Assembly: GCF_016745095.1 (NCBI RefSeq)
Contig: NZ_CP067087.1
Coordinates: 1,724,501 to 1,788,500 of the forward strand
Origin: Croceicoccus sp. YJ47
GTDB taxonomy: Bacteria > Pseudomonadota > Alphaproteobacteria > Sphingomonadales > Sphingomonadaceae
Reading direction: 5' to 3'
DNA length: 64,000 nucleotides
The notes below the pieces were generated by a model. The model saw only the letters and a program-made list of their open reading frames with translations. It searched no databases and was not told the origin of the DNA. Of the stretch, positions 1-64,000 are shown in pieces (within the stretch, counting starts at the first letter, position 1; the number at the start of each line of letters is the position of its first letter). The translations under genes and the position numbers were made by a program.

Positions 1-1076
1 TCGGCCTCCACGATGGTCTTCGGGGTCTGGCTCAACACGCGTTCCATGGTTTCGTAATACATCCGGCGGCGCGTGACCTCGGGCGCGAGGCGGTATTCGC
101 TATACACCTGGTTGAAGGCCTCGGCCTCGCCTTCGGCGCGGGCGGTGACCTGCTCGGCCCAGGCGCGGGCGCGGTTGATGTCGGACTGCGCGTCCTGCTG
201 CGCGGCGAGCACTTCCTTGAACGCGTCGATCACGCGGGTCGGCGGATCGGCCTTCTTGATCTCGACACCCTGCACCGCGACGCCCGAACGATAGGCGTCG
301 AGCAATTGCTGCATTCGGGCGCGCACGGCCTGTTCGATCTGTGCGCGGCCCGCACCCGACAGCGCATCGTCGAGCTTCACCTCGGCGACGCTGGCGCGCA
401 TCGCGGCCTCGGCCACCTCGCGCACGGTTTCATCGGGTTCGGCGAGCTGGAAGCTGTAGAGCTTCAGATCCTTGATGTTCCAGCGCACGAGATAGGACAG
501 GTCGACCAGATTCTGATCGCCGGTCAGCATCAGCTTCTCCTCCGTCCCGTCGGGGATATTGTCCCGCCGGATCGAGGTGACGTCCATGTCCGACACGCTT
601 TGAATCGGCCATGGCAGGGTAAGGTGCAGGCCGGGGTTCAGCGTGCGGGTATATTTGCCCGCCGTGGTGACGATGCCCTGTTCCTTGGCGTTGATCTGGT
701 GAACCGAACTCAGGAACAGCCACAGGAGTACCACCGCCACGATGATGTAGGGGGTCCAGCTCCTGCCGCCCGGCGCGCGGGGAAACTGCGGCGAACCGCC
801 GCCACCGCCGCCGCCGCGCCGTTGGCGGGCGCGGAAGATATCCTCGATATTCGACGCCTTGCGACCTGGCGCACGACCGTCCGGGCCGCCTGGCCCCGTG
901 GGGTCGCCGCCCGGCAGCCAGGGGTTTTTCGGCTTGCTGCCATCGCCCGTCGGCATGGTGTCCGGATCGCCGCCCGGGCCGCGATCCGAATCGTCGTCGC
1001 CCGACGATCCCCCCCAGGGGTTGCGCCCGGCCATTGCCAAAATCCTGTCCTTCAGGGACCCGCCCGTTTTATCCAT
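1..1076 (-). CDS. hflK: HflK, FtsH protease modulator (partial, C-terminus off the left edge)
   Basis: SPFH/band-7 membrane protein that partners HflC and modulates the FtsH protease at the inner membrane. The frame reads leftwards from ATG at 1076 and stays open to the window edge, so about 358 codons are visible. The first 70 residues are rich in Gly, Pro and Asp and contain the typical NPWGG element; six glycines follow near residues 88-93. One membrane segment lies at about residues 108-124 (PYIIVAVVLLWLFL). The band-7 domain then starts with INAKEQGIVTTAGKY. It is divergent from mrp with about 100 bases between the starts. HflC would be expected just beyond the left edge. Confidence 0.93.
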   Translation of the reverse strand, partial: MDKTGGSLKDRILAMAGRNPWGGSSGDDDSDRGPGGDPDTMPTGDGSKPKNPWLPGGDPTGPGGPDGRAPGRKASNIEDIFRARQRRGGGGGGGSPQFPRAPGGRSWTPYIIVAVVLLWLFLSSVHQINAKEQGIVTTAGKYTRTLNPGLHLTLPWPIQSVSDMDVTSIRRDNIPDGTEEKLMLTGDQNLVDLSYLVRWNIKDLKLYSFQLAEPDETVREVAEAAMRASVAEVKLDDALSGAGRAQIEQAVRARMQQLLDAYRSGVAVQGVEIKKADPPTRVIDAFKEVLAAQQDAQSDINRARAWAEQVTARAEGEAEAFNQVYSEYRLAPEVTRRRMYYETMERVLSQTPKTIVEA

Positions 1077-1176
1077 GATGTCCTTATAGCTATTGAGAGG
1101 CGCAAAAACAGGGGCTGTCGGTGGCTTTTTGCGCTGTTAAATGCGAACCGGTGCGAATGATCGTAAAGGAAACACC

Positions 1177-2202
1177 ATGAATGACGCCCAACAAGGCGCT
1201 GACCAGGGGCGCGAGGCCGCCATCCGTGCCGCACTCGCGCCGGTGGCCGGCGACCGTGTCGAAGGCGTGCGCCTGACCGAAAATGCCGTGACGCTGGTCG
1301 TCGAGGTGGGCGGACTGGACGATGGCGCGCGCGCCTCGCTCGAAGATCGCATGCGCGCCGCGCTGGCGGGCATGGATCTGCCGCCGCTGCGCATTGCGAT
1401 GACGGCGGAGCGCGGCCCTGAAAAGCCGAAACCGCGCCTCATCGCGGTGGGTTCGGGCAAGGGCGGCGTCGGCAAATCCACGGTGTCGGCCAATCTCGCC
1501 GTGGCGATGAAGCGGGCCGGGCGCCGCGTCGGCCTCGTCGATGCGGACATCTACGGCCCTTCGCAGCCGCGCCTGATGCATAGCGAGGACAAGAAGCCGC
1601 AGGCGAAGGACAAGCAGCTCATCCCCGTGACCGGCGTGCTCGACATTCCGATGCTGTCGATGGGTCATCTCGCCACGCCGGATCAGGCGATCGCATGGCG
1701 CGGGCCGATGGCGGGCAATGCGCTGGCGCAGCTGATCGAGGCGGATTGGGGCGACGTCACCGATCTCGTCATCGACTTGCCCCCCGGCACCGGCGACGTG
1801 CAGCTCACCATGATCCAGAAGTTCAAGCCCATTGGCGCGGTGATCGTGTCCACGCCGCAGGATCTCGCCTTGATGGACGCACGCCGCGCCATCGCGTTCT
1901 TCGACAAGGCGGCGGTGCCCACCATCGGTATTGTCGAGAACATGGCCGGTTTCGCCTGCCCCCATTGCGGGGAGGTGAGCGACCCGTTCGGCGCCGGCGG
2001 GGCGGAGGCGGCGGCGCGCGAACTCGGCCGCCGCTTCCTCGGGCGCATACCGCTCACCATGACGCTGCGCGAGGAAAGCGACGCGGGCACGCCGCCCGCC
2101 GCAGGGTCGGGCGAGATTTCGGACCTGTTCGCCGACCTCGCCGGGCAGGTCATGGCCTTTGCCGACAGCGTGGACGCCGATGCCGACACCGCCAAAGCCT
2201 GA
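1177..2202 (+). CDS. mrp: Mrp/ApbC family iron-sulfur cluster carrier ATPase
   Basis: P-loop ATPase of the Mrp/NBP35 family, which carries Fe-S clusters to apoproteins in the cytosol; 341 residues. The N-terminal part (about residues 10-80) is the DUF59/MIP18-like domain. A deviant Walker A, GSGKGGVGKST, sits near residue 93. The ATPase core continues with VDADIYGPSQPR and DLPPGTGDVQLT. A CPHCG pair near residue 260 is the expected cluster-binding CxxC. The in-frame ATG at 1141 is possible, but the ATG at 1177 has an AAAGGA ribosome site and fits family length. Its 3' end overlaps the next gene by 23 bases. Confidence 0.93.
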   Translation: MNDAQQGADQGREAAIRAALAPVAGDRVEGVRLTENAVTLVVEVGGLDDGARASLEDRMRAALAGMDLPPLRIAMTAERGPEKPKPRLIAVGSGKGGVGKSTVSANLAVAMKRAGRRVGLVDADIYGPSQPRLMHSEDKKPQAKDKQLIPVTGVLDIPMLSMGHLATPDQAIAWRGPMAGNALAQLIEADWGDVTDLVIDLPPGTGDVQLTMIQKFKPIGAVIVSTPQDLALMDARRAIAFFDKAAVPTIGIVENMAGFACPHCGEVSDPFGAGGAEAAARELGRRFLGRIPLTMTLREESDAGTPPAAGSGEISDLFADLAGQVMAFADSVDADADTAKA

Positions 2203-4642
2203 TCCCGCATCGCGCTCCGGCGGGCGCCGTGTGCGCGTGACGCGGCGCGGCCTGCTCATCGGGGCGGCGGCGGGCGGCGGGCTGATCGCGGCGTGGACGT
2301 TCATCCCGCGCGACTACCCGGTGCCGATCCCGCCTGCCGAGGGGCAGCGCGCCTTCGGCAGCTGGATCAAGCTGTCGCGCGATGGCGTGGTGTCGATCGC
2401 GGTGCCCGTGCTCGAAATGGGGCAGGGGGCGACGACGCTGCTGCCCCGGATCGCGGCACAGGAGCTGGGCGCGGATTGGCGGCAGATCGCGGTGGAGCCC
2501 GCCGCGATCAGCGCGACCTATGCCGATCCGGTGCTCGCCGCGCATTGGGCGCAGCTCTGGGCGGGATGGTTCGCAAGGATCGCGGACACGCCCGGCGATA
2601 CGCTGGCGAAACTCCATGCACAGCGTGAGACGCTGATGGCGACGGCGGACGGTACGGCGCTTGCCGCGTATGAAACGCCGCTGCGCGAGGCGGCGGCGGG
2701 GCTGCGTGCGGTGCTGTCGATGGCCGCGGCGGAGCGGTGGGACGTCGCGTTCGAGGAATGCCGGGCCGAGGGCGGCTTCATCATCCACGGCGACAAGCGC
2801 GTGCGTTTCGCCGATCTGGTCGATGACGCCGCCGGGTTCGAGGCGCCCGATCCCCCGCTACTCAACCCCACCCCGGCGAGCGAGACGGCCGCGCCGGTCT
2901 TTACCGGACCGCAGGAAAGCTACCCCCGGCTCGACGCGCCGTCCAAGGTCGATGGCAGCTTTCCCTTTGCCGCGGACATACGCCTGCCCGGCATGCTGTT
3001 TGCTGCCATCGCGCACGGGCCATTGCCGGGTGCGCGGTTGACGGGTTTCGATCATGAGGCGGCGCGGCGCATCACCGGATATGAAGGGCGGGTGGTCCAC
3101 GACGAATGGATCGCCGCTCTGGCGCGCAGCACGTGGGCGGCGGAAAAGGCAGTGAAGGCGCTCGCCCCCCGCTTTGCCCCGACTGCGGAGTTGTCCGAGG
3201 ATATTCGCATCGAGGCAGCGTTGCAGACCGCGCTGACCAGGGGTGAGGCGGTCGCGGTCCATGAAACCGGCGATCCGGTGCCTTTGCTCGACCGGCCCGA
3301 CGCGATCGCGGCGCGCTACGACATTGCGCCGGCATGGCACGGCACCCTCGAAACCGCGAGCGCGACGGCGCGGCTCGCCGATGGCAGGCTGGAGCTTTGG
3401 ATCGCGTCGCAGGCGCCGGAGCAGGCGCGGCGCGCGGCGGCGGGCGCGCTCGGCATGGGGGCGCGCGATGTCGTCGTCTATCCGGTGGGTGCGGGCGGGA
3501 GCTTCGATGCGCGGCTCGACATTCGCATCGCGCGGGAGGCGGCGCTGATCGCGCGGGCGGCCGGGCGACCGGTACAGCTGAGCTATTCGCGATGGCAGGA
3601 GATGCTGACCGAAATGCCGCGCGCGCCGGTCGCGGCGCAGGTCCGCGCCGTGCCGGGGCGCAACGGGCTGATCGCGGCGTGGCAGTCGCGCATCGCCACC
3701 CCGGCACCGGCGCGGCAGATGCACGACCGGCTGTTCGCGCGCATGGCACCCGGTGCGGCGATGGCGGCGAACGACGACGCGGTCGATCCGCCGGCGCTGT
3801 TCGGTGCGGCCCCGCCCTATCGCATTCCCGCCATGCGGGTGGAGGCGGTGCCCGCCGCGGTCGGCCTTCCGGTCGGGCGGATCCGCGGCAATGGCGATGC
3901 GGCATGCTGTTTCATCACCGAGAGTTTCATGGACGAGATGGCGGGCGCCGCGGGGGCGGAGCCGTTGTCCTACCGCGTGGCGATGCTGGGCGGGGACGTG
4001 CGGCTGGCCGAATGCCTTCAAGGCGCGGCGCAGATCGGCGAATGGGACGGCGGCGTCGCCGGATCGGGGCAGGGGATTGCCTGCTGGCACATGCGCGACC
4101 CTGCGGGCCGGGCCGATGGCGGCGGGCGGATTGCCGCCATCGTTCGCGCCCGGCGTGGCCCGATGGGCGTCGAGGTCGCCAGCATCGCGGCCTTCTGCGA
4201 CATCGGGCGCGTCGTCGATCTCGAACTCGCGCTGCAACAGATCGAGGGCGGATTGCTGTATGGCATGGGCCTCGCGCTCAGCTCCCGCGCCAGCTACGCG
4301 CGCGGATTGCCGCGGGAGGAGACGATGGGCGCACTGAACCTGCCGCCATTGTCGCGCGCGCCGGAGATTACCGTGGGCTTTGCCCGCAACGATTTCCCGC
4401 CTTTCGATCCCGGCGAACTGGGCACCGTGGTCATTGCGCCCGCCATCGCCAATGCGCTGCACGCCGCGACGGGTGAACGGTTCCGCCGCCTGCCGATGGT
4501 TGCCGAACCGCTGGTGCCGCCGCCGCCGATGGCAGCCCCCACCGATGCCGGCGCGGCAGAGCCGGGCGATGGCCCCCCGCCGGTTGACCCACCCGAAGAT
4601 TCTGGCGCCGATCCCGCCCTTTCGAATGAAAGCATCACATGA
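2180..4642 (+). CDS. IorB-like molybdopterin-binding oxidoreductase subunit (xanthine dehydrogenase family)
   Basis: Resembles the large, molybdopterin-binding subunit of isoquinoline 1-oxidoreductase and related aldehyde dehydrogenases; 820 residues. The N-terminus has a Tat-like signal (VTRRGLLIGAAAGGG). The usual EMGQG segment is at about residue 78, and the C-terminal region carries PGELGTVVIAPAIANAL, which holds the expected catalytic Glu. Two family motifs are altered: the GGGFGRR loop reads GAGGSFDARLD, and the WRSVGHS region reads VGRIRGNGDAACC. The last 45 residues are a Pro/Ala/Asp-rich extension. ATG 2180 is preferred over a TTG at 2159. It overlaps mrp, and its ATGA junction with hemH suggests translational coupling. 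No small subunit is adjacent; the nearest is at 23857. The substrate cannot be inferred. Confidence 0.8.
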   Translation: MPTPPKPDPASRSGGRRVRVTRRGLLIGAAAGGGLIAAWTFIPRDYPVPIPPAEGQRAFGSWIKLSRDGVVSIAVPVLEMGQGATTLLPRIAAQELGADWRQIAVEPAAISATYADPVLAAHWAQLWAGWFARIADTPGDTLAKLHAQRETLMATADGTALAAYETPLREAAAGLRAVLSMAAAERWDVAFEECRAEGGFIIHGDKRVRFADLVDDAAGFEAPDPPLLNPTPASETAAPVFTGPQESYPRLDAPSKVDGSFPFAADIRLPGMLFAAIAHGPLPGARLTGFDHEAARRITGYEGRVVHDEWIAALARSTWAAEKAVKALAPRFAPTAELSEDIRIEAALQTALTRGEAVAVHETGDPVPLLDRPDAIAARYDIAPAWHGTLETASATARLADGRLELWIASQAPEQARRAAAGALGMGARDVVVYPVGAGGSFDARLDIRIAREAALIARAAGRPVQLSYSRWQEMLTEMPRAPVAAQVRAVPGRNGLIAAWQSRIATPAPARQMHDRLFARMAPGAAMAANDDAVDPPALFGAAPPYRIPAMRVEAVPAAVGLPVGRIRGNGDAACCFITESFMDEMAGAAGAEPLSYRVAMLGGDVRLAECLQGAAQIGEWDGGVAGSGQGIACWHMRDPAGRADGGGRIAAIVRARRGPMGVEVASIAAFCDIGRVVDLELALQQIEGGLLYGMGLALSSRASYARGLPREETMGALNLPPLSRAPEITVGFARNDFPPFDPGELGTVVIAPAIANALHAATGERFRRLPMVAEPLVPPPPMAAPTDAGAAEPGDGPPPVDPPEDSGADPALSNESIT

Positions 4643-5688
4643 CCGATACCCACGACGCCACGCCCGCAACCCCCATGCCGCGCCCCGCCGATCACCCGGC
4701 GGCGCCGACGGCACGCATTGCGGTGCTGCTGACCAATCTCGGCACGCCCGATGCGGCGGAGAAGGGCGCGGTGAAGCGTTACCTCAAGCAATTCCTGTCC
4801 GATCGCCGCGTCGTCGAAATTCCCGCCATCGCGTGGCAGCCGATCCTGCGCGGGATCATCCTCAACACGCGGCCCGCGAAATCCGCCCACGCCTATGCGC
4901 AGGTGTGGGGGGAGGACGGGTCGCCGCTCGCCGCGATCACGAAGCGTCAGGCCGAGCGGTTGCAGGACCGGCTGGGCGAGGGGGTCACGGTCGACTGGGC
5001 AATGCGCTATGGCAATCCGTCGATCCCCGCGCGGGTGCAGGCCTTGAAGGATGCCGACCACGACCGCATTCTTTTCGCGCCGCTTTATCCGCAATATTCC
5101 GGCGCGACGACGGCGACGGCGGTGGACGAACTTGGCCGCGTGCTGGCCGACATGCGCTGGCAGCCGGCGATCCGCACCCTGCCGCCCTATCACGACGATG
5201 CGGCCTATATCGCGGCGCTGGCGGAGGATCTTGCGCGGCAGATCGCGGCGCTCGCCGAAATGCCGGAGGTGTTGCTGCTCAGCTTTCACGGGATGCCCGA
5301 ACGCACGCTGCATCTGGGCGATCCCTATCACTGCCATTGCCGGAAAACCGCGCGATTGCTGGCCGCGGCGCTGGCGCCCGCGTTTCCGGACCTGCGCATC
5401 GACACCACGTTTCAATCGCGCTTCGGCCGGGCCAAATGGCTTGAGCCGGCGACCGACACGGTGCTGGAGCAGGAGGCGAAGCGGGGGACGAAGCGGCTTG
5501 CCATCGCGGCGCCGGGGTTTTCCGCCGATTGCCTCGAAACGCTCGAAGAACTGGCGATCCGGGGGCGGGAAAGCTTTGTCGGCAATGGCGGCACGCAATT
5601 CGATGCGCTGTCCTGCCTCAACGACGGGGAGCCGGGGATGGCGATGCTCGAAACGCTGATCCGGCGGGAATTGTCCGGCTGGATCTAG
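4639..5688 (+). CDS. hemH: Ferrochelatase
   Basis: Inserts ferrous iron into protoporphyrin IX, the last step of protoheme synthesis; 349 residues, normal for the family. Visible motifs are LLTNLGTPDA near residue 31, LLSFHGMPERTLHLGDPYHC with the metal-binding His, TTFQSRFGRAKWL, and APGFSADCLETLEEL with the conserved acidic residue. The start overlaps the stop of the IorB-like gene by four bases. The stop overlaps that of the convergent HNH gene. A Pro/Ala-rich N-terminal extension of about 20 residues precedes the core. Confidence 0.96.
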   Translation: MTDTHDATPATPMPRPADHPAAPTARIAVLLTNLGTPDAAEKGAVKRYLKQFLSDRRVVEIPAIAWQPILRGIILNTRPAKSAHAYAQVWGEDGSPLAAITKRQAERLQDRLGEGVTVDWAMRYGNPSIPARVQALKDADHDRILFAPLYPQYSGATTATAVDELGRVLADMRWQPAIRTLPPYHDDAAYIAALAEDLARQIAALAEMPEVLLLSFHGMPERTLHLGDPYHCHCRKTARLLAAALAPAFPDLRIDTTFQSRFGRAKWLEPATDTVLEQEAKRGTKRLAIAAPGFSADCLETLEELAIRGRESFVGNGGTQFDALSCLNDGEPGMAMLETLIRRELSGWI

Positions 5689-6293
5689 GCTTCCAGCTCG
5701 ATGTCCCAATAGAGCCAGTCGCGCCAGGTTTCGTGCAGGTAATGCGGCGGAAATTCCCGGCCGCGCTGCTGCAATTGCCAGTTGGTCGGGCGGATCGGTG
5801 CGAGTTTCAGTTGCATGCCGGCCTGTTTCGGCGTGCGTCCGCCCTTCCTCATGTTGCAGGGCGCGCAGGCGGCGACGATGTTTTCCCAGCTCGTCTTTCC
5901 GCCCAGCCGCCGGGGCACGACATGGTCGAAGGTCAGCTGTTTCGGGCTGCCGCAGAACTGACACTCGAACCGGTCGCGCAGGAACACGTTGAAGCGGGTG
6001 AAGGCAGGAAATTCCGACGGTTTCACATATTCGCGAAGCGCAATGACCGACGGGATCTGCATGTCGAGCGAGGGCGAATGCACCTGCCGTTCATAGCTTG
6101 CGACGATATCGACGCGGTCGAGGAACACGGCCTTGATCGCGGTCTGCCACGGCCAAAGCGACAGCGGGTAATAGGACAGCGGCGAATAATCGGCGTTGAG
6201 GACAAGGGCAGGACATTGGCCGAGCGCGCGGGTCGGATCCTCCCTTGCGCTGGCGAGCGTGACGCGTTGTTCGATCAGCGCGTTGCTGAACAT
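5685..6293 (-). CDS. HNH endonuclease family protein
   Basis: A 202-residue protein with an HNH nuclease fold in its C-terminal half. CQFCG and CAPCN provide two CxxC zinc pairs, and LTFDHVVPRRLGG supplies the catalytic His region. The N-terminal half (VLNADYSPLSYYPLSLW) is typical of chromosomal single-copy HNH proteins common in alphaproteobacteria, whose job is unknown. It is convergent with hemH, the two stop codons overlapping. Nothing nearby suggests an intron or prophage origin. It is more likely a housekeeping or DNA-repair-related nuclease than a homing enzyme, but that is inference. Confidence 0.88.
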   Translation of the reverse strand: MFSNALIEQRVTLASAREDPTRALGQCPALVLNADYSPLSYYPLSLWPWQTAIKAVFLDRVDIVASYERQVHSPSLDMQIPSVIALREYVKPSEFPAFTRFNVFLRDRFECQFCGSPKQLTFDHVVPRRLGGKTSWENIVAACAPCNMRKGGRTPKQAGMQLKLAPIRPTNWQLQQRGREFPPHYLHETWRDWLYWDIELEA

Positions 6294-6410
6294 GCCGTTA
6301 TCCGGCCTCCTCCAATGAGTGCCGGGACGCTATCGCAGTGAGGCGTGACAGGTTGATGACGCATCGTAAGTGCCATTGCTGCCCGCAAGCGGCGATCCCG
6401 TCAAGACCAT

Positions 6411-6427
6411 ATGCGTAACGGACGCAT
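6411..6427. promoter_or_regulatory. Inverted repeat in the HNH/gluQ divergent region
   Basis: ATGCGT and ACGCAT are separated by five bases, a perfect 6-bp dyad. It lies about 45 bases before gluQ and within the 179-base region between two divergent genes. A second imperfect hairpin (CGCCCCTTTCGCAAGGGCG) follows at 6431-6449. Either could be an operator or leader structure. No regulator is known for these genes, so the function is open. Confidence 0.25.
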
Positions 6428-6472
6428 GATCGCCCCTTTCGCAAGGGCGCACCGGCGCTATGCTGCACAGCG

Positions 6473-7357
6473 ATGATCGTCACCCGCTTCGCGCCAAGCC
6501 CGAATGGCCCCCTGCATCTCGGCCATGCCCATGCGGCCATCGTCGCGCATGACCGGGCGCGGGCGGATGGGGGGCGGTTCCTGCTCCGGATCGAGGATAT
6601 CGACGGCGCGCGCAGCCGGGAGGAATTCGCCGAAGGGGCGCTCGCCGATCTGCGCTGGCTCGGGCTCGGGTGGGACGGGGCGGTCATCCGGCAATCGGCG
6701 CGGATCGGCGCGCATGCCGACGCGCTCGCCCGCCTGCGCGCGATGGGGCTCGTCTATGCGTGCCGCTGCACCCGCGCGCAGATCGCGGCGGCGGCGACGG
6801 CGCACGGTCCCGACGGCCCGCTCTATCCCGGCACGTGCAGGGGCCGCGACCACGAGGCCGGCGATGGCGCGGCGGCGTGGCGGATCGACATGGCGGCGGC
6901 GCTGGACCGCGCAGGGCCGCTCACCTGGCATGACGAGCGGCGCGGCGAAATACGCGCGACGCCGGAAATCTTCGGCGACATCGTGCTCGCGCGCAAGGAT
7001 GCGCCGGGCAGCTATCACCTCGCCGTGACGTGCGACGATGCGGCGGACGGCGTCACCTGCGTCACGCGCGGCATGGACCTGTTCGCCGCGACCCATGTGC
7101 ACCGCCTGCTGCAAGGCTTGCTGGGCCTGCCGGTGCCGGTGTGGCATCACCATGCGCTGATCGTGCAAGGGGACGGGCGCAAGCTGGCGAAGCGGCGCGG
7201 TTCGCCCTCGCTCGCCGACATGCGGGATGCCGGGGTGGACGGGTGCGCACTGGCGGCGGATTTGCGGGCAGGGCGCCTTGGCGACGGGTTGTTCTGGGGC
7301 GATGGAAGAGGCGAGGGAACGGGGGCTGGAAATACGCCGTCGGTGCCCCTATCTTGA
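6473..7357 (+). CDS. gluQ: Glutamyl-Q tRNA(Asp) synthetase
   Basis: Truncated paralogue of glutamyl-tRNA synthetase that attaches glutamate to queuosine 34 of tRNA(Asp); 294 residues. It has the class I start RFAPSPNGPLHLGHAHAA (HLGH) and a KMSKS equivalent, KLAKRRGSPS. The zinc ligands fit the family pattern: CRC near residue 97, then a Tyr and a Cys in LYPGTC. There is no anticodon-binding domain, as expected. No convincing ribosome site precedes the ATG. Confidence 0.93.
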   Translation: MIVTRFAPSPNGPLHLGHAHAAIVAHDRARADGGRFLLRIEDIDGARSREEFAEGALADLRWLGLGWDGAVIRQSARIGAHADALARLRAMGLVYACRCTRAQIAAAATAHGPDGPLYPGTCRGRDHEAGDGAAAWRIDMAAALDRAGPLTWHDERRGEIRATPEIFGDIVLARKDAPGSYHLAVTCDDAADGVTCVTRGMDLFAATHVHRLLQGLLGLPVPVWHHHALIVQGDGRKLAKRRGSPSLADMRDAGVDGCALAADLRAGRLGDGLFWGDGRGEGTGAGNTPSVPLS

Positions 7358-7362
7358 ATGGC

Positions 7363-7590
7363 ATGAACACCATTCTCGCCATCGTCATCGCCATCCTGGC
7401 CATCATGGTCGTCGTCTCGCTCGTGAAGGGGATCGTCGCGTTCCTGCAAACGACGAAACTCGATCTCGAAGGCGGCGATGAACGGATCGAGATGATGCAG
7501 ATCCGCCAGAACAAGGCCATGTTCGCGCGCATCAAGTATCAGGGCGCCGCGATCATCGTCGTGGCGCTGCTGCTCGTCATCAATAGCTGA
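7363..7590 (+). CDS. HIG1-type twin-transmembrane small protein
   Basis: A 75-residue protein with two membrane helices, at about residues 3-27 (ILAIVIAILAIMVVVSLVKG) and 58-74 (AAIIVVALLLVINS). They are joined by a charged loop containing IEMMQIRQNKAMFARIKYQG, the HIG1 signature. Bacterial members are small inner-membrane proteins, and mitochondrial relatives assist respiratory complexes. It starts five bases after gluQ and ends just before the cobalamin adenosyltransferase, so the three probably form one transcript. Confidence 0.85.
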   Translation: MNTILAIVIAILAIMVVVSLVKGIVAFLQTTKLDLEGGDERIEMMQIRQNKAMFARIKYQGAAIIVVALLLVINS

Positions 7591-7596
7591 TCGCAC

Positions 7597-8169
7597 TTGG
7601 TCCGGCTCAACAGGATCTACACGCGCACCGGCGACGACGGCACGACGGGGCTGGTCGATGGGTCGCGCGTCGCGAAGAACGCGGCGCGCATGGCCGCGAT
7701 CGGCACCGTGGATGAGGCCAACTGCGCCATCGGGGTCGCGGTCTGCGCCCTGCCGGATGGCGATATTGCGGGCGATCTGCGCCGGATACAGAACGACCTT
7801 TTCGATCTTGGCGCCGATCTCGCCACGCCGGGCGACGATTTCACGCCGGGTGAGATGCAGCTTCGCATGACGGACGCGCAATCCTCCTGGCTGGAGGCGC
7901 GGATCGATGCGCTCAATGAAAAACTGGAGCCGTTAAAGAGCTTCATCCTGCCGGGCGGGAGCGAAGCCGCGGCGCGGGTGCATGTGGCGCGGGCATCGGT
8001 GCGTTCGGCGGAGCGGGCATGCGTGGCGCTGAGCCGCGAGGATGCCGTCAATCCCGCGGCGCTGTCCTATGTCAATCGGCTGTCGGATTACCTGTTCGTG
8101 GCCGCACGCGCGCTCAATGACGAGGGGCGGTCGGACGTTTTGTGGGTGCCGGGGGCCAATCGCGGCTGA
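7597..8169 (+). CDS. PduO-type corrinoid adenosyltransferase (TTG start)
   Basis: Transfers the adenosyl group of ATP to cob(I)alamin, giving adenosylcobalamin; 190 residues. Motifs in order: RIYTRTGDDGTTGL at the N-terminus, GTVDEANCAIGVA near residue 38, SVRSAERACVALSRE and NRLSDYLFVAARALN near the C-terminus. All belong to the PduO/EutT-N trimeric family. No ATG fits the N-terminal motif; the TTG at 7597 puts the protein in register with the family (VRLNRIYTRTG). The ribosome site is weak. Confidence 0.92.
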   Translation: MVRLNRIYTRTGDDGTTGLVDGSRVAKNAARMAAIGTVDEANCAIGVAVCALPDGDIAGDLRRIQNDLFDLGADLATPGDDFTPGEMQLRMTDAQSSWLEARIDALNEKLEPLKSFILPGGSEAAARVHVARASVRSAERACVALSREDAVNPAALSYVNRLSDYLFVAARALNDEGRSDVLWVPGANRG

Positions 8170-8233
8170 TCGCGTCGGAACCGGGGAGGCTTGCCGCCCG
8201 TTCCTGTAGGCAAACGCAAACAGGAATTGAACC

Positions 8234-8554
8234 ATGGCAGACCCCACCAACGACAACGCCCACGAAAATCTCAACACCGAACAGCGCGACAAGGATACGC
8301 AGGCGCAGACCGTTTCGCGCCAGGCGCAGGGCCGCCGCGTATCGAGCTACTCGCTCGACGAGGATAGCGAGAAGCCCGAAAAAGGCCCGCTCGACGAAAG
8401 CACGCAAGGCGATCTCGTCGACAAGATGAAGCAGATGGACACCGGCGGCATCGACATGAGCGCCTATCGCGGCGAGCCGAACCACGACGATAACGAGAAG
8501 AAATACGGCAAGTCCAACATCATGAAGGACGAGCCGGGCAATTCCGACAGCTGA
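8234..8554 (+). CDS. Small hydrophilic protein of unknown function
   Basis: A 106-residue, highly charged protein with no Cys, no membrane segment and no signal peptide. It is rich in Asp, Glu, Lys and Asn and probably largely disordered. The C-terminal half holds the most family-like stretch, DLVDKMKQMDTGGIDMSAY. The ribosome site AGGAAT lies seven bases before the ATG. It is convergent with the DUF202 gene, with six bases between the stops. I do not recognise a function; stress-related hydrophilic proteins look similar, but that is only a resemblance. Confidence 0.75.
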   Translation: MADPTNDNAHENLNTEQRDKDTQAQTVSRQAQGRRVSSYSLDEDSEKPEKGPLDESTQGDLVDKMKQMDTGGIDMSAYRGEPNHDDNEKKYGKSNIMKDEPGNSDS

Positions 8555-8560
8555 TCCGGC

Positions 8561-8953
8561 TCAGCCGCCGACCCCGATGTCCCGCGCCAGCCATATCGCG
8601 ATGGCGAGGATGATCGCGCCGGCGGCCACCGCATAGGCAATCCATTTCAGGCGCGGCATATCGGGCGAATCCACCTCGTGCGGGTTCATCCGGGTCAGCG
8701 CCCTGCACGCCCGCCGTTCCGCCCCGATGGCGAACATCGCGGCCAGCACCATGAACATCGTCGCGATCACGCGGGCAAGCCATGGCGGGTCCAGCTCCCC
8801 GAACAGGGCGCGAAACGCGATGCCGATTCCTATCGCGGCAAAGGCGGTGCGCATCCAGCCGTTAAAGGTGCGTTCCACCGCCATGATCGTGCGGTCCTCG
8901 GCGAGATGGGTCCGGCTGGAGGCGTCCTGCGACTTGATCTCGTCCTCTGTCAT
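8561..8953 (-). CDS. DUF202 (YidH-like) membrane protein
   Basis: A 130-residue inner-membrane protein of the DUF202 family. LAEDRTIMAVERTFNGWMRT (about residues 17-36) is the family signature. Hydrophobic segments follow at about 37-49, 62-78 and 105-123. The function of the family is unknown. The ATG at 8953 gives the standard N-terminus; an ATG four codons upstream (8965) is also open. It sits 32 bases downstream of mutS on the same strand. Confidence 0.85.
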   Translation of the reverse strand: MTEDEIKSQDASSRTHLAEDRTIMAVERTFNGWMRTAFAAIGIGIAFRALFGELDPPWLARVIATMFMVLAAMFAIGAERRACRALTRMNPHEVDSPDMPRLKWIAYAVAAGAIILAIAIWLARDIGVGG

Positions 8954-8985
8954 GGGCGAGAGCATGACGGCCCCCGCCGCAAGGG

Positions 8986-11610
8986 TCAATCGGCGGCCTC
9001 GCGCTTCAACCGGTAGAGCATGTCGAGCGCATCGCGCGGCGACAGCGCATCGACGTCGAGCGCGGCGAGCGTGTCGCGCAGCGTGTCGCACTGCTGCTCC
9101 TCCGCTTCGGCGGCGGCAGCGAACAGCGGCAATTCGCCCAGCCCCGCCGCGAGCCCGCCCGTTTCCGCGCGTCCTTTCTCCAGCTTTTCCAGCACTTTTT
9201 TCGCCCGCGCGATGACGGGCGCGGGCACACCCGCCAGCCGCGCAACCGCAAGCCCGTAGCTGCGATCCGCCGGCCCCTCCGCCAGCTCGTGCAGGAGGAC
9301 GAGATCGCCCTTCCACTCCCGCGCGCGGACATGGTGGAGCGACAATGCCTCGCATGTTTCGGCAAGGCGCGAAAGTTCATGGTAATGCGTCGCGAACAGG
9401 CACCGGCACCCCACCATGCCATGCATGCTTTCCGCCACCGCCCACGCCAGCGCCAGCCCGTCATAGGTGGAGGTCCCGCGCCCGACCTCGTCGAGGATGA
9501 CGAAGCTGCGGTCGGTCGCCTGCGACAGGATGGCGGCGGTTTCCACCATTTCGACCATGAAGGTGGAGCGCCCCTTCGCCAGATTGTCCGACGCGCCGAC
9601 CCGGCTGAACAACCGGTCGACGAGGCCGATCGTCGCGCTCTCGGCCGGCACGAAACCGCCCGCCTGCGCGAGCAGGACGATCAGCGCGTTTTGCCGCAGG
9701 AATGTCGATTTGCCGCCCATGTTCGGCCCGCCGATGAGCCAGAGCCGGTCCGTGTCCGACAGCGCGCAATCATTGGCGACGAAACGGTCCCGCCCCTTGG
9801 CCAGCGCGGCCTCCACCACCGGGTGCCGCCCGCCGCGAATGTCGAGGCAGGGGGCATCGGCGATGTCGGGCCGCACCCATCCGCCCTCCGCGGCGCGCTC
9901 CGCCTGTCCTGCGCACACGTCGATCCGGGCGAGCGCATGGGCCGTGGCGGCGATCTCGCCGGCAAGGGCGGCGGTCATCGCGACCAGCTCCTCGAAATGC
10001 GCATCCTCGGCGGCGAGCGCGCGTCCGCCGGCCTCGGCAATGCGGCTCGCCTGTTCGTGGAGGGCCAGCGCGTTGAAGCGGACCGCGCTCTGCATCGTCT
10101 GCCGATGGGTAAAGCCGCTGTCCGCCGCCATCAGTGCATCGGCATGGCGCGAAGGCACCTCGATGAAATAGCCGAGCACGCCATTGTGCTTGATCCTGAG
10201 CGCGGCGATGCCGGTCGTATCGCGGTAATCCTGTTCGAGCGCGGCGATGGCCTGCCGCCCGTTCTTTGCGATGTCGCGCAATTCGTCGAGCGCGGCATCG
10301 TAACCCTTCGCGATATAGCCGCCCTGTGCCCGCTCGGTCGGCGGCGTTTCGATCAGCGCGCGCAGAAGCGTTTCCACCAGGGCGCCATGGCCGGTGAGCG
10401 CAGGGCGAAGCCGTTCGAACAGCGCCGGACGCTCGCCCATTTCCTCCAGCAGCAGGTGAAGATCGTAGGCGAGGCCGAGCCCGTCGCGAATTTGCCCGAG
10501 GTCGCGCGGGCTGCCCCGCCCGGCGACCACCCGGCCGAGCGCGCGCGCAATATCGGGCAGGCCGCGCATCAACCCGCGCAGATCCTCGCGCAGCAGGGCA
10601 TCGCCGTAAAGCCGGTCCACCGCCGCCAGCCGTTCGCGGATCGCATCCGCCTCGGCCAGCGGGGCGGACAGATCCTCGGCGAGCAGGCGCGCGCCCGCCC
10701 CGGTCAGGCACCTGTCGACGCAATCGATCAGGCTGCCCGAACGCGTGCCCGATGCCGATTGCAGAATTTCGAGACTGGCCCGCGTCGCCTCGTCCATGGC
10801 GAGATGGCCGTCCGCCGCCCGCGCCTGTGGGGGCAGCAGCAGCGGCAATTGCCCGCGTCCGACATGGTCGAGATAGGCAATCAGCCCGCCTGCCGCCGCC
10901 AGCGCCGCCCGGTCGAACGCGCCGAACCCGTCGAGCGTCGACACCCCGTGCAGCGATGTCAGCCGCGCCTCCCCCCTGTCGGAGGCAAACTCCGCCGCCG
11001 GGCGCGCGGTGGCATCGGCGGGCGCGCCATCGGGTGCGAATTCCCACCCTTCCGGCACGACGATCTCGCTCGCCCCGATCCGCGACAGCGCCGCCGCGAC
11101 GCCGCCCGCCTCGTGACTTTCGAGGATCATCGACCCTGTCGAAATGTCCACCGCCGCGATACCCACCCGGTCGCGCAGCGGCGCCAGCGCGACCAGCATG
11201 TTGGCCCTGCGCGATTCGAGCAGATTATCCTCGGTCAGCGTGCCGGCGGTCACGAAGCGCACGATGTCCCGCCGGACCAGCACCTTGGAGCCGCCACCCT
11301 CGCGCTTGGTGCGCTCTTTCGCTTCGGCCGGGGTTTCGACCTGTTCGGCGATGGCGACCCGGCACCCTGCACGGATCAGCCGGGCAAGATAGCTTTCCGC
11401 CGCATGCACCGGCACACCGCACATCGGCACCGGCGCGCCATCGTGTTCGCCCCGGCTCGTCAAGGCGATGTCGAGCACGGCGGCGGCGCGGCGCGCATCG
11501 TCGAAAAACAGTTCGAAGAAATCGCCCATGCGATAGAACAGCAGGCAATCGCCGGCCTGGCTCTTCAACGCGAGATATTGCGCCATCATCGGGGTGGGGC
11601 CGCCTGCCAT
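8986..11610 (-). CDS. mutS: DNA mismatch repair protein MutS
   Basis: Recognises base mismatches and recruits MutL; 874 residues from the ATG at 11610. The N-terminal mismatch-binding domain has YRMGDFFELFFDDA, with the F-x-E wedge as FFE. The ATPase has Walker A GPNMGGKSTFLRQN, Walker B and signature DEVGRGTSTYDGLAL, and FATHYHEL. The frame is open a further 26 codons upstream (to 11688), but that stretch is Arg/Cys-rich and does not resemble MutS. It is divergent from maeB across a gap that contains a 9-bp dyad. Confidence 0.97.
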   Translation of the reverse strand: MAGGPTPMMAQYLALKSQAGDCLLFYRMGDFFELFFDDARRAAAVLDIALTSRGEHDGAPVPMCGVPVHAAESYLARLIRAGCRVAIAEQVETPAEAKERTKREGGGSKVLVRRDIVRFVTAGTLTEDNLLESRRANMLVALAPLRDRVGIAAVDISTGSMILESHEAGGVAAALSRIGASEIVVPEGWEFAPDGAPADATARPAAEFASDRGEARLTSLHGVSTLDGFGAFDRAALAAAGGLIAYLDHVGRGQLPLLLPPQARAADGHLAMDEATRASLEILQSASGTRSGSLIDCVDRCLTGAGARLLAEDLSAPLAEADAIRERLAAVDRLYGDALLREDLRGLMRGLPDIARALGRVVAGRGSPRDLGQIRDGLGLAYDLHLLLEEMGERPALFERLRPALTGHGALVETLLRALIETPPTERAQGGYIAKGYDAALDELRDIAKNGRQAIAALEQDYRDTTGIAALRIKHNGVLGYFIEVPSRHADALMAADSGFTHRQTMQSAVRFNALALHEQASRIAEAGGRALAAEDAHFEELVAMTAALAGEIAATAHALARIDVCAGQAERAAEGGWVRPDIADAPCLDIRGGRHPVVEAALAKGRDRFVANDCALSDTDRLWLIGGPNMGGKSTFLRQNALIVLLAQAGGFVPAESATIGLVDRLFSRVGASDNLAKGRSTFMVEMVETAAILSQATDRSFVILDEVGRGTSTYDGLALAWAVAESMHGMVGCRCLFATHYHELSRLAETCEALSLHHVRAREWKGDLVLLHELAEGPADRSYGLAVARLAGVPAPVIARAKKVLEKLEKGRAETGGLAAGLGELPLFAAAAEAEEQQCDTLRDTLAALDVDALSPRDALDMLYRLKREAAD

Positions 11611-11705
11611 GCCGCATCGCGTAGCGCAGCATGCGCGATTCGCCAAAGCCGGGCGTTTGGCTATCCCCCGCCGAAAAAGCCGGCACAATCGAAAACTTGG
11701 GCGCG

Positions 11706-11740
11706 CGCCCTATCCCGAACGCGATTTGCGCGATAGGGCG
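11706..11740. promoter_or_regulatory. 9-bp dyad between mutS and maeB
   Basis: CGCCCTATC (11706-11714) and GATAGGGCG (11732-11740) are perfect inverted copies separated by 17 bases. The dyad lies between the divergent mutS and maeB genes, about 30 bases before the maeB start. It could be an operator for either gene or a structure in the maeB leader. There is no T-run, so an intrinsic terminator is unlikely. Confidence 0.4.
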
Positions 11741-11772
11741 TATTAGTAGGTGAATTCCAACGGGAGGCCATT

Positions 11773-14042
11773 TTGGCGAATGACGGCGACAATCGGAACA
11801 GCAGCTTTACCGAGCGTGAGGCGCTGTTCTACCATTCCACGATCCGACCCGGAAAGATCGAGATCGTCGCGTCGAAGCCCATGGCGACGCAGCGTGATCT
11901 CAGCCTCGCCTACTCCCCCGGCGTCGCCGCACCCGTGCAGGCCATCGCCGACGATCCGTCGACCGCGGCGATCTATACCGCGCGCTCCAACCTCGTCGCG
12001 GTGATTTCCAACGGCACGGCCATTCTCGGCATGGGCAATCTCGGCGCGCTGGCGTCGAAGCCTGTGATGGAGGGCAAGGCCGTGCTCTTCAAGCGTTTCG
12101 CCGACGTCGATTCCATCGACATCGAGCTCGCGACCGAGGATCCCGAGGCGTTCATCAACGCCGTCGCGCTGATGGAGCCGAGCTTTGGCGGCATCAATCT
12201 TGAGGATATCAAGGCGCCCGAATGCTTCATCATCGAGCAGGCGCTTCGCGAACGCATGAACATTCCCGTCATGCACGACGATCAGCACGGCACCGCGATC
12301 ATCGCGCCCGCCGGACTCATCAATGCGCTGCACCTCACCGGGCGCAGGATGGAGGACGTGAAGATGGTCGTGAACGGCGCAGGCGCGTCGGCCATCGCGT
12401 GTACCGCTCTCATCAAGGCGATGGGCGTGCGGCATGAAAACGTCATCATGTGCGACCGCTCCGGCCCGATCTATCCCGGCCGCGACGATGTGGACCAATG
12501 GAAATCGGCCCACGCCGTCGAAACCGACAAGCGCAGCCTCGAAGAGGCGCTGGTCGGGGCCGACATCTTCCTCGGCCTGTCGGCGGCGGGCGCACTGAAG
12601 CCCGAATGGGTGGCAAAGATGAACGACCGGCCGATCATCTTTGCCATGGCCAATCCGGAGCCCGAAATCCGCCCCGAACTGGCGCGTGCGGTCAAGCCCA
12701 ATGCCATCATCGCCACCGGCCGTTCGGATTATCCGAACCAGGTGAACAACGTGCTCGGCTTCCCCTTCATCTTCCGCGGCGCGCTCGACGTGCGGGCAAC
12801 CGCCATCAACGAGGAGATGAAGATCGCCGCCGCCGAGGCCATCGCGGAACTCGCCCGCGAACGCGTGCCGGAAGAAGTCGCCGCGGCCTATGGCGTCGAT
12901 CATCAGTTCGGCGAGGATTACATCATCCCCGCCCCGTTCGATCCGCGCTTGATGGAGCGGGTGTCCGCCGCCGTCGCGAAGGCGGCGATGGATTCGGGCG
13001 TCGCGCAGGGCAGCATCGAGGATTTCGACGCCTACAAGATGTCGCTCAAGGCGCGGCTCAACCCCACCACCTCGGTCCTGACCAAGGTGTACGAGAACCT
13101 GCAGAAGAACCCGAAACGCGTCGTCTTTGCCGAGGCGGAGGAGGATGTCGTCATCCGCGCCGCGATTCAGTTCCGCGATTTCGGCTATGGCGAACCCGTG
13201 CTGGTAGGGCGTACCGGCGCGGTGTGCGACAAGCTGCGCGAGCTGGGCGTCGACGATCCCGAAAGCTTCGAGATCCAGAATTCCGCCGATAGCGAGCATG
13301 TGCCCGCCATGGTCGATTTCCTGTACGAACGGCTCCAGCGGCGCGGCTATACCGAACGCGACGTGCGCCGCATGGTGAACCAGGACCGCAACGTGTTCGC
13401 CTCGCTGCTGCTCGCGCTGGACAAGGGCGATGCGATGATCACGGGCCTCACCCGCCCGTTTGCACAGACCGCGCGCGAAGTGGCGCTGGTCCTCGATGCG
13501 AAGCCGGGCGAGGTGCAATTCGGCGTCCACCTGATGCTGGGCAAGAATTACACCGTGTTCCTCGCCGATACGACGATCAACGAACGTCCCGATGCGAAGA
13601 TGCTCGCCCATATCGCGAAGGAAACGGCCAAGGTCGCCCGGCGGCTCGGCCATGAACCGCGCGTGGCGTTCCTGTCCTATTCCACCTTCGGGAATCCGTC
13701 GGGCAAATGGCTGGAGAACATCCGCGACGCGGTGCACATCCTCGACGAGGAGGATCCCGGCTTCGAATACGAAGGCGAAATGGCGCCCGATGCCGCGCTC
13801 AACCCCGACGTCATGAAGCTTTATCCGTTCAGCCGGCTGTCCTCGCTACCAACGTGCTCATCATGCCGGGGCTGCAATCGGCGAACCTGTCGGCGAAACT
13901 GCTGCGCGAACTGGCGGGTGCGTCGACCATCGGCCCGATGCTGATCGGCATGGAAAAGCCGGTGCAGATCGCGCCGATGACCAGCATCGCGCCCGAAGTG
14001 CTGACCCTCGCTGTGCTCGCCGCGGCCGAGGTGGTGGGGTAA
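11773..14042 (+). pseudogene. maeB: NADP-dependent malic enzyme (MaeB type), frameshifted near its C-terminus
   Basis: Oxidatively decarboxylates malate to pyruvate. It has the MaeB layout: malic N-terminal domain (YSPGVAAPVQAI, FKRFADVDSIDIEL), NAD(P)-binding domain (DDQHGTAIIAPAGLINAL, then VVNGAGASAIACTALI) and a C-terminal phosphotransacetylase-like domain. The TTG at 11773 follows a GGGAGG ribosome site. The first frame runs into an unrelated Arg/Cys-rich tail and stops at 13944. The expected continuation NVLIMPGLQSANLSAKLL is in the next frame to 14042. One missing base around 13841-13850 explains both; adding one gives 756 residues, the family length. The catalytic domains are upstream of the lesion. 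Confidence 0.85.
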
Positions 14043-14050
14043 TCGCGGCC

Positions 14051-14082
14051 GGCGGGGCGGGGCGTTGCGCGCCCGCCCCGCC
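14051..14082. terminator. Strong G+C hairpin between convergent maeB and the stress protein gene
   Basis: GGCGGGGCGGG (14051-14061) and CCCGCCCCGCC (14072-14082) form a perfect 11-bp stem with a 10-base loop. It lies between two convergent genes, where a bidirectional terminator is expected. Neither side has a T-run, so it would be a weak or Rho-assisted terminator. Confidence 0.45.
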
Positions 14083-14090
14083 GCCCGCGT

Positions 14091-14540
14091 TCATGCGATC
14101 TCGAAGTCGCCTTCGTCCTCGCCATCCCAATAGGCCGCGCGGCTGGCCGCCACGTGCAGCATGACCACGCCGTCGGTGTCGATCCCGTCCTCGAACCAGC
14201 GATCGAGTTCGTCGACCCAGTGTTCGGCAAACGCGGCCTTGTCGCGCACGATCTTCGCCTCGCCCTCGATCGCGATGAAGATGCCGGGCGCGCCATCGGG
14301 CGATCCCTTGCCCTGGAGCGACAGGCCGACGTTCGGATCGGCCTCGATATCCTCCACCATGCGGGATTTTTCCCAGGTGAAATAATAGCTGTCGCCGTCG
14401 TAATCGACCTGGCGGTTGTTGCTCATCGGACGGGCGCCGATCCGGCCACCCTTCGTATGGGTGTTGAGCATGACGAAATCGATGTCCTTCATCGCCTTTG
14501 CGATATGGTCGAGATGATGTGCCGTGTCTGTTTGCGCCAT
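14091..14540 (-). CDS. General stress protein, pyridoxamine 5'-phosphate oxidase-like
   Basis: A 149-residue split-barrel flavin-binding protein of the general stress protein 26 type. The N-terminal half has MLNTHTKGGRIGARPMS and the middle has YYFTWEKSRMVEDIEADPNV, both typical of this family. These proteins bind FMN or FAD, and the substrate is unknown. It lies downstream of nth on the same strand with a 64-base gap, and is convergent with maeB across the hairpin. Confidence 0.9.
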   Translation of the reverse strand: MAQTDTAHHLDHIAKAMKDIDFVMLNTHTKGGRIGARPMSNNRQVDYDGDSYYFTWEKSRMVEDIEADPNVGLSLQGKGSPDGAPGIFIAIEGEAKIVRDKAAFAEHWVDELDRWFEDGIDTDGVVMLHVAASRAAYWDGEDEGDFEIA

Positions 14541-14604
14541 GGTCGTTCCTTTGCTGGATAGACCGTGGAAACGGGCGGGACGGGCGCCCCGTTCCGCAGC
14601 GCGC

Positions 14605-15255
14605 CTACCGCTTCGCCGGTTTTTCCATCACCTTGCCGCGAAAGCTGCACAGATCCGCCACGGTGCAGCGCCAACATTCGGGCGTGCGCGCCTTGCAGAC
14701 ATAGCGGCCATGCAGGATGAGCCAGTGATGCGCACCCATGCGGAACGGGCCGGGCACCCGCTTTTCAAGCTTTGCCTCGACCGCTTCGGGGGTTTTTCCC
14801 TTGGCAAGGCCGGTGCGGTTGCCGACGCGGAAGATATGGGTATCGACGGCGAAGGTTTCCTGCCCGAACCAGCAATTGAGCACCACATTCGCGGTCTTGC
14901 GCCCGACGCCGGGCAGGCGGACGAGATCCTCCCGCGTATCGGGAACCGTGCCGCCATAGTCCTCCACCAGGAGACGGGAGAGCGCGATGACGTTCTTCGC
15001 CTTGGAATTATAGAGGCCGATGGTCTTGATATGCTCTTTCAGCCCGTCCTCGCCGAGGTCGAGCATCTGCTGCGGCGTTTCCACCTTTGCGAAAAGCGCG
15101 CGCGTCGCCTTGTTCACCCCGACATCGGTGGCCTGCGCCGACAGGGCGACCGCGACGACGAGTTGAAAGGCATTGCCATATTCCAGCTCGGTTTCGGGAT
15201 CGGGATTGTCTTCGGCGAGGCGGCGGAAGAATTCGAAGATCTGGTCCCTGGTCAT
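14605..15255 (-). CDS. nth: Endonuclease III
   Basis: DNA glycosylase/AP lyase that removes oxidised pyrimidines; 216 residues. The helix-hairpin-helix segment LPGVGRKTANVVLN contains the catalytic Lys, and VDTHIFRVGNRTGL the catalytic Asp. The C-terminal [4Fe-4S] site is CKARTPECWRCTVADLC, spacing C-x6-C-x2-C-x5-C. The gene follows dapB on the same strand after four bases, so the two are very likely co-transcribed. Confidence 0.97.
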   Translation of the reverse strand: MTRDQIFEFFRRLAEDNPDPETELEYGNAFQLVVAVALSAQATDVGVNKATRALFAKVETPQQMLDLGEDGLKEHIKTIGLYNSKAKNVIALSRLLVEDYGGTVPDTREDLVRLPGVGRKTANVVLNCWFGQETFAVDTHIFRVGNRTGLAKGKTPEAVEAKLEKRVPGPFRMGAHHWLILHGRYVCKARTPECWRCTVADLCSFRGKVMEKPAKR

Positions 15256-15259
15256 CGGA

Positions 15260-15991
15260 TCAAAGGTCCAGCACCTCCGGCATGGTATAGCGTCCCGCGG
15301 CCCGCCCGATCAGCCATTCGGCCCCGCGCACCGCACCGCGCGCGAAGATCATGCGATTTTCCGCGCCATGCGACAATGTGATGCGCTCCTCCTCGCCGGC
15401 GAAGATCACGCTATGCTCGCCCGCGACCGTTCCCCCGCGCAGGGCTGCAAAGCCGATGGCGCCCTCGGCCCGGCGGCCGGTATGGCCGTCGCGCCCGCGC
15501 TCGCTCTGCGTCGCGAGGTCGATGCCGCGCCCGCGCGCCGCCGCCTCGCCCAGCAAAAGTGCGGTGCCCGATGGCGCATCGACCTTGTTCCGATGGTGCA
15601 TTTCCACGATCTCGACATCGAAATCCGGGCCGAGCCGGGCGGCCGCCTCCTCCACCAGATGGGCGAGCATCGTCACGCCGAGCGAGGTATTGCCGGTTTG
15701 CAGCACCGCAATATCGCGCGCCGCAGCGTCGATGGCGGCGTGGTGCGCATGGCCAAGGCCGGTCGTCCCGATCAGCACGGCGGCCCCGCCCGCCACTGCC
15801 GCATCGAGCGTCGCGGCAAGCGCATCGGGCGAGGAAAAATCGACGAGCGCGTCGCTGTCGCGGGAAAGGGCGGCGATGTCGCCGGTATCGCGATCGACCC
15901 CGCCGGTGCATTCGTGGCCGGATGCGGCGATCGCGCTGGCCAGTGCCTGCCCCATGCGGCCGTTGATTCCGACGATGCCGATCCGTGCCAT
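15260..15991 (-). CDS. dapB: 4-hydroxy-tetrahydrodipicolinate reductase
   Basis: NAD(P)H-dependent enzyme of the diaminopimelate/lysine pathway; 243 residues. It has the nucleotide-binding start IGIVGINGRMGQAL, LIGTTGL near residue 92, and the family signature EIVEMHHRNKVDAPSGTA with the catalytic His and Lys. The ATG at 15991 gives the standard N-terminus (MARIGIVG). The frame is open further upstream but runs antisense through the sirtuin gene there. It is divergent from the sirtuin. dapE, another gene of the pathway, lies at 18435. Confidence 0.96.
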   Translation of the reverse strand: MARIGIVGINGRMGQALASAIAASGHECTGGVDRDTGDIAALSRDSDALVDFSSPDALAATLDAAVAGGAAVLIGTTGLGHAHHAAIDAAARDIAVLQTGNTSLGVTMLAHLVEEAAARLGPDFDVEIVEMHHRNKVDAPSGTALLLGEAAARGRGIDLATQSERGRDGHTGRRAEGAIGFAALRGGTVAGEHSVIFAGEEERITLSHGAENRMIFARGAVRGAEWLIGRAAGRYTMPEVLDL

Positions 15992-16039
15992 GTGTTTTGC
16001 CTTTTGCCTTGATGCGTGTTGTCGTGCTTCATGGGGGAC

Positions 16040-16759
16040 ATGAACGACAACATCAACGCATTGCGGAACATCGTCATCCTCACCGGCGCGGGCGTGTCCG
16101 CCGAAAGCGGCATCGACACGTTCCGCAGCGCCGGCGGATTGTGGGAGCAGCACCGGGTCGAGGATGTCGCCACGCCCGAAGGGTTCGCCCGCGACCCCGA
16201 TCTCGTCCTCCGCTTCTACGACATGCGGCGCGAAGCGATCCAGACGAAGGAGCCGAACCCGGCCCACCATGCGCTGGCCCGGCTCGACCGCGAATTCGAC
16301 GGCGAATTGCTGATCGTGACGCAGAACGTGGACGATCTGCACGAACGGGCGGGCGCGAACCGCGTGCTCCACATGCATGGCGAACATCTCAATGCGTGGT
16401 GCACCGCGTGCGATGTGCGGAGCCGGTGGACCGGGACGCTGATCGACCGGCCCGCGTGCCCGGCCTGCGGGGAGGCGGCGCTCCGGCCCGATGTCGTGTG
16501 GTTCGGGGAAATGCCGTATGAGATGGAGCGGATCTATGCCGCGCTGCGCGAGGCGGATCTGTTCGTGTCGATCGGCACGTCGGGCGCGGTCTATCCCGCC
16601 GCGGGCTTCGTCCAGGAGGCAAAGGCGATGGGGGCGGCCACGCTGGAGCTGAATCTCGAACGCAGCCAGGGGTCGGGCTGGTTCGACGAAACCCGGCTTG
16701 GCCCGGCGGGGGTCATCGTGCCCGAATGGGTGGATTCGGTGCTGGCGCACGGGGCATAG
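16040..16759 (+). CDS. cobB: Sir2 family NAD-dependent protein deacylase
   Basis: NAD-dependent lysine deacylase; 239 residues. The Rossmann start is ILTGAGVSAESGIDTFRSAG, with TQNVDDLHERAG and the catalytic His in LHMHGEHL. A zinc ribbon is formed by CTAC and CPAC. FYDMRREAIQ contains the Tyr-x-x-Arg pair that class III (SIRT5-like) enzymes use for succinyl or malonyl groups, so desuccinylase activity is likely. The start could also be the ATG at 16031; both are three codons apart and neither has a well-spaced ribosome site. Confidence 0.92.
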   Translation: MNDNINALRNIVILTGAGVSAESGIDTFRSAGGLWEQHRVEDVATPEGFARDPDLVLRFYDMRREAIQTKEPNPAHHALARLDREFDGELLIVTQNVDDLHERAGANRVLHMHGEHLNAWCTACDVRSRWTGTLIDRPACPACGEAALRPDVVWFGEMPYEMERIYAALREADLFVSIGTSGAVYPAAGFVQEAKAMGAATLELNLERSQGSGWFDETRLGPAGVIVPEWVDSVLAHGA

Positions 16760-16791
16760 ACGCCTTACCGCGAGGGTTTCCTGATGAAAGG

Positions 16792-17103
16792 ATGATACGC
16801 TTGCGCCTGATACTGCTTCTTTCGTTCGTCGCGCTCACGGCCTGCGTAAAGCAGCAGGCGGTGCAGTCGGGCCTCACCGATGCGGGGGTGCGCACGCCGG
16901 TCGCGCGGTGCATGGCGGCGGAAATGGCCGATCGCCTGTCGGTCGCGCAATTGCGGAAACTGTCGCGGGCGAAGGCGCGCGATGGTGAACGGACCGAAAA
17001 CCTGACCATCGCCGATTATGTCGAGCGCGCCCGCCGCGTCGGCGACCCGAAGGTCATCGCGGTGACGGGCGCCGCCGCGGCCTATTGCTCCGCCACCCGG
17101 TAA
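16792..17103 (+). CDS. Small predicted lipoprotein of unknown function
   Basis: A 103-residue protein with a type II signal peptide: a short basic start, a hydrophobic core (LILLLSFVALTAC) and a lipobox ending in Cys at about residue 17. The mature part is mostly charged and helical (RKLSRAKARDGERTENLT), with two more Cys. GAAAGG lies just upstream of the ATG at 16792. It follows the sirtuin on the same strand and is convergent with the dicarboxylate carrier. No known domain is recognised. Confidence 0.75.
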   Translation: MIRLRLILLLSFVALTACVKQQAVQSGLTDAGVRTPVARCMAAEMADRLSVAQLRKLSRAKARDGERTENLTIADYVERARRVGDPKVIAVTGAAAAYCSATR

Positions 17104-17116
17104 GGGGCGCGGCGCC

Positions 17117-18355
17117 CTATACGTCGTCGGCGGAGATCATCTCACGCCGGTCGATCTCGCCCGTCATCACCGCCACGGTGGTCGCCACCGCCGCATCGCC
17201 CGACACATTGGTGGTGGTTCGCATCATGTCCATGATCCGGTCCACGCCAGCGACGAAGGCGATGGTTTCCAGCGGTACGCCGACCGCCCCGAACACCAGC
17301 GCCATCATGATGAGCCCCGCGCCCGGGATGCCCGCCGCCCCCACTGCGCCCAGCGTGGCGAGGATCGAAATCAGGAAATAATCGGCCCAGCTCAGATCCA
17401 CGCCGAAGATCTGCGCCCCGAACAGGGTGGCGAGCCCCAGATACATCGCCGTGCCGTTCATGTTGATCGTCGCGCCCAGTGACACGACGAAGCTCGCCAC
17501 CGAATTCGACACGCCCAGATTACGCTCGGCACAGCGCATCGTCACCGGCAGCGTCGCATTGGACGATGCGGTCGAATAGCTGACCGCCATGGCATCGATG
17601 ATCCCGCGAAAGAAATCGCGCACCGGAAGCCGGGCGAGGAACTTGATCATCGCCGAATACATGACGAAAATGATCAGCAGACAGCCCAGGTAATTGAGTG
17701 CGACCAGCTTCGACAAAGCGATCAGCGCGTCGAGTCCCAGCGTGCCGGCCACCCACGCCATCAGCGCGAATACGCCGAACGGGGTGAGTTCCATCACCAC
17801 CATCGTGACCTTCTGCATGATGACGGCGCCGCTATCGAACACCTTCTGTACCGGCGTGCCTTCGTCTGCGGCCATCAGGATGCCGATCCCGATGAGCAGC
17901 GAAAACACGATCAGCGGCAGCACGGAGACGTCGGCCATCACCTGCACCGGGCTTTCGGGCACGATGGACAGGATCATGTCCACCGCCGTCGTCGGCACCG
18001 GTTCGGGCACCGCGCCCATTTCGATGGCGGAGGTATCGACCCCTGCGCCCGGCGCCAGCACCGTGCCGAGGAACAGCCCCAGCCACACCGCGATCTGCCC
18101 CGTCACCACGAAGATCAGCATCGCGCGCCCGCCGACCGCGCCCAGCTTGCGAAGGTCGCCAATGGCCGCCACGCCCGATACCAGGCTGAAGAAGATGAGC
18201 GGCACGACGAGCATCTTGATCGACTTGATGAAGAAATCGCCGATCCACTTGATGCTTTCCGCACCCGGCCCCCACCACATGCCGACCGCCACGCCGAGGA
18301 TCAGCGCCGCGATCACCCGCTGCCACAAGGGTATGTTAAACCAGATACGGAACAT
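17117..18355 (-). CDS. Dicarboxylate/amino acid:cation symporter (DAACS family)
   Basis: Secondary transporter related to DctA and GltP that imports C4-dicarboxylates or acidic amino acids with Na+ or H+; 412 residues with about eight membrane helices plus re-entrant loops. Family signatures are SYSTASSNATLPVTMRCAE and SLGATINMNGTAMYLG, which form the substrate and cation sites. The ATG at 18355 follows GAGGGA and gives the standard N-terminus (FRIWFNIPLWQRVI). It is 79 bases downstream of dapE on the same strand. The exact substrate is not fixed by the sequence. Confidence 0.92.
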   Translation of the reverse strand: MFRIWFNIPLWQRVIAALILGVAVGMWWGPGAESIKWIGDFFIKSIKMLVVPLIFFSLVSGVAAIGDLRKLGAVGGRAMLIFVVTGQIAVWLGLFLGTVLAPGAGVDTSAIEMGAVPEPVPTTAVDMILSIVPESPVQVMADVSVLPLIVFSLLIGIGILMAADEGTPVQKVFDSGAVIMQKVTMVVMELTPFGVFALMAWVAGTLGLDALIALSKLVALNYLGCLLIIFVMYSAMIKFLARLPVRDFFRGIIDAMAVSYSTASSNATLPVTMRCAERNLGVSNSVASFVVSLGATINMNGTAMYLGLATLFGAQIFGVDLSWADYFLISILATLGAVGAAGIPGAGLIMMALVFGAVGVPLETIAFVAGVDRIMDMMRTTTNVSGDAAVATTVAVMTGEIDRREMISADDV

Positions 18356-18434
18356 GGGCTCGATCCCTCTCGCGCCTTGGAGCAAGCGGCCCTTGTGGCC
18401 TGCGCCGACGCGGCCCGCAAGTGGGCGGCGGCGG

Positions 18435-19568
18435 TTATGCGTTAAGTGCGGCCCGGACCGTGCGCGCATAAATGCGCGTCAGCACGTCGAGATCGGCCAT
18501 CGCGACCGCCTCGTCCCGCTTGTGCATGGTGGCGTTGCACAAACCGAATTCGATGACCGGGCACAGCGCGCGCAGGAAGCGCGCGTCCGACGTGCCGCCG
18601 CTCGTCGACAATTCGGGGTCGATCCCCGTTTCGGCCCGGATCGCCTCGGCCAGCAGCGCCGAAAATTCGCCCGGCGGGGTCAGGAACGGCTCCCCCGAAA
18701 TCACCGGGACCGCAGTGCCGCCATGGCTTTCGGCGATCGCCTTCACCCGCGCGCCCAGTTCGGCGCCGGTGTGCATGTCGTTGAAGCGGATGGAGATGCG
18801 CGCCTTCGCCTGTGCCGGGATGACGTTATGGGCGGGGTTGCCAACCTCCAGCTCGGTGATTTCGAGGTTCGACGGCTGAAACCAGTCGGTCCCCTCGTCG
18901 AGCGTCAGCGCATCGAGTTCGGCGAGCATCGCGACGAGCCGCGGGATCGGATTGTCGGCGAGATGCGGATAGGCGACGTGCCCCTGCGTCCCCGCGACGG
19001 AGAGGAAGATATTGACCGAACCGCGCCGCCCGATCTTCATCATGTCGCCGAGCCGGTTGACCGAGGTCGGCTCCCCGACGAGGCACAGGTCGGGCGCGAC
19101 CTTCGCAGTCGCCATGTGTTCCATGATGGCGCGCGTGCCGTGGACGGCGGGGCCTTCCTCGTCGCCGGTGATGAGGAAGCTGATCGTGCCCGCATCGGCG
19201 GGGATGGCGGCGACGGCCGCGATCATGCAGGCGATCGACCCCTTCATGTCCACCGCCCCGCGGCCATAGAGGAGGTCGCCGCGAATGTCGGGTGCGAAGG
19301 CATCGGAATACCACCCTTCGCCCGGCGGCACCACGTCGAGATGGCCGGCAAAGGCGAAATGGCGGCTGCCCACCGGCCCTTCGCGCACGGCGAGGAGGTT
19401 TTCCACCGGCCCGTCGGGCGCCGCGCCGTCGACGGTGCGCGTCACGGCAAAGCCCAGCGGTTCGAGCATCGCGGCCATCGTATCGAATACCGCGCCGTGC
19501 GCCGGCGTCACGCTTTCGCATGCGATCAGACGGCGGGCGAGGTCGAGCGGTGAGGAAAGATCGGTCAT
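18435..19568 (-). CDS. dapE: Succinyl-diaminopimelate desuccinylase
   Basis: M20 family di-zinc hydrolase that converts N-succinyl-LL-diaminopimelate to LL-diaminopimelate; 377 residues. FAGHLDVVPPGEGW holds the first zinc His and Asp, GRGAVDMKGSIACM the bridging Asp, and TGDEEGPAVHGT the catalytic Glu pair. A dimerisation domain is in the middle and a C-terminal His ligand near the end. The ATG at 19568 gives the normal N-terminus; the upstream open frame is not conserved-looking. dapB, of the same pathway, is at 15260. Confidence 0.96.
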   Translation of the reverse strand: MTDLSSPLDLARRLIACESVTPAHGAVFDTMAAMLEPLGFAVTRTVDGAAPDGPVENLLAVREGPVGSRHFAFAGHLDVVPPGEGWYSDAFAPDIRGDLLYGRGAVDMKGSIACMIAAVAAIPADAGTISFLITGDEEGPAVHGTRAIMEHMATAKVAPDLCLVGEPTSVNRLGDMMKIGRRGSVNIFLSVAGTQGHVAYPHLADNPIPRLVAMLAELDALTLDEGTDWFQPSNLEITELEVGNPAHNVIPAQAKARISIRFNDMHTGAELGARVKAIAESHGGTAVPVISGEPFLTPPGEFSALLAEAIRAETGIDPELSTSGGTSDARFLRALCPVIEFGLCNATMHKRDEAVAMADLDVLTRIYARTVRAALNA

Positions 19569-19629
19569 GGCGCGCAGCGTTAGCGCAGCCGCCCATGAAA
19601 AAGCCAGCGTCGTTGGACGCAGCGCAGGA

Positions 19630-19767
19630 TCAGAACGGAAGAAACGGCCCCGCCGCCGCCAGCGCCATGGCACAGCCCGCGATGACGCAGCTGCGCGCGA
19701 GGGCGCCGGGCGTGGCGGCCAGGCGGGACCGGACAATATGATCGGCGCGGGAGACGAAAGCGTTCAT
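19630..19767 (-). CDS. Possible small membrane protein (45 residues)
   Basis: In the 240-base gap between dapE and the M14 peptidase, a minus-strand frame reads from ATG 19767 to TGA 19630. It starts MNAFVSRADHIVRSRLAATP and ends with a hydrophobic segment, CVIAGCAMALAAAGPFLPF. A GGAGG lies just before the ATG but is only one base away, closer than usual. The size, a basic start and a single helix fit a small membrane protein, but a chance frame cannot be excluded. Confidence 0.3.
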   Translation of the reverse strand: MNAFVSRADHIVRSRLAATPGALARSCVIAGCAMALAAAGPFLPF

Positions 19768-19808
19768 GCCTCCGAACGTAGCGCCCAATTCCTAACGCTT
19801 CGTTAAAA

Positions 19809-20966
19809 TCAGCCCCGCCGCATCAGCCATTGATACAGCGCCGCCATGCACGACCGGCCGAGCTCGATACAGCGGTCCGGGCTCCACCCGTTGGTCGCAT
19901 CGGCCATCGGGGCGTGATCCTTGAACGGCATTTCCAGCGTCATCGACACCGCGCCGAACCGACCGGCCAGCTGATTGGTGGAGATCGCCATGTTCGCCTT
20001 GCCCTTCGCGGTGAGGGGGTAGCCCTTGTCGGTCTGGAAATCGGGCGTCTGCGCCAGCAGCAGGTCGGAATAGAGGGTGTAGCCCTTCGCCTGCTCTTCG
20101 CTCGCGTCGGCGATGCCTTCGAACCCTGCGAGGAAGACGGCGGCGATTGCTTCGTCCCCGTGCACGTCCATCGCGAAATCGACGCCGGTTTCATCCATCG
20201 CGTTGCGGATGGCGAAGATTTCGGGCGATTTCTCGGGCGAAGGATCCTGCCATTCGCGGTTGAGATTCGTGCCAATGCCATTGGTGCGCAGATGGCCGCG
20301 GCGGCTGCCGTCCGGGTTGCAGTTGGGCACGATATGGAATGTCGCCTTCTGCCGCAGGGCGCGGCCCACCGGGTCGGACGGATCGGTGAGCAGGGCGATC
20401 GCCCCTTCCATCCACCATTCCGCCATCGATTCGCCGGGATGCTGCCGGGCATAAAGCCAGACTTGCGTATCGCCCTCACCCATTTCGAGGCAATCGATCG
20501 CCTGCCCGTCGAGCGTTTCGCCCAATGTGCGATGGGTAACCCCTTCGGTCAGCGCGGCCTGCGCAACGAGATCGTTGTGCCGGTCCATCGAATAGGGCGC
20601 GAAATAGGCGAACCACGCGAGATCGCCCATCGGCGTGTAGCGGATGGTGAGCGTGCCCCCATCCTCGCCCGGCGCCCATTCGGTATCCGCGCGCAGCCAT
20701 TCGGCGCGATCCTCCGACACGCACGCCTTGTAATCGGCCCAGCCATCCGGATAGGCAGACTGCGCAAGTCCGGTGATCCGCAGCGTCAGTTCGCGCCCCG
20801 CCGCCCCGGCGACGCGGAAATGGAACCACTGGAAAAATTCGCTCTGCTCGTCCTTGCGGATGGTCAGCCATGCCTCCGCCCCCGAAACGCGCGTCACCGC
20901 GATATTGCCGGCATCGAAGGCGGCATTGATGGCAATATCGGCGTTTTCGTGGGTGGTATCGGTCAT
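19809..20966 (-). CDS. M14 family zinc carboxypeptidase (cytosolic carboxypeptidase-like)
   Basis: A 385-residue protein with no signal peptide. The N-terminal domain (about residues 1-125) is the beta-rich domain found in cytosolic carboxypeptidases. The catalytic domain follows: ARQHPGES gives the H-x-x-E zinc pair near residue 180, [15 protein letters not shown] the substrate Asn/Arg region, AMDVHGDE the third zinc His, and MTLEMPFKD the catalytic Glu. Bacterial members of the M14D group are poorly characterised. It starts nine bases after the DUF4136 lipoprotein gene, so they probably share a transcript. Confidence 0.9.
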
Positions 20967-20975
20967 GGGGTCGGA

Positions 20976-21593
20976 TCAGTCCTTTACGGTGTAGGTTTCG
21001 CTGGGTTCGCCCGGAAAATCGGCGAACAGGGCGGCGGCCAGCCTTTGCGCGGCGGTGGCCGCGTCGGCAAGCCCGGATTTGGCCTCGACATATTGATCGG
21101 CGCGGCCTTCCCACACCGATTCGCCGCTGGCCCGGTCGCGGATCACGACCGAAAGCTCGTTCGACACCTGCTCGGGCGGCGGTCCGCTGAGGTCGATGCC
21201 GACGCCCACGCCGACGCCCGAACCGTATCCGCCGGTCGATCCGCCGACCCCGACGCTGACCGGGCCGCGGCGGCGTTCGGGGCGCATCGTGTCGCGGCGC
21301 ACGAAAATTTCGGCGACTTGCGCGCTGTCGGCGCGGTTCGTCGGGGTATAGCCCGCCTCGGCGAGCTCTGCCGCGACCGCGGCGCGCCACGGCTCCAGCA
21401 TGAGCGAGCCGCCCGGCATGTCGGGGGTCACGATCTCCACCGTGCCGCGGTCGGCCAGGTTCAATCGTTCGGGCGCGCTGAACCGCGTGACATCGACGGG
21501 CGGCGTCGTGGCGCACGCCCCCAGCATCGCCGGCGCCACGAGTGCGAGCGCCAGCATGGGCAGGGTTCCTGGCGTGAATGCGCGAAATGTCAT
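20976..21593 (-). CDS. DUF4136 domain lipoprotein
   Basis: A 205-residue protein with a lipoprotein signal ending in AMLGACATT, so predicted to be membrane-anchored in the periplasm. The mature domain matches DUF4136 in layout: FSAPERLNLADRGTVEI early, SNELSVVIRDRASGESVWEG late, and a closing helix. A Gly/Val repeat (VGVGGSTGGYGSGVGVGVGI) lies in the middle. Function is unknown. It is divergent from galE with about 130 bases between the starts and is upstream of the M14 peptidase. Confidence 0.83.
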   Translation of the reverse strand: MTFRAFTPGTLPMLALALVAPAMLGACATTPPVDVTRFSAPERLNLADRGTVEIVTPDMPGGSLMLEPWRAAVAAELAEAGYTPTNRADSAQVAEIFVRRDTMRPERRRGPVSVGVGGSTGGYGSGVGVGVGIDLSGPPPEQVSNELSVVIRDRASGESVWEGRADQYVEAKSGLADAATAAQRLAAALFADFPGEPSETYTVKD

Positions 21594-21725
21594 GATCGTC
21601 TCCCGAACCGGCGAAATAATGTGAGGCGTCCGATTAGGGGATGCATCGTGTATTCGCGCTTAACTTGCAGGCCGGGTTCGAATAGGTCACCCATCGACTA
21701 TGGACCAAATGCCGAGGAGCCCGCG

Positions 21726-22766
21726 ATGGTGAAATCCGACGACAGTGCAAAAGTTCCGGTGCTGGTGACCGGCGGGGCCGGATATATCGGGAGCCATGCC
21801 GTGCTGGCCCTGCTCGACAAGGGGTGGGACGTCGCGGTGATCGACGATCTGTCGACCGGCTTTCGCTGGGCGATCCCGGACGAGGTCGCGTTTTATCAAG
21901 GCGACATCGCCGATGCCGAATTGCTGTCCCGCATCTTTGCCGAGCAGGGCACGCGCGCGATCATGCATTTCGCAGGCTCGATCATCGTGCCGGAATCGGT
22001 GTCGGACCCGCTGAAATATTACGACAACAACACGGTGAAAGGGCGCGCCCTGATCGCGGCGGCGGTCGAACATGGCGTGCCGCACATGATCTTCTCCTCC
22101 ACCGCCACGGTGTATGGCGAGCCGGACCTGAAACCGCTGCAGGAGGATCTGCCGCTGTCGCCGGTCAATCCCTATGGCATGTCGAAGCTCATGACCGAGC
22201 GGATCCTTGCCGATTGTTCGCGCGCCTACGACCTCAACCATTGCGTGCTGCGCTATTTCAACGTGGCGGGCGCCGATCCCGATGCGCGCAGCGGGCAGTC
22301 CAGCATCGGGGCGACCCATCTCATCAAGGTGGCGGTCGAATCGGCCTTGGGCAAGCGCGGGCCGGTCGGCGTGTTCGGCACCGATTATCCGACCCCCGAC
22401 GGCACCGGGGTGCGCGATTACATCCACGTGTCCGACCTCGCCGATGCGCATGTCCTCGCGCTGGAGGCGTTGATCGCGCAGCCGGAGCGCAGCCTGACCA
22501 TGAATGTGGGGTATGGCCGCGGTTTTTCCGTGCTCGAAGTGCTCGACGCGGTGGACCGGGTGGTGGGACAGCCGGTGCCGCGCGTGATGGAGGGGCGCCG
22601 CGCGGGCGACGTGCCCTCGCTCGTGTCGGACAACAGCCGGATCATGGACACCGTGCCATGGCAGCCGCGGCACGACGATCTGGAAACGATCATCGGTCAC
22701 GCGCTGCAATGGGAAAAGCGGCTGACTGGCCTGCGTGAGGGGCAAGGTAGCGGGCAGGGCGGGTAA
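21726..22766 (+). CDS. galE: UDP-glucose 4-epimerase
   Basis: Interconverts UDP-glucose and UDP-galactose (short-chain dehydrogenase family); 346 residues. The NAD-binding start is VLVTGGAGYIGSHAVLALL, followed by the catalytic Ser in FSSTATVYGEP, the catalytic Tyr-x-x-x-Lys in NPYGMSKLMTE, and YFNVAGADPDARSGQS. The ATG at 21726 gives the expected N-terminus; the frame upstream is antisense to the M14 and DUF4136 genes. The product probably supplies UDP-galactose to the polysaccharide locus at the right of the window (inference). Confidence 0.95.
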   Translation: MVKSDDSAKVPVLVTGGAGYIGSHAVLALLDKGWDVAVIDDLSTGFRWAIPDEVAFYQGDIADAELLSRIFAEQGTRAIMHFAGSIIVPESVSDPLKYYDNNTVKGRALIAAAVEHGVPHMIFSSTATVYGEPDLKPLQEDLPLSPVNPYGMSKLMTERILADCSRAYDLNHCVLRYFNVAGADPDARSGQSSIGATHLIKVAVESALGKRGPVGVFGTDYPTPDGTGVRDYIHVSDLADAHVLALEALIAQPERSLTMNVGYGRGFSVLEVLDAVDRVVGQPVPRVMEGRRAGDVPSLVSDNSRIMDTVPWQPRHDDLETIIGHALQWEKRLTGLREGQGSGQGG

Positions 22767-22785
22767 CCCGCGCGCCAAACGTGCC

Positions 22786-22814
22786 TTGACTCAAGGCTGG
22801 GCTGCACCTATCCG
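22786..22814 (+). promoter_or_regulatory. Candidate sigma-70 type promoter for rpmJ
   Basis: TTGACT and TATCCG are separated by exactly 17 bases. The pair lies between galE and rpmJ and would give a leader of about 120 bases before the rpmJ ATG at 22944. The -35 box is a 5 of 6 match; the -10 box is weaker. Confidence 0.4.
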
Positions 22815-22943
22815 CCCCACCTTGATTTCGGCGGGTTCGCGTCCATATGGATCGCACCCCCGCCACAGACGGATGCCCACCCGGTCATCTGTCGGAATGC
22901 GCCCGGTGGGGTCGATCTCTCACCGGCAATTGGGAACGAGACA

Positions 22944-23069
22944 ATGAAGATTCGCAACAGCCTCAAATCGCTGAAGAACCGTCACCGCGACAACCGCGTG
23001 ATCCGCCGTCGCGGCCGGGTCTATGTCATCAACAAGACCAATCGCCGGTTCAAGGCCCGCCAGGGCTGA
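22944..23069 (+). CDS. rpmJ: 50S ribosomal protein L36
   Basis: A 41-residue, very basic protein: [20 protein letters not shown], then [20 protein letters not shown] and a final Gly. This matches the longer, Cys-free (C-minus) form of L36, which lacks the zinc ribbon. GGGAACGAG precedes the ATG. It stands alone here with its own candidate promoter upstream and hairpins downstream, as is usual for rpmJ in alphaproteobacteria. Confidence 0.95.
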
Positions 23070-23118
23070 ACCCATGCGTATCGGGCCGTTTGCCGGCCCG
23101 GTGGCCTTGCGTGAAGAT

Positions 23119-23147
23119 GCGCCGCCGGGGCGACCGGGCGGCGCTTT
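23119..23147 (+). terminator. Likely rpmJ terminator
   Basis: GCGCCGCC (23119-23126) pairs with GGCGGCGC (23137-23144) and is followed by TTT. Another perfect 7-bp hairpin, CGGGCCG/CGGCCCG, lies at 23082-23100. The T-run is short, so termination may be partial, with read-through into the HAD gene. Confidence 0.5.
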
Positions 23148-23177
23148 CGCGTATGCGTGCGCGACGGGAGTGATCTG

Positions 23178-23801
23178 GTGATAGATGATCGCACGGTCGA
23201 CCATGTCGTGTTCGATGTCGGCATGGTGCTGTTCCGCTGGGACCTACGCTATCTTTATCGCCCGATGATCGACGATCCGGCGCGGCTCGAATGGTTCGTG
23301 ACCCATGTGGTGACGCCCGAATGGCACCACGGCCACGACGAAGGGCGTGACCTCGCCGAGATGGTCGCCGAGCGCAAGGCCGCGTTCCCGGACGAGGGCG
23401 CGCTCATCGACGCCTATGCGACGCGGTTTACGGAATCCATCCCCGGCCCGGTTCCAGGCTCGCTCGAGCTGGTCGAGGAGCTGGACGCCGCCGGCGTTCC
23501 GCTCTGGGCGATCACCAATTTCGCCGACAGCTTCTGGAAACAGTTCCGCGCGACGCAGCCGGTTTTCGACCGGTTTCGCGACATCGTCGTGTCCGGCACG
23601 GAAAAGCTGGCCAAGCCGGAGCCGGAAATCTTCGACCTTGCCGCGCGCCGTTTCGGGATCGCGCCTGCGACCGCCCTGTTCATCGACGACCGCCGCGACA
23701 ATGTCGAGGCCGCCGCCGCGCTCGGGTGGCAGGTGCATCATTTCACCGATGCGCCCACGCTGCGCGCCGATTTCGAGCGGCGGGGCCTGCTCGGTTCGTG
23801 A
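23178..23801 (+). CDS. HAD-IA family hydrolase (GTG start)
   Basis: Haloacid dehalogenase-like phosphatase of 207 residues. Motif I is VVFDVGMVLFRWD, with the nucleophile Asp but Gly in place of the usual second Asp-x-Asp residue. Motif II is WAITNFADSF, motif III includes the Lys of EKLAKPEPEIFDLAARR, and motif IV is LFIDDRRDNVEAA. This set is typical of the YihX-like HAD-IA group, which dephosphorylates small sugar phosphates. The GTG at 23178 has GGGAG seven bases upstream; an earlier in-frame GTG is at 23157. Confidence 0.9.
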   Translation: MIDDRTVDHVVFDVGMVLFRWDLRYLYRPMIDDPARLEWFVTHVVTPEWHHGHDEGRDLAEMVAERKAAFPDEGALIDAYATRFTESIPGPVPGSLELVEELDAAGVPLWAITNFADSFWKQFRATQPVFDRFRDIVVSGTEKLAKPEPEIFDLAARRFGIAPATALFIDDRRDNVEAAAALGWQVHHFTDAPTLRADFERRGLLGS

Positions 23802-23856
23802 TGGCGCGGGTCGGGTGCTTTCGTGCGCGGGTGCTTTGCGGTAGGGCGGGCGCACG

Positions 23857-24426
23857 ATGACTCGCCTGACCGTCAACGATCGCCCGGTCCAATTCCTGAT
23901 GGATGGGGATACGCCGCTGGTCTGGGCGCTGCGCGATGCGGCGAATCTCACCGGTACGAAGCATGGCTGTGGCAATGGCGATTGCGGCGCGTGCATGGTC
24001 ATCATCGACGGGCAGGCGATCCGGTCCTGCCTCGTGTCGCTGGCCGAGGTGGAGGGGCGATATGTCACCACGATCGAGGCGCTGTCCCCCGACCGTTCGC
24101 ACCCGCTGCAACAGGCGATGGTGGCCGAGGGGGCAATTCAATGCGGCTTCTGCACGCCGGGCATCGTTATGGCGGGGGCGGCCCTGCTGGCCCGCGATCC
24201 GGCGCCGGGCCGCGCCGCGATCGACGATGCGATCCGCAATCTGTGCCCGTGCGGCGCGCATCCGCGGATCGTGCGGGCATTCGAACGGGCGAGCCGGTCG
24301 CTCCGCCGCCGCGAACCTGCGGGCGACGTGCCCGCCCCCGGCATCGACCCGGCGCAGGCCGCGCGCGACGTGCCCGCCATGGCGCCCGGCAACCCGACTA
24401 TCGCAAGTGAGGAGAACGACGAATGA
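23857..24426 (+). CDS. IorA-like [2Fe-2S] subunit of a molybdopterin oxidoreductase
   Basis: Small electron-transfer subunit of the xanthine dehydrogenase family; 189 residues. The plant-type cluster site is HGCGNGDCGACMVIIDGQAI followed by RSC. The second cluster is CGFCTPG plus NLCPCGAHPRI, where the usual form is CRCGTYPRI. The last 40 residues are an Ala/Pro-rich extension. It overlaps the ArsC-like gene by ATGA. The large subunit normally adjacent is missing here; the IorB-like gene at 2180 is the only candidate in the window. Pairing of the two is inference. Confidence 0.87.
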   Translation: MTRLTVNDRPVQFLMDGDTPLVWALRDAANLTGTKHGCGNGDCGACMVIIDGQAIRSCLVSLAEVEGRYVTTIEALSPDRSHPLQQAMVAEGAIQCGFCTPGIVMAGAALLARDPAPGRAAIDDAIRNLCPCGAHPRIVRAFERASRSLRRREPAGDVPAPGIDPAQAARDVPAMAPGNPTIASEENDE

Positions 24427-24767
24427 AGGCCACCATCTGGCACAATCCGAAATGCGGCACCTCGCGCAAGACGCTCGCCATCCTGGAGGACACGCCAGGC
24501 GTCGAGGTCGAGGTGGTCGAATATCTGAAAAACCCGCCGAGCGCGGCGCGCCTGCGCGGCCTCTACGAAAAGGCGGGCATCACGCCGCAGCAGGGCCTGC
24601 GCATGCGAGGCACGGATGCGGCCGAACGCGGCCTGCCCGATGCCGACGATGATACGGTGCTCAACGCGATGGCGGCCGAGCCGATGCTGATCGAGCGGCC
24701 GCTGGTCGAGACGGAAAAGGGTGCCCGTCTGTGCCGGCCGCAGGATACGGTGCACGAAATCCTTTAA
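24423..24767 (+). CDS. ArsC/Spx-family reductase (arsenate reductase-like)
   Basis: A 114-residue thioredoxin-fold protein of the glutaredoxin-dependent ArsC family. HNPKCGTSRKTLAIL places the active-site Cys at residue 11, and EPMLIERPLVETEKGARLCR supplies the Arg used for oxyanion binding. GAGGAG lies eight bases before the ATG, which overlaps the IorA stop. No arsR, arsB or arsH is nearby, so an arsenic role is not supported by context; the family also contains proteins of unknown substrate. Confidence 0.88.
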   Translation: MKATIWHNPKCGTSRKTLAILEDTPGVEVEVVEYLKNPPSAARLRGLYEKAGITPQQGLRMRGTDAAERGLPDADDDTVLNAMAAEPMLIERPLVETEKGARLCRPQDTVHEIL

Positions 24768-24869
24768 CTTACCGATGTTTGCACCGATGTATGCCCCGGC
24801 GCTTGCAAAGCGGGCCGCGATTTGCCACGCCCGCGCCACGATCGGTTAAGAGGCGGAGACGATTATTTC

Positions 24870-25502
24870 ATGGCGGGTACCGAATTGACGCGCGAGACCA
24901 TCACGCGCCGGGCAAAGCGCCGCCTTTCCCGGGCGCTTGGACCCTGGGGCGTGTTCTTCAAAGGGTTCGTGCAGCACCCGGTAATGGTCGGTTCGATCAT
25001 TCCGTCCTCGCGCTTTACCATCGACCGCATGCTGTCGCGCACGGATTGGAGCCGGTGCGATCTGTTTGTCGAATATGGCCCCGGCGTCGGCACGTTCTGC
25101 CAACCGGTGCTCGACCGGATGAAGCGGGATGCCGCGCTCATCGTGATCGACACCAACCCGCTCTACATCGATTACCTCAACCGCACGATCGCCGATAGCC
25201 GGTTCACCGCCGTGCTCGGCTCCGCCGCGGATGTGGAGGCGATCATCGCCGCGCATGGCCATGACGGGGCGGATTACGTTCTTTCGGGTCTGCCGTTTTC
25301 GACCCTTCCGGATGGGGTGGGCCCGGCCATCGTCGACGCCACCCACCGCGTGTTGCGACCCGGCGGCGCGTTTCTCGTCTATCAGTTTTCGGCCAAGGCG
25401 CGCGATTTCATGGCCCGCCGGTTCCGCCGGATCGACAGCGATTTCGAACCGCTCAACGTGCTGCCGTGCAAGATGTTCTGGGGCTGGAAAGACGCGGGCT
25501 GA
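24870..25502 (+). CDS. Class I SAM-dependent methyltransferase (PmtA-like)
   Basis: A 210-residue Rossmann methyltransferase. VEYGPGVGTFCQPVL is motif I, VIDTNPLYIDYLNR contains the acidic residue after strand 2, and DYVLSGLPFSTLPDG is the motif IV region. The N-terminal FVQHPVMVGSIIPSSR is typical of proteins annotated as phospholipid N-methyltransferases or rRNA dimethylase-like. Phosphatidylethanolamine methylation is plausible but not proven. The ATG at 24870 has a purine-rich AGGCGGAGA ahead of it. Convergent with the membrane protein gene. Confidence 0.85.
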   Translation: MAGTELTRETITRRAKRRLSRALGPWGVFFKGFVQHPVMVGSIIPSSRFTIDRMLSRTDWSRCDLFVEYGPGVGTFCQPVLDRMKRDAALIVIDTNPLYIDYLNRTIADSRFTAVLGSAADVEAIIAAHGHDGADYVLSGLPFSTLPDGVGPAIVDATHRVLRPGGAFLVYQFSAKARDFMARRFRRIDSDFEPLNVLPCKMFWGWKDAG

Positions 25503-25505
25503 GCG

Positions 25506-26354
25506 TCACTCGCCGGGCGTCGCCGCAAGCTGTGCCCAGATCGCCGTCAGCACCGCCGTCGTGATCAGCGAATAGACCGCGCCCACCAGCGCCCCGATAA
25601 AGCCGACGACGACCGCCGCGCCATCCGCCCCGACGAGCGGGAGCAGGATCAGGCCCGGAATGAGCGTCGCCACCGTATAGACGATCAGCGCCGACAGCGT
25701 CAGCAGCGCGAGAAAGAACAGCAGCCGCGTCGCATTCCCCCGCGTCAGCCGCCACGCGCGCAGCAAGGCATCGAACGGATTGCGCACCCGCTGTGCCACC
25801 ATGACCGGCGCGGTCAGCACCGCCCGGATGAAGAGATAGAGCGCGATGGCCAGCGCAATGAGCGTGCCGAACGCCCCGGCCGAAGAGGCGCTGCCTGCCG
25901 CCGCCCCCGCCGTCGCGACCGGCACCAGCACGAGCAGCATGACCACGCCGATACCCGACAGAAGCACGAGCTGCGCCGCGACATAGCTCGGCAAATAGCG
26001 CAGCGCCTGCTTCATCGCCTCCCCCACGGTGGGCCGCGCCGGATCGGCGAGCAGCGCGATCACGGCGAGCACGCCCACGCTCTGCATCAACAGCGAGGCG
26101 AGCAGGACCGGCCACCAGCCGGCGAAAAGGTCGAGCATCGCCTGCGTCGCGGCATCCCCCTCCAGCCCGTCCTGCGGCGAGGGGAGGACGAAATTCACGA
26201 GCAGCTGCGGCAGGAGAAAGAACACCCCCGCCACGATGAGCAGCAATTGCCGGTTCGCCGCGATCATCGCCGCGGCGCGCGACCATGCCCGGCCGATGTC
26301 GAGTTTTGCAGGCGGCGGCCCCTTGGGCGCCGGTTTCCATGAAGGTAATGCCAT
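25506..26354 (-). CDS. Polytopic membrane protein of unknown function
   Basis: A 282-residue protein with about six hydrophobic segments, including [39 protein letters not shown], and a C-terminal pair ending [40 protein letters not shown] is an amphipathic linker of the kind seen in glycerophosphodiester phosphodiesterase membrane-domain proteins. It may belong to that loosely defined group. The ATG at 26354 gives a short cytoplasmic N-terminus. Divergent from lipB by 41 bases. Confidence 0.75.
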
Positions 26355-26395
26355 GGGTCTTGATTGGCACGGCATTTGCCGCCACGCAACGCGCG

Positions 26396-27082
26396 ATGAC
26401 CGATGAAACGAGGGATATGCCCGCCTCCGCACAGGACGGGATCGAATGGCGCCATAGCTATGAGCAGGTCGCCTATCGCGATGCGCTGGCCGAGATGGAG
26501 GTCCGCAATGCCGCGATTCGCGACGGCGCGCGCGAGCTGATCTGGATGCTCGAACATCCGCCCGTCTATACCGCGGGGACCAGCGCGAAGGATGCCGATC
26601 TGCTCGACCCGCGATTCGACGTGGTGAAGGCCGGGCGCGGCGGGCAATTCACCTATCACGGGCCGGGGCAGCGGATCGGATACGTCCTGCTCGACCTCAG
26701 CCGCCGGGCGCGCGACGTGCGCGGTTTCGTGCATGCGCTCGAAGGGTGGGTGATCGACACGCTGGCCGATTTCGATGTCGAAAGCTGGCGGGCGGAGGGA
26801 CGCATCGGCATCTGGACCCGCGACATCGACGGGCGCGAGGCGAAGATCGGCGCGATCGGCGTGCGCGTGCGCAAATGGGTGACGATGCACGGGTTCAGCG
26901 TGAACCTGTCGCCCGATCTTACCCATTTCACCGGCATCGTGCCCTGCGGCATCAGCGAATTCGGCGTGACCAGCCTCGAACGGCTCGGCCGCGCGGTGTC
27001 GGCGCGCGAATGGGACGAGGCGATGGGGCGGCACAGCGAAACGTTTCTCTCCGCGCTGGACCGCAAATGCCCGACGGAGTAA
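26396..27082 (+). CDS. lipB: Octanoyl-[acyl-carrier-protein]:protein N-octanoyltransferase
   Basis: First enzyme of lipoate synthesis: it moves octanoate from ACP to lipoyl domains; 228 residues. Family motifs are [39 protein letters not shown] with the catalytic Lys, and [15 protein letters not shown] with the nucleophilic Cys. Two starts are possible: ATG 26396, and ATG 26417, where GAGGG sits too close to the start codon to be decisive. The next gene begins 11 bases after the stop. Confidence 0.95.
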
Positions 27083-27093
27083 TCAGCGACGCC

Positions 27094-27393
27094 ATGGCGA
27101 AAACGATCCTCACCCTCACGATGGCGGCGCTGCTGCCGCTCCTGTCCGGCTGTAACGACACGGCGGACGCTCCGGCCGAGGCCGAGGGCGCGGCGGCGCA
27201 GGGCGAGGTGCTTCCCGGCACGATCGACGATGCGATGATCCCGCTCGATCAGCTCCAATCGCAGGGCATGCCGGTCAGCGAAGCGGAAGGGGAAGACGAG
27301 AACGCCGGCGAAGGCGCGGATGATGCCGATGCCGATGTCGATGCGGATACCGAAACCGACGCCGCGACGCCGGACGCCGAACCCGAAGACTAG
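27094..27393 (+). CDS. Small acidic predicted lipoprotein
   Basis: A 99-residue protein. The signal peptide (AKTILTLTMAALLPLLSGC) ends in a lipobox Cys at residue 20. The mature part is very acidic and of low complexity; its C-terminal 35 residues are mostly Asp, Ala, Glu and Thr, with a short GCCGAT-type repeat around 27317-27354. No domain is recognised. It follows lipB by 11 bases. Its stop overlaps that of the convergent DUF2254 gene by four bases. Confidence 0.65.
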   Translation: MAKTILTLTMAALLPLLSGCNDTADAPAEAEGAAAQGEVLPGTIDDAMIPLDQLQSQGMPVSEAEGEDENAGEGADDADADVDADTETDAATPDAEPED

Positions 27394-28736
27394 TCCGCGG
27401 CCTGCCGATTGTTGCTGAGGTTCGCGCGGAAGGCGAGGTGCCGGTCGTGCACCTCGGCAAGGTCCGGCCCGCTCAACGCATCGGCGGCCTGGCTCATCAA
27501 CAGGTCGCCTTCCTTCAACAGGACCTGCACGCGGTCGCGATTGTTGAGCGCGCTGGCGCAATTCTGCATCGCGTCGAACATGGCGAAGGTCGCCTTCCGG
27601 CTGGTCGCGACGACGGACCGCGCCGCGCCGAACCCCGCCGCGACATAGCCGTCGAACCCGGTCATGATCGGGATGACGCGCCGGTCGGTCGACTGCGCAC
27701 GGTCGTCATTGGGCGAATCGGCGAGCACCCGCCCGCCCAGCTCCGCCGTGGCCGCCCCGATCCAGTGCAGCGCCGTCATCGCGGTGAACGGGTCGTTGAT
27801 CCCCGGCGACAGCGCGCGCAGGGCAATCTCGACCAGCTCGTCGAGCAGAAAGCCCAGATCCTGCGTCGGCGTGCGCAGGCCCGACAGCACAAAACAGCCA
27901 AGAATCTCCTCGATCAGCGTATCGTCCGGGTCGTCGGCGGCAATCTGCACCAGCGCCATCGGCGGGTGCACGAAATCGCCTGCTTCCGCCTTCAGCACGA
28001 TGACCGAATCGGTGCGCTTCGCAATGTCCTCCAGCCCGGAAAAATCGATGATCTCGATATAGCCGGCCGAAGTGACCGACACGATCTTGCCATCGGGCGG
28101 TTCGGGCTGTTCGATGTCCGAGCCGTTGTGGGGAAAGCGATGCTTGATCTGCCGGATGAGCCGCTCGCCGATCTGTTTCAGCACGGTGTTGATGCGGATC
28201 GAATCGGGAATATGGTTGAGGAAGAACACCAGCACCGCAATCGATGCCAGCATCAGTCCGGTCGCGACCAGCAGGGACAATTGCGGCACGAAACCCGGCA
28301 GGCCATCGGACGCGGCGGCCTGCGCCGAGGCGGCGGCCTCGTCCTCCGCCCGGACCACGCGCAGCACCATCACCGAATAGACGAAGGTGCCGATGAAGGT
28401 GGCAAGCGAAAGCTGATTGCCCTTGTCCTCCATGAAATTGGTGAGAAGGCGGGGGCCGTAGGTTCCGCTGGCATAGGCGACGGCGGCGATGGTGATCGAA
28501 AACACCGTCGCGGCGACGCCGATCGTCGTGCTGGCGATCACCTGGAGCATGGTGCTGGCGCCGTCGGGGCGGGCGGGCACGAGATATTTGGTGTTCGAGA
28601 TCATCTCGGCCGCAAAGCTGCGATCGAGCATGATCGTCACCAGCGCCAGCACGAAGGCGAGGATCGAGAACAGCGCCGGATAGAACCAGTAGCTGGCATT
28701 GATCGCGGCCAGAAAGGAGCGGAGATGCGCGGTCAC
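27390..28736 (-). CDS. DUF2254 membrane protein
   Basis: A 448-residue inner-membrane protein. Four hydrophobic segments occupy the first 205 residues (for example FYPALFSILAFVLALVTIML and LLVATGLMLASIAVLVFFL), and the rest is soluble. ASGTYGPRLLTNFMEDKGNQ is the DUF2254 signature between helices 2 and 3, and RALSPGINDPFTAM is conserved-looking in the soluble half. The family is functionally uncharacterised. It lies downstream of nadA on the same strand after 172 bases. Confidence 0.88.
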   Translation of the reverse strand: MTAHLRSFLAAINASYWFYPALFSILAFVLALVTIMLDRSFAAEMISNTKYLVPARPDGASTMLQVIASTTIGVAATVFSITIAAVAYASGTYGPRLLTNFMEDKGNQLSLATFIGTFVYSVMVLRVVRAEDEAAASAQAAASDGLPGFVPQLSLLVATGLMLASIAVLVFFLNHIPDSIRINTVLKQIGERLIRQIKHRFPHNGSDIEQPEPPDGKIVSVTSAGYIEIIDFSGLEDIAKRTDSVIVLKAEAGDFVHPPMALVQIAADDPDDTLIEEILGCFVLSGLRTPTQDLGFLLDELVEIALRALSPGINDPFTAMTALHWIGAATAELGGRVLADSPNDDRAQSTDRRVIPIMTGFDGYVAAGFGAARSVVATSRKATFAMFDAMQNCASALNNRDRVQVLLKEGDLLMSQAADALSGPDLAEVHDRHLAFRANLSNNRQAAD

Positions 28737-28908
28737 GGCTTACCCGCGCGATGGCGGGCGGGGGCGCGATACGCGGCTCCATGCGGCGATGTGTCGATGC
28801 GAATGGCGTGCCCTCCTGTCGTGCGACCGGAGAACACAACGCGGCACGCGCCGTTTCGTTGCCGCCCGTTCGGGGTGCGGCGCGGATCGGGCGCGGGGCC
28901 GGGTCCGC

Positions 28909-29898
28909 TCACACCCGGCCCAGATCGCCCTTGCCGATGGTGCCGGCCGCCATTTCGATCATCTTGTCGAGGCTCTGCTTCGCCTTCAGCCGCAAGCCTT
29001 CCTCGATCTCGATCCGGGGTTCGAGGTCGCGCAGCGCGATATAGAGCTTCTCCATCGTGTTGAGCGCCATGTACGGGCATATGTTGCAGTTGCAATTGCC
29101 GTCCGCCCCCGGCGCGCCGATGAAATTCTTCTCCGGCAGCGCGAGCTCCATCTGGTGGATGATGTGCGGCTCGGTCGCGACGATGAGCGTGTCGCTCTCG
29201 GTCGTTTTCGCAAATTGCAGGATGCCGCTGGTCGAGCCGACGTAATCGGCGTGGTCGACGATCTGCGGCGGGCATTCCGGATGCGCGGCGATGGGCGCGT
29301 CGGGATACTGCTGCTGCAATTTCAGGAGCTCGGTTTCGCTGAACGCCTCGTGCACGATGCACACGCCGGGCCAGAGCAGCATGTCGCGCCCGAACTTGCG
29401 ATTGAGATAGCCGCCGAGATGGCGGTCGGGGCCGAAGATGATCTTCTGGTCTTCCGGGATCTGCTGAAGAATCGTCTCCGCGCTGGACGAGGTGACGATG
29501 ACGTCGGACAGCGCCTTCACCTCGGTCGAGCAATTGATGTAGGTCAGCGCGATATGGTCGGGATGCGCCTCCCGGAATGCGCGGAACTTGTCCGGCGGGC
29601 AGCTGTCCTCAAGACTGCACCCGGCGTCGAGGTCGGGCAGCACGACGATCTTTTCCGGGCTCAGGATCTTGGCCGTGTCCGCCATGAACTTCACGCCGCA
29701 GAACGCGATCACCTCGGCATCGGTGGCCGCTGCCTTTTTCGACAGTTCGAGGCTGTCGCCCACGAAATCGGCGATGTCCTGAATTTCGGGCTTCTGGTAA
29801 TAATGGGCGAGGATCACGGCGTTGCGCTCCTTGCGCAGCTTCTCGATCTCTTCGCGCAGGTCCATGCCGGTCAGATTCTCTCGCGGTTGGGCGGTCAT
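28909..29898 (-). CDS. nadA: Quinolinate synthase
   Basis: Condenses iminoaspartate with dihydroxyacetone phosphate to quinolinate in NAD synthesis; 329 residues. ILAHYYQKPEIQDIADFVGD is the N-terminal signature. The three cluster Cys are in AFCGVKFMADTAK, HPECPPQ and NICPYMALNTMEKL. VTSSSAETIL is also typical. nadB and nadC, often adjacent, are not in the window. It follows the MBL hydrolase gene after 84 bases on the same strand. Confidence 0.96.
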   Translation of the reverse strand: MTAQPRENLTGMDLREEIEKLRKERNAVILAHYYQKPEIQDIADFVGDSLELSKKAAATDAEVIAFCGVKFMADTAKILSPEKIVVLPDLDAGCSLEDSCPPDKFRAFREAHPDHIALTYINCSTEVKALSDVIVTSSSAETILQQIPEDQKIIFGPDRHLGGYLNRKFGRDMLLWPGVCIVHEAFSETELLKLQQQYPDAPIAAHPECPPQIVDHADYVGSTSGILQFAKTTESDTLIVATEPHIIHQMELALPEKNFIGAPGADGNCNCNICPYMALNTMEKLYIALRDLEPRIEIEEGLRLKAKQSLDKMIEMAAGTIGKGDLGRV

Positions 29899-29982
29899 GC
29901 GTCGTGTCCCCGTATTGTCGTGGCCCGTGGCGGGCGTGCTTGCCCTTCATCTAGGGACAAACCCCCGGCTTTTACAGGGCAT

Positions 29983-30867
29983 TCAGCCGGCAAGCGCCCA
30001 TTCTTCGCCATCGCGGCCCACCACGCCCCTTCGTTCGAGGTCGATCAGATGCGCCAGCACCGATTGCCCCGCCGCCCCGACCAGCCGCGAATCGAGCCCG
30101 ACATACATCGTGTCGACCAGCGCCGGGATGGCGCGCGCCCCCTTGTCGAGCGTTTTTAGGATCTGCCGTTCGCGTTGCCGGCGATGGCCGATCATGCCCC
30201 GCACCAGTTGCCGCGTATTTTCGACCGGCGCGCCATGGGCGGGGTAGTAGATGCGATCCTCGCGGCCATGCAGCAATTCCATGCTGGCCATGTAATCCGC
30301 CATGTCGCCATCGGGCGGGATGACCACGGTGGTGGACCAGCCCATGACGTGATCGCCGGTAAACAGCGCGCCGCTTTCCTCCAATGCAAAGCACAGGTGA
30401 TTCGACGTATGCCCCGGCGTCGCCACCGCCGTCAGGGTCCAGCCATCGCCCGAAATGCTCTCCCCATCATTGAGCACGCGGTCGGGCGCGTAGCCTGTAT
30501 CGAACGGCGCATCGCCGCGCGGCCCGATGGATTCGAGCGCGAGCGCAGCGCAGCCCACGATTCTCGCCCCGGTGCGGGCCGCAAGCGGCGCGGCGGCGGG
30601 CGAATGGTCGCGATGGGTGTGGGTACAGCAGATGGCCGTGACTGTGCGATCCCCGATGGCGGCGATCAGCGCGTCGATATGCGCGGCATCGTCGGGGCCG
30701 GGGTCGATCACCGCGACATCATGGCCCGCGCCGACGATATAGGTCTGCGTCCCGTGCAGGGTAAACGCGCTGGGATTGCCGGCCAGCACGCGCTGCACCC
30801 GCTGCTCGAGCTGCTGCGGGGTGCCGATGGGCGGGGCGGGCTGTGTCTTGGCGGGCATGGGTGCCAA
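29983..30867 (-). CDS. MBL fold metallohydrolase (LACTB2-like)
   Basis: A 294-residue metallo-beta-lactamase fold protein without a signal peptide. The metal motif is THTHRDHSPAAAPL, followed by AVATPGHTSNHLCF (His), LFTGDHVMGW (Asp) and YPAHGAPVENT (His). A winged-helix-like C-terminal tail (LIDLERRGVVGRDGEEWALAG) is typical of the LACTB2/beta-lactamase-like group. Members include an RNA nuclease in mitochondria; the bacterial substrate is unknown. It lies 48 bases downstream of the MoeB-like gene. Confidence 0.9.
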   Translation of the reverse strand: MAPMPAKTQPAPPIGTPQQLEQRVQRVLAGNPSAFTLHGTQTYIVGAGHDVAVIDPGPDDAAHIDALIAAIGDRTVTAICCTHTHRDHSPAAAPLAARTGARIVGCAALALESIGPRGDAPFDTGYAPDRVLNDGESISGDGWTLTAVATPGHTSNHLCFALEESGALFTGDHVMGWSTTVVIPPDGDMADYMASMELLHGREDRIYYPAHGAPVENTRQLVRGMIGHRRQRERQILKTLDKGARAIPALVDTMYVGLDSRLVGAAGQSVLAHLIDLERRGVVGRDGEEWALAG

Positions 30868-30915
30868 TATGGGCAGGCCGGGCGCGGCTGTCGAGGTGGA
30901 GACCAGCCCCGCCCC

Positions 30916-31740
30916 TTACCGCCCGCCGCAAGCCCGGCATTGCGGGTCGGGCGCAATCCGGATCGTGCGCAGGCCCGGCCCCAGCCCGTCCAGCAAGTGC
31001 AGCCGTCCGAATTGCGGATCGCCCAGCGCGGAGACTCCATTCAGCAACACGCGCAACCCGTGCATCGCGCCAAAGCATCCCGCCATCCCGGCAAAGGCGC
31101 CGAGCACGCCCTGCTCCGCACAGGTGTCGCAATCGTCCGCATCGAAGGCATCGCCGACATAGCAGCGATAGCAGGGCTGATCCCCAAGGTGCCCGGCGAA
31201 ATTGGCGATCTGCCCCTGGAACCGTCCGATCGCCGCACTGCTCAGCGGGACGCGCGCCGCGACGCAGGCATCCGATACGGCGAGGCGGGTGGCGAAATTG
31301 TCGCACCCGTCGAGCACGAGATCGGCCCCTGCGACGATCGCACCGGCATTATCCGCATCGATTCGCATGTCGCGTGCCGTCACGGCGATGGCGGGATCGA
31401 ACCGGCGGACCCAGTCGGCGGCGCGCCCGGCCTTTCCCGCGCCGGTATCGCCGGGGGTGAAGATCGTCTGCCGCTGCAGATTGCTCACATCGACGACATC
31501 GCTGTCCACGATCGTCATGCGGCCCACCCCGGCGGCGGCGAGATACTGAATCGCGGGCGAACCGATACCGCCCGCCCCCACGACCACCACGTGGCACGCG
31601 GCGAGCCGGACCTGCCCCACGCCGCCGATTTCGGGCAGGACGATATGGCGGGCATAGCGCTCCATGCGTTCGTCGCCGTCCAGCATGGCGGAACGGGGCG
31701 ATGGCGCGTCGGGATGGCGGGGCGTGGTATCGTGGGGCAT
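30916..31740 (-). CDS. moeB: MoeB/ThiF family adenylyltransferase
   Basis: E1-like enzyme that adenylates the C-terminus of a small sulfur carrier, most likely MoaD in molybdopterin synthesis; 274 residues. The ATP site is VVGAGGIGSPAIQYLAAAGV, followed by DSDVVDVSNLQRQTIF. Zinc ligands come from CYRC near residue 172 and CRAC at the C-terminus, and DDCDTCAEQGVLG carries the conserved Cys region. There is no rhodanese domain. A molybdopterin role fits the IorA/IorB-like genes in the window, though ThiF-type function is possible. Starts at 31686 or 31665 are also open. Confidence 0.88.
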   Translation of the reverse strand: MPHDTTPRHPDAPSPRSAMLDGDERMERYARHIVLPEIGGVGQVRLAACHVVVVGAGGIGSPAIQYLAAAGVGRMTIVDSDVVDVSNLQRQTIFTPGDTGAGKAGRAADWVRRFDPAIAVTARDMRIDADNAGAIVAGADLVLDGCDNFATRLAVSDACVAARVPLSSAAIGRFQGQIANFAGHLGDQPCYRCYVGDAFDADDCDTCAEQGVLGAFAGMAGCFGAMHGLRVLLNGVSALGDPQFGRLHLLDGLGPGLRTIRIAPDPQCRACGGR

Positions 31741-31826
31741 GAGCTGTCCCTTGCCCCGGCGGGGGCGGCGGGGGCAAGCACTCGTTCGGATCGGCGCGAC
31801 ACGGCGGGCCGGAACGCCCGAAAAGC

Positions 31827-31855
31827 TTGACGATTCGCCGCTGCGGGGATATGCG
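31827..31855 (+). promoter_or_regulatory. Candidate promoter for rpsT
   Basis: TTGACG and TATGCG are separated by 17 bases, in the 262-base gap between the MoeB-like gene and rpsT. A transcript from here would have a leader of roughly 140 bases. The -35 box matches five of six consensus bases. Confidence 0.45.
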
Positions 31856-32002
31856 CCGCGCTTTCACGTGAGGGGCATGCCCTTTCGCGCATGATTTCGT
31901 ATCGGTCGGGTATCGCGCATTTGTGCGGGCCGGACCCGGAGCAACTCGCAAGTACCCCGTTTGAACAGGGCCGCCGCGCCGGCGGCCGCATAAAGGATCG
32001 AC

Positions 32003-32263
32003 ATGGCCAATACCCCCCAGGCGCGCAAGCGCATCCGTCGCAACGAGCGCCGCGCCGAAGTGAACGGCAACCGCATGGCGCGCATCCGCACCTTCCTGAA
32101 AAAGGTCGAGACCGCCATCGAATCGGGCGACAGCAACGCGGCCAAGACCGCCCTGCACGATGCGCAGCCCGAACTGGCGCGCGGCGTGGCGCGGGGTGCG
32201 ATCCACAAGAACACCGCTTCGCGCAAGATGTCGCGCCTGTCGAAGCGCGTCGCCGCGCTCTGA
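32003..32263 (+). CDS. rpsT: 30S ribosomal protein S20
   Basis: A primary 16S rRNA-binding protein; 86 residues and strongly basic. The start [20 protein letters not shown] and the C-terminal [19 protein letters not shown] are diagnostic. The gene has a candidate promoter upstream and an intrinsic terminator 53 bases after the stop, so it is its own transcription unit directly before dnaA. That order is common in alphaproteobacteria. Confidence 0.97.
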
Positions 32264-32316
32264 CGCCGACATCGCAGGACGATTCGCCGGACCGCCGGCG
32301 GATCGGGCCATGAAAG

Positions 32317-32346
32317 GGCCGCCGGGCATGATCCGGCGGCCTTTTT
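32317..32346 (+). terminator. Intrinsic terminator of rpsT
   Basis: GGCCGCCGG (32317-32325) and CCGGCGGCC (32333-32341) form a perfect 9-bp stem with a 7-base loop, followed by five T. This is a textbook Rho-independent terminator. Confidence 0.9.
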
Positions 32347-32723
32347 CGTGCCTGCGATCCGGGGCCTCAGGCTCGGATACGATCGCCCTCGAATCGGCGG
32401 AAATGCGTTGATTCGGATGGCGGTGTGACCAATAAAACGTTCCAAACCAATGGCTTGAAACCGCACTGTTGGAGTTGTGCGGGCTTGATTGAGTCAAGGC
32501 GCATTATTTCAGTTTTTTTACGCTGCAACCCTTGCCGGTGGACCATCCACAGCCCTACAAAATGAGGGCCGGGCGGTGACCCGCAACCGGCATTATTGAA
32601 CATCGCGAAGATCGCTCGCCCACCGGATCGCTCCGGCGGACGGCGCCGTATTATGATGCGGCGCCGATGGGCGGATATTGCCGGTGACAGGACGGGTGGA
32701 CGAAGGTTTTGGGGCAGGATTTG
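32347..32723 (+). promoter_or_regulatory. dnaA upstream region with GANTC sites and dyads
   Basis: This 377-base gap between the rpsT terminator and dnaA holds no gene. It contains three GANTC sites, at 32391 (GAATC), 32410 (GATTC) and 32491 (GAGTC); the last is inside a CTTGA-N5-TCAAG dyad at 32484-32498. An AT-rich stretch follows (32500-32520, including seven T). Two copies of the palindrome CGGCGCCG lie at 32641-32648 and 32659-32666, ten bases apart. The promoter of dnaA must be here. GANTC is the CcrM methylation site in alphaproteobacteria. No convincing DnaA-box cluster is present. Confidence 0.5.
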
Positions 32724-34292
32724 ATGACGGCTATGATGCGCGAATCGGATGATACGAATGATGCAGGACATGGCAGTGCCGCGCCCCTTTCGTCCTCGCG
32801 CATCGCGAGCGGCACCGCGGATCGACGCGATGGGCGCGGCGGGGGCGCAGTGGCGTCCAATGTTTCGGGTGCCGGCGCTTCGGGGGCTGGCGATTCGGCG
32901 CACAGCGACGAGGCGCGCCGCCGCGCCGAGGATCTGCAGGCCGACTGGGCCGATATCTGCATCGGGCTGAAAAAGGATTTGGGGCAGCAGCTCTACAATC
33001 AATGGATTCGCCCGGTCGAACTCGGGCCGTTCTGCCGCGAGACGGGCACGCTCGACCTGTATCTGCCGACCGAATTTTCCGCCAACTGGGTCACGGACCG
33101 CTTTGCCGACCGGCTTTCGCTGGCGTGGAAGATCGCGAGCAGCGACGTGCGCAATGTCCGCATCTGCGTGCATCCGAACCGTCGCAAGCTGCCCGAATTG
33201 CGCGTCGGGTCCGCCGCTGCGGAACCGGCGGCGATGGCCGATCCCGCAGGCGCGCTGACCGATCTCGGCTCGGCCGGGCTGGACCCGTCGCTGACCTTTG
33301 CGAGCTTCGTCACGGGCGAGGGCAATGTGCTCGCCTATAACGCGGCGCAGCGCATGGCCGCGATCGAAACGCCGCAATTCTCGCCGCTCTATCTCAAGGC
33401 CGCGACCGGGCAGGGCAAGACGCATCTGCTCCATGCGCTGGGCCATCAGTTTGCCGCGGCGCGTCCGGGCGCGTGCATCTTCTACTGTTCCGCCGAACGC
33501 TTCATGGTCGAATTCGTGCAGGCGCTCCGCCATAATCAGATGATGGAGTTCAAGTCGCGGCTGCGCGGGTTCGACATGCTGCTGGTCGACGATATTCAGT
33601 TCATCATCGGCAAGGCCTCGGCGCAGGAGGAATTGCTCTACACCATCGATGCGCTGCTGGCGGAGGGCAAGCGCCTCGCCTTTGCCGCCGATCGCGCGCC
33701 GCAGGCGCTCGACGGGGTGGAGCCGCGGCTGCTGTCGCGCCTGTCGATGGGGCTGGTCGCGGATATTCAGCCCGCCGATATCGACCTGCGCCGCAAGATT
33801 CTCAATCACCGCCTCGCCCGCTTTACCGCGAGCGACGTGCCTGCCGACGTGATCGAATTCCTCGCTCGCACCATCAGCCGCAACGTGCGCGAGCTGGTCG
33901 GCGGTCTCAACAAGCTGATCGCCTATGCGCAACTGACGGGCCAGCCGGTCAGCCTGCAACTGGCCGAGGAACAGCTTACCGATATCCTGTCCGCCAATCG
34001 CCGCCGCATCACCATCGACGAGATTCAGCGCACGGTGTGCCAGTTCTACCGGCTCGACCGATCCGAAATGGCGTCGAAGCGCCGGACCCGCACGGTGGTC
34101 CGCCCGCGGCAGGTCGCGATGTATCTGGCCAAAGTGCTGACCCCGCGCAGCTATCCCGAAATTGGGCGCAAGTTCGGCGGGCGCGACCATTCGACCGTGA
34201 TCCACGCCGTCCGCCTGATCGAGGATCTGCGCACCCGCGATGCCGACATGGACGGCGACGTGCGTAGTCTGCTGCGGCAACTGGAGAGCTGA
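32724..34292 (+). CDS. dnaA: Chromosomal replication initiator protein DnaA
   Basis: Binds oriC and opens the duplex; 522 residues from ATG 32724, which follows an AGGAT site (a TTG at 32709 is also open). A Ser/Gly/Asp-rich tail of about 65 residues precedes domain I (WADICIGLKKDLGQQLYNQW). The AAA+ domain has Walker A AATGQGKTHLLHAL, Walker B MLLVDDIQF and sensor II RNVRELVGGLNKL. Domain IV ends with GGRDHSTVIHAVR, the DnaA-box reader. The Walker A lacks the usual paired glycines before the core GxGKT. Confidence 0.96.
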   Translation: MTAMMRESDDTNDAGHGSAAPLSSSRIASGTADRRDGRGGGAVASNVSGAGASGAGDSAHSDEARRRAEDLQADWADICIGLKKDLGQQLYNQWIRPVELGPFCRETGTLDLYLPTEFSANWVTDRFADRLSLAWKIASSDVRNVRICVHPNRRKLPELRVGSAAAEPAAMADPAGALTDLGSAGLDPSLTFASFVTGEGNVLAYNAAQRMAAIETPQFSPLYLKAATGQGKTHLLHALGHQFAAARPGACIFYCSAERFMVEFVQALRHNQMMEFKSRLRGFDMLLVDDIQFIIGKASAQEELLYTIDALLAEGKRLAFAADRAPQALDGVEPRLLSRLSMGLVADIQPADIDLRRKILNHRLARFTASDVPADVIEFLARTISRNVRELVGGLNKLIAYAQLTGQPVSLQLAEEQLTDILSANRRRITIDEIQRTVCQFYRLDRSEMASKRRTRTVVRPRQVAMYLAKVLTPRSYPEIGRKFGGRDHSTVIHAVRLIEDLRTRDADMDGDVRSLLRQLES

Positions 34293-34297
34293 CCGCG

Positions 34298-34753
34298 GTG
34301 CAGTCCGCGCGGCTCCTGCCGGCGAGCGTGGCGGTCCTGCTTACGGGATGCGGCGCGCCGGCGGCGGACGCGGGCGCGAGGCGCACCGACCAAACCGCCG
34401 GCACCGCCGCGACGCCGGCCGCCGAAACGCGCAGCATCTATATCGCGCGCGACCCGGAACCGGTTGCGAGACCGGGAACCCCGCCGATCGCCAGGCCGCT
34501 CGCGCTGTTCCACGGGGCTTATGCGGTGCGAGACGATTGCCTCCTCTTCGTCATGGCGGGCGGCGATGCGGCGTTGCCCATGTTTTCCGCGGAAACATCG
34601 GTGATCGTGCAACCCGATCGCGTCATTATTGCGGGAACCGCGCATCCGTTCGGCGAAACCCTGTCGCGCGGCGGGGCCATGCGCGGGCCGGATGGGTACG
34701 CCGCTCTTGTCGAACCGCCGCCGCCGGCCTGCCGCTATTCCCTCATCGGCTGA
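34298..34753 (+). CDS. Predicted lipoprotein of unknown function (GTG start)
   Basis: A 151-residue protein. The signal (QSARLLPASVAVLLTGC) ends in a lipobox Cys at about residue 18, followed by an Ala/Thr-rich linker. The folded part (from LALFHGAYAVRDDCLLFVMA) has a pair of Cys that could form a disulphide. The only fitting start is GTG 34298, five bases after the dnaA stop. It ends 20 bases before mutM. No known domain is recognised; co-transcription with dnaA or mutM is plausible from spacing. Confidence 0.7.
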   Translation: MQSARLLPASVAVLLTGCGAPAADAGARRTDQTAGTAATPAAETRSIYIARDPEPVARPGTPPIARPLALFHGAYAVRDDCLLFVMAGGDAALPMFSAETSVIVQPDRVIIAGTAHPFGETLSRGGAMRGPDGYAALVEPPPPACRYSLIG

Positions 34754-34773
34754 TCGTTCCTATCTGTGCGCTC

Positions 34774-35586
34774 ATGCCAGAGCTTCCCGAAGTCGAAACC
34801 ACCGTGCGCGGGCTGTCCGCCTTTCTCGATGGGGAAACCATCGCCCGCGTGCGCGTGAACCGGCCCGACCTGCGCCGACCGTTTCCCGACGGGCTGGTGC
34901 AGGCGATGACCGGGGCGCAGGTCACCGGCCTGTCGCGGCGGGCGAAATACGGGCTGATCCACCTTTCCCGCCCGCAGGTGATGGTGTTTCACCTGGGCAT
35001 GAGCGGACGCTGGCGCATCGACCCCGAGGAAATGGGCAGGCACGACCATCTCGTGCTCGAAACCGGCAGCGGCCATGTGCTGGCATTGAACGATGCAAGG
35101 CGATTCGGATCGGTCGATCTGGTCGATGCCGATGGAATCGATGCGTTCGGCCCGTTCGCGGCGATGGGGCCGGAGCCTCTGGGGGCGGAGCTGACCCCGC
35201 ACTATCTGCGCGAAGCGTTGTCGGGGCGGATTTCGCCGATCAAGATCATGCTGCTCGATCAGCGGATCGTGGCGGGGCTGGGCAATATCTACGTGTGCGA
35301 GGCGCTGCACCGTGCGCGCATCCGCCCGGACAAGGCGGCGGGCGCGGTGTCCCTGGCGAAGCTGAAGCTGCTGGTCCCGGCCATTCGCGACGTGCTGAAC
35401 GAATCGATTGCGGCGGGCGGTTCCTCGATGCGGGATTATGCAAAGCCCGATGGTGAGCTGGGCTATTTCGCGACGTCGTGGCAGGTCTATGGCCGCGAGG
35501 GGAAACCATGCCATTGCGGGGGGACGGTGCAGCGTTTCGTGCAGGGCGGGCGCAGCACGTTCTGGTGTCCGAAGTGTCAGCGTTGA
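34774..35586 (+). CDS. mutM: Formamidopyrimidine-DNA glycosylase
   Basis: Removes 8-oxoguanine and ring-opened purines; 270 residues. The N-terminus MPELPEVETTVRGL supplies the catalytic Pro and Glu, and LSRRAKYGL the conserved Lys. The C-terminal zinc finger is CHCGGTVQRFVQGGRSTFWC followed by PKCQ, including the DNA-binding Arg. It opens the block mutM-ubiE-ubiB-coaBC-dut, an order conserved across alphaproteobacteria. Confidence 0.97.
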   Translation: MPELPEVETTVRGLSAFLDGETIARVRVNRPDLRRPFPDGLVQAMTGAQVTGLSRRAKYGLIHLSRPQVMVFHLGMSGRWRIDPEEMGRHDHLVLETGSGHVLALNDARRFGSVDLVDADGIDAFGPFAAMGPEPLGAELTPHYLREALSGRISPIKIMLLDQRIVAGLGNIYVCEALHRARIRPDKAAGAVSLAKLKLLVPAIRDVLNESIAAGGSSMRDYAKPDGELGYFATSWQVYGREGKPCHCGGTVQRFVQGGRSTFWCPKCQR

Positions 35587-35648
35587 GCGAGGCAAAACGC
35601 GACACAATTGCTTTGCGTGGGGCGCATAACGCCCTAAACGCTTGTGCC

Positions 35649-36386
35649 ATGACAGACAGCGAGACAGTTTCCTTCGGCTACGAACAGGTCGCCGCGCACG
35701 AGAAGGCGGACCGCGTCGGCGCGGTGTTCACCAATGTGGCGCGCAAATACGACATCATGAACGATGCGATGTCGGGCGGCATGCACCGATTGTGGAAGGA
35801 CCGCTTCGTCCGCAGGGTCAAGCCGCAGCCGCACGAGCGCATTCTCGACATGGCGGGCGGGACTGGCGACATCGCCTTTCGCATGGAGGCGCGCGGCGCC
35901 GACGTCACCGTGTCCGACATCAATCAGGACATGCTGGACGTGGGGCTCGACCGCGCGGTGAAACGCGGCATCGACAGCCTCGTCTGGTCGCGGCAGGACG
36001 CGGAGGATCTGAGCTTCGAGGACAAGAGCTTCGATGCCTATACCATCGCATTCGGCATCCGGAACGTCACCCATATCGACCGTGCTCTGGCCGAGGCGCA
36101 CCGCGTCCTCAAACATGGCGGGCGGTTCTTCTGCCTCGAATTCTCGACCACCGAATGGGCCGGGTTCAAGGATATCTACGACGCCTATTCGCACCGGCTC
36201 GTGCCCGAAATCGGCAAGCGGATCGCGGGCGACGCGGACAGCTATCGCTATCTCGTCGAATCGATCCGCCGCTTTCCCACCATGCCCGAATTCGAGGGCA
36301 TGATCCGCGATGCAGGGTTCGCCATGACGAAGGTGGAGCCGATCATGGGCGGGCTGGTCGCGATCCATTCGGGCTGGAAAATCTGA
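35649..36386 (+). CDS. ubiE: Demethylmenaquinone/2-octaprenyl-6-methoxybenzoquinol methyltransferase
   Basis: C-methyltransferase of ubiquinone synthesis; 245 residues. YDIMNDAMSGGMHRLWKDRF and DMAGGTGDIAFRM (motif I) are family signatures, as are AFGIRNVTHIDRALAEAHRV and the C-terminal GLVAIHSGWKI. It lies 62 bases after mutM and four bases before ubiB, with which it shares a pathway. Confidence 0.96.
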   Translation: MTDSETVSFGYEQVAAHEKADRVGAVFTNVARKYDIMNDAMSGGMHRLWKDRFVRRVKPQPHERILDMAGGTGDIAFRMEARGADVTVSDINQDMLDVGLDRAVKRGIDSLVWSRQDAEDLSFEDKSFDAYTIAFGIRNVTHIDRALAEAHRVLKHGGRFFCLEFSTTEWAGFKDIYDAYSHRLVPEIGKRIAGDADSYRYLVESIRRFPTMPEFEGMIRDAGFAMTKVEPIMGGLVAIHSGWKI

Positions 36387-36390
36387 GTTC

Positions 36391-37944
36391 ATGACGCGCC
36401 CTGCGATCCATGTGATGCGGCTTCTGCGATGGGGCCGCACGCTCGCCCGGCATGGTGCGTTGCGCATCGTGGAGGAAAACCCCGCGACGCCCGCGCCGGT
36501 GCGCCGGCTGTGCCGGATTGCACGGTTCGGCACGCGCCAGCCGCGCATCCCCGATTACGCCGCCGCGTTTCAGGAGATCGGCCCCGCCGCGATCAAGCTG
36601 GGGCAGACGCTCGCCACGCGGCCCGACCTCGTGGGCGAGGAAGCGGCGCGCAACCTGCTGTCGTTGCAGGATTCGCTCCCTCCGGTGCCGTTCGAACGCA
36701 TCTGCCGGGTGATCGAGGAAAGCTTCGAGCGCCCGATCGCCGCGCTCTATTCCAGTATCGAGGAAACGCCGATCGGCGCGGCCTCCATCGCGCAGGTGCA
36801 TAAGGCGGTCACGACCGAAGGCCGCACCGTCGCGGTCAAGGTGCAGCGGCCCGACGTCCGTGCGCAGTTCGCGCGCGACATCGACACGTTCGAATGGGCC
36901 GCCGCCCATCTCGAGGCGTTCGGCGGGGAGGCGACGCGGCTGCGCCCGCGCCTCACCATCGCCAATTTCAAACGCTGGACCCTGCGGGAGCTGGACTTGC
37001 GGCGCGAGGCGGCGTCGGCGTCCGAACTGGCGCAGGGGATGAGCGCGGTGCCCGGTTTCCGCGTGCCCGACATCGACTGGGACCGGACCAATGGCCGCGT
37101 CCTGACGATGGAATGGATCGACGGGGTGAAAATCGCCGACCGGGACCGCCTGATCGAGGCGGGGCACGATTTGCCCGACATCGCCAACCGGCTGGTGCTG
37201 GGTTTCCTGCGACAGGCGATCAGCGCCGGGTTCTTCCACGCCGACATGCATCAGGGAAACCTGTTCGTGACGGCGGACGGCACCATCGTCGCCATTGATT
37301 TCGGCATCATGGGCCGCATCGACAGGCAGGCGCGAAGCTGGCTTGCCGAGATTCTCTACGGCTTGACCACCGGCGATTACCGCCGCGTCGCCGAAATCCA
37401 TTTCGAGGCGCAATATGTGCCGAGCTACCATTCGGTCGAGGAATTCGCCACGGCCCTGCGCGCGGTGGGCGAACCCATGCGCGGCAAGCCGGTCAGCGAA
37501 TTGTCCGTGGGACAGATGCTCGACGGGTTGTTCGCCATCACCCGCGATTTCGACATGATGACGCAGCCGCATCTGCTGCTTCTTCAAAAAACGATGGTCA
37601 TGGTGGAGGGGATCGCGACCTCGCTCGACCCTGGCATCAACCTTTGGGACACGGCGGCCCCCTATGTCCGCGAATGGATCCGCGACGAGCTGGGCCCGGA
37701 GGCGGCGATTGCCGACCGCATTCGCGAGGATACGGATACGCTGCTGCGCCTGCCCGGCCTCATCCGCCGGATCGAGGACATGTTCCCGGCCAAGGGCGGC
37801 GCGCCGGAGGCACCGCCCCTGCCGCATATAGAGCTGATCTGGGAACGGCGGGAGCGCAAGGGCGGCGGGTTCTGGCCCTATGTGCTGTCGGCGGGCGTCG
37901 GCGCGGCGGCGGCCTATGGGGCGCTGGCGGCCGGGTTGTTCTGA
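36391..37944 (+). CDS. ubiB: UbiB, ABC1-type protein kinase-like ubiquinone biosynthesis protein
   Basis: Atypical kinase-like ATPase needed for ubiquinone synthesis; 517 residues. The KxGQ motif is in AAIKLGQTLATRPDL, the Ala-rich loop is PIGAASIAQVHKA, the catalytic segment is HADMHQGNLFV, and the metal-binding segment is AIDFGIMGRI. A C-terminal hydrophobic segment (WPYVLSAGVGAAAAYGALAA) anchors it in the membrane. It is closely spaced between ubiE and coaBC. Confidence 0.95.
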   Translation: MTRPAIHVMRLLRWGRTLARHGALRIVEENPATPAPVRRLCRIARFGTRQPRIPDYAAAFQEIGPAAIKLGQTLATRPDLVGEEAARNLLSLQDSLPPVPFERICRVIEESFERPIAALYSSIEETPIGAASIAQVHKAVTTEGRTVAVKVQRPDVRAQFARDIDTFEWAAAHLEAFGGEATRLRPRLTIANFKRWTLRELDLRREAASASELAQGMSAVPGFRVPDIDWDRTNGRVLTMEWIDGVKIADRDRLIEAGHDLPDIANRLVLGFLRQAISAGFFHADMHQGNLFVTADGTIVAIDFGIMGRIDRQARSWLAEILYGLTTGDYRRVAEIHFEAQYVPSYHSVEEFATALRAVGEPMRGKPVSELSVGQMLDGLFAITRDFDMMTQPHLLLLQKTMVMVEGIATSLDPGINLWDTAAPYVREWIRDELGPEAAIADRIREDTDTLLRLPGLIRRIEDMFPAKGGAPEAPPLPHIELIWERRERKGGGFWPYVLSAGVGAAAAYGALAAGLF

Positions 37945-37965
37945 CGCGGGCATGGACGGGGCGGC

Positions 37966-39204
37966 ATGAAGATATTGCTGATCATCGGCGGCGGGATCGC
38001 GGCCTATAAATCGTGCGAACTCGTCCGGCTCATCCGCAAGGGCGGGGGCGAGGTGACCTGCGTGCTGACCGAGGGGGGCGCGCATTTCGTCACCGCGATG
38101 ACGCTCGCGGCCTTGAGCGAAAATGTGGTGCACACCACGCTCTGGGATCTCAAGAACGAGACCGAGATGGGGCATATCCAGCTTTCGCGGCAGGCCGATC
38201 TCGTCGTGGTGTGCCCCGCCACCGCCGATCTCATGGCGAAGATGGCGGCGGGCATCGCCGACGATCTGGCAACGACGCTGCTGCTTGCCACGGATAAACC
38301 GGTGCTGATCGCGCCGGCGATGAACGTGCGCATGTGGCAGCATCCCGCGACGCAGCGCAATGTCGCCCGGCTGCGCGCCGATGGCATCGCCGTGATGGAG
38401 CCGGACGAGGGCGCGATGGCCTGCGGCGAATACGGGCCGGGGCGCCTGCCCGAGCCGGATGCGATATTCGGGGCGATTCGCGAAACGCTCGACAACGGCA
38501 CCGATCCGCTTGCCGGACAGCCCGATTTTTCCGCCACGGCACATCGCCGGCTGTTCGGGCGCCATGTGCTCGTCACGGCAGGTCCGACGCACGAGGCGAT
38601 CGACCCGGTCCGCTACATCGCCAACCGGTCGAGCGGAAAGCAGGGCTTTGCCATTGCCGCCGCCGCCGCCGCGATGGGCGCGCGCGTCACGCTGGTCGCC
38701 GGGCCGGTCACGCTGGCGACGCCGCCGGGCGTGGACCGGATCGACGTGGAAAGCGCGCGGGAGATGCAGGCCGCGGTGGACGACGCGCTGCCCGCCGATG
38801 TCGCGGTGATGGTCGCCGCGGTCGCCGACTGGCGCGCCGCCGATGTGCGCGATCAGAAGATCAAGAAGGACGGGTCGGGGCAGATTCCTCCCCTCGCGCT
38901 CGAACAGAATCCCGATATTCTGCGCATGCTCGCCCAGTCGGATCGGCGGCCCGCGCTGCTCGTCGGGTTTGCCGCCGAAACGCAGGACGTGCTCGCCCAT
39001 GCGGAGGCGAAACGCCGCGCAAAACAGGTGGACTGGATCGTGGCCAACGACGTGTCGGGCGACGTGATGGGCGGCGATGCGAATGCCGTGCATGTCATCG
39101 ACGCCCACGGCACCGAAAGCTGGAATGCCATGGCGAAGGATGCGGTCGCCCGCGCGCTGGTGACGCGCATGGCGGACACGCTCGACAAGAAGGACAGGCC
39201 ATGA
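37966..39204 (+). CDS. coaBC: Bifunctional phosphopantothenoylcysteine decarboxylase/synthetase
   Basis: Two consecutive steps of coenzyme A synthesis; 412 residues. The N-terminal CoaC flavoprotein part has GGIAAYKSCELVRLI and the substrate-binding APAMNVRMWQHPATQRN. The C-terminal CoaB part has AGPTHEAIDPVRYIANRSSG and the catalytic Lys in KIKKDGSG. The stop overlaps the dut start by ATGA. The CoaC catalytic His is in the segment MGHIQLSRQADLVVVCPATA. Confidence 0.96.
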   Translation: MKILLIIGGGIAAYKSCELVRLIRKGGGEVTCVLTEGGAHFVTAMTLAALSENVVHTTLWDLKNETEMGHIQLSRQADLVVVCPATADLMAKMAAGIADDLATTLLLATDKPVLIAPAMNVRMWQHPATQRNVARLRADGIAVMEPDEGAMACGEYGPGRLPEPDAIFGAIRETLDNGTDPLAGQPDFSATAHRRLFGRHVLVTAGPTHEAIDPVRYIANRSSGKQGFAIAAAAAAMGARVTLVAGPVTLATPPGVDRIDVESAREMQAAVDDALPADVAVMVAAVADWRAADVRDQKIKKDGSGQIPPLALEQNPDILRMLAQSDRRPALLVGFAAETQDVLAHAEAKRRAKQVDWIVANDVSGDVMGGDANAVHVIDAHGTESWNAMAKDAVARALVTRMADTLDKKDRP

Positions 39205-39647
39205 CCACGGTGCGTTTCAGCCGGGTGGAGGGCAATGATCTCCCGCTCCCCCATTATGCGAGTGCGGGGGCGGCGGGCATGGATCTGCGCGCGTTTTTGC
39301 CCGACGGTGCGGTGACGCTGGCGCCCGGCGAACTGGCTTTGGTGTCGACCGGGTTTCGCGTGGAACTGCCACGCGGGACGGAAATGCAGATCCGCCCGCG
39401 GTCGGGCATGGCGCTCAAGCACCGGATCATCGTGCCCAACAGCCCCGGCACGGTCGACGAGGATTATCGCGGCGTGGTGATGGTGGGACTGCACAATCTC
39501 GGCGATGCGGCATTCACGATCGCGCATGGCGACCGGATCGCCCAGGCGGTCATCGCCGACGTGCGCCGCGTCGGAATCGAGGAAGCCGACGCATTGTCGG
39601 ACACCCTTCGCGGTGCGGCCGGCTTCGGATCGACCGGGCGGGATTGA
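39201..39647 (+). CDS. dut: dUTP diphosphatase
   Basis: Trimeric dUTPase that hydrolyses dUTP to dUMP and pyrophosphate; 148 residues. All five motifs are visible: AGMDLRAF, RPRSGMALKH, NSPGTVDEDYRGVV, GDRIAQAVIA and the C-terminal P-loop-like RGAAGFGSTG. It overlaps coaBC by four bases and closes the mutM-dut block. Convergent with phaB. Confidence 0.97.
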   Translation: MTTVRFSRVEGNDLPLPHYASAGAAGMDLRAFLPDGAVTLAPGELALVSTGFRVELPRGTEMQIRPRSGMALKHRIIVPNSPGTVDEDYRGVVMVGLHNLGDAAFTIAHGDRIAQAVIADVRRVGIEEADALSDTLRGAAGFGSTGRD

Positions 39648-39651
39648 TACG

Positions 39652-39688
39652 AAAAAGGGCGGCCCGTTCGCAAGAGAACGGACCGCCC
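39652..39688 (-). terminator. Intrinsic terminator of phaB
   Basis: GGGCGGCCCGTTC (39657-39669) pairs with GAACGGACCGCCC (39676-39688) except for one mismatch, with a 6-base loop. On the minus strand the stem is followed by TTTTTC (39651-39656), so it terminates phaB transcription. It may also slow plus-strand transcription from dut. Confidence 0.8.
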
Positions 39689-39711
39689 GATGCGAATCGC
39701 AGGCGATTCGA

Positions 39712-40434
39712 TCAATACATGTGTTGCCCGCCATTGATGCTGAGCGTGGAGCCGGTCACGAAGGTCGCATCCTCGGAACAGAAGAACGCGACGCCGCGCG
39801 CGATTTCGTCCGCATGGCCCAGCCGTCCGACCGGGATTTTCGCGATGATCTTTTCCAGCACGGGTTCCGGCACCGCCGCCACCATGTCGGTGTCGATATA
39901 ACCCGGCGCGATGGCGTTGACCGTCACGCCATATTTCGCGCCTTCCTGCGCCAGCGCCTTGGTAAAGCCGTGAATGCCGGATTTCGCCGCGGCATAGTTG
40001 ACCTGCCCGTATTGTCCGGCCTGGCCATTGACCGACCCGATATTCACGATGCGGCCCCATTTGCGTTCGCGCATGCCGGGGAACGTGGCCTTCGCCATGT
40101 TGAAGCAACCGCCGAGATTGATCCGCATCACCTCGTTCCAGTCGTCCCACGTCATCTTGTGCAGGACCCCGTCGCGGGTGATGCCGGCATTGTTGACGAC
40201 AATGTCGATGGGGCCGACATCCTCGGCGATCTGGCCGCAACCTTCCATCACCGCGTGGTGATCGCCGACGTCGAACTTGGCCGTCTTGATTCCGGTGCGC
40301 TCGCTGAACGCTTTCGCCTTTTCGTCATTGCCGGCGTAGTTGGCGACAACCGTGCATCCCATCTCGCGCAGGGCGAGGCTGATCCCTTCGCCAATGCCAC
40401 GTGTTCCGCCCGTAACCACTGCAATTTTCGACAT
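39712..40434 (-). CDS. phaB: Acetoacetyl-CoA reductase
   Basis: NADPH-dependent reductase that makes (R)-3-hydroxybutyryl-CoA for polyhydroxybutyrate; 240 residues. It has the SDR start AVVTGGTRGIGEGISLAL, NNAGITRD, and the catalytic Ser, Tyr and Lys in NIGSVNGQAGQYGQVNYAAAK. FFCSEDATFVTGSTLSINGG is typical of PhaB. The ATG at 40434 follows AAAGG by six bases; an upstream ATG at 40440 is less well placed. No phaA or phaC is adjacent. FabG-type activity is the main alternative. Confidence 0.92.
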   Translation of the reverse strand: MSKIAVVTGGTRGIGEGISLALREMGCTVVANYAGNDEKAKAFSERTGIKTAKFDVGDHHAVMEGCGQIAEDVGPIDIVVNNAGITRDGVLHKMTWDDWNEVMRINLGGCFNMAKATFPGMRERKWGRIVNIGSVNGQAGQYGQVNYAAAKSGIHGFTKALAQEGAKYGVTVNAIAPGYIDTDMVAAVPEPVLEKIIAKIPVGRLGHADEIARGVAFFCSEDATFVTGSTLSINGGQHMY

Positions 40435-40560
40435 GAACATCCTTTCCGCCTGCTCTCCTCTTCAAAAGGTTAGGGATAGCGGCGGACGGTCACAACCTCT
40501 TATTCGGTCGGATCGAAACTATGGCAATGCAGCAATTCGGCCACGCATCTGCGGCAGGAA

Positions 40561-41415
40561 TCAGAAGCGGAACTGCGTCCCGACATAGACGGCCTGCGCG
40601 TCCTGCTCCTCATCCGTGAGCGGGGCGATCCGGTTGCGGTCGGCGGAGTAGCGAAGGCCGGCGGTAACCTTCAAATTGCGGGCCACGCGATAGGCGCCGC
40701 CGACATCGACAGACACGTCGGACCCGGTTTCGCCGCCCCGGACCGTATCGACCGGGAACTGCCTCTCGTCGAGATTGACCGTGGCGCTGAACCGGCTGGG
40801 CTTTGCCTTCGACGGGGTAAAGCTGGACAGGTCGGGCATGTCGAGCTTGCGAACCTCGCCCGGCAGGGTCAGCGTGCGGTTCGCGCTTCCCGCAATGCCC
40901 GCGCCCGATCCGGCACGGCCGATCGTGTTCGATTCGCCGCGCTCGACGCCAAAACCCTGATAACCGCGCGCCATGCCCAAGTTGAAGGCGACAGGCGAAA
41001 TGCTGGGTATCGACGCGCCGCGACCGGCGTCCGATCCGCCGACCGCACCGGCGCGCATGGAAATGGCGCGGACCGTATCGGTGTTGACCCGTACGGCGAC
41101 CGTCACGGCGCGCTTGCCCGTTTTCTTCGCGCCGGCGGGGGTGAAACGGAAAATGCCGCTGTTGTCCTGCGCGTCGCCCTGCGCGCTGCTCAACCGTGCG
41201 AGCAGGCGGGGATCCGCGGAAGACGGGGTGAAAGCGGCAAGCCCGTCGGAGCCCACCGAAAGAATGCGCCCGGCCATCGATTCTGCGTCCGCCGTATCGA
41301 TCAGGCCATTGCTGGCGGCGGCGACCGCACTGGGCAGGGCCGCGACGAACGCAGCACCCGCCAGCAGGGCAATGCCCCACCGTTTCGTGCCGAATTTCGT
41401 ACCTTGCGACGCCAC
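40561..41415 (-). CDS. Secreted, predicted outer-membrane protein of unknown function
   Basis: A 284-residue protein with a signal peptide (RWGIALLAGAAFVAALPSAVAA). The mature part is low in Cys and rich in Ser, Gly and Arg. The C-terminal third shows alternating strands, VAGLRYS-like (KVTAGLRYSADRNRIAPL), and ends VYVGTQFRF; a terminal Phe is typical of beta-barrel proteins. GTG 41415 is the best start: AGGGGAT lies eight bases upstream and the signal peptide follows at once. A -10-like TATAAG lies about 40 bases before the start. I do not recognise a family. Confidence 0.65.
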   Translation of the reverse strand: MASQGTKFGTKRWGIALLAGAAFVAALPSAVAAASNGLIDTADAESMAGRILSVGSDGLAAFTPSSADPRLLARLSSAQGDAQDNSGIFRFTPAGAKKTGKRAVTVAVRVNTDTVRAISMRAGAVGGSDAGRGASIPSISPVAFNLGMARGYQGFGVERGESNTIGRAGSGAGIAGSANRTLTLPGEVRKLDMPDLSSFTPSKAKPSRFSATVNLDERQFPVDTVRGGETGSDVSVDVGGAYRVARNLKVTAGLRYSADRNRIAPLTDEEQDAQAVYVGTQFRF

Positions 41416-41790
41416 AGTCGTGATCCCCTGAATCTCACACGCCTTCCTTATACACTGGAAAGCTTTCGCCGTCATGACCCGATTGCAGGGTACGGCGACA
41501 TGCATGCATAACCTGTCGAAGGGCGCACTGCCAACCGAATGCGTAAGTTGGATGACAGTTCCCTGACCGACTGTTGCATCGAATCGACAGCCGCGTCGTC
41601 ATGGGGCACGCGGTTCGGCCTTCGTTCACGCCGGATCGGGCATCGATGGCGTGCGTGCAAAAACTTGCCGCCGAGGCGCGCACGGTGATAGAGCGCGCGA
41701 AACATGTGGCCCGCCCATCGCGGCGCGGGCCGATCCCTTGTGCCAGATGCGTTCGCCCCGGCGGGCGAATCGACGAACGAAAGTCCCGCA
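41416..41790. other. 375-base intergenic region between divergent genes
   Basis: No convincing gene is seen. It contains the minus-strand promoter-like pair ATGACG-17-TATAAG before the outer-membrane protein gene, the self-complementary ATGCATGCAT near 41501, and presumably the promoter of the DUF3576-leuS-lptE-holA unit. Short frames in this stretch lack ribosome sites and coding character. Confidence 0.5.
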
Positions 41791-42243
41791 ATGACCGGTC
41801 AACGCCCCCGCTTTTCCACTGTTTCTGCCGCTATCGCAGGGCTGGCCGCCCTGTCCGGATTGTCCGGGTGCGGCGGGTCCGAACGCGTGCAGACCGAAGC
41901 CGCCGCCGCGCAGGTCGCGACCATCGGCGTCAACAGCTATCTGTGGCGCGCCAGCCTCGACACGCTGTCCTTCATGCCGTTGGTGCAGGCCGACAGCGCG
42001 GGCGGGGTCATCGTGACCGACTGGTTCAGCAATCCCGAAAATCCGGTAGAACGCATGAAGATGACGGTCAGCATCCTCGACACCGACTTGCGCGCCGATG
42101 CGCTGCGCGTCGCGGCCAGCCGGCAGGTCGCGCAGGGCGGCGGATGGGTCGATGCGCCGGTACAGGCCGCCACGGTGCAGAAGCTGGAGGACATCATCCT
42201 CACCCGCGCCCGCGAATTGCGCCGCAACGCGGTGATCGGCTGA
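41791..42243 (+). CDS. DUF3576 lipoprotein
   Basis: A 150-residue protein with a lipoprotein signal ending LSGLSGCGG. The mature domain carries the DUF3576 signature: [20 protein letters not shown], then [19 protein letters not shown] and [19 protein letters not shown]. The family is alphaproteobacterial and lies just before leuS in most genomes, where it is linked to lipopolysaccharide transport by context only. It is the first gene of the leuS-lptE-holA unit, ending 19 bases before leuS. Confidence 0.9.
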
Positions 42244-42262
42244 TCCGGGGGATACGCGAGGC

Positions 42263-44788
42263 ATGAGCGAAGAGCGTTTCGATCCGTCGCAGGCTGACGG
42301 GCGCTGGCAGCGCGCGTGGGACGATGCGGAAACCTTCCGCGCCGATTCGGCGAGCGCGAAGCCCAAAAGCTATGTGCTGGAGATGTTTCCCTACCCGTCC
42401 GGGCGCATCCATATCGGGCATGTCCGCAATTACACGATGGGCGACGTGCTCGCGCGGTATAAAAAAGCGACGGGGCACGAAGTGCTGCACCCGATGGGCT
42501 GGGACGCGTTCGGCATGCCGGCCGAGAACGCCGCCATGGAAAAGGGCGTGCACCCCGGCGGATGGACCCGCGAGAATATCTCCAACATGAAGGCGCAGCT
42601 CAAACGGCTGGGCTTCGCGCTCGACTGGACGCGCGAATTCGCCACCTGCGATCCCGAATATTACGGGCATGAGCAGGCGCTGTTCCTCGCGCTTTACGAG
42701 GCGGGGCTGGTCTATCGCAAGGAAAGCGCGGTCAACTGGGATCCGGTCGACATGACCGTGCTCGCGAATGAGCAGGTGATCGACGGGCGCGGCTGGCGTT
42801 CGGGCGCCTTGGTGGAAAAGCGCAAGCTGTCGCAGTGGTTCTTGAAGATCACGCAATTTGCCGACGAATTGCTCGACGGTCTTGGCAATCTCGACATGTG
42901 GCCGGACAAGGTGCGGCTGATGCAGGAGAACTGGATCGGCAAGTCGCAGGGCCTGCAATTCCATTTCAAGGGCAGCAATTTCGACGAGGAGATCGAGGTC
43001 TACTCGACCCGGCCCGACACGATCTTCGGCGCCAGCTTCATCGCCATCGCGGCCGAGCATCCGATTGCCCGCGCACTTGCCGACACGTCGGGCGAGGCGG
43101 CCGCCTTTATCGAGACGTGCCGCGCCGGCGGCACCACCGCGGCGGAGCTGGAGACGGCGGAGAAGCTGGGATACGATACGGGCCTTCGCTCCGCTCACCC
43201 GTTCACGGGTGAGGAATTGCCGGTCTATATCGCCAATTTCGTGTTGATGGATTACGGCACCGGCGCGGTGATGGGCGTGCCCGGCCATGACAGCCGCGAC
43301 TTCGAATTCGCGACCAAATACGGCCTGCCGATCCGGCGTGTCGTCGCCGCCAGCGCGGAGGAGGCGGACAAGCCTTTCGCCGGGGAGGCCGAGGCGGGCG
43401 AGGGCGTCATCGTCCATTCCGATTTCCTCGACGGCATGAGCGTCGCCGATGCCAAGGCAGAGGTGATCGCCCGCGCGCAAAAAGGCACGTGGGGCGAAGG
43501 CAAGACCGTGTGGCGCCTGCGCGACTGGGGCGTGAGCCGTCAGCGTTACTGGGGCACGCCGATCCCGTTCATCCATTGCGCGGATTGCGGCGTGGTGCCT
43601 GCGCCATTGGACAGCCTGCCGATCACGCTCCCCGAGGATGTCGATTTTCAGACGCCGGGCAATCCGCTCGAACGGCACGCGACGTGGAAGCATGCCGATT
43701 GCCCGAAATGCGGCGGCAAGGCGGAGCGGGAGACCGACACGCTCGACACTTTCGTCGATTCCAGCTGGTATTTCCTGCGCTTTGCGAGCCAGCCTGCCGA
43801 CCGGCCGTTCGATCCGGCGGAAATTTCCGCATGGTTGCCGGTCGATCAGTATATCGGCGGGATCGAGCATGCGATCCTGCACCTGCTCTATGCGCGGTTC
43901 TGGACGCGGGCACTGAAACATATCGGCATGATCGACGTCGCCGAACCGTTCCGGCAATTGTTCACGCAAGGCATGGTGACGCACGAGACCTACTCGCGCA
44001 CCGGTCCCAACGGGCAGCCGGTCTATTACGCGCCGTCGGAAATCAGCCGTGCGGCAGAGAGCGCCACGTTGAAGGACGACGGCGGCACGGTCGACATCGG
44101 CCGCGTCATCAAGATGTCGAAGTCGAAGAAGAACGTCGTCGACCCGGACGAGATCATCGCGCAATATGGCGCCGATGCGGTGCGCTGGTTCATGCTCTCC
44201 GACAGCCCGCCCGAACGCGACCTGCCGTGGAGCGAGGCGGGCATCGAGGGCTGTGGCCGCTTCGTACAGCGTCTGTGGCGCCTGTTCGGACAGATCGACG
44301 ATGCCGCCACGGGCGAGGACAAGCCGCTCGCCCGCAAGACGCACCAGGCCATCGCCGCGGTTGGCGAGGATATCGAGGCCTTGTCCTTCAACAAGGCGGT
44401 GGCGCGGATTTACGAGCTGACCAATGCGACCGAAAAGGCGGCGCCATCGGCCAGCCGCAACGATGCCATTCGCGCCCTGATGCATCTCGCCAGCCCGATG
44501 ATGCCCCATCTGTGCGAGGAAGCCTGGTCGCGCAGCGGCGCCGACGGGCTGATCGCCGATGCGCCCTGGCCGGATGTGGACGAGAGCCTGCTGATCGAGG
44601 ACGAGGTCACCATCGCCGTGCAGATCAAGGGCAAGCTGCGCGATACGCTGACCGTGGCGAAGGGCTTGCCCAAGCACGAGCTGGAGCGGCTCGCGCTCGA
44701 AAGCGAGAAGGTGCAGCGCAATCTCGACGGGGCGGAAATCCGCAAGGTGATCGTGGTGCCCGACCGGCTGGTCAATCTGGTCGTATGA
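42263..44788 (+). CDS. leuS: Leucine-tRNA ligase
   Basis: Class Ia aminoacyl-tRNA synthetase; 841 residues. The HIGH motif is in [19 protein letters not shown] and KMSKS in [17 protein letters not shown]. The CP1 editing domain is present ([17 protein letters not shown] and [14 protein letters not shown]). The C-terminal tRNA-binding region ends [14 protein letters not shown]. Its stop overlaps the lptE start. Confidence 0.98.
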
Positions 44789-45303
44789 TGCGCGCGGCGG
44801 CTCTTCTCCTCGCGCTGGCGGCGGGCTCGCTGAGCGGATGCGGGTTGCAGCCGGTCTATGCCGGCGGCGGCAACGGGGCGGTCGCGTCCGGCCTGTCCGA
44901 CATCGCCGTCGCCCCGATCGAGGGGCAATCCGGCTGGCTGATGCGCGACGCCCTGATCGAGCGGCTGGGTGCGGGGGCGGATCGCGGCGGCGCGGCGCGC
45001 TATCGGCTCGACGTGCGGCTCGACAACCGGCTCGAAGGGTTGGGGCTGTTGAAGGATGACACCATCGGCCGCGAGCGCCGCACCTTGCGCGCGCGGTACC
45101 GGCTGGTCGACATTGCCAGCGGCGAAGTCGTGCTCGACACCACCTCCGGTTCCGACGCGGGCGTCGATGTCGTGTCGAGCGAATATGCCACCATCGCGGC
45201 GGAGCAGAGCGCGCTCGAAAACCTGACGCAGGTGGTGGCGGACCGGATCGTGGCGACGCTCGCGCTCAAATTGCGCGGTGGTCGCGGCGCCGCGACCCGG
45301 TGA
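44785..45303 (+). CDS. lptE: LPS assembly lipoprotein LptE
   Basis: Outer-membrane lipoprotein that plugs the LptD barrel in lipopolysaccharide export; 172 residues. The signal is [17 protein letters not shown] and the lipobox is followed by GLQPVYAGG, the hallmark start of alphaproteobacterial LptE. The mature domain includes [23 protein letters not shown] 44785 overlaps the leuS stop (ATGA), and a second ATG follows at 44788. holA comes next, an order conserved in many proteobacteria. Confidence 0.92.
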
Positions 45304-45333
45304 CGGAGACGGCGCGGTGAAGGCCCCACCGAC

Positions 45334-46368
45334 ATGAAGGCGAAGAACAGCAATTTCGGGCAAATCGCCCCGCGGGCGGCGCAGGCGGCGAAAATCTTCT
45401 TTTTCTGCGGACCGGACGAATCCGGCGCGCATGCCGCGGCAACCCGGATCGTCACCCTGCTGGGTGAAAGGGCGGGGGAGCGTGTCGAAATCGGCGGCGC
45501 CGAATTGCGCCGCGATCCGGTGCGGCTGGCGGATGAGACTCGCTCGACGTCGCTGTTCGGCGATGCGCGGCATATCGTCGTGCGTGCGCAGGGGGAAGAG
45601 GCGCTCGACGCGCTGAAAATCCTGACCGAGAGCGAGGCTGTCGCCGATGGCTGGCCCGTCCTGATCCTGGCATCGGGGGCGACGGACAAATCGCGCAGTG
45701 CCAAATTGCTGGAAAAGCGGGACGATGCGCTGGTCGCGATGTTCTATCCGCCCGACCTGCGCTCGGTAACGACGGACGTGCGGCAGATGGCCGATGCCGC
45801 CGGCCTGCGGATGGGCTCGGACCTGGCGCAGCGGATTGCGGGGTCGGTCGGTCTCGACACGCGCATGGCGGGCTCGGAGATCGCGAAGCTGGCGCTCTAT
45901 CTCGATGCCGCGCCGGAAGCGCCGCGCACGGTCGAAGCGGCGGACATCGACGCGATCGGCGCGGAAACCGAGGACGATAATCTTAACCCGCTGGTCGATG
46001 CGGTGCTGTCGGGCGATCTGCGCCGATTGCCCGATGAGTTGTCGCGCTTCGTGCAGCTTTCGCTGAACCCGGTCGGCGCGGTGCTGGCGATGGAGCGCCG
46101 CGCTTCGCAGCTCAGCACCCTGTCGGCGCGCATGGGGAACCGGCCCGACGCCGCGGCGTTCGTCGGGCAGCAACCGGATGTTTTCTTTCGCGACAAGCCC
46201 GCGATCGCGGACCAGCTGGCGCGTTGGCGCGGGCCTCGGCTGGCGCGGCTCTGTACGCGGCTGGTCGATCTGCATCGGCAATTGTTGAAAGATAGCGCCG
46301 CTGCGGAACTTAATTTCCGGATCGCATGCACAAACATCGCCCGCGCCGCGTTTCAAAATAGAACATAA
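45334..46368 (+). CDS. holA: DNA polymerase III subunit delta
   Basis: Clamp-loader subunit that opens the beta ring; 344 residues. The N-terminal part has KIFFFCGPDESGAHAAATRI, lacking a functional P-loop as expected, and TRSTSLFGDARHIVVR. The C-terminal collar domain includes FVQLSLNPVGAVLAMERRAS and LRFACTNI-like NFRIACTNIARAAF. It follows lptE after 30 bases and ends the leuS unit. Confidence 0.92.
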   Translation: MKAKNSNFGQIAPRAAQAAKIFFFCGPDESGAHAAATRIVTLLGERAGERVEIGGAELRRDPVRLADETRSTSLFGDARHIVVRAQGEEALDALKILTESEAVADGWPVLILASGATDKSRSAKLLEKRDDALVAMFYPPDLRSVTTDVRQMADAAGLRMGSDLAQRIAGSVGLDTRMAGSEIAKLALYLDAAPEAPRTVEAADIDAIGAETEDDNLNPLVDAVLSGDLRRLPDELSRFVQLSLNPVGAVLAMERRASQLSTLSARMGNRPDAAAFVGQQPDVFFRDKPAIADQLARWRGPRLARLCTRLVDLHRQLLKDSAAAELNFRIACTNIARAAFQNRT

Positions 46369-46400
46369 ATAATTTCACGCATGCTGCGTTAGCTAAATGT

Positions 46401-46429
46401 TTGCCACTTTGGGGTTCGCGGCCTATATG
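46401..46429 (+). promoter_or_regulatory. Candidate promoter of the EPS locus
   Basis: TTGCCA and TATATG are separated by 17 bases in the 135-base gap after holA. The boxes match five and four of six consensus bases. It would transcribe the sugar transferase gene with a leader of about 70 bases that includes the hairpin at 46456-46479. Confidence 0.45.
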
Positions 46430-46455
46430 CTGCTATGCAACATAAATGACCCAAG

Positions 46456-46479
46456 CGTCTCGGGTCGATCCGCGAGACG
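46456..46479. promoter_or_regulatory. Perfect dyad in the leader of the EPS initiating transferase
   Basis: CGTCTCG (46456-46462) and CGAGACG (46473-46479) form a perfect 7-bp stem; GG/CC inside can add two pairs with one bulge. It lies about 25 bases before the start codon and downstream of the candidate promoter. It could be an operator or an RNA hairpin. No T-run follows. Confidence 0.4.
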
Positions 46480-46503
46480 ACGAACCCAGGACGGGATCAT
46501 GCC

Positions 46504-47952
46504 ATGATGCTCGATTCCACAGTACAGGGCGCCGAGCTTGGCGCGGATGGCGATGCGACCAAGGCGACGGTGTCCAGCCGCAGGCGCGAGCCGATGACGC
46601 CGGCACGTCTGGCGCGCATCCCCTCGCTCGAAAAGCGGCGCCTCCAGTGCTACCTGATGTTCGTGCTCGGCGATATTGCCGCGGTCGTGTTCGGTTACAT
46701 GACGGCGGGGTTCGTCTATCTCGGTTCCTTCGTTTCGCCCGAAGCGATGATGCAGTTGCAACTCATCATCCCGGTTTTCCTCACCATCGGTCTCTATAAC
46801 AGCAGCTATTCCATCAATGCGCTGCGCCGGCCCGCGTTTTCCGTGACGCGCGCGATCGGGGCGCTGCTGGTTGCGGCGGCGATCATTGCGTTCGTGGCCT
46901 TCCTGACCAAATCGGGGGCGCAATTCTCCCGCGCGGTGATGGGGCTTGCGCTCGCCTTCTCGATCGTGGGCATTCTGTTCATGCGTGACCAGATCCGCAT
47001 TCTGGCGACCAGGATCTGCGGGCCGGTGGCCGAGAATTTCCTGATCGTTTACGATGGCGGGCCGACGATCGAGGATGAAAACGCATTCTATTTCGACGCC
47101 GGGCGCTTTGGCCTGCGCCCGGATCTGAGCAATCCGGAGGCGATCGAGCGCATCGGCCGCATGTTCCGCAATATGGACCGCGTGCTGATTTCCTGCGCGC
47201 CGGATCGCTGCGGGGATTGGGCCCTCGCGCTCAAATGCCTTTCGGTGGAGGGCGAAATTCTCGATGACGCGGTGCGCAAGCTCGGCGCGATCGGGGCGTA
47301 TAGCCGCGATCAGCACGGCGTTCTCCATGTCGCCCGGCGCCCGCTCGGCGTGCGATCGCAGACGATGAAGCGCGCCCTCGATCTTGCCATTGCCGGGCCG
47401 GCGGTGGTCCTGCTCTCGCCGCTTCTTCTCATGATCGCGCTTGCCATCTGGATCGAGGATCGGGGGCCGATTTTCTTTCTGCAGAAGCGGATGGGCTGCG
47501 CCAACCAGCTGTTCTCGATCTACAAGTTCCGCTCGATGCGGGTCGAACGCACGGACAATGACGGCAACCGGTCCGCGTCGAAGGACGACGATCGCATCAC
47601 GCGCGTGGGTCGCATCCTGCGCCGGACCTCGCTCGACGAGGTGCCGCAGCTTTTCAACGTGCTCGGCGGGAGCATGAGCATCGTCGGCCCGCGTCCACAC
47701 GCGCTGGGCTCGCAGGCGGGCGAGAAGCTGTTCTGGGAAGTCGATTCGCGTTACTGGCAGCGGCACGCGCTGAAGCCCGGGTTGACCGGGCTGGCGCAGG
47801 TTCGTGGTTTTCGCGGTGCAACGGATACCGAGGGCGATTTGACGAATCGCCTGCAATCCGACCTGCAATATGTCGATGGCTGGTCACTTTGGCGCGATAT
47901 TTCCATTGCCTTCGCGACACTGCGCGTGCTGGTCCACGATCGCGCATTCTGA
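46504..47952 (+). CDS. Polyprenyl-phosphate sugar-1-phosphate transferase starting EPS synthesis
   Basis: WcaJ/WbaP-like initiating enzyme that loads a hexose-1-phosphate onto undecaprenyl phosphate; 482 residues. Four membrane helices lie within residues 50-165, followed by a soluble region, then the catalytic domain from about residue 285, which starts with its own helix (DLAIAGPAVVLLSPLLLMIA). Its signatures are IYKFRSMRVE, RRTSLDEVPQLFNVLGGSMS, IVGPRPHA and KPGLTGLAQVRGFRG. The product heads the locus and sits behind the candidate promoter and leader dyad. The sugar (glucose or galactose) is not fixed. Confidence 0.93.
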   Translation: MMLDSTVQGAELGADGDATKATVSSRRREPMTPARLARIPSLEKRRLQCYLMFVLGDIAAVVFGYMTAGFVYLGSFVSPEAMMQLQLIIPVFLTIGLYNSSYSINALRRPAFSVTRAIGALLVAAAIIAFVAFLTKSGAQFSRAVMGLALAFSIVGILFMRDQIRILATRICGPVAENFLIVYDGGPTIEDENAFYFDAGRFGLRPDLSNPEAIERIGRMFRNMDRVLISCAPDRCGDWALALKCLSVEGEILDDAVRKLGAIGAYSRDQHGVLHVARRPLGVRSQTMKRALDLAIAGPAVVLLSPLLLMIALAIWIEDRGPIFFLQKRMGCANQLFSIYKFRSMRVERTDNDGNRSASKDDDRITRVGRILRRTSLDEVPQLFNVLGGSMSIVGPRPHALGSQAGEKLFWEVDSRYWQRHALKPGLTGLAQVRGFRGATDTEGDLTNRLQSDLQYVDGWSLWRDISIAFATLRVLVHDRAF

Positions 47953-48222
47953 TCCAGATCGGGCCATAAGCTGCTTAGGCTAAAGCTTTTTCCGGAAATG
48001 ATGCAATTATAGGAACACAGGGCGCCCGCGCTCATTCCCTCCTTAAGGGAGTGGTGCGGCGCTCGATATTCCGGACCCATCGAGAATACCAGGTTCGCTC
48101 CATGCGTCTTCGCAAGTGCAAAAATACCCTTGTGGTCGTGCTCGTGATGCCGTAAAAGGAACAAGAAGTAGGAACTGCGCTCCTAAGTTTAATTGCGTAG
48201 GACATTAATTAGGAGATTAACC

Positions 48223-48480
48223 ATGAACTTTGTGAAAAAGGCGCTCGCAACCGCAGCAGTAGCCAGTCTTTCGCTCTCCGGCGTTGCTCAGGCGCAGGCG
48301 ACCCGTTCGGGTGCCGCCATGCCCGCAGCATCGGAAAGCGTGACCCGTTCGTCGCAGAAGAGCGATGACGACAACGAGCTGATCGGCCTCGGCCTTCTGC
48401 CGATTCTCCTCGGCGCGGCTGCGATCATCGCGACTGTCGTCGTCATTGCCGACGATGATGACAACGACAGCGACGGCTGA
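48223..48480 (+). CDS. Small exported/membrane protein with Asp-rich tail
   Basis: An 85-residue protein with three parts: a cleavable signal (VKKALATAAVASLSLSGVAQ, then AQA), a Ser/Ala linker, and a single membrane helix (GLLPILLGAAAIIATVVVIA) followed by an acidic end, DDDDNDSDG. TAGGAG lies seven bases before the ATG, and an intrinsic terminator follows 27 bases after the stop, so it is a monocistronic unit. The 270 bases upstream have AT-rich stretches and a near-palindrome (CTCCTTAAGGGAG) and must hold its promoter. No known family is recognised. It interrupts the run of EPS genes. Confidence 0.8.
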   Translation: MNFVKKALATAAVASLSLSGVAQAQATRSGAAMPAASESVTRSSQKSDDDNELIGLGLLPILLGAAAIIATVVVIADDDDNDSDG

Positions 48481-48506
48481 TTTCAGCGACGTCGTTGAAT
48501 GACATG

Positions 48507-48538
48507 AAAGGCCCCATCTTGGTGATGGGGCCTTTTTT
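48507..48538 (+). terminator. Intrinsic terminator after the small acidic-tail protein
   Basis: AAAGGCCCCATC pairs with GATGGGGCCTTT around a 5-base loop and ends in a run of six T. This is a strong Rho-independent terminator lying 28 bases before the O-antigen ligase gene. Confidence 0.9.
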
Positions 48539-48565
48539 GATACGCGGTCCGGACGGCGAATCGGT

Positions 48566-49993
48566 ATGAGCAGGGATCGAGGCACAATTACGGAAAGGGC
48601 GCTGCGAAGCAGGCTGGCCATTGCGGCTTGCGTGCTCATTGCCGTGGCTATCGTGTTCGGCGGTGGCGGGGCGCCCGCGCCCCTGACCGGGTTGCTGGTG
48701 CAATTGACCGCTGCGGTGGAAGGCATCGTATTCTTCCTGCAGCTTCCCACGGGCAAGAGGCCGCCGCGCATGGCGTGGGTTCTCGTCGCACTGACCGCCG
48801 CGATTCCCGTCCTTTATCTCATCCCGCTTCCGCCCGCGATCTGGCACATGCTGCCGGGGCGACAGTCGCAGATCGACGCGCTGACGCTGGTCGGGCTCGA
48901 AGAAAGCTGGCGCCCCGTCGCGCTCAGCCCGGCACGGACCCTGGCGTCGCTGCTTTCGCTGCTGCCGCCTGCGATGGTCCTGCTGATGGTGTCGTCGCTG
49001 CCGCCCGAAAAGCGTGTGTATGGCGGCGTGACGATCGTCGTCATCGGCATGATCTCGCTGCTTGTCGGTGTGGCGCAGGTCGCCGCGGGTTCCGGATCCG
49101 ATGCATTTCGCCTCTACGCGGAAAGCAATTCGGGCTGGCTCGTCGGGTTTCAGGCCAATCGTAACGCGCAGGCCGATGTCCTTACCATCCTGCTGGTAAG
49201 CTGGGTGGCGTTTGCGATGGGACGTTCGCCGATCGCGCGCCGCATCGAGGGGATCGAACCGCCGCTGCGCGCATGGTTCGTGGGGATTGTCGCGTTCGTC
49301 ATCCTTGTGGCCGTGGCCATGACCGGGTCGCGCGCAGGGCTCGCCATTGCGCTGCTCGTGGCGCTGATCCTCGCCGTGACCGCGGCGGCCCGGCGGCGTT
49401 CCGGAATGTCGCGCAAGACAACGGCACGCAGCGGCTTTTCGGTGCGGGGCCGGGTCATGGCCTTGGCCGGTGTCGGCGTGCTCGCCATCGTGGCCGCGTT
49501 CACGAGCACGCTTGGCGGCCTGTCGCGCGTGGCGGACCGGTTCGATTTCGCGGGTGAGCAACGCTTCAACATCTGGGCCGACAGCTGGTTCGCCATCGGG
49601 CAGGTCTGGCCATGGGGCGGCGGGCAGGGCAGCTTCGTGCCGCTGCTGATCGCGGTGGAACGGCTGGAGTTCGTGGACCGGACCCGGTAAGATCGCGCGC
49701 ATAACGACTATCTCGAACTCGCGATGGAGGCGGGGCTGCCCGGATTGATCGTGCTGGCCGCCTTTGCCGCGATCGTCGTGGCGCTTTTCCTTCGCGCACG
49801 ATCCGATTCGGCAATCCCTGGCTCGCATTCCACCTTTGCCGCGCTGACTATTATAGTCGTTGCCCTGCATTCCATCGTGGACTATCCCCTTCGCACACTT
49901 TCGATTGCATGCCTTTTCTCCTTTGCAATCGCGATCTTGCTGCCGCCGGCTGGTCATCGGTCCGCATCCGGCGTAAATGAGACCGAGGAATGA
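48566..49993 (+). pseudogene. O-antigen ligase/polymerase (Wzy_C family) interrupted by an in-frame TAA
   Basis: Polytopic membrane protein that polymerises or transfers glycan repeat units. The first part (to 49687) has about ten hydrophobic segments and the Wzy_C region (FNIWADSWFAIGQVWPWGGG). TAA at 49688-49690 stops it after 374 codons. The same frame continues with DRAHNDYLELAMEAGLPGL, exactly the conserved stretch expected next, and then two more helices to the stop at 49993. Without the TAA the protein would be 475 residues. A single substitution from a sense codon such as TAT or TAC explains it. The tail overlaps the export-lipoprotein start region. Confidence 0.82.
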
Positions 49994-49995
49994 AT

Positions 49996-50691
49996 ATGCT
50001 GCATCGCGCCGCCGCGAGTTTCCTGCTCCTGTGTTCACTGGCGGTCGCGGGGTGTCAGAAAACGGTTTCGAGCGATGCCCCCGCCGGCCCGGCCGCCTAC
50101 GAGGCGATCGCCGTGTCCGCGGCGGAGGCGTATCCGCCCTCCTACGTGCTGCAGCCCGGTGACCGGATCGACATTCGCGTGTTCCGCGAAGAGGAATTCA
50201 GCACGCAGAACATCCTCGTCGATGCGTCCGGCAATATCGCCCTTCCGCTCGTCGGGGAGGTGCGCGCCGCCGGCGTTTCGCCCGCCACGCTGAGCGATCA
50301 GGTCACGCAGATGCTCGGTCGCCGCTATTTGCGCGATCCGCAGGTGACCGTGACGCTGCGCGAGGCGATTGCCCGCACGGTGTCGGTCGAAGGCGATGTG
50401 GAGCAGCCGGGCGTCTATGAAATCCGGCCGAACTACACGCTCCTGTCCGCGATCGCGCTGGCACAGAGCCCGAGCGAGACGGCCAAGCTCGACGAGATCC
50501 TGATCTTCCGCGACATTGACGGGCGCCGCGCCGCGGGCCGGTTCGACCTCGCGCAGATCCGGGCCGGCAAGGCCGCCGATCCGCAGGTCCTGCCCGGCGA
50601 CGTCATCGTGGTCGGCCTGTCCCGCACACGTCAGGCGTATCAGGATATCCTGCGCGCCGCGCCGCTCTTCAACGTCTTCACATTCCTTTAA
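49996..50691 (+). CDS. Polysaccharide export lipoprotein (Wza/GumB-like)
   Basis: Outer-membrane export channel protein; 231 residues. The signal ends FLLLCSLAVAGCQK, so it is a lipoprotein. YVLQPGDRIDIRVFREEEFS opens the Poly_export domain, followed by SLBB-like repeats (TVSVEGDVEQPGVYEIRPNY and QVLPGDVIVVG). It is short compared with Wza and resembles GumB. An ATG at 49990 is also in frame, but GAGGA is six bases before the ATG at 49996. The autokinase follows 57 bases later. Confidence 0.92.
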   Translation: MLHRAAASFLLLCSLAVAGCQKTVSSDAPAGPAAYEAIAVSAAEAYPPSYVLQPGDRIDIRVFREEEFSTQNILVDASGNIALPLVGEVRAAGVSPATLSDQVTQMLGRRYLRDPQVTVTLREAIARTVSVEGDVEQPGVYEIRPNYTLLSAIALAQSPSETAKLDEILIFRDIDGRRAAGRFDLAQIRAGKAADPQVLPGDVIVVGLSRTRQAYQDILRAAPLFNVFTFL

Positions 50692-50748
50692 CGGACGCCT
50701 TCGCCCGTTCGCGCGCCTGCAACCAACGCTAGGATCAAGGTAATAACA

Positions 50749-52953
50749 TTGGCTACAACCGCGCTGCCCACGACCGATCGCCAGTATGATTCGATGCCGC
50801 CGTCCAGTGACGAGCGTTCCAGCCTCGATCAGAGCATGCGCTATATCTTTGCGCTGGTGCGCCGGCGGCTGTGGTTCATCGTCGCGCTTCTCGCGATCTC
50901 GATCGCGGCGGCGGTCCTCGTCACCTTGCTGCAGACGCCGAGCTACACCGCGACCTCCACGGTGCAGATCAACGATCAGAGCGAGAGCGTGCTCGGCGAG
51001 GAAATGGACAGCGACAGCACCGCCAATACCGGGTGGGACGTCGACCGTTTCCTGAATACCCAGCTCGAAATCCTGCGCAGCCGCGGTCTTGCGCTTCGGG
51101 TCGGACGCCGGCTGAACCTGTTTGCGGACGAGCGTTTCTACAATGCGATGGAAGTCGAGTCGATCGGCGAAGGCGCCACCGAGCAGCAGCGTGAGAACCT
51201 CGTCGTCGCCCTGCTTCAGGGGAACATGAGGAGCAGCCTGCCGCGCCAGACGCGGATCGCGGAGATTACCTTCACCAGCACGGATCCCGAAATCTCCGCG
51301 CAGGTCGCCAACGCCTATGCCGAGGAATTCATCCAGGCCAACCTGCAGCGGCGCTACGACAGCTCGTCCTATGCGCGCAATTTCATCGAGGAGCAGCTGC
51401 AGGATGCCCGCGCCCGGCTCGAAAGTTCGGAGCGCGAGTTGAACGCCTATGCGCGCGAGGCCGGTCTCATCCGCACGCGCGACAGTTCGAGCAGCGGCGA
51501 GGGGGGCGGCTCCACCTCGGACGGGTCGGTGACCTCCGCAAGCCTTTCGCAGCTCAACGAGGCGGCCAATGCCGCGCGTGCCAATCGCGCGCAGGCCGAG
51601 GCCGCGTGGCAGGCCGAGCAGGCGCAGCCCTTGCTGTCCTCGCCGACGGTGCTCGCCAATCCGACCGTGCAATCGCTCATGACGCAGCGTTCGCGCCTGC
51701 AGACCGAGCTTGCCGCAGCGCAGTCGCGCTACCTCGCCGATCACCCGGTGGTGCGCGAGCTGAAAGGGCAGTTGAGCGCGACCGAGACGCAGCTGACGCA
51801 GACCGCGAACTCGGTCCGCAACTCGCTCCGCTCCGATTATCAGGCCGCCGTGGCCGCGCAGAACGAACTTGAATCGCAGGTCGCGGGCCTGACCGGCGAT
51901 ACGCTGGCGGAGCAGGACCGTTCGGTGCGGTACAACACGCTCGCGCGGGAGGCGGACACGAACCGCTCGATCTACGACGGGCTGCTGCAGCGTTATCGCG
52001 AGCTCAACGCGTCGGCCGGCATCGCGGCGAGCAATCTGTCGATCATCGACCGGGCCGAAACGCCGCAATCGCCGTCCGCGCCCAATCTCATTCACAATAT
52101 CCTGATCGGGCTCGTGCTCGGTCTGGTGCTGGCGTTCGCGGTGGTCTTCCTGCGCGATCAGCTCGACGACGTGATCCGCGTCCCCGAAGATGTGAGCGAG
52201 AAGATCGGGATGCCGCTGCTCGGCGTCATTCCCTATTCCGAAGACGACAATCCGATGGAGGAACTGGCCGATCCCAAATCCGCGGTTTCGGAGGCGTATA
52301 ACTCGCTTCGCGGGTCGCTGCTCTACGCCACGCCGCAAGGTTTGCCGAAAGTCGTGCTCGTCACCTCGACGCAGACCTCGGAAGGCAAGTCGACGACGAG
52401 CTATGCCATCGCCCGCGCGATCGCCAAAATGGGCAAGCGCGCCCTGCTCATCGACGGCGACATGCGCCGCCCGACGGCGCACCGCCGCTATGGCATCGCC
52501 AACGACCGCGGCCTGTCCGATCTGCTGACCTCGAATGCGCCGGCCCAATCGGTGGTACAGCGCGCGGCGAACGAGGAATTTTCCGTGATCGCCTCCGGGC
52601 CGACACCGCCCAGCCCGACCGAGCTGCTGGCCTCCAATCGCTTCGCCTCGATCCTCGAGGAGCTGTCGGCGCAATATGATTGCATGATCATCGACAGCCC
52701 GCCGGTCCTCGGTCTCGCCGATGCGCCGACCATGGCCGCGCTGGCCGATGGGGTCATCTTCGTCGTCGAATCGGCGCGCAGCCGTCGCGGCATGATGAAG
52801 GTGGCGCTCCGCCGGCTTCAGCAATATCACCCCCACATCCTCGGCGCGGTGATGACCAAGTTCGATCCCAGCCAGGCAGGCCACGGCTATTCGGCCTATT
52901 ACGGGTACGATTATTATCGATACACCTCCGACGAAAATGCCAGCCCGGCCTGA
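50749..52953 (+). CDS. Wzc-like polysaccharide co-polymerase / tyrosine autokinase (TTG start)
   Basis: Controls chain length and export of EPS; 734 residues. A Wzz domain comes first, with helices at about residues 42-61 and 451-468 flanking a periplasmic coiled coil rich in Ala, Gln and Glu. The cytoplasmic BY-kinase domain has Walker A SEGKSTTSYAIARAI near 544, Walker A' ALLIDGDMRRPTAH and Walker B MIIDSPPVLGLADA. A C-terminal tyrosine cluster (GYSAYYGYDYYRY) is the autophosphorylation site. The only fitting start is TTG 50749, preceded by AAGG. The next gene overlaps it by 17 bases. Confidence 0.93.
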   Translation: MATTALPTTDRQYDSMPPSSDERSSLDQSMRYIFALVRRRLWFIVALLAISIAAAVLVTLLQTPSYTATSTVQINDQSESVLGEEMDSDSTANTGWDVDRFLNTQLEILRSRGLALRVGRRLNLFADERFYNAMEVESIGEGATEQQRENLVVALLQGNMRSSLPRQTRIAEITFTSTDPEISAQVANAYAEEFIQANLQRRYDSSSYARNFIEEQLQDARARLESSERELNAYAREAGLIRTRDSSSSGEGGGSTSDGSVTSASLSQLNEAANAARANRAQAEAAWQAEQAQPLLSSPTVLANPTVQSLMTQRSRLQTELAAAQSRYLADHPVVRELKGQLSATETQLTQTANSVRNSLRSDYQAAVAAQNELESQVAGLTGDTLAEQDRSVRYNTLAREADTNRSIYDGLLQRYRELNASAGIAASNLSIIDRAETPQSPSAPNLIHNILIGLVLGLVLAFAVVFLRDQLDDVIRVPEDVSEKIGMPLLGVIPYSEDDNPMEELADPKSAVSEAYNSLRGSLLYATPQGLPKVVLVTSTQTSEGKSTTSYAIARAIAKMGKRALLIDGDMRRPTAHRRYGIANDRGLSDLLTSNAPAQSVVQRAANEEFSVIASGPTPPSPTELLASNRFASILEELSAQYDCMIIDSPPVLGLADAPTMAALADGVIFVVESARSRRGMMKVALRRLQQYHPHILGAVMTKFDPSQAGHGYSAYYGYDYYRYTSDENASPA

Positions 52954-54115
52954 TCGCACGGCTCAACGCGGGGCGAGCGTTTCGGGCCGGATCGCGGCCT
53001 GGGCCGCGGTCGCGGGTCTGCTCGTCTACGGCGTTGCGGCATGGGGGAGCGCGTTCGACCGCGCCGCCGCGAAAACCGCGGTGGCAGAGCGTCTCGTCCC
53101 CGGTCCGTTTCGCGCCCACGCCCATGCGGCAGCCGCGCGGCTGGCACTGGCGCAGGAGAATTTGCCTGCTGCCATCGCAGCCGCGCGGCGCGCGGTGGCG
53201 ACCGACCCGATCGACCCCGATGCGTCGTCCTTGCTGGGCAGTGCGCTTTATGTCGACGGACAGGCCGAGGCGGCAAGTTCGGCGTTTCGCGTCGCGGCGC
53301 AATTCGGCTGGCGCGACGAGGCGACGCAGATCTACTGGCTCGAATATGCCCGCCTGACGGGGGATTGGGATCTTGCCTCGCTCCGCGCCGATGCCCTGCT
53401 CCGCGCGCATCCGAGCCTGCCGCTCATGTCCCGCATCCTCGGTCCGTTCGAGGAGAACGCGACCGGGCGTGCGGCGCTGGCGGAGCGGCTCGCGTTTCGG
53501 CCGGACTGGACCCGCACCTATCTTCAGCCCGGGGAGACGACCGATACGGAGGTCGTGCGTTCGCGTGCGCGTCTGCTCGCCGCGATGCCGGATGCCGGGC
53601 TGAAGCCGCTCGGTTGTGGGACCGTGACCGCCATGACCGACAGGCTCGTGCGGGAATCGCTGTTCGATGACGCGCAGGCGGTCTGGTTCGCGCATTGCGA
53701 GCGTGCCGACGCCGCCAACCGGGTCCAGGATTCGCAGTTCCGGCAATTCGACCTGTCGAGCCAGCGGGATCCGCTCGGCTGGCGTGCGGTGCCCGATGGC
53801 AATGTCCGATTGGCGAAGGATGGCGCCGATGCCGGGCTGCGTATCGAATTGTCCGGCCCGAATACGAAACGCGTCCTGTTCCAGCCGATCCGGATTGCGG
53901 AACCGCAGGCCACCATACGCTGGACCGCGACCGACGCCGACGGCGACGCGAGCGACCGCATCGGCATCAGCTATGATTGTGGCGGACCGTCGCGTCCGGC
54001 AATCGGGGGGACGCGTGTCACTCTGTCGCCGCAATGCGCATTCGGCAATCTGAATGTCTGGCTCGCGCCGGGCAATGGGCCGGTGACCTTGAAATCCGTC
54101 GCGATTGCCGATTGA
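52937..54115 (+). CDS. Membrane-anchored TPR protein of the EPS locus
   Basis: A 392-residue protein with one N-terminal membrane segment (IAAWAAVAGLLVYGVAAWG). It is followed by helical TPR-like repeats (LALAQENLPAAIAAARRAVA and LLGSALYVDGQAEAASSAFR) and a C-terminal beta domain (from about residue 285) with two Cys that could form a disulphide. The C-terminal part has the look of a carbohydrate-binding module, but I cannot name one. It starts inside the end of the autokinase gene, so it is translationally coupled. A role in assembly or secretion of the polymer is inferred from position. Confidence 0.7.
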   Translation: MPARPDRTAQRGASVSGRIAAWAAVAGLLVYGVAAWGSAFDRAAAKTAVAERLVPGPFRAHAHAAAARLALAQENLPAAIAAARRAVATDPIDPDASSLLGSALYVDGQAEAASSAFRVAAQFGWRDEATQIYWLEYARLTGDWDLASLRADALLRAHPSLPLMSRILGPFEENATGRAALAERLAFRPDWTRTYLQPGETTDTEVVRSRARLLAAMPDAGLKPLGCGTVTAMTDRLVRESLFDDAQAVWFAHCERADAANRVQDSQFRQFDLSSQRDPLGWRAVPDGNVRLAKDGADAGLRIELSGPNTKRVLFQPIRIAEPQATIRWTATDADGDASDRIGISYDCGGPSRPAIGGTRVTLSPQCAFGNLNVWLAPGNGPVTLKSVAIAD

Positions 54116-54124
54116 GCGGCGCGA

Positions 54125-54691
54125 TCAGGCGCGGCGAAGATCGCGTGTGCGCACCGGTTCGGCGGGGTTGCCGCGATAGATCATGTTCGGCTCGGCATCC
54201 CGCATCAACACGCCGCGCGCGCCCAGAACGGCCTCGTCGCCCATGGTGACGCCGGGACCGACGAAGGCTTCCGCCGCGACCCAGCATTCGCGCCCGATCG
54301 TGATGGGGCGCAGCTGAAGCTGAAATTCCGGGTCGCGGACGTCGTGCGTGCTGGCGCAGATATGGCTGCGCTGTGAAATGATCGAGCGTTCGCCGATGCG
54401 GATATGCCCCTGATTATAGAGGCGCACGCCGGGTCCGATGACGGCATGTCCGCCGATGGAAAGATTGCCGGGATGCCAGATCGACACGCTGCCATAGATG
54501 CGGGCGTTGCCGCTGATGTCGGCGCCGAATGCGCGCAGGACGAGCCGGCGCCATTTGTGCAGCGGCGGCGGGGTCCAGCGCGCGAGCAGAAGCCAGCTCA
54601 GCCCCCACAGCACGCGGAAGATCCGGTTGCCGAGCGAGAAACTCGGCCCCCCCTCCATCGGCTTGGCCGTGCCCGCGTCGAGTGGGGTCAT
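54125..54691 (-). CDS. WcaF-like hexapeptide-repeat O-acetyltransferase
   Basis: A 188-residue left-handed beta-helix acyltransferase. Hexapeptide repeats run from ADISGNARIYGSVSIWHPGN to about residue 170 (ITIGRECWVAAEAFVGPGV). The catalytic His region is SHICASTHDVRDPEF, as in colanic-acid acetyltransferases. It likely O-acetylates a sugar of the polymer or its precursor. The start overlaps the stop of the upstream glycosyltransferase by four bases, and it is convergent with the TPR gene. Confidence 0.87.
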   Translation of the reverse strand: MTPLDAGTAKPMEGGPSFSLGNRIFRVLWGLSWLLLARWTPPPLHKWRRLVLRAFGADISGNARIYGSVSIWHPGNLSIGGHAVIGPGVRLYNQGHIRIGERSIISQRSHICASTHDVRDPEFQLQLRPITIGRECWVAAEAFVGPGVTMGDEAVLGARGVLMRDAEPNMIYRGNPAEPVRTRDLRRA

Positions 54692-55827
54692 GCTTCGATC
54701 AGCTCCAGATAGGCGTCGGACCAGCGCGCGCGGACGGTGGCGGCGGAAAACGCCCCCTCCATCAAGTCACGCGCGGCGCCCGCCATCGCCAGCCAGGCGC
54801 TGTCGTCCATGGTGAGCGCGCGATACAGCGTCGCCGCGATCGTGTCCACCGCGACCCCGCAATCGAGCGCGGCACCGGCGGCGAATCCTTCGGGAAGGTT
54901 GCAATTCGTGGTCATGATCGTGGGGGTCGGGACGGCCCACGCTTCGAGCATGGCCATCGGCAAACCTTCGCTATGCGATGGCAGGGCGATGAAGCGGGAG
55001 CCGTGGAGGATCCTTTCCTTCTCCGCCCCGAAGACGGGACCGACGAATTGCGCCGTGTCACTTCCTTTTTTGAGCAAGCTCTTCAACGCGGCGACATCCT
55101 CCTCCGCGCCCCAGCCGGCAATGGTGAGCCGCGCATCGGACGGCAGCCGCCCTTCGCCGTCGAGCCGGTGCCACGCCTCGACCAGCGCCGCGATGTTCTT
55201 TTTGGGATGAATGCGCCCGATATAACCGATTGCGGGCGCGCGCCCCTCCGTCGGCATCGGGCCGGGGGCGGGGCCCGCATTGGGAATGACGATGCTGTCG
55301 CGCCGGCCCGCCTCCCGCGCGATGTCGGCTGCTTCGCTCCCGGTGAGCGCGTGAAGCACGCTGGCCCGCTTCCAGCTGCGCCGTTCATAGACCAGCCGGG
55401 CCGCCGCCTTCTTCGCCTTGCCGCGCGCCACGATCCACGGGTCGAGCATGCCATGCGGCGAGATTACATAGGGGCGCCCCGTCTTCGCGGCCCAGCGTTG
55501 CCCGGCATAGGACGCATATTGCCAGATCCCGTGGAGGTGCAGCAGGTCGAGCGGCGCGGACAGCATCGTATCGATGAGCGTGGGGGCATAGCCGATGGCC
55601 CCCGGACCGCGCCCGGCGACGGTGTGGACGATGGTATCGGGGTGGAAACGGCCGCGATCTTCCTCGCTATGCCGGTCCGCAAGCGCGAAGACGTGCACGC
55701 GCGCACCCGCCTCCCGCAGCATTTCGGAATGCGCGACGACCGCCTCGAACACGCCGCCGCCGAGCCGCGAGGCCCAAGGGGAGAGAAGGCCGATGGTGCG
55801 ACCGGCAAGGGGTCCCTGCATCGCCAT
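54688..55827 (-). CDS. GT4 family glycosyltransferase
   Basis: Adds a sugar to the lipid-linked repeat unit; 379 residues with the GT-B fold. LGGGVFEAVVAHSEML is the N-terminal nucleotide-sugar loop, HLHGIWQYAS and ISPHGMLDPW follow, and IGYIGRIHPKKNIAALVEAW marks the start of the C-terminal domain. EGLPMAMLE is the E-x7-E motif that binds the donor. It lies four bases after the polymerase gene and overlaps the acetyltransferase, so the three form a compact minus-strand operon. Confidence 0.92.
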   Translation of the reverse strand: MAMQGPLAGRTIGLLSPWASRLGGGVFEAVVAHSEMLREAGARVHVFALADRHSEEDRGRFHPDTIVHTVAGRGPGAIGYAPTLIDTMLSAPLDLLHLHGIWQYASYAGQRWAAKTGRPYVISPHGMLDPWIVARGKAKKAAARLVYERRSWKRASVLHALTGSEAADIAREAGRRDSIVIPNAGPAPGPMPTEGRAPAIGYIGRIHPKKNIAALVEAWHRLDGEGRLPSDARLTIAGWGAEEDVAALKSLLKKGSDTAQFVGPVFGAEKERILHGSRFIALPSHSEGLPMAMLEAWAVPTPTIMTTNCNLPEGFAAGAALDCGVAVDTIAATLYRALTMDDSAWLAMAGAARDLMEGAFSAATVRARWSDAYLELIEA

Positions 55828-55831
55828 CGCC

Positions 55832-57262
55832 TCAGTTGCCCGCGGCCAAGGCCGCGCGCGCCTTGCGGCGGTCGGCGGGGGACATCTGCGTCTCCGGAAC
55901 GATGCCGCTCTCTCGGGCCTGCATCCGGTCGATCCAGCGCTGCCGCAGCTTCTGCGCCGAGGGGATGTTGTAGGCCTTGGCCATGACCCACAGCCCCGCG
56001 ACCGGCAAAAGGTAGAACGAGGTCTGCCGCACGATGGTCAGAAGGCCGCCATCGCGATAGGTCACGATCGTATTGGCGAGCACCACGCAATAGGTCAGCA
56101 CCATGAGATTGCTCTGCTTCCCCCGCATCAGGATGCGATAGAGCCACCCGTAGAACAGCGCGAACAGGACGCATTGAATGATGACGCCGATATAGCCGAG
56201 CGAGTACCAGCCGCCGCCCGGCAGCGACGCGGTCATGCCGATGGGATTGCCGTAATCGAACAGGTTGAAAAGCGTGACCGGGGCGCCGGCGGGCTTTCCT
56301 TCCCACAGGACGCGCGGGATCGGTTCGGTGAACAGCTGCAGATTGCCGAGGAAGTAATCGTAGGTTCCGGTCCGCTGCGGAATGGCCCAGACGATGAACT
56401 CGAAATATTCCATGTTCGCGAGATCCATCCCCTCGAGCGGGGCGAGATTGTCCGTCTCTTCATAGACTTCGGCGGAATCGTCGATGAAGAGCGAGCGCAC
56501 GGCCTTGCCGCGGTCGGCGACCACGGTGACAAAGGCGGCGGCGACCAGAATCGCGAGCACGGCACTGCGCCATTCGGGCCAGCGGCGGTGCGTGTCGTAC
56601 AGGAACAGCATGGTGAGCAGGATCGCGCCGAACACGAACGTGCCGCGACCGCCGGTGCCCGCGCTCAACAAGAAGAAAATGCCGAACGGGATGAGCGACC
56701 ACAGACGAAACCGGAACAACCACGCGAATATCGCCGTGAGCGACGCCAGCGCGGTCTGAATCTGATAGAAATAGCCGTTGCTCTCGGTGTTGATCATCAC
56801 CTTGGTGGTGGCGTCGCGGACCATGGTCGATGCATCGGATGCGGCGGTGCCCCACGTGGACAGCGTCGAATAGAGCGCGATCGGCCCGATGAGCGCGGCC
56901 ACGATCAGGAACGGTAGGATCAGCAGGTCGCGCTGACGGAAATCGAACTGGTCCTGCCGGAATTCCATCGGTTGTCCCGCGATCTTGAGCGAGGTGCCCA
57001 TGAAGCAGAAGAAACCGAGATTGGCCGCGAGTATGACGGTGATCCGGTCGGACCAGCTCGGCATGTATTCGTAGAGATTATACACGAAATTATAGTCGTA
57101 GATCCGGGACAGGATCGGACGGACAACGAAGATCAGGCCGTGAAAGGCAAGATATATCGCGCCGGGATGCAGCAGCGACGCGCTTGCATGGCGAAGGTAG
57201 AGAATGGCGACGACGGCAAAGACCGCGACATTGACGCCCAGAAGAAGGTCATAGGTAAACAT
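55832..57262 (-). CDS. Wzy-type polysaccharide polymerase (polytopic membrane protein)
   Basis: A 476-residue protein with roughly ten to twelve hydrophobic segments and a large periplasmic loop near residues 255-345 (PLEGMDLANMEYFEFIVWAI). FFLLSAGTGGRGTFVFGAIL is the Gly/Arg motif typical of oligosaccharide repeat-unit polymerases. It likely joins repeat units in the periplasm. It is the second polymerase or ligase of the locus; the first (48566) is interrupted. The C-terminal 50 residues are charged and cytoplasmic. Confidence 0.82.
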   Translation of the reverse strand: MFTYDLLLGVNVAVFAVVAILYLRHASASLLHPGAIYLAFHGLIFVVRPILSRIYDYNFVYNLYEYMPSWSDRITVILAANLGFFCFMGTSLKIAGQPMEFRQDQFDFRQRDLLILPFLIVAALIGPIALYSTLSTWGTAASDASTMVRDATTKVMINTESNGYFYQIQTALASLTAIFAWLFRFRLWSLIPFGIFFLLSAGTGGRGTFVFGAILLTMLFLYDTHRRWPEWRSAVLAILVAAAFVTVVADRGKAVRSLFIDDSAEVYEETDNLAPLEGMDLANMEYFEFIVWAIPQRTGTYDYFLGNLQLFTEPIPRVLWEGKPAGAPVTLFNLFDYGNPIGMTASLPGGGWYSLGYIGVIIQCVLFALFYGWLYRILMRGKQSNLMVLTYCVVLANTIVTYRDGGLLTIVRQTSFYLLPVAGLWVMAKAYNIPSAQKLRQRWIDRMQARESGIVPETQMSPADRRKARAALAAGN

Positions 57263-57339
57263 CGGTATCCCGTTCTTCGCGATCGGCGCGGGCCGACCAT
57301 TCCATCCATCGACCCGTTTGCTGCGCTGCTATGCCATTG

Positions 57340-58527
57340 TCACGCCCCATCGCTGCGCGTGGGGTAGAAACGTGCGAAGGATCGCGTCGCCCGATCGCGG
57401 TAGAGCGGGGTTCGCGCCTCTGTCAGCTTCGCAAAATAATATGCGATTCCCACGATCGTTACCATGATCGCGACCATGGCGCCAAGCGATGCGAACGAGG
57501 GTTGCAGACGCTCCCCCCCCAGCATGGCCAGCAATGCCGAACACACGAAGATCGCGATGGGAAAATGGATGGCGTAGAGCGAGAAGCTGCCCTGCTTGCC
57601 CAGCAATACGAGAAAGCGCGGCGCCGACGGCAGCCAGTGCGTGGCCGAGATCGCCACGAAAAGCAGACCGGTAAAGCACACGGCCACCAAAAGATCGGAG
57701 GCCGCCCCCGCCACCGTGCGCGTGTAGAGAAGCACCACCAGGTTGAGGAGCAACATCCCGGCCAGCCAGCGTTTCGGCTTCGCCCCGATCCGGTCCATGA
57801 CCGATTGATAGCGGATGATCGCGAAATAAAGCGCGGTGCCCATCAGCCAGCTCATGAAACCGAGCGTGACCTGCGGATAGAACCACGCCAGCAGCAGGGA
57901 CACGGCAATCAGCGTAAAGCGCCGTTGGACGATGACGAACGCGATCGCCGGAAACCACGCATAGAACCAGAATTCATAGGCGAGGCTCCACAATGGACCG
58001 TTCGATCCGAAGGTCGGCCCCACGAGCCCCTGAAGAAAGGCGAGATTGATGAGCAACGTGCCGAGCCCGAGCCTGTCCCGGACGGCCATTTCCACCGTAT
58101 GCGCGCCCGATTCGCCGGAATAGAGCGGCCAGTTCATCACCACGGACCCGACGTAATCGAGCACCCCGCCCAGCAGCAGCGCGGGGATCAGGACGACATA
58201 AAGCCGCGACAACCGGTCGAGCATGTAGCGTTGCCAGAAATCGGGCCGGTCGATCCGCCGCATGACCGAGCCCGTGATCCAGAACCCGCTGAGGACGAAG
58301 AAGATCATGACCGCCTCGTGCCCGTAACCGGCCATGAAATAGACAGGCGCCCAGATCCGCTCGCCATTGTAATCGACCCATAAAAGGTCACGCACATGGT
58401 TCAGCAGAACGACGACCGCCGCAAGCATGCGAAGCGCGTCCATCCAGTCATAGGCCCGGCTGGCCGCTGGAATGCTCTGCACAGGGGCCGCCGTGGCGAT
58501 GATGTTCTTGGCGTGTTTCAATGGCAT
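57340..58527 (-). CDS. Acyltransferase 3 family membrane protein
   Basis: A 395-residue membrane O-acyltransferase with about ten helices. The R-x10-H motif is visible at the N-terminus: DALRMLAAVVVLLNHVRDL. FFVLSGFWITGSVMRR and GPLWSLAYEFWFYAW are the other family signatures. It probably O-acetylates or succinylates the exopolysaccharide. It lies 77 bases upstream of the polymerase on the same strand. The family also modifies LPS and other glycans, so the target is inferred from location. Confidence 0.9.
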   Translation of the reverse strand: MPLKHAKNIIATAAPVQSIPAASRAYDWMDALRMLAAVVVLLNHVRDLLWVDYNGERIWAPVYFMAGYGHEAVMIFFVLSGFWITGSVMRRIDRPDFWQRYMLDRLSRLYVVLIPALLLGGVLDYVGSVVMNWPLYSGESGAHTVEMAVRDRLGLGTLLINLAFLQGLVGPTFGSNGPLWSLAYEFWFYAWFPAIAFVIVQRRFTLIAVSLLLAWFYPQVTLGFMSWLMGTALYFAIIRYQSVMDRIGAKPKRWLAGMLLLNLVVLLYTRTVAGAASDLLVAVCFTGLLFVAISATHWLPSAPRFLVLLGKQGSFSLYAIHFPIAIFVCSALLAMLGGERLQPSFASLGAMVAIMVTIVGIAYYFAKLTEARTPLYRDRATRSFARFYPTRSDGA

Positions 58528-58616
58528 GGATCAGGGTTTCACTCACAGATGCGGCAACGCGCCGCAGGTGAAAGAGAGAGGGTCGTCATGGCTGGCAACC
58601 GGCGGGCGATCCCGGT

Positions 58617-59822
58617 TCAGGTCGATATGGCGGGACGCATGGGCGTGCGTCCGGTGGCACGCTGCTTCGCCAGATCGATGCTGTCGGCGATATTGTCGGC
58701 GATCCGGTCGATGGAGAAACGGTCGCGCGCAAGCCGCGCCGAGCCGGTCTGCAGCCGGCGTAGCAGCGCGTCGTCGCACACGATCCGTTCGATCTTATCG
58801 GCAAAATCGCGGTGGTCGCCGGGGGCGATCATGAAACCGGTTTCCCCGTCCACCACCGTTTCATGCGACGCGCCGTCGTTTTCGGAGATCAGCAGCGCAA
58901 GCCCGTGGTTGAGCCCCTCGAAACTGGCGAGCGAGCGGTAATCGACGAGGCTGGGCACGACGAGGATGTCGGCGTCGGCATAGAACGACCCCAGCGCATC
59001 ATAGGATCGCCGCCCGACGAAGGAGACATCGCCGGAGAGGCCAAGCGCCTCGCTCTTGCGCTCCATCGCCTCGCGAAGCGGCCCGTCGCCGACGACCGTC
59101 AGATGCAGCCGCGAACGCGTGTCCGCGTCGAGCAGCGCCAGCGCGTCGAGCAAATGGCCCAATCCCTTGCGCTCATTGATGGAGTTGGCGAACAGGAGGC
59201 GGACCTTGTCCCCGCGCGCGACCGGCGTTTCCCCGGTCAGCGGAGGCCGGGAGGTGAGATAGGGCGAAACGCGCACCTTTTCGGCCTACACGCGCAATTC
59301 CTCGGTGATGTAGCGGAAGCCGTCCTCGTCATTGGTCTGCACGACATGGGCCTGCCGGGCGAACCATCGCTTCGCCCGTAGCACCCATTTGTTCCGGCTC
59401 CCGCCCCGCCGCGACGGATCGGATTCGATGAGCACCACGTGCCCGCAGCCGGGCAGCATCCGTGCCGCGATCGTTCCCAACATCGCCGCGGTCGTGAATT
59501 CGATGGTTACGATCACGCCCGGTCGCGCCTTGAGCAAGCGGGCGAGGAGGGCGGGGGACACGATCCGCACCTCGGTATCGTAGCGTTCGCCGTCGTCGGT
59601 CTGCCGCGCGACCGGAAGGGCGATCATCCGGAATGCAGGGCGCAGATCAAGCCGGTAGGGATTTCGGAACGATTGTTTCGATTCGACGCAGACATACAGC
59701 CTGGCGAAACGTTCGCGCAGCGCACGAAAGATCTCGCCAAAATACATAAGATCGTCGCCATAGCCAAAACCATGAGACACGAAGGCGACGGAAAAGTCGC
59801 GCGAATATGCTTCGCCCGGCAT
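58617..59822 (-). pseudogene. Glycosyltransferase interrupted by an in-frame TAG
   Basis: A GT-B glycosyltransferase of 401 residues if read through. The N-terminal part begins VAFVSHGFGYGDDLMYFGEI and runs to YITEELRV, where TAG (59286-59288, minus strand) stops it after 178 codons. The frame then continues at once with AEKVRVSPYL and a complete donor-binding domain: LLFANSINERKGLGHLLDAL and SLVDYRSLASFEGLNHGLA, with Asp in place of the first Glu of E-x7-E. Both halves have family character, so a single substitution (for example from TGG) split the gene. Start ATG 59822. A hairpin at 59901-59929 separates it from the beta-helix gene. Confidence 0.82.
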
Positions 59823-59900
59823 CGTTTACCCCTGCTCGATTGGTTCCCCGGCCAATCATCAATTCTGAACCTCGCATAAACGACTTTTTAACGAGCAGCA

Positions 59901-59929
59901 AGTCGCGGCCACCAATGGCGACCGCGACT
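59901..59929 (-). terminator. Hairpin between the beta-helix gene and the broken glycosyltransferase
   Basis: AGTCGCGG (59901-59908) is the exact inverse of CCGCGACT (59922-59929); inner bases can pair further with a small bulge. On the minus strand it follows the beta-helix stop, and TTGCTGCTCGTTAAAAAG comes after it, so the T-run is poor. It may be a partial terminator. Confidence 0.4.
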
Positions 59930-59980
59930 CTTTGCGTGAATATCAATTTGATACAGAAACTTAATCGACGTTGACCGATG

Positions 59981-62233
59981 CTAACTCTGGAACCGATCGA
60001 CTTTCATGTTCATCACGTGGGGTCCGCCCGCGAATTGGGTCGCACCGGCGTTGAACAGCACGATTTCCACCATGCCGGGTTCGATGACCTGGGCCGATGC
60101 CATGATCCCGGGACGGGGATCGCGGAACGCCGCCGTCACCAGCGAGCCGGGCACCGCATCCGCAACCGGGGTCGGGACACGTGCCGATCCGCCCGCCGGG
60201 ATCGCGGGAATGGCGAGATCCGCCGCCTTCACGATGGCCATGCGTTCGCCGGTCTGGAACCCGACTTCGTACCATGCATCGGTCCGCGCATTGTACGACA
60301 GGTCGAGGAAGTCGCCCTTGCGCTTCAACACGCGCGGCGCCATCAGCCTCAGCGTGCTGTCCGGCGCGATGCGAAACGAATGCACGCCGGTCACCGAATC
60401 ATGGACCAGCCGCACCACCTGCCCGTCGGCATAGCCGTAGGGACGCACGAACTTCGTCTGAATCGTCACATTCTGCACGGTGGTATCCTGCGTGCGCAGG
60501 GCGATCACCGGCGAGCGAGGGTGCAGGGACGGCCCGTCGTACGTCGTGTCGTGCACGCCGCCGCCGAACATGGCCGGATTCGCGCTTTCGGGCTGCGAAT
60601 TGCGGAACCGTCCGGTGATGAACCGCGGCATGGCGAAGGGGACACCCTCGTTGGTCGGCTGGTTCGCGGCTTCGCAATCGGGCAATTCGACGACGATCGT
60701 ATCCTGATCGAGATAGCCGTAATAGCTGACCGGGCGCATCCATTGCAGGCCCGCATCCTTGGCCGCGCGGCTCTGATGACAGCGCAGACGGACATGGATA
60801 TGCGAGGGCGGTTCGATATAGGTGCCATCGGGAGCGCTGCCGATCTGCTGCGTCAGGCTGTCGGGGCCGATGATATGCAGCGGGGCGGTGATCCGCTGCA
60901 TGTCCTTCCACGCGGCGAATTCGGCCGGATCCTGGTCGATCCACGCGTCGATGGCGAGATCGACATCCTGAAGATTATGCGCAAGATAGCTCGACAGGAT
61001 GACGCTGCTGTCGACAAGGCGGATCGAACCGCGCGTCCACGACGTAAGGTAGATGCTGCGCACGCGTTCGAATTCGCAATTGATGAAGCGGTTCGTCGCG
61101 GCGGTGCCGTCGCTGTTCCGCCATGCGATCCCGGGATTGTAGCGCCCGCCCTTGTCCGGCCAGGCATGCACGGTGAACGTGTCGCAATCGTGGAACACGG
61201 TGTTCTTGTAAACCGCCCGCCCGAATTGCTCCAACCCCGCATGGGCGTTGCCGAATTCGCAATTGCTGACCGAGATGACCCCGCTGCCGCCGGGGTTGAT
61301 CGCGCTCCCGTTCGTTTCGCGGAAGCGGCAGTTTTCGAGGACGGTTTCCTTCGGCCCTTCGCCGCCGCAATAGAACAGCTCGCCCTTGAATCCCTCGATC
61401 TCCACATTGCGCAGGTGGATGCGTTTGACGACCACCTCCCACAGGCCGATGCCCTTTGCCGTCACGTCCCAGCCATCGCCGGTTTCCACGCTGGCGGGAT
61501 AGAGCGGGCGCGCGTCGGTCTTCTTCTGCCCGCCGATGAGCCGGATATTCTCGATCCGCAATTCCTCGATCGACAGGTCGTTGAGGTCGGTGGGAAAGCC
61601 GCCCATATCGCCCAGGATCATGATGCCCCACCCGCGCCAGATCGCGTCGGGCTCCGTCGATGCCGCGTTGGTGCGCACCGTCTGCCAGTTCGTTTCCAGA
61701 TCCTCGCCGTTCGGGCCGTAGAAATAGAGGTCCGACATCTGCTTGCCGCGCAGGGTGACATTGCTGGTGATGACGATGGGCTGCCCGTCGCGGGCGGTGA
61801 TCGTCTCCACCGGCGAATGGCGCACCGGATTGAACAGGGTGTAGCGCCGCTGTGTCAGCACGACATCGGCGATATGCACCGCCGCTGCATAATCGAGCGT
61901 GGCCTGAATCGCAGGCTGGTCGTTGATCTTGCCCGTGCAATCCTTATCGCCGAGCGCGCCGCCCTGTTCCACCGTCACCATTTCGCCCACCAGGCGAAAG
62001 ATCTTCCCATTGGCGGAGCGGAACACGAAACGCGGATGCGCGGCCAGCAATTCGGGCGTGCACAGCGCGTCGCAAAGATAGGAGGCGACGCCCAACCCTT
62101 CACGCGAATGGCCGGTGGTCTCGATCCGGTGCGTATTGTCCGGAATCTCGCGGCTGCTCATCTTCGAAAACAGCGTCGGGTTGCGCAGAAGCGACGACTT
62201 GGCGAGCGCGCGTGCCGTAAAATCCAGGGTCAT
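59981..62233 (-). CDS. Right-handed parallel beta-helix protein, phage tailspike-like
   Basis: A 750-residue protein with no signal peptide or membrane segment. After about 70 residues comes a short head (FVFRSANGKIFRLVGEMVTV) and GALGDKDCTGKINDQPAIQA, the pectate-lyase-type entry to a beta-helix common in phage tailspikes. The long middle part shows helix-rung repeats such as LENCRFRETNGSAINPGGSG and VISVSNCEFGNAHAGLEQFG. The last 150 residues form a beta-rich end domain. It overlaps the upstream gene by four bases. It may be a glycan-binding or glycan-cleaving protein; no lyase or hydrolase residues can be assigned with confidence. Confidence 0.75.
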   Translation of the reverse strand: MTLDFTARALAKSSLLRNPTLFSKMSSREIPDNTHRIETTGHSREGLGVASYLCDALCTPELLAAHPRFVFRSANGKIFRLVGEMVTVEQGGALGDKDCTGKINDQPAIQATLDYAAAVHIADVVLTQRRYTLFNPVRHSPVETITARDGQPIVITSNVTLRGKQMSDLYFYGPNGEDLETNWQTVRTNAASTEPDAIWRGWGIMILGDMGGFPTDLNDLSIEELRIENIRLIGGQKKTDARPLYPASVETGDGWDVTAKGIGLWEVVVKRIHLRNVEIEGFKGELFYCGGEGPKETVLENCRFRETNGSAINPGGSGVISVSNCEFGNAHAGLEQFGRAVYKNTVFHDCDTFTVHAWPDKGGRYNPGIAWRNSDGTAATNRFINCEFERVRSIYLTSWTRGSIRLVDSSVILSSYLAHNLQDVDLAIDAWIDQDPAEFAAWKDMQRITAPLHIIGPDSLTQQIGSAPDGTYIEPPSHIHVRLRCHQSRAAKDAGLQWMRPVSYYGYLDQDTIVVELPDCEAANQPTNEGVPFAMPRFITGRFRNSQPESANPAMFGGGVHDTTYDGPSLHPRSPVIALRTQDTTVQNVTIQTKFVRPYGYADGQVVRLVHDSVTGVHSFRIAPDSTLRLMAPRVLKRKGDFLDLSYNARTDAWYEVGFQTGERMAIVKAADLAIPAIPAGGSARVPTPVADAVPGSLVTAAFRDPRPGIMASAQVIEPGMVEIVLFNAGATQFAGGPHVMNMKVDRFQS

Positions 62234-62691
62234 TGTGCCACCTCGTAGGACAGCGTGCCGCTATCGATCTGAATGAACAGCGCGAGCTGCGCGCCCGACA
62301 CCGGCTCCTGCCAGAACGGTTCGCAGGCATTGGCGGTATACACGCCCCAGCTGCTCCCGCCGGCGGTGAGATTGTGGAACGTCGCGCCGCCGTCGCCCGA
62401 CCGGCGGATCGTCACGGACCCCGTCCACTCGCCCGACAGGGTCAGCACCACCGGGCGGTCGGGGGCCGGCTCGAACGATGCGCTCTGCATCGATTGCGCC
62501 GTCTCGCCGCGCAGTGCCGGTGGCGCGGGGACGGAGCCGGTCGGACTGGGCGCAAGCCCGCCGCCCGCGATCACCACCGGAAGCGGGTTTTGCGGATTGA
62601 TCAGCGAGATATACCCCTCGGTATCGCTGAAGCCGATGGCCTGGGCACCGGCATAGCTGGCAGGCATCTTGATTTTTACGGGATCGTCCAT
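62230..62691 (-). CDS. Small phage-structural-like beta-sandwich protein
   Basis: A 153-residue protein with no signal peptide. The second half (VVLTLSGEWTGSVTIRRSGD, then GGATFHNLTAGGSSWGVYTA, and SGTLSYEVAQ at the end) matches a beta-sandwich pattern I know from phage tail and capsid-decoration proteins: 'GSW..tV.lqRS.DGG.tw...GTvtYrls'. This is recognition by eye. GAAGAAGG lies seven bases before the ATG at 62691. It is followed by the beta-helix gene with an ATGA overlap, so the two are made together. No other phage gene is near. Confidence 0.65.
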   Translation of the reverse strand: MDDPVKIKMPASYAGAQAIGFSDTEGYISLINPQNPLPVVIAGGGLAPSPTGSVPAPPALRGETAQSMQSASFEPAPDRPVVLTLSGEWTGSVTIRRSGDGGATFHNLTAGGSSWGVYTANACEPFWQEPVSGAQLALFIQIDSGTLSYEVAQ

Positions 62692-62814
62692 GGTTCATCC
62701 TTCTTCGGGTCGTGAACCAATGCGGTTATTTACTTGCGACAATGTAGGAAAATAAAACTTTGCCTGTGGCCGCGAATTCAGGCAGTCAGTGCGCGCTTGA
62801 GAACAGGGGGCCTC

Positions 62815-64000
62815 ATGGACGTAGCGGTATTCCATCCCGGCACGCAGCACAGCTGGCAGACCGCCACCGCGTTGCAGCAGCTGGACCGGCTGGCCTGGTT
62901 CGCGACCAGCATCTTCTACCGGCCAGACCGGTTCCCCTACAGGCTGGAACGCTATGCGCCCGGCGCGCTGGGCCGCATGATGCATCACGAATTCTCACGC
63001 TTCGACCATCCCGCGCTCGATCCGTCCAACGTGCGGACGGCGGGCATGCTGGAATGGCTGGAAAGGATTGCCGCGCGGCTCAAGGCGCGCCGCGTCGCCG
63101 AAACGTTCGACCGTTGGGGCAATGCCCGTTTCGGAAGACAGATCGGCAAGGCACTGACATCCGACGCGCCGTTTCACCTATGGGGTTTCAACAGCTCTGC
63201 GCTGACCAGTTTCGAGATTGCGAAACGGCATTCGCGCACCTGCATCCTCGACCGGACCATCGGCGACTGGCGGGCCTATAACCGCGCGGTCGACAAGATC
63301 TGCGAAACCCATGCCGACTGGTTTCCGGCCGGGCTGGGCCGGATCGACGCGGCAAAGATCGCGCTGGACGACCGCGAATATGCGCTGGCCGACACGATCC
63401 TGTGCGGGAGCGAGTTCGCCGCGGAGACGGTGCGCCGCGAATCGCCGGTTCCGGGTGTCGCGGACAAGGTGCGGGTGCTGCCCTATTGCTTCGACGAAAC
63501 GCTCTTCGCACGCACGACCCCGGTCGCGCCGGTGCCGAGAGACGGCCCCATCCGCTTTCTCTTCGTCGGGCTCGTCGCACCGCGCAAGGGGATACAGCAT
63601 GTGCTGGAGGCGATGGACCGAATTCCCGCATCGCAGGCGCAGCTTACCATCGTCGGGAACATGGACATTCCGACCTCGGTCTTCGCCCGCTATGCCGACC
63701 GGGTCACCTACCGCAGCACGGTCCCGCGGTCCCATATCCCGCAGATCATGGCCGAGCATCACGCGCTCCTTTTTCCCAGCTATTTCGAGGGGTCGGCGCT
63801 TTCGCTGATCGAGGGGCTGGCATCCGGGCTCGCGCTGATCCAGACGCCGCAATCGGGCAATGGCGCGACGCCGGATACCGGCATCATGCTGGACCGGCCC
63901 GATACGGACCTGCTTGTCGAGGCGATGCTGTCCGTGATCGAGGACCGCGACCGGCTCGACACGATGCGCCGCAACGCCGTGGGCGAATCGCGCAAATACA
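62815..64000 (+). CDS. GT4 family glycosyltransferase (partial, 3' end off the right edge)
   Basis: The frame from ATG 62815 stays open to the window end, giving 395 codons. GGGGG lies seven bases before the ATG. The N-terminus (VAVFHPGTQHSWQTATALQQ) opens a GT-B fold, and IRFLFVGLVAPRKGIQHVLE starts the C-terminal domain. EGSALSLIE is the E-x7-E donor motif, preceded by LLFPSYF. It is divergent from the phage-like cassette, the 123 bases between starts being AT-rich. It belongs to the EPS locus, which evidently continues beyond the window. Confidence 0.9.
   Translation, partial: MDVAVFHPGTQHSWQTATALQQLDRLAWFATSIFYRPDRFPYRLERYAPGALGRMMHHEFSRFDHPALDPSNVRTAGMLEWLERIAARLKARRVAETFDRWGNARFGRQIGKALTSDAPFHLWGFNSSALTSFEIAKRHSRTCILDRTIGDWRAYNRAVDKICETHADWFPAGLGRIDAAKIALDDREYALADTILCGSEFAAETVRRESPVPGVADKVRVLPYCFDETLFARTTPVAPVPRDGPIRFLFVGLVAPRKGIQHVLEAMDRIPASQAQLTIVGNMDIPTSVFARYADRVTYRSTVPRSHIPQIMAEHHALLFPSYFEGSALSLIEGLASGLALIQTPQSGNGATPDTGIMLDRPDTDLLVEAMLSVIEDRDRLDTMRRNAVGESRKY

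Follow-up and report, generated by a model that had tools for sequence, protein, structure and literature searches.

The head spike of RcGTA, the gene transfer agent (GTA) of Rhodobacter capsulatus, is composed of a pentameric jelly-roll base (Rcc01079) and a single fibre (Rcc01080), residues 2 to 10 of which are docked in the base (PMC7296036). The corresponding genes, ghsA and ghsB, lie next to each other and adjoin capsule genes, with which they are co-regulated (PMC10218006). Head spike, tail fibres and lysis genes belong to the late genes that are triggered together via GafA and CtrA (PMC9638019), and DUF6456 is the annotation of gafA (PMC9765227, PMC9638019). In the literature searched, R. 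capsulatus is the only organism for which GTA head spikes are described.

A second GTA-linked protein, the RcGTA tailspike TspA (rcc02623), is GTA-regulated, is encoded away from the head-tail cluster and degrades biofilm polysaccharide. It is reported in nearly all GTA-encoding Rhodobacterales and is lacking in other Alphaproteobacteria. Exopolysaccharide (EPS) loci also encode polysaccharide lyases or depolymerases, such as the beta-helix GelR/SpsR of sphingan loci. Tailspike beta-helices, in turn, are usually trimers.

The two genes described here, a small base gene (P0002) followed by a long fibre gene (P0001) within an EPS locus, resemble the known head spike in kind. The literature searched describes neither exchangeable, enzyme-like tips joined to a constant tag nor a wide occurrence within EPS loci. 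The pair is probably the head-spike cassette of the bacterium's own RcGTA-like gene transfer agent.

The gene pair and its EPS locus

The window, the whole 64,000-nucleotide stretch of Croceicoccus sp. YJ47 DNA that was analysed, contains two overlapping reading frames (Table 1), in which the original prediction saw a small protein of the phage tail or decoration type and a tailspike-like partner placed between glycosyltransferase genes. Both frames were borne out, with coding-like codon usage and a 4-nt overlap, and the flanking genes were confirmed as glycosyltransferase genes of a Wzx/Wzy/Wza/Wzc EPS locus. This locus extends from position 46504 to about 7.8 kb past the end of the window and is of the Wzy type. 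Homology and sequence reading identified a sugar-phosphate transferase, Wza, Wzc, Wzy and several glycosyltransferases, together with Wzx, GDP-fucose synthase and GDP-mannose dehydratase in the part beyond the window. The glycosyltransferase gene directly downstream of the fibre gene (58617 to 59822, minus strand) has a GT4-like frame that is continuous except for a single in-frame TGA near 59286.

Table 1. Positions of the pair and its associated sequence elements in the window
Feature	Position	Strand	Description
Base gene P0002	62230..62691	-	153 aa; supported by ORF, profile of relatives and predicted structure
Fibre gene P0001	59981..62233	-	750 aa; predicted tailspike-type right-handed beta-helix
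ATGA stop/start overlap of base and fibre	62230..62233	-	4 nt
N-terminal fibre tag MTLDFTARALAKS	62195..62233	-	Conserved, proposed base-docking; found in 43/46 partners
Promoter box TTTTATTTTCCTACA	62743..62757	-	Upstream of base gene; TTTCCTACA motif
Palindrome AACC-N5-GGTT	62715..62727		Between box and base gene

As originally proposed, no signal peptide is visible on base or fibre when their N-termini are judged by inspection. Integrase, capsid, terminase and lysis genes were not seen near the pair, and neither neighbouring phage genes nor decayed frames were found around it in the window and its flanks.

Predicted structures of base and fibre

The base is predicted to fold into a jelly-roll at approximately residues 60 to 152, modelled with pLDDT above 90 nearly throughout, which is consistent with the beta-sandwich proposed earlier; the N-terminus (residues ~1 to 55) is poorly predicted and appears floppy. 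In the PDB, no structural match of the base falls below 0.001; these neighbours are jelly-rolls of a generic sort and include a turret protein of a tailed virus as well as capsid or decoration proteins of phages. Its neighbours among viral structures are uncharacterised, small phage proteins (best 9e-5). Pfam and PHROGs retrieved no usable family for the base, and a profile of 48 bases gave no match at E<=10 against PDB chains, the RcGTA capsid entries included. A DNA pattern of the RcGTA peptide IALGLGLGL returned 65 chance-like matches and no base homologue from GTDB contigs. Single-sequence pattern searches with P0001 or P0002 in IMG/VR and GTDB contigs gave no match, nor did tblastn of the pair against phage and plasmid records. 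By prediction, P0002 has the make-up of an RcGTA-type spike base, namely, a small jelly-roll with an N-terminus that would be free to bind the capsid. The small protein is likely a spike base and not a generic decoration protein.

The fibre was matched by the Pfam Beta_helix profile at 2.9e-5, slightly short of the family cut-off, and its AlphaFold model (pLDDT 86.8) has phage capsule-depolymerase tailspikes as top PDB structural matches (best 1.7e-8). Profile and model together point to the right-handed beta-helix of phage tailspikes and depolymerases, in agreement with the tailspike-like fold read from the sequence. The same fold is found in Fri1 gp49, Klebsiella K2-2 TSP and HK620 TSP. In contrast to these phage tailspike depolymerases, to which identity is about 10 percent, the fibre carries at its N terminus a putative tag for a separate base, is not phage-borne and is a putative depolymerase. 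In PHROGs, P0001 alone showed a weak tailspike match (0.044), and its relatives showed clearer ones (best 4.3e-8). Two relatives of P0001 lie elsewhere on the same chromosome, both inside prophages (L006 and L007), of which one contains an integrase, a head protein and an endolysin and the other tail sheath and baseplate genes. Shared ancestry of the fibre with phage tailspikes follows from the profile of the EPS-locus fibre family, which matches these two prophage proteins at about 1e-102 and 1e-104.

Distribution of the pair and exchange of its tips

The P0002 profile retrieved matches at E<=1e-4 in 61 of the 401 genomes of the host's bacterial family, spread over 24 of 96 genera; 49 of these genomes matched strongly. 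About 50 neighbourhoods of the base gene were compared, and most of them are EPS loci, with homologues of Fcl, GMD, Wzx, Wzy or Wzc. The arrangement of base and then fibre, adjacent to each other beside EPS genes, is that of the R. capsulatus spike genes beside their capsule genes. Without EPS genes around it, the pair is found in genus g89 (L096, L102 and L111, at the usual chromosomal site holA to lptA), and it stands alone in L101.

Among 46 partner genes, 42 overlap the base gene by 4 nt. A tag of approximately 12 residues, of the form MSxxDxxARGLA or MSALALPALGLA, is the sole part that the partners have in common: 35 carry it as DxxA(R/L)(G/A) and 8 as ALALPALGL, and in two further partners (L042 and L115), it directly follows a signal peptide. 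Eight tags are leucine-rich, like the IALGLGLGL of RcGTA, and the AlphaFold model of P0001 presents the tag as a helix, not as an extended star. The C-termini are otherwise different, comprising 23 beta-helix relatives of P0001, 9 GDSL/SGNH hydrolases (called via Pfam, in part with scores short of the curated cut-off) and 14 of other kinds. The partner, a predicted beta-helix here as foreseen, is interchangeable and not always of this fold.

This distribution bears on the proposal that the genes are a remnant of phage genes, carried in by horizontal exchange of the EPS locus. The homology of the fibre to the tailspikes of both prophages and its predicted tailspike-like fold would fit such an origin, but the open frames, the overlap, the tag and the promoter are conserved across many genera, no other phage genes lie nearby, and neither base nor fibre has a relative in 50,697 phage records. 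Decay was rejected as an explanation, as intact pairs recur across many genera and keep a conserved promoter of their own, and a remnant of any kind is highly improbable.

Promoter elements shared with GTA genes

Of 47 loci, 39 have the TTTCCTACA motif ahead of the base gene, against none of 682 neighbouring genes; AACC-N5-GGTT preceded the base gene in 23 of 47 loci versus 3 of the 682 neighbours. Both comparisons are uncorrected for relatedness. In this genome, box and palindrome occur together upstream of the GTA holin (GTA_holin_3TM, PF11351, 4.5e-29) and of a gafA-type DUF6456 gene, whose identity here rests on intact homologues in relatives. The box occurs without the palindrome at the endolysin (phage lysozyme) and is also present at a TerS-like gene, and AACC-N5-GG is located upstream of the GTA head-tail cluster, both in this genome and in the majority of the relatives that were examined. 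The box was dropped as a GTA-specific element since housekeeping genes carry it too, and therefore only the combination of box, palindrome and gene identity is telling. The putative link of the pair to the GTA late and lysis genes is this sharing of box and palindrome, as read from the sequence.

Most genomes of the family (47 genomes; e.g., L278, L279 and L282) show a strong over-representation of the element ATTTTCCTACA relative to its reversed control. The element is also found upstream of housekeeping genes such as ftsZ and therefore looks like a general promoter element. Scattered small-terminase-like helix-turn-helix genes (L239, L274, L275 and L253) carry the same box.

The promoter also bears on whether the pair is an ordinary exported enzyme of the EPS locus that trims or edits the cell's own polymer while it is being made. 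Like the EPS-locus lyases (e.g., GelR/SpsR), the fibre is a predicted beta-helix protein encoded in an EPS locus, and relatives with signal peptides do exist: divergent base/partner pairs in L115, L116 and L042 have Sec-type signal peptides, placed on both proteins in L115 and on the partner only in L042, and the fibre of L044 has a Tat-like one. The present pair differs from such lyases in having no visible signal peptide, a separate base gene and a putative GTA-type promoter of its own, which is unlike that of all 682 neighbouring genes. With the pair occurring in other genomes away from EPS genes, this explanation is quite unlikely. The domesticated module first suggested is upheld as a phage-derived, two-gene module of receptor-binding or depolymerase type in an EPS locus, whereas trimming of the cell's own polymer in normal life is probably not its role, given the GTA-linked promoter.

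GTA genes in this genome and in other carriers

An RcGTA-like head-tail cluster is located at approximately C1:957940-971606, about 0.8 Mb from the pair on the same chromosome, so that the lack of phage-type genes noted originally holds near the pair but not for the chromosome. The cluster encodes terminase, portal, protease, major capsid protein (1.2e-80 versus Rcc01687), a DUF2460 fusion and an Rcc01698_C domain. The gafA-type DUF6456 gene (L231, G000:C1 about 502359, minus strand) is frameshifted in this assembly and intact in G010 and G011; because of this frameshift, the strain may not make particles.

A head-tail cluster is present in 36 of the 49 carriers. Three GTA-marker searches all came back empty for the other 13, most of which have retained an intact pair. 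The frequency of DUF2460 in carriers (32/49) does not exceed that in other genomes (221/352), and across genomes, no association of the pair with GTA markers was found, which lowers confidence in the GTA reading. GTA_TIM (PF13547) was of no use for marking GTAs in the host's bacterial family. In G010, only a megatron remnant is left; the endolysin and the DUF6456 gene are kept and the partner is truncated, which is what joint decay of particle and spike would produce.

The carriers without GTA markers could be accounted for by a lysis-coupled, particle-free complex that is co-expressed with holin and endolysin, freed by lysis, and loosens or edits the shared matrix without a GTA, the GTA spike being one use of a more general module. 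G004 would suit this explanation, as it lacks the cluster but retains pair, holin and endolysin, each with the box, and so would the SGNH hydrolases found among the tips besides beta-helices. Without a particle, however, there would be no obvious purpose for a docking tag or for a dedicated base whose N-terminus is long and floppy, and the predicted anatomy matches the RcGTA spike. A particle-free complex is therefore unlikely, if less so than an exported enzyme.

Comparison with the RcGTA head spike

A head-spike role is likely because the promoter elements tie the pair to the holin, DUF6456/gafA, the endolysin and the head-tail cluster, and gene order, conservation and the swapping of modules also support it. 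Anatomy, position and regulation of the pair would be a close parallel to the RcGTA spike, with a predicted jelly-roll base and a fibre bearing a short hydrophobic N-terminal peptide for docking (cf. MSALALPALGLA). The R. capsulatus spike is expressed with the GTA lysis genes, and the pair here shares promoter elements with such genes. The base jelly-roll would be situated on a capsid vertex, anchored through its floppy N-terminus, and the fibre would dock on the base via its tag. The beta-helix may bind, and probably cleaves, the polymer of the surrounding EPS locus. Base and fibre would be expressed with the GTA lysis genes in particle-making cells and freed by lysis; neither would need a signal peptide, since release is by lysis. 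Particles with the spike would bind or degrade the EPS of recipient kin, and because the spike genes are kept inside the EPS locus, coat type and spike specificity would move together, directing DNA to kin.

Several features differ from the RcGTA spike or count against this reading. The RcGTA fibre has 325 aa, whereas here a 750-aa beta-helix is predicted and relatives have SGNH and other tips. The base has no detectable similarity to any PDB chain and is likened to Rcc01079 by its described anatomy. The tag is worded differently in most genomes and modelled as a helix, and one fibre per base in RcGTA is at odds with the usual trimers of tailspike beta-helices. The box at housekeeping genes, the signal peptide on the partner in two genomes and the 13 carriers without GTA markers also weigh against a GTA spike. 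TspA is likewise a GTA-linked tailspike outside the head-tail cluster, polysaccharide-degrading in its case, but it is a single gene beside lysS with its own N-terminal beta-sandwich, whereas the pair here has a separate base and a tag.

It is tentatively proposed, with rather less confidence than the head-spike role itself, that the GTA head spikes of this family are built as modular cassettes, in which a constant base and tag carry a swappable depolymerase or esterase tip within an EPS locus, and that polymer and receptor-binding protein are co-inherited, steering exchange to cells with the same coat. If so, swappable spikes borne by the EPS loci of many genera would explain how the GTAs of other Alphaproteobacteria find recipients, would allow partners in DNA exchange to be traced from genomes, and would make kin-directed transfer testable in laboratory strains. 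They would also constitute a large collection of beta-helix and esterase-like proteins with tags, each paired with a defined EPS locus.

Tagged fibres in other EPS loci

Tagged fibres with the same promoter box and ATGA overlap are present in three other EPS loci (L045, L046 and L047), where a short ORF of 45 to 49 aa occupies the position expected for the base gene. The GTA capsid protein of one of these genomes, G009, is 99% identical to that of the window genome, but the EPS locus and the tip of G009 differ. Beside the EPS locus in G002 and G009, a short ORF beginning METLKNNGYEAPKMEKIGSFEELTLG (L046 10949-11098 and L047 10975-11124) resembles a ribosomal-peptide precursor.
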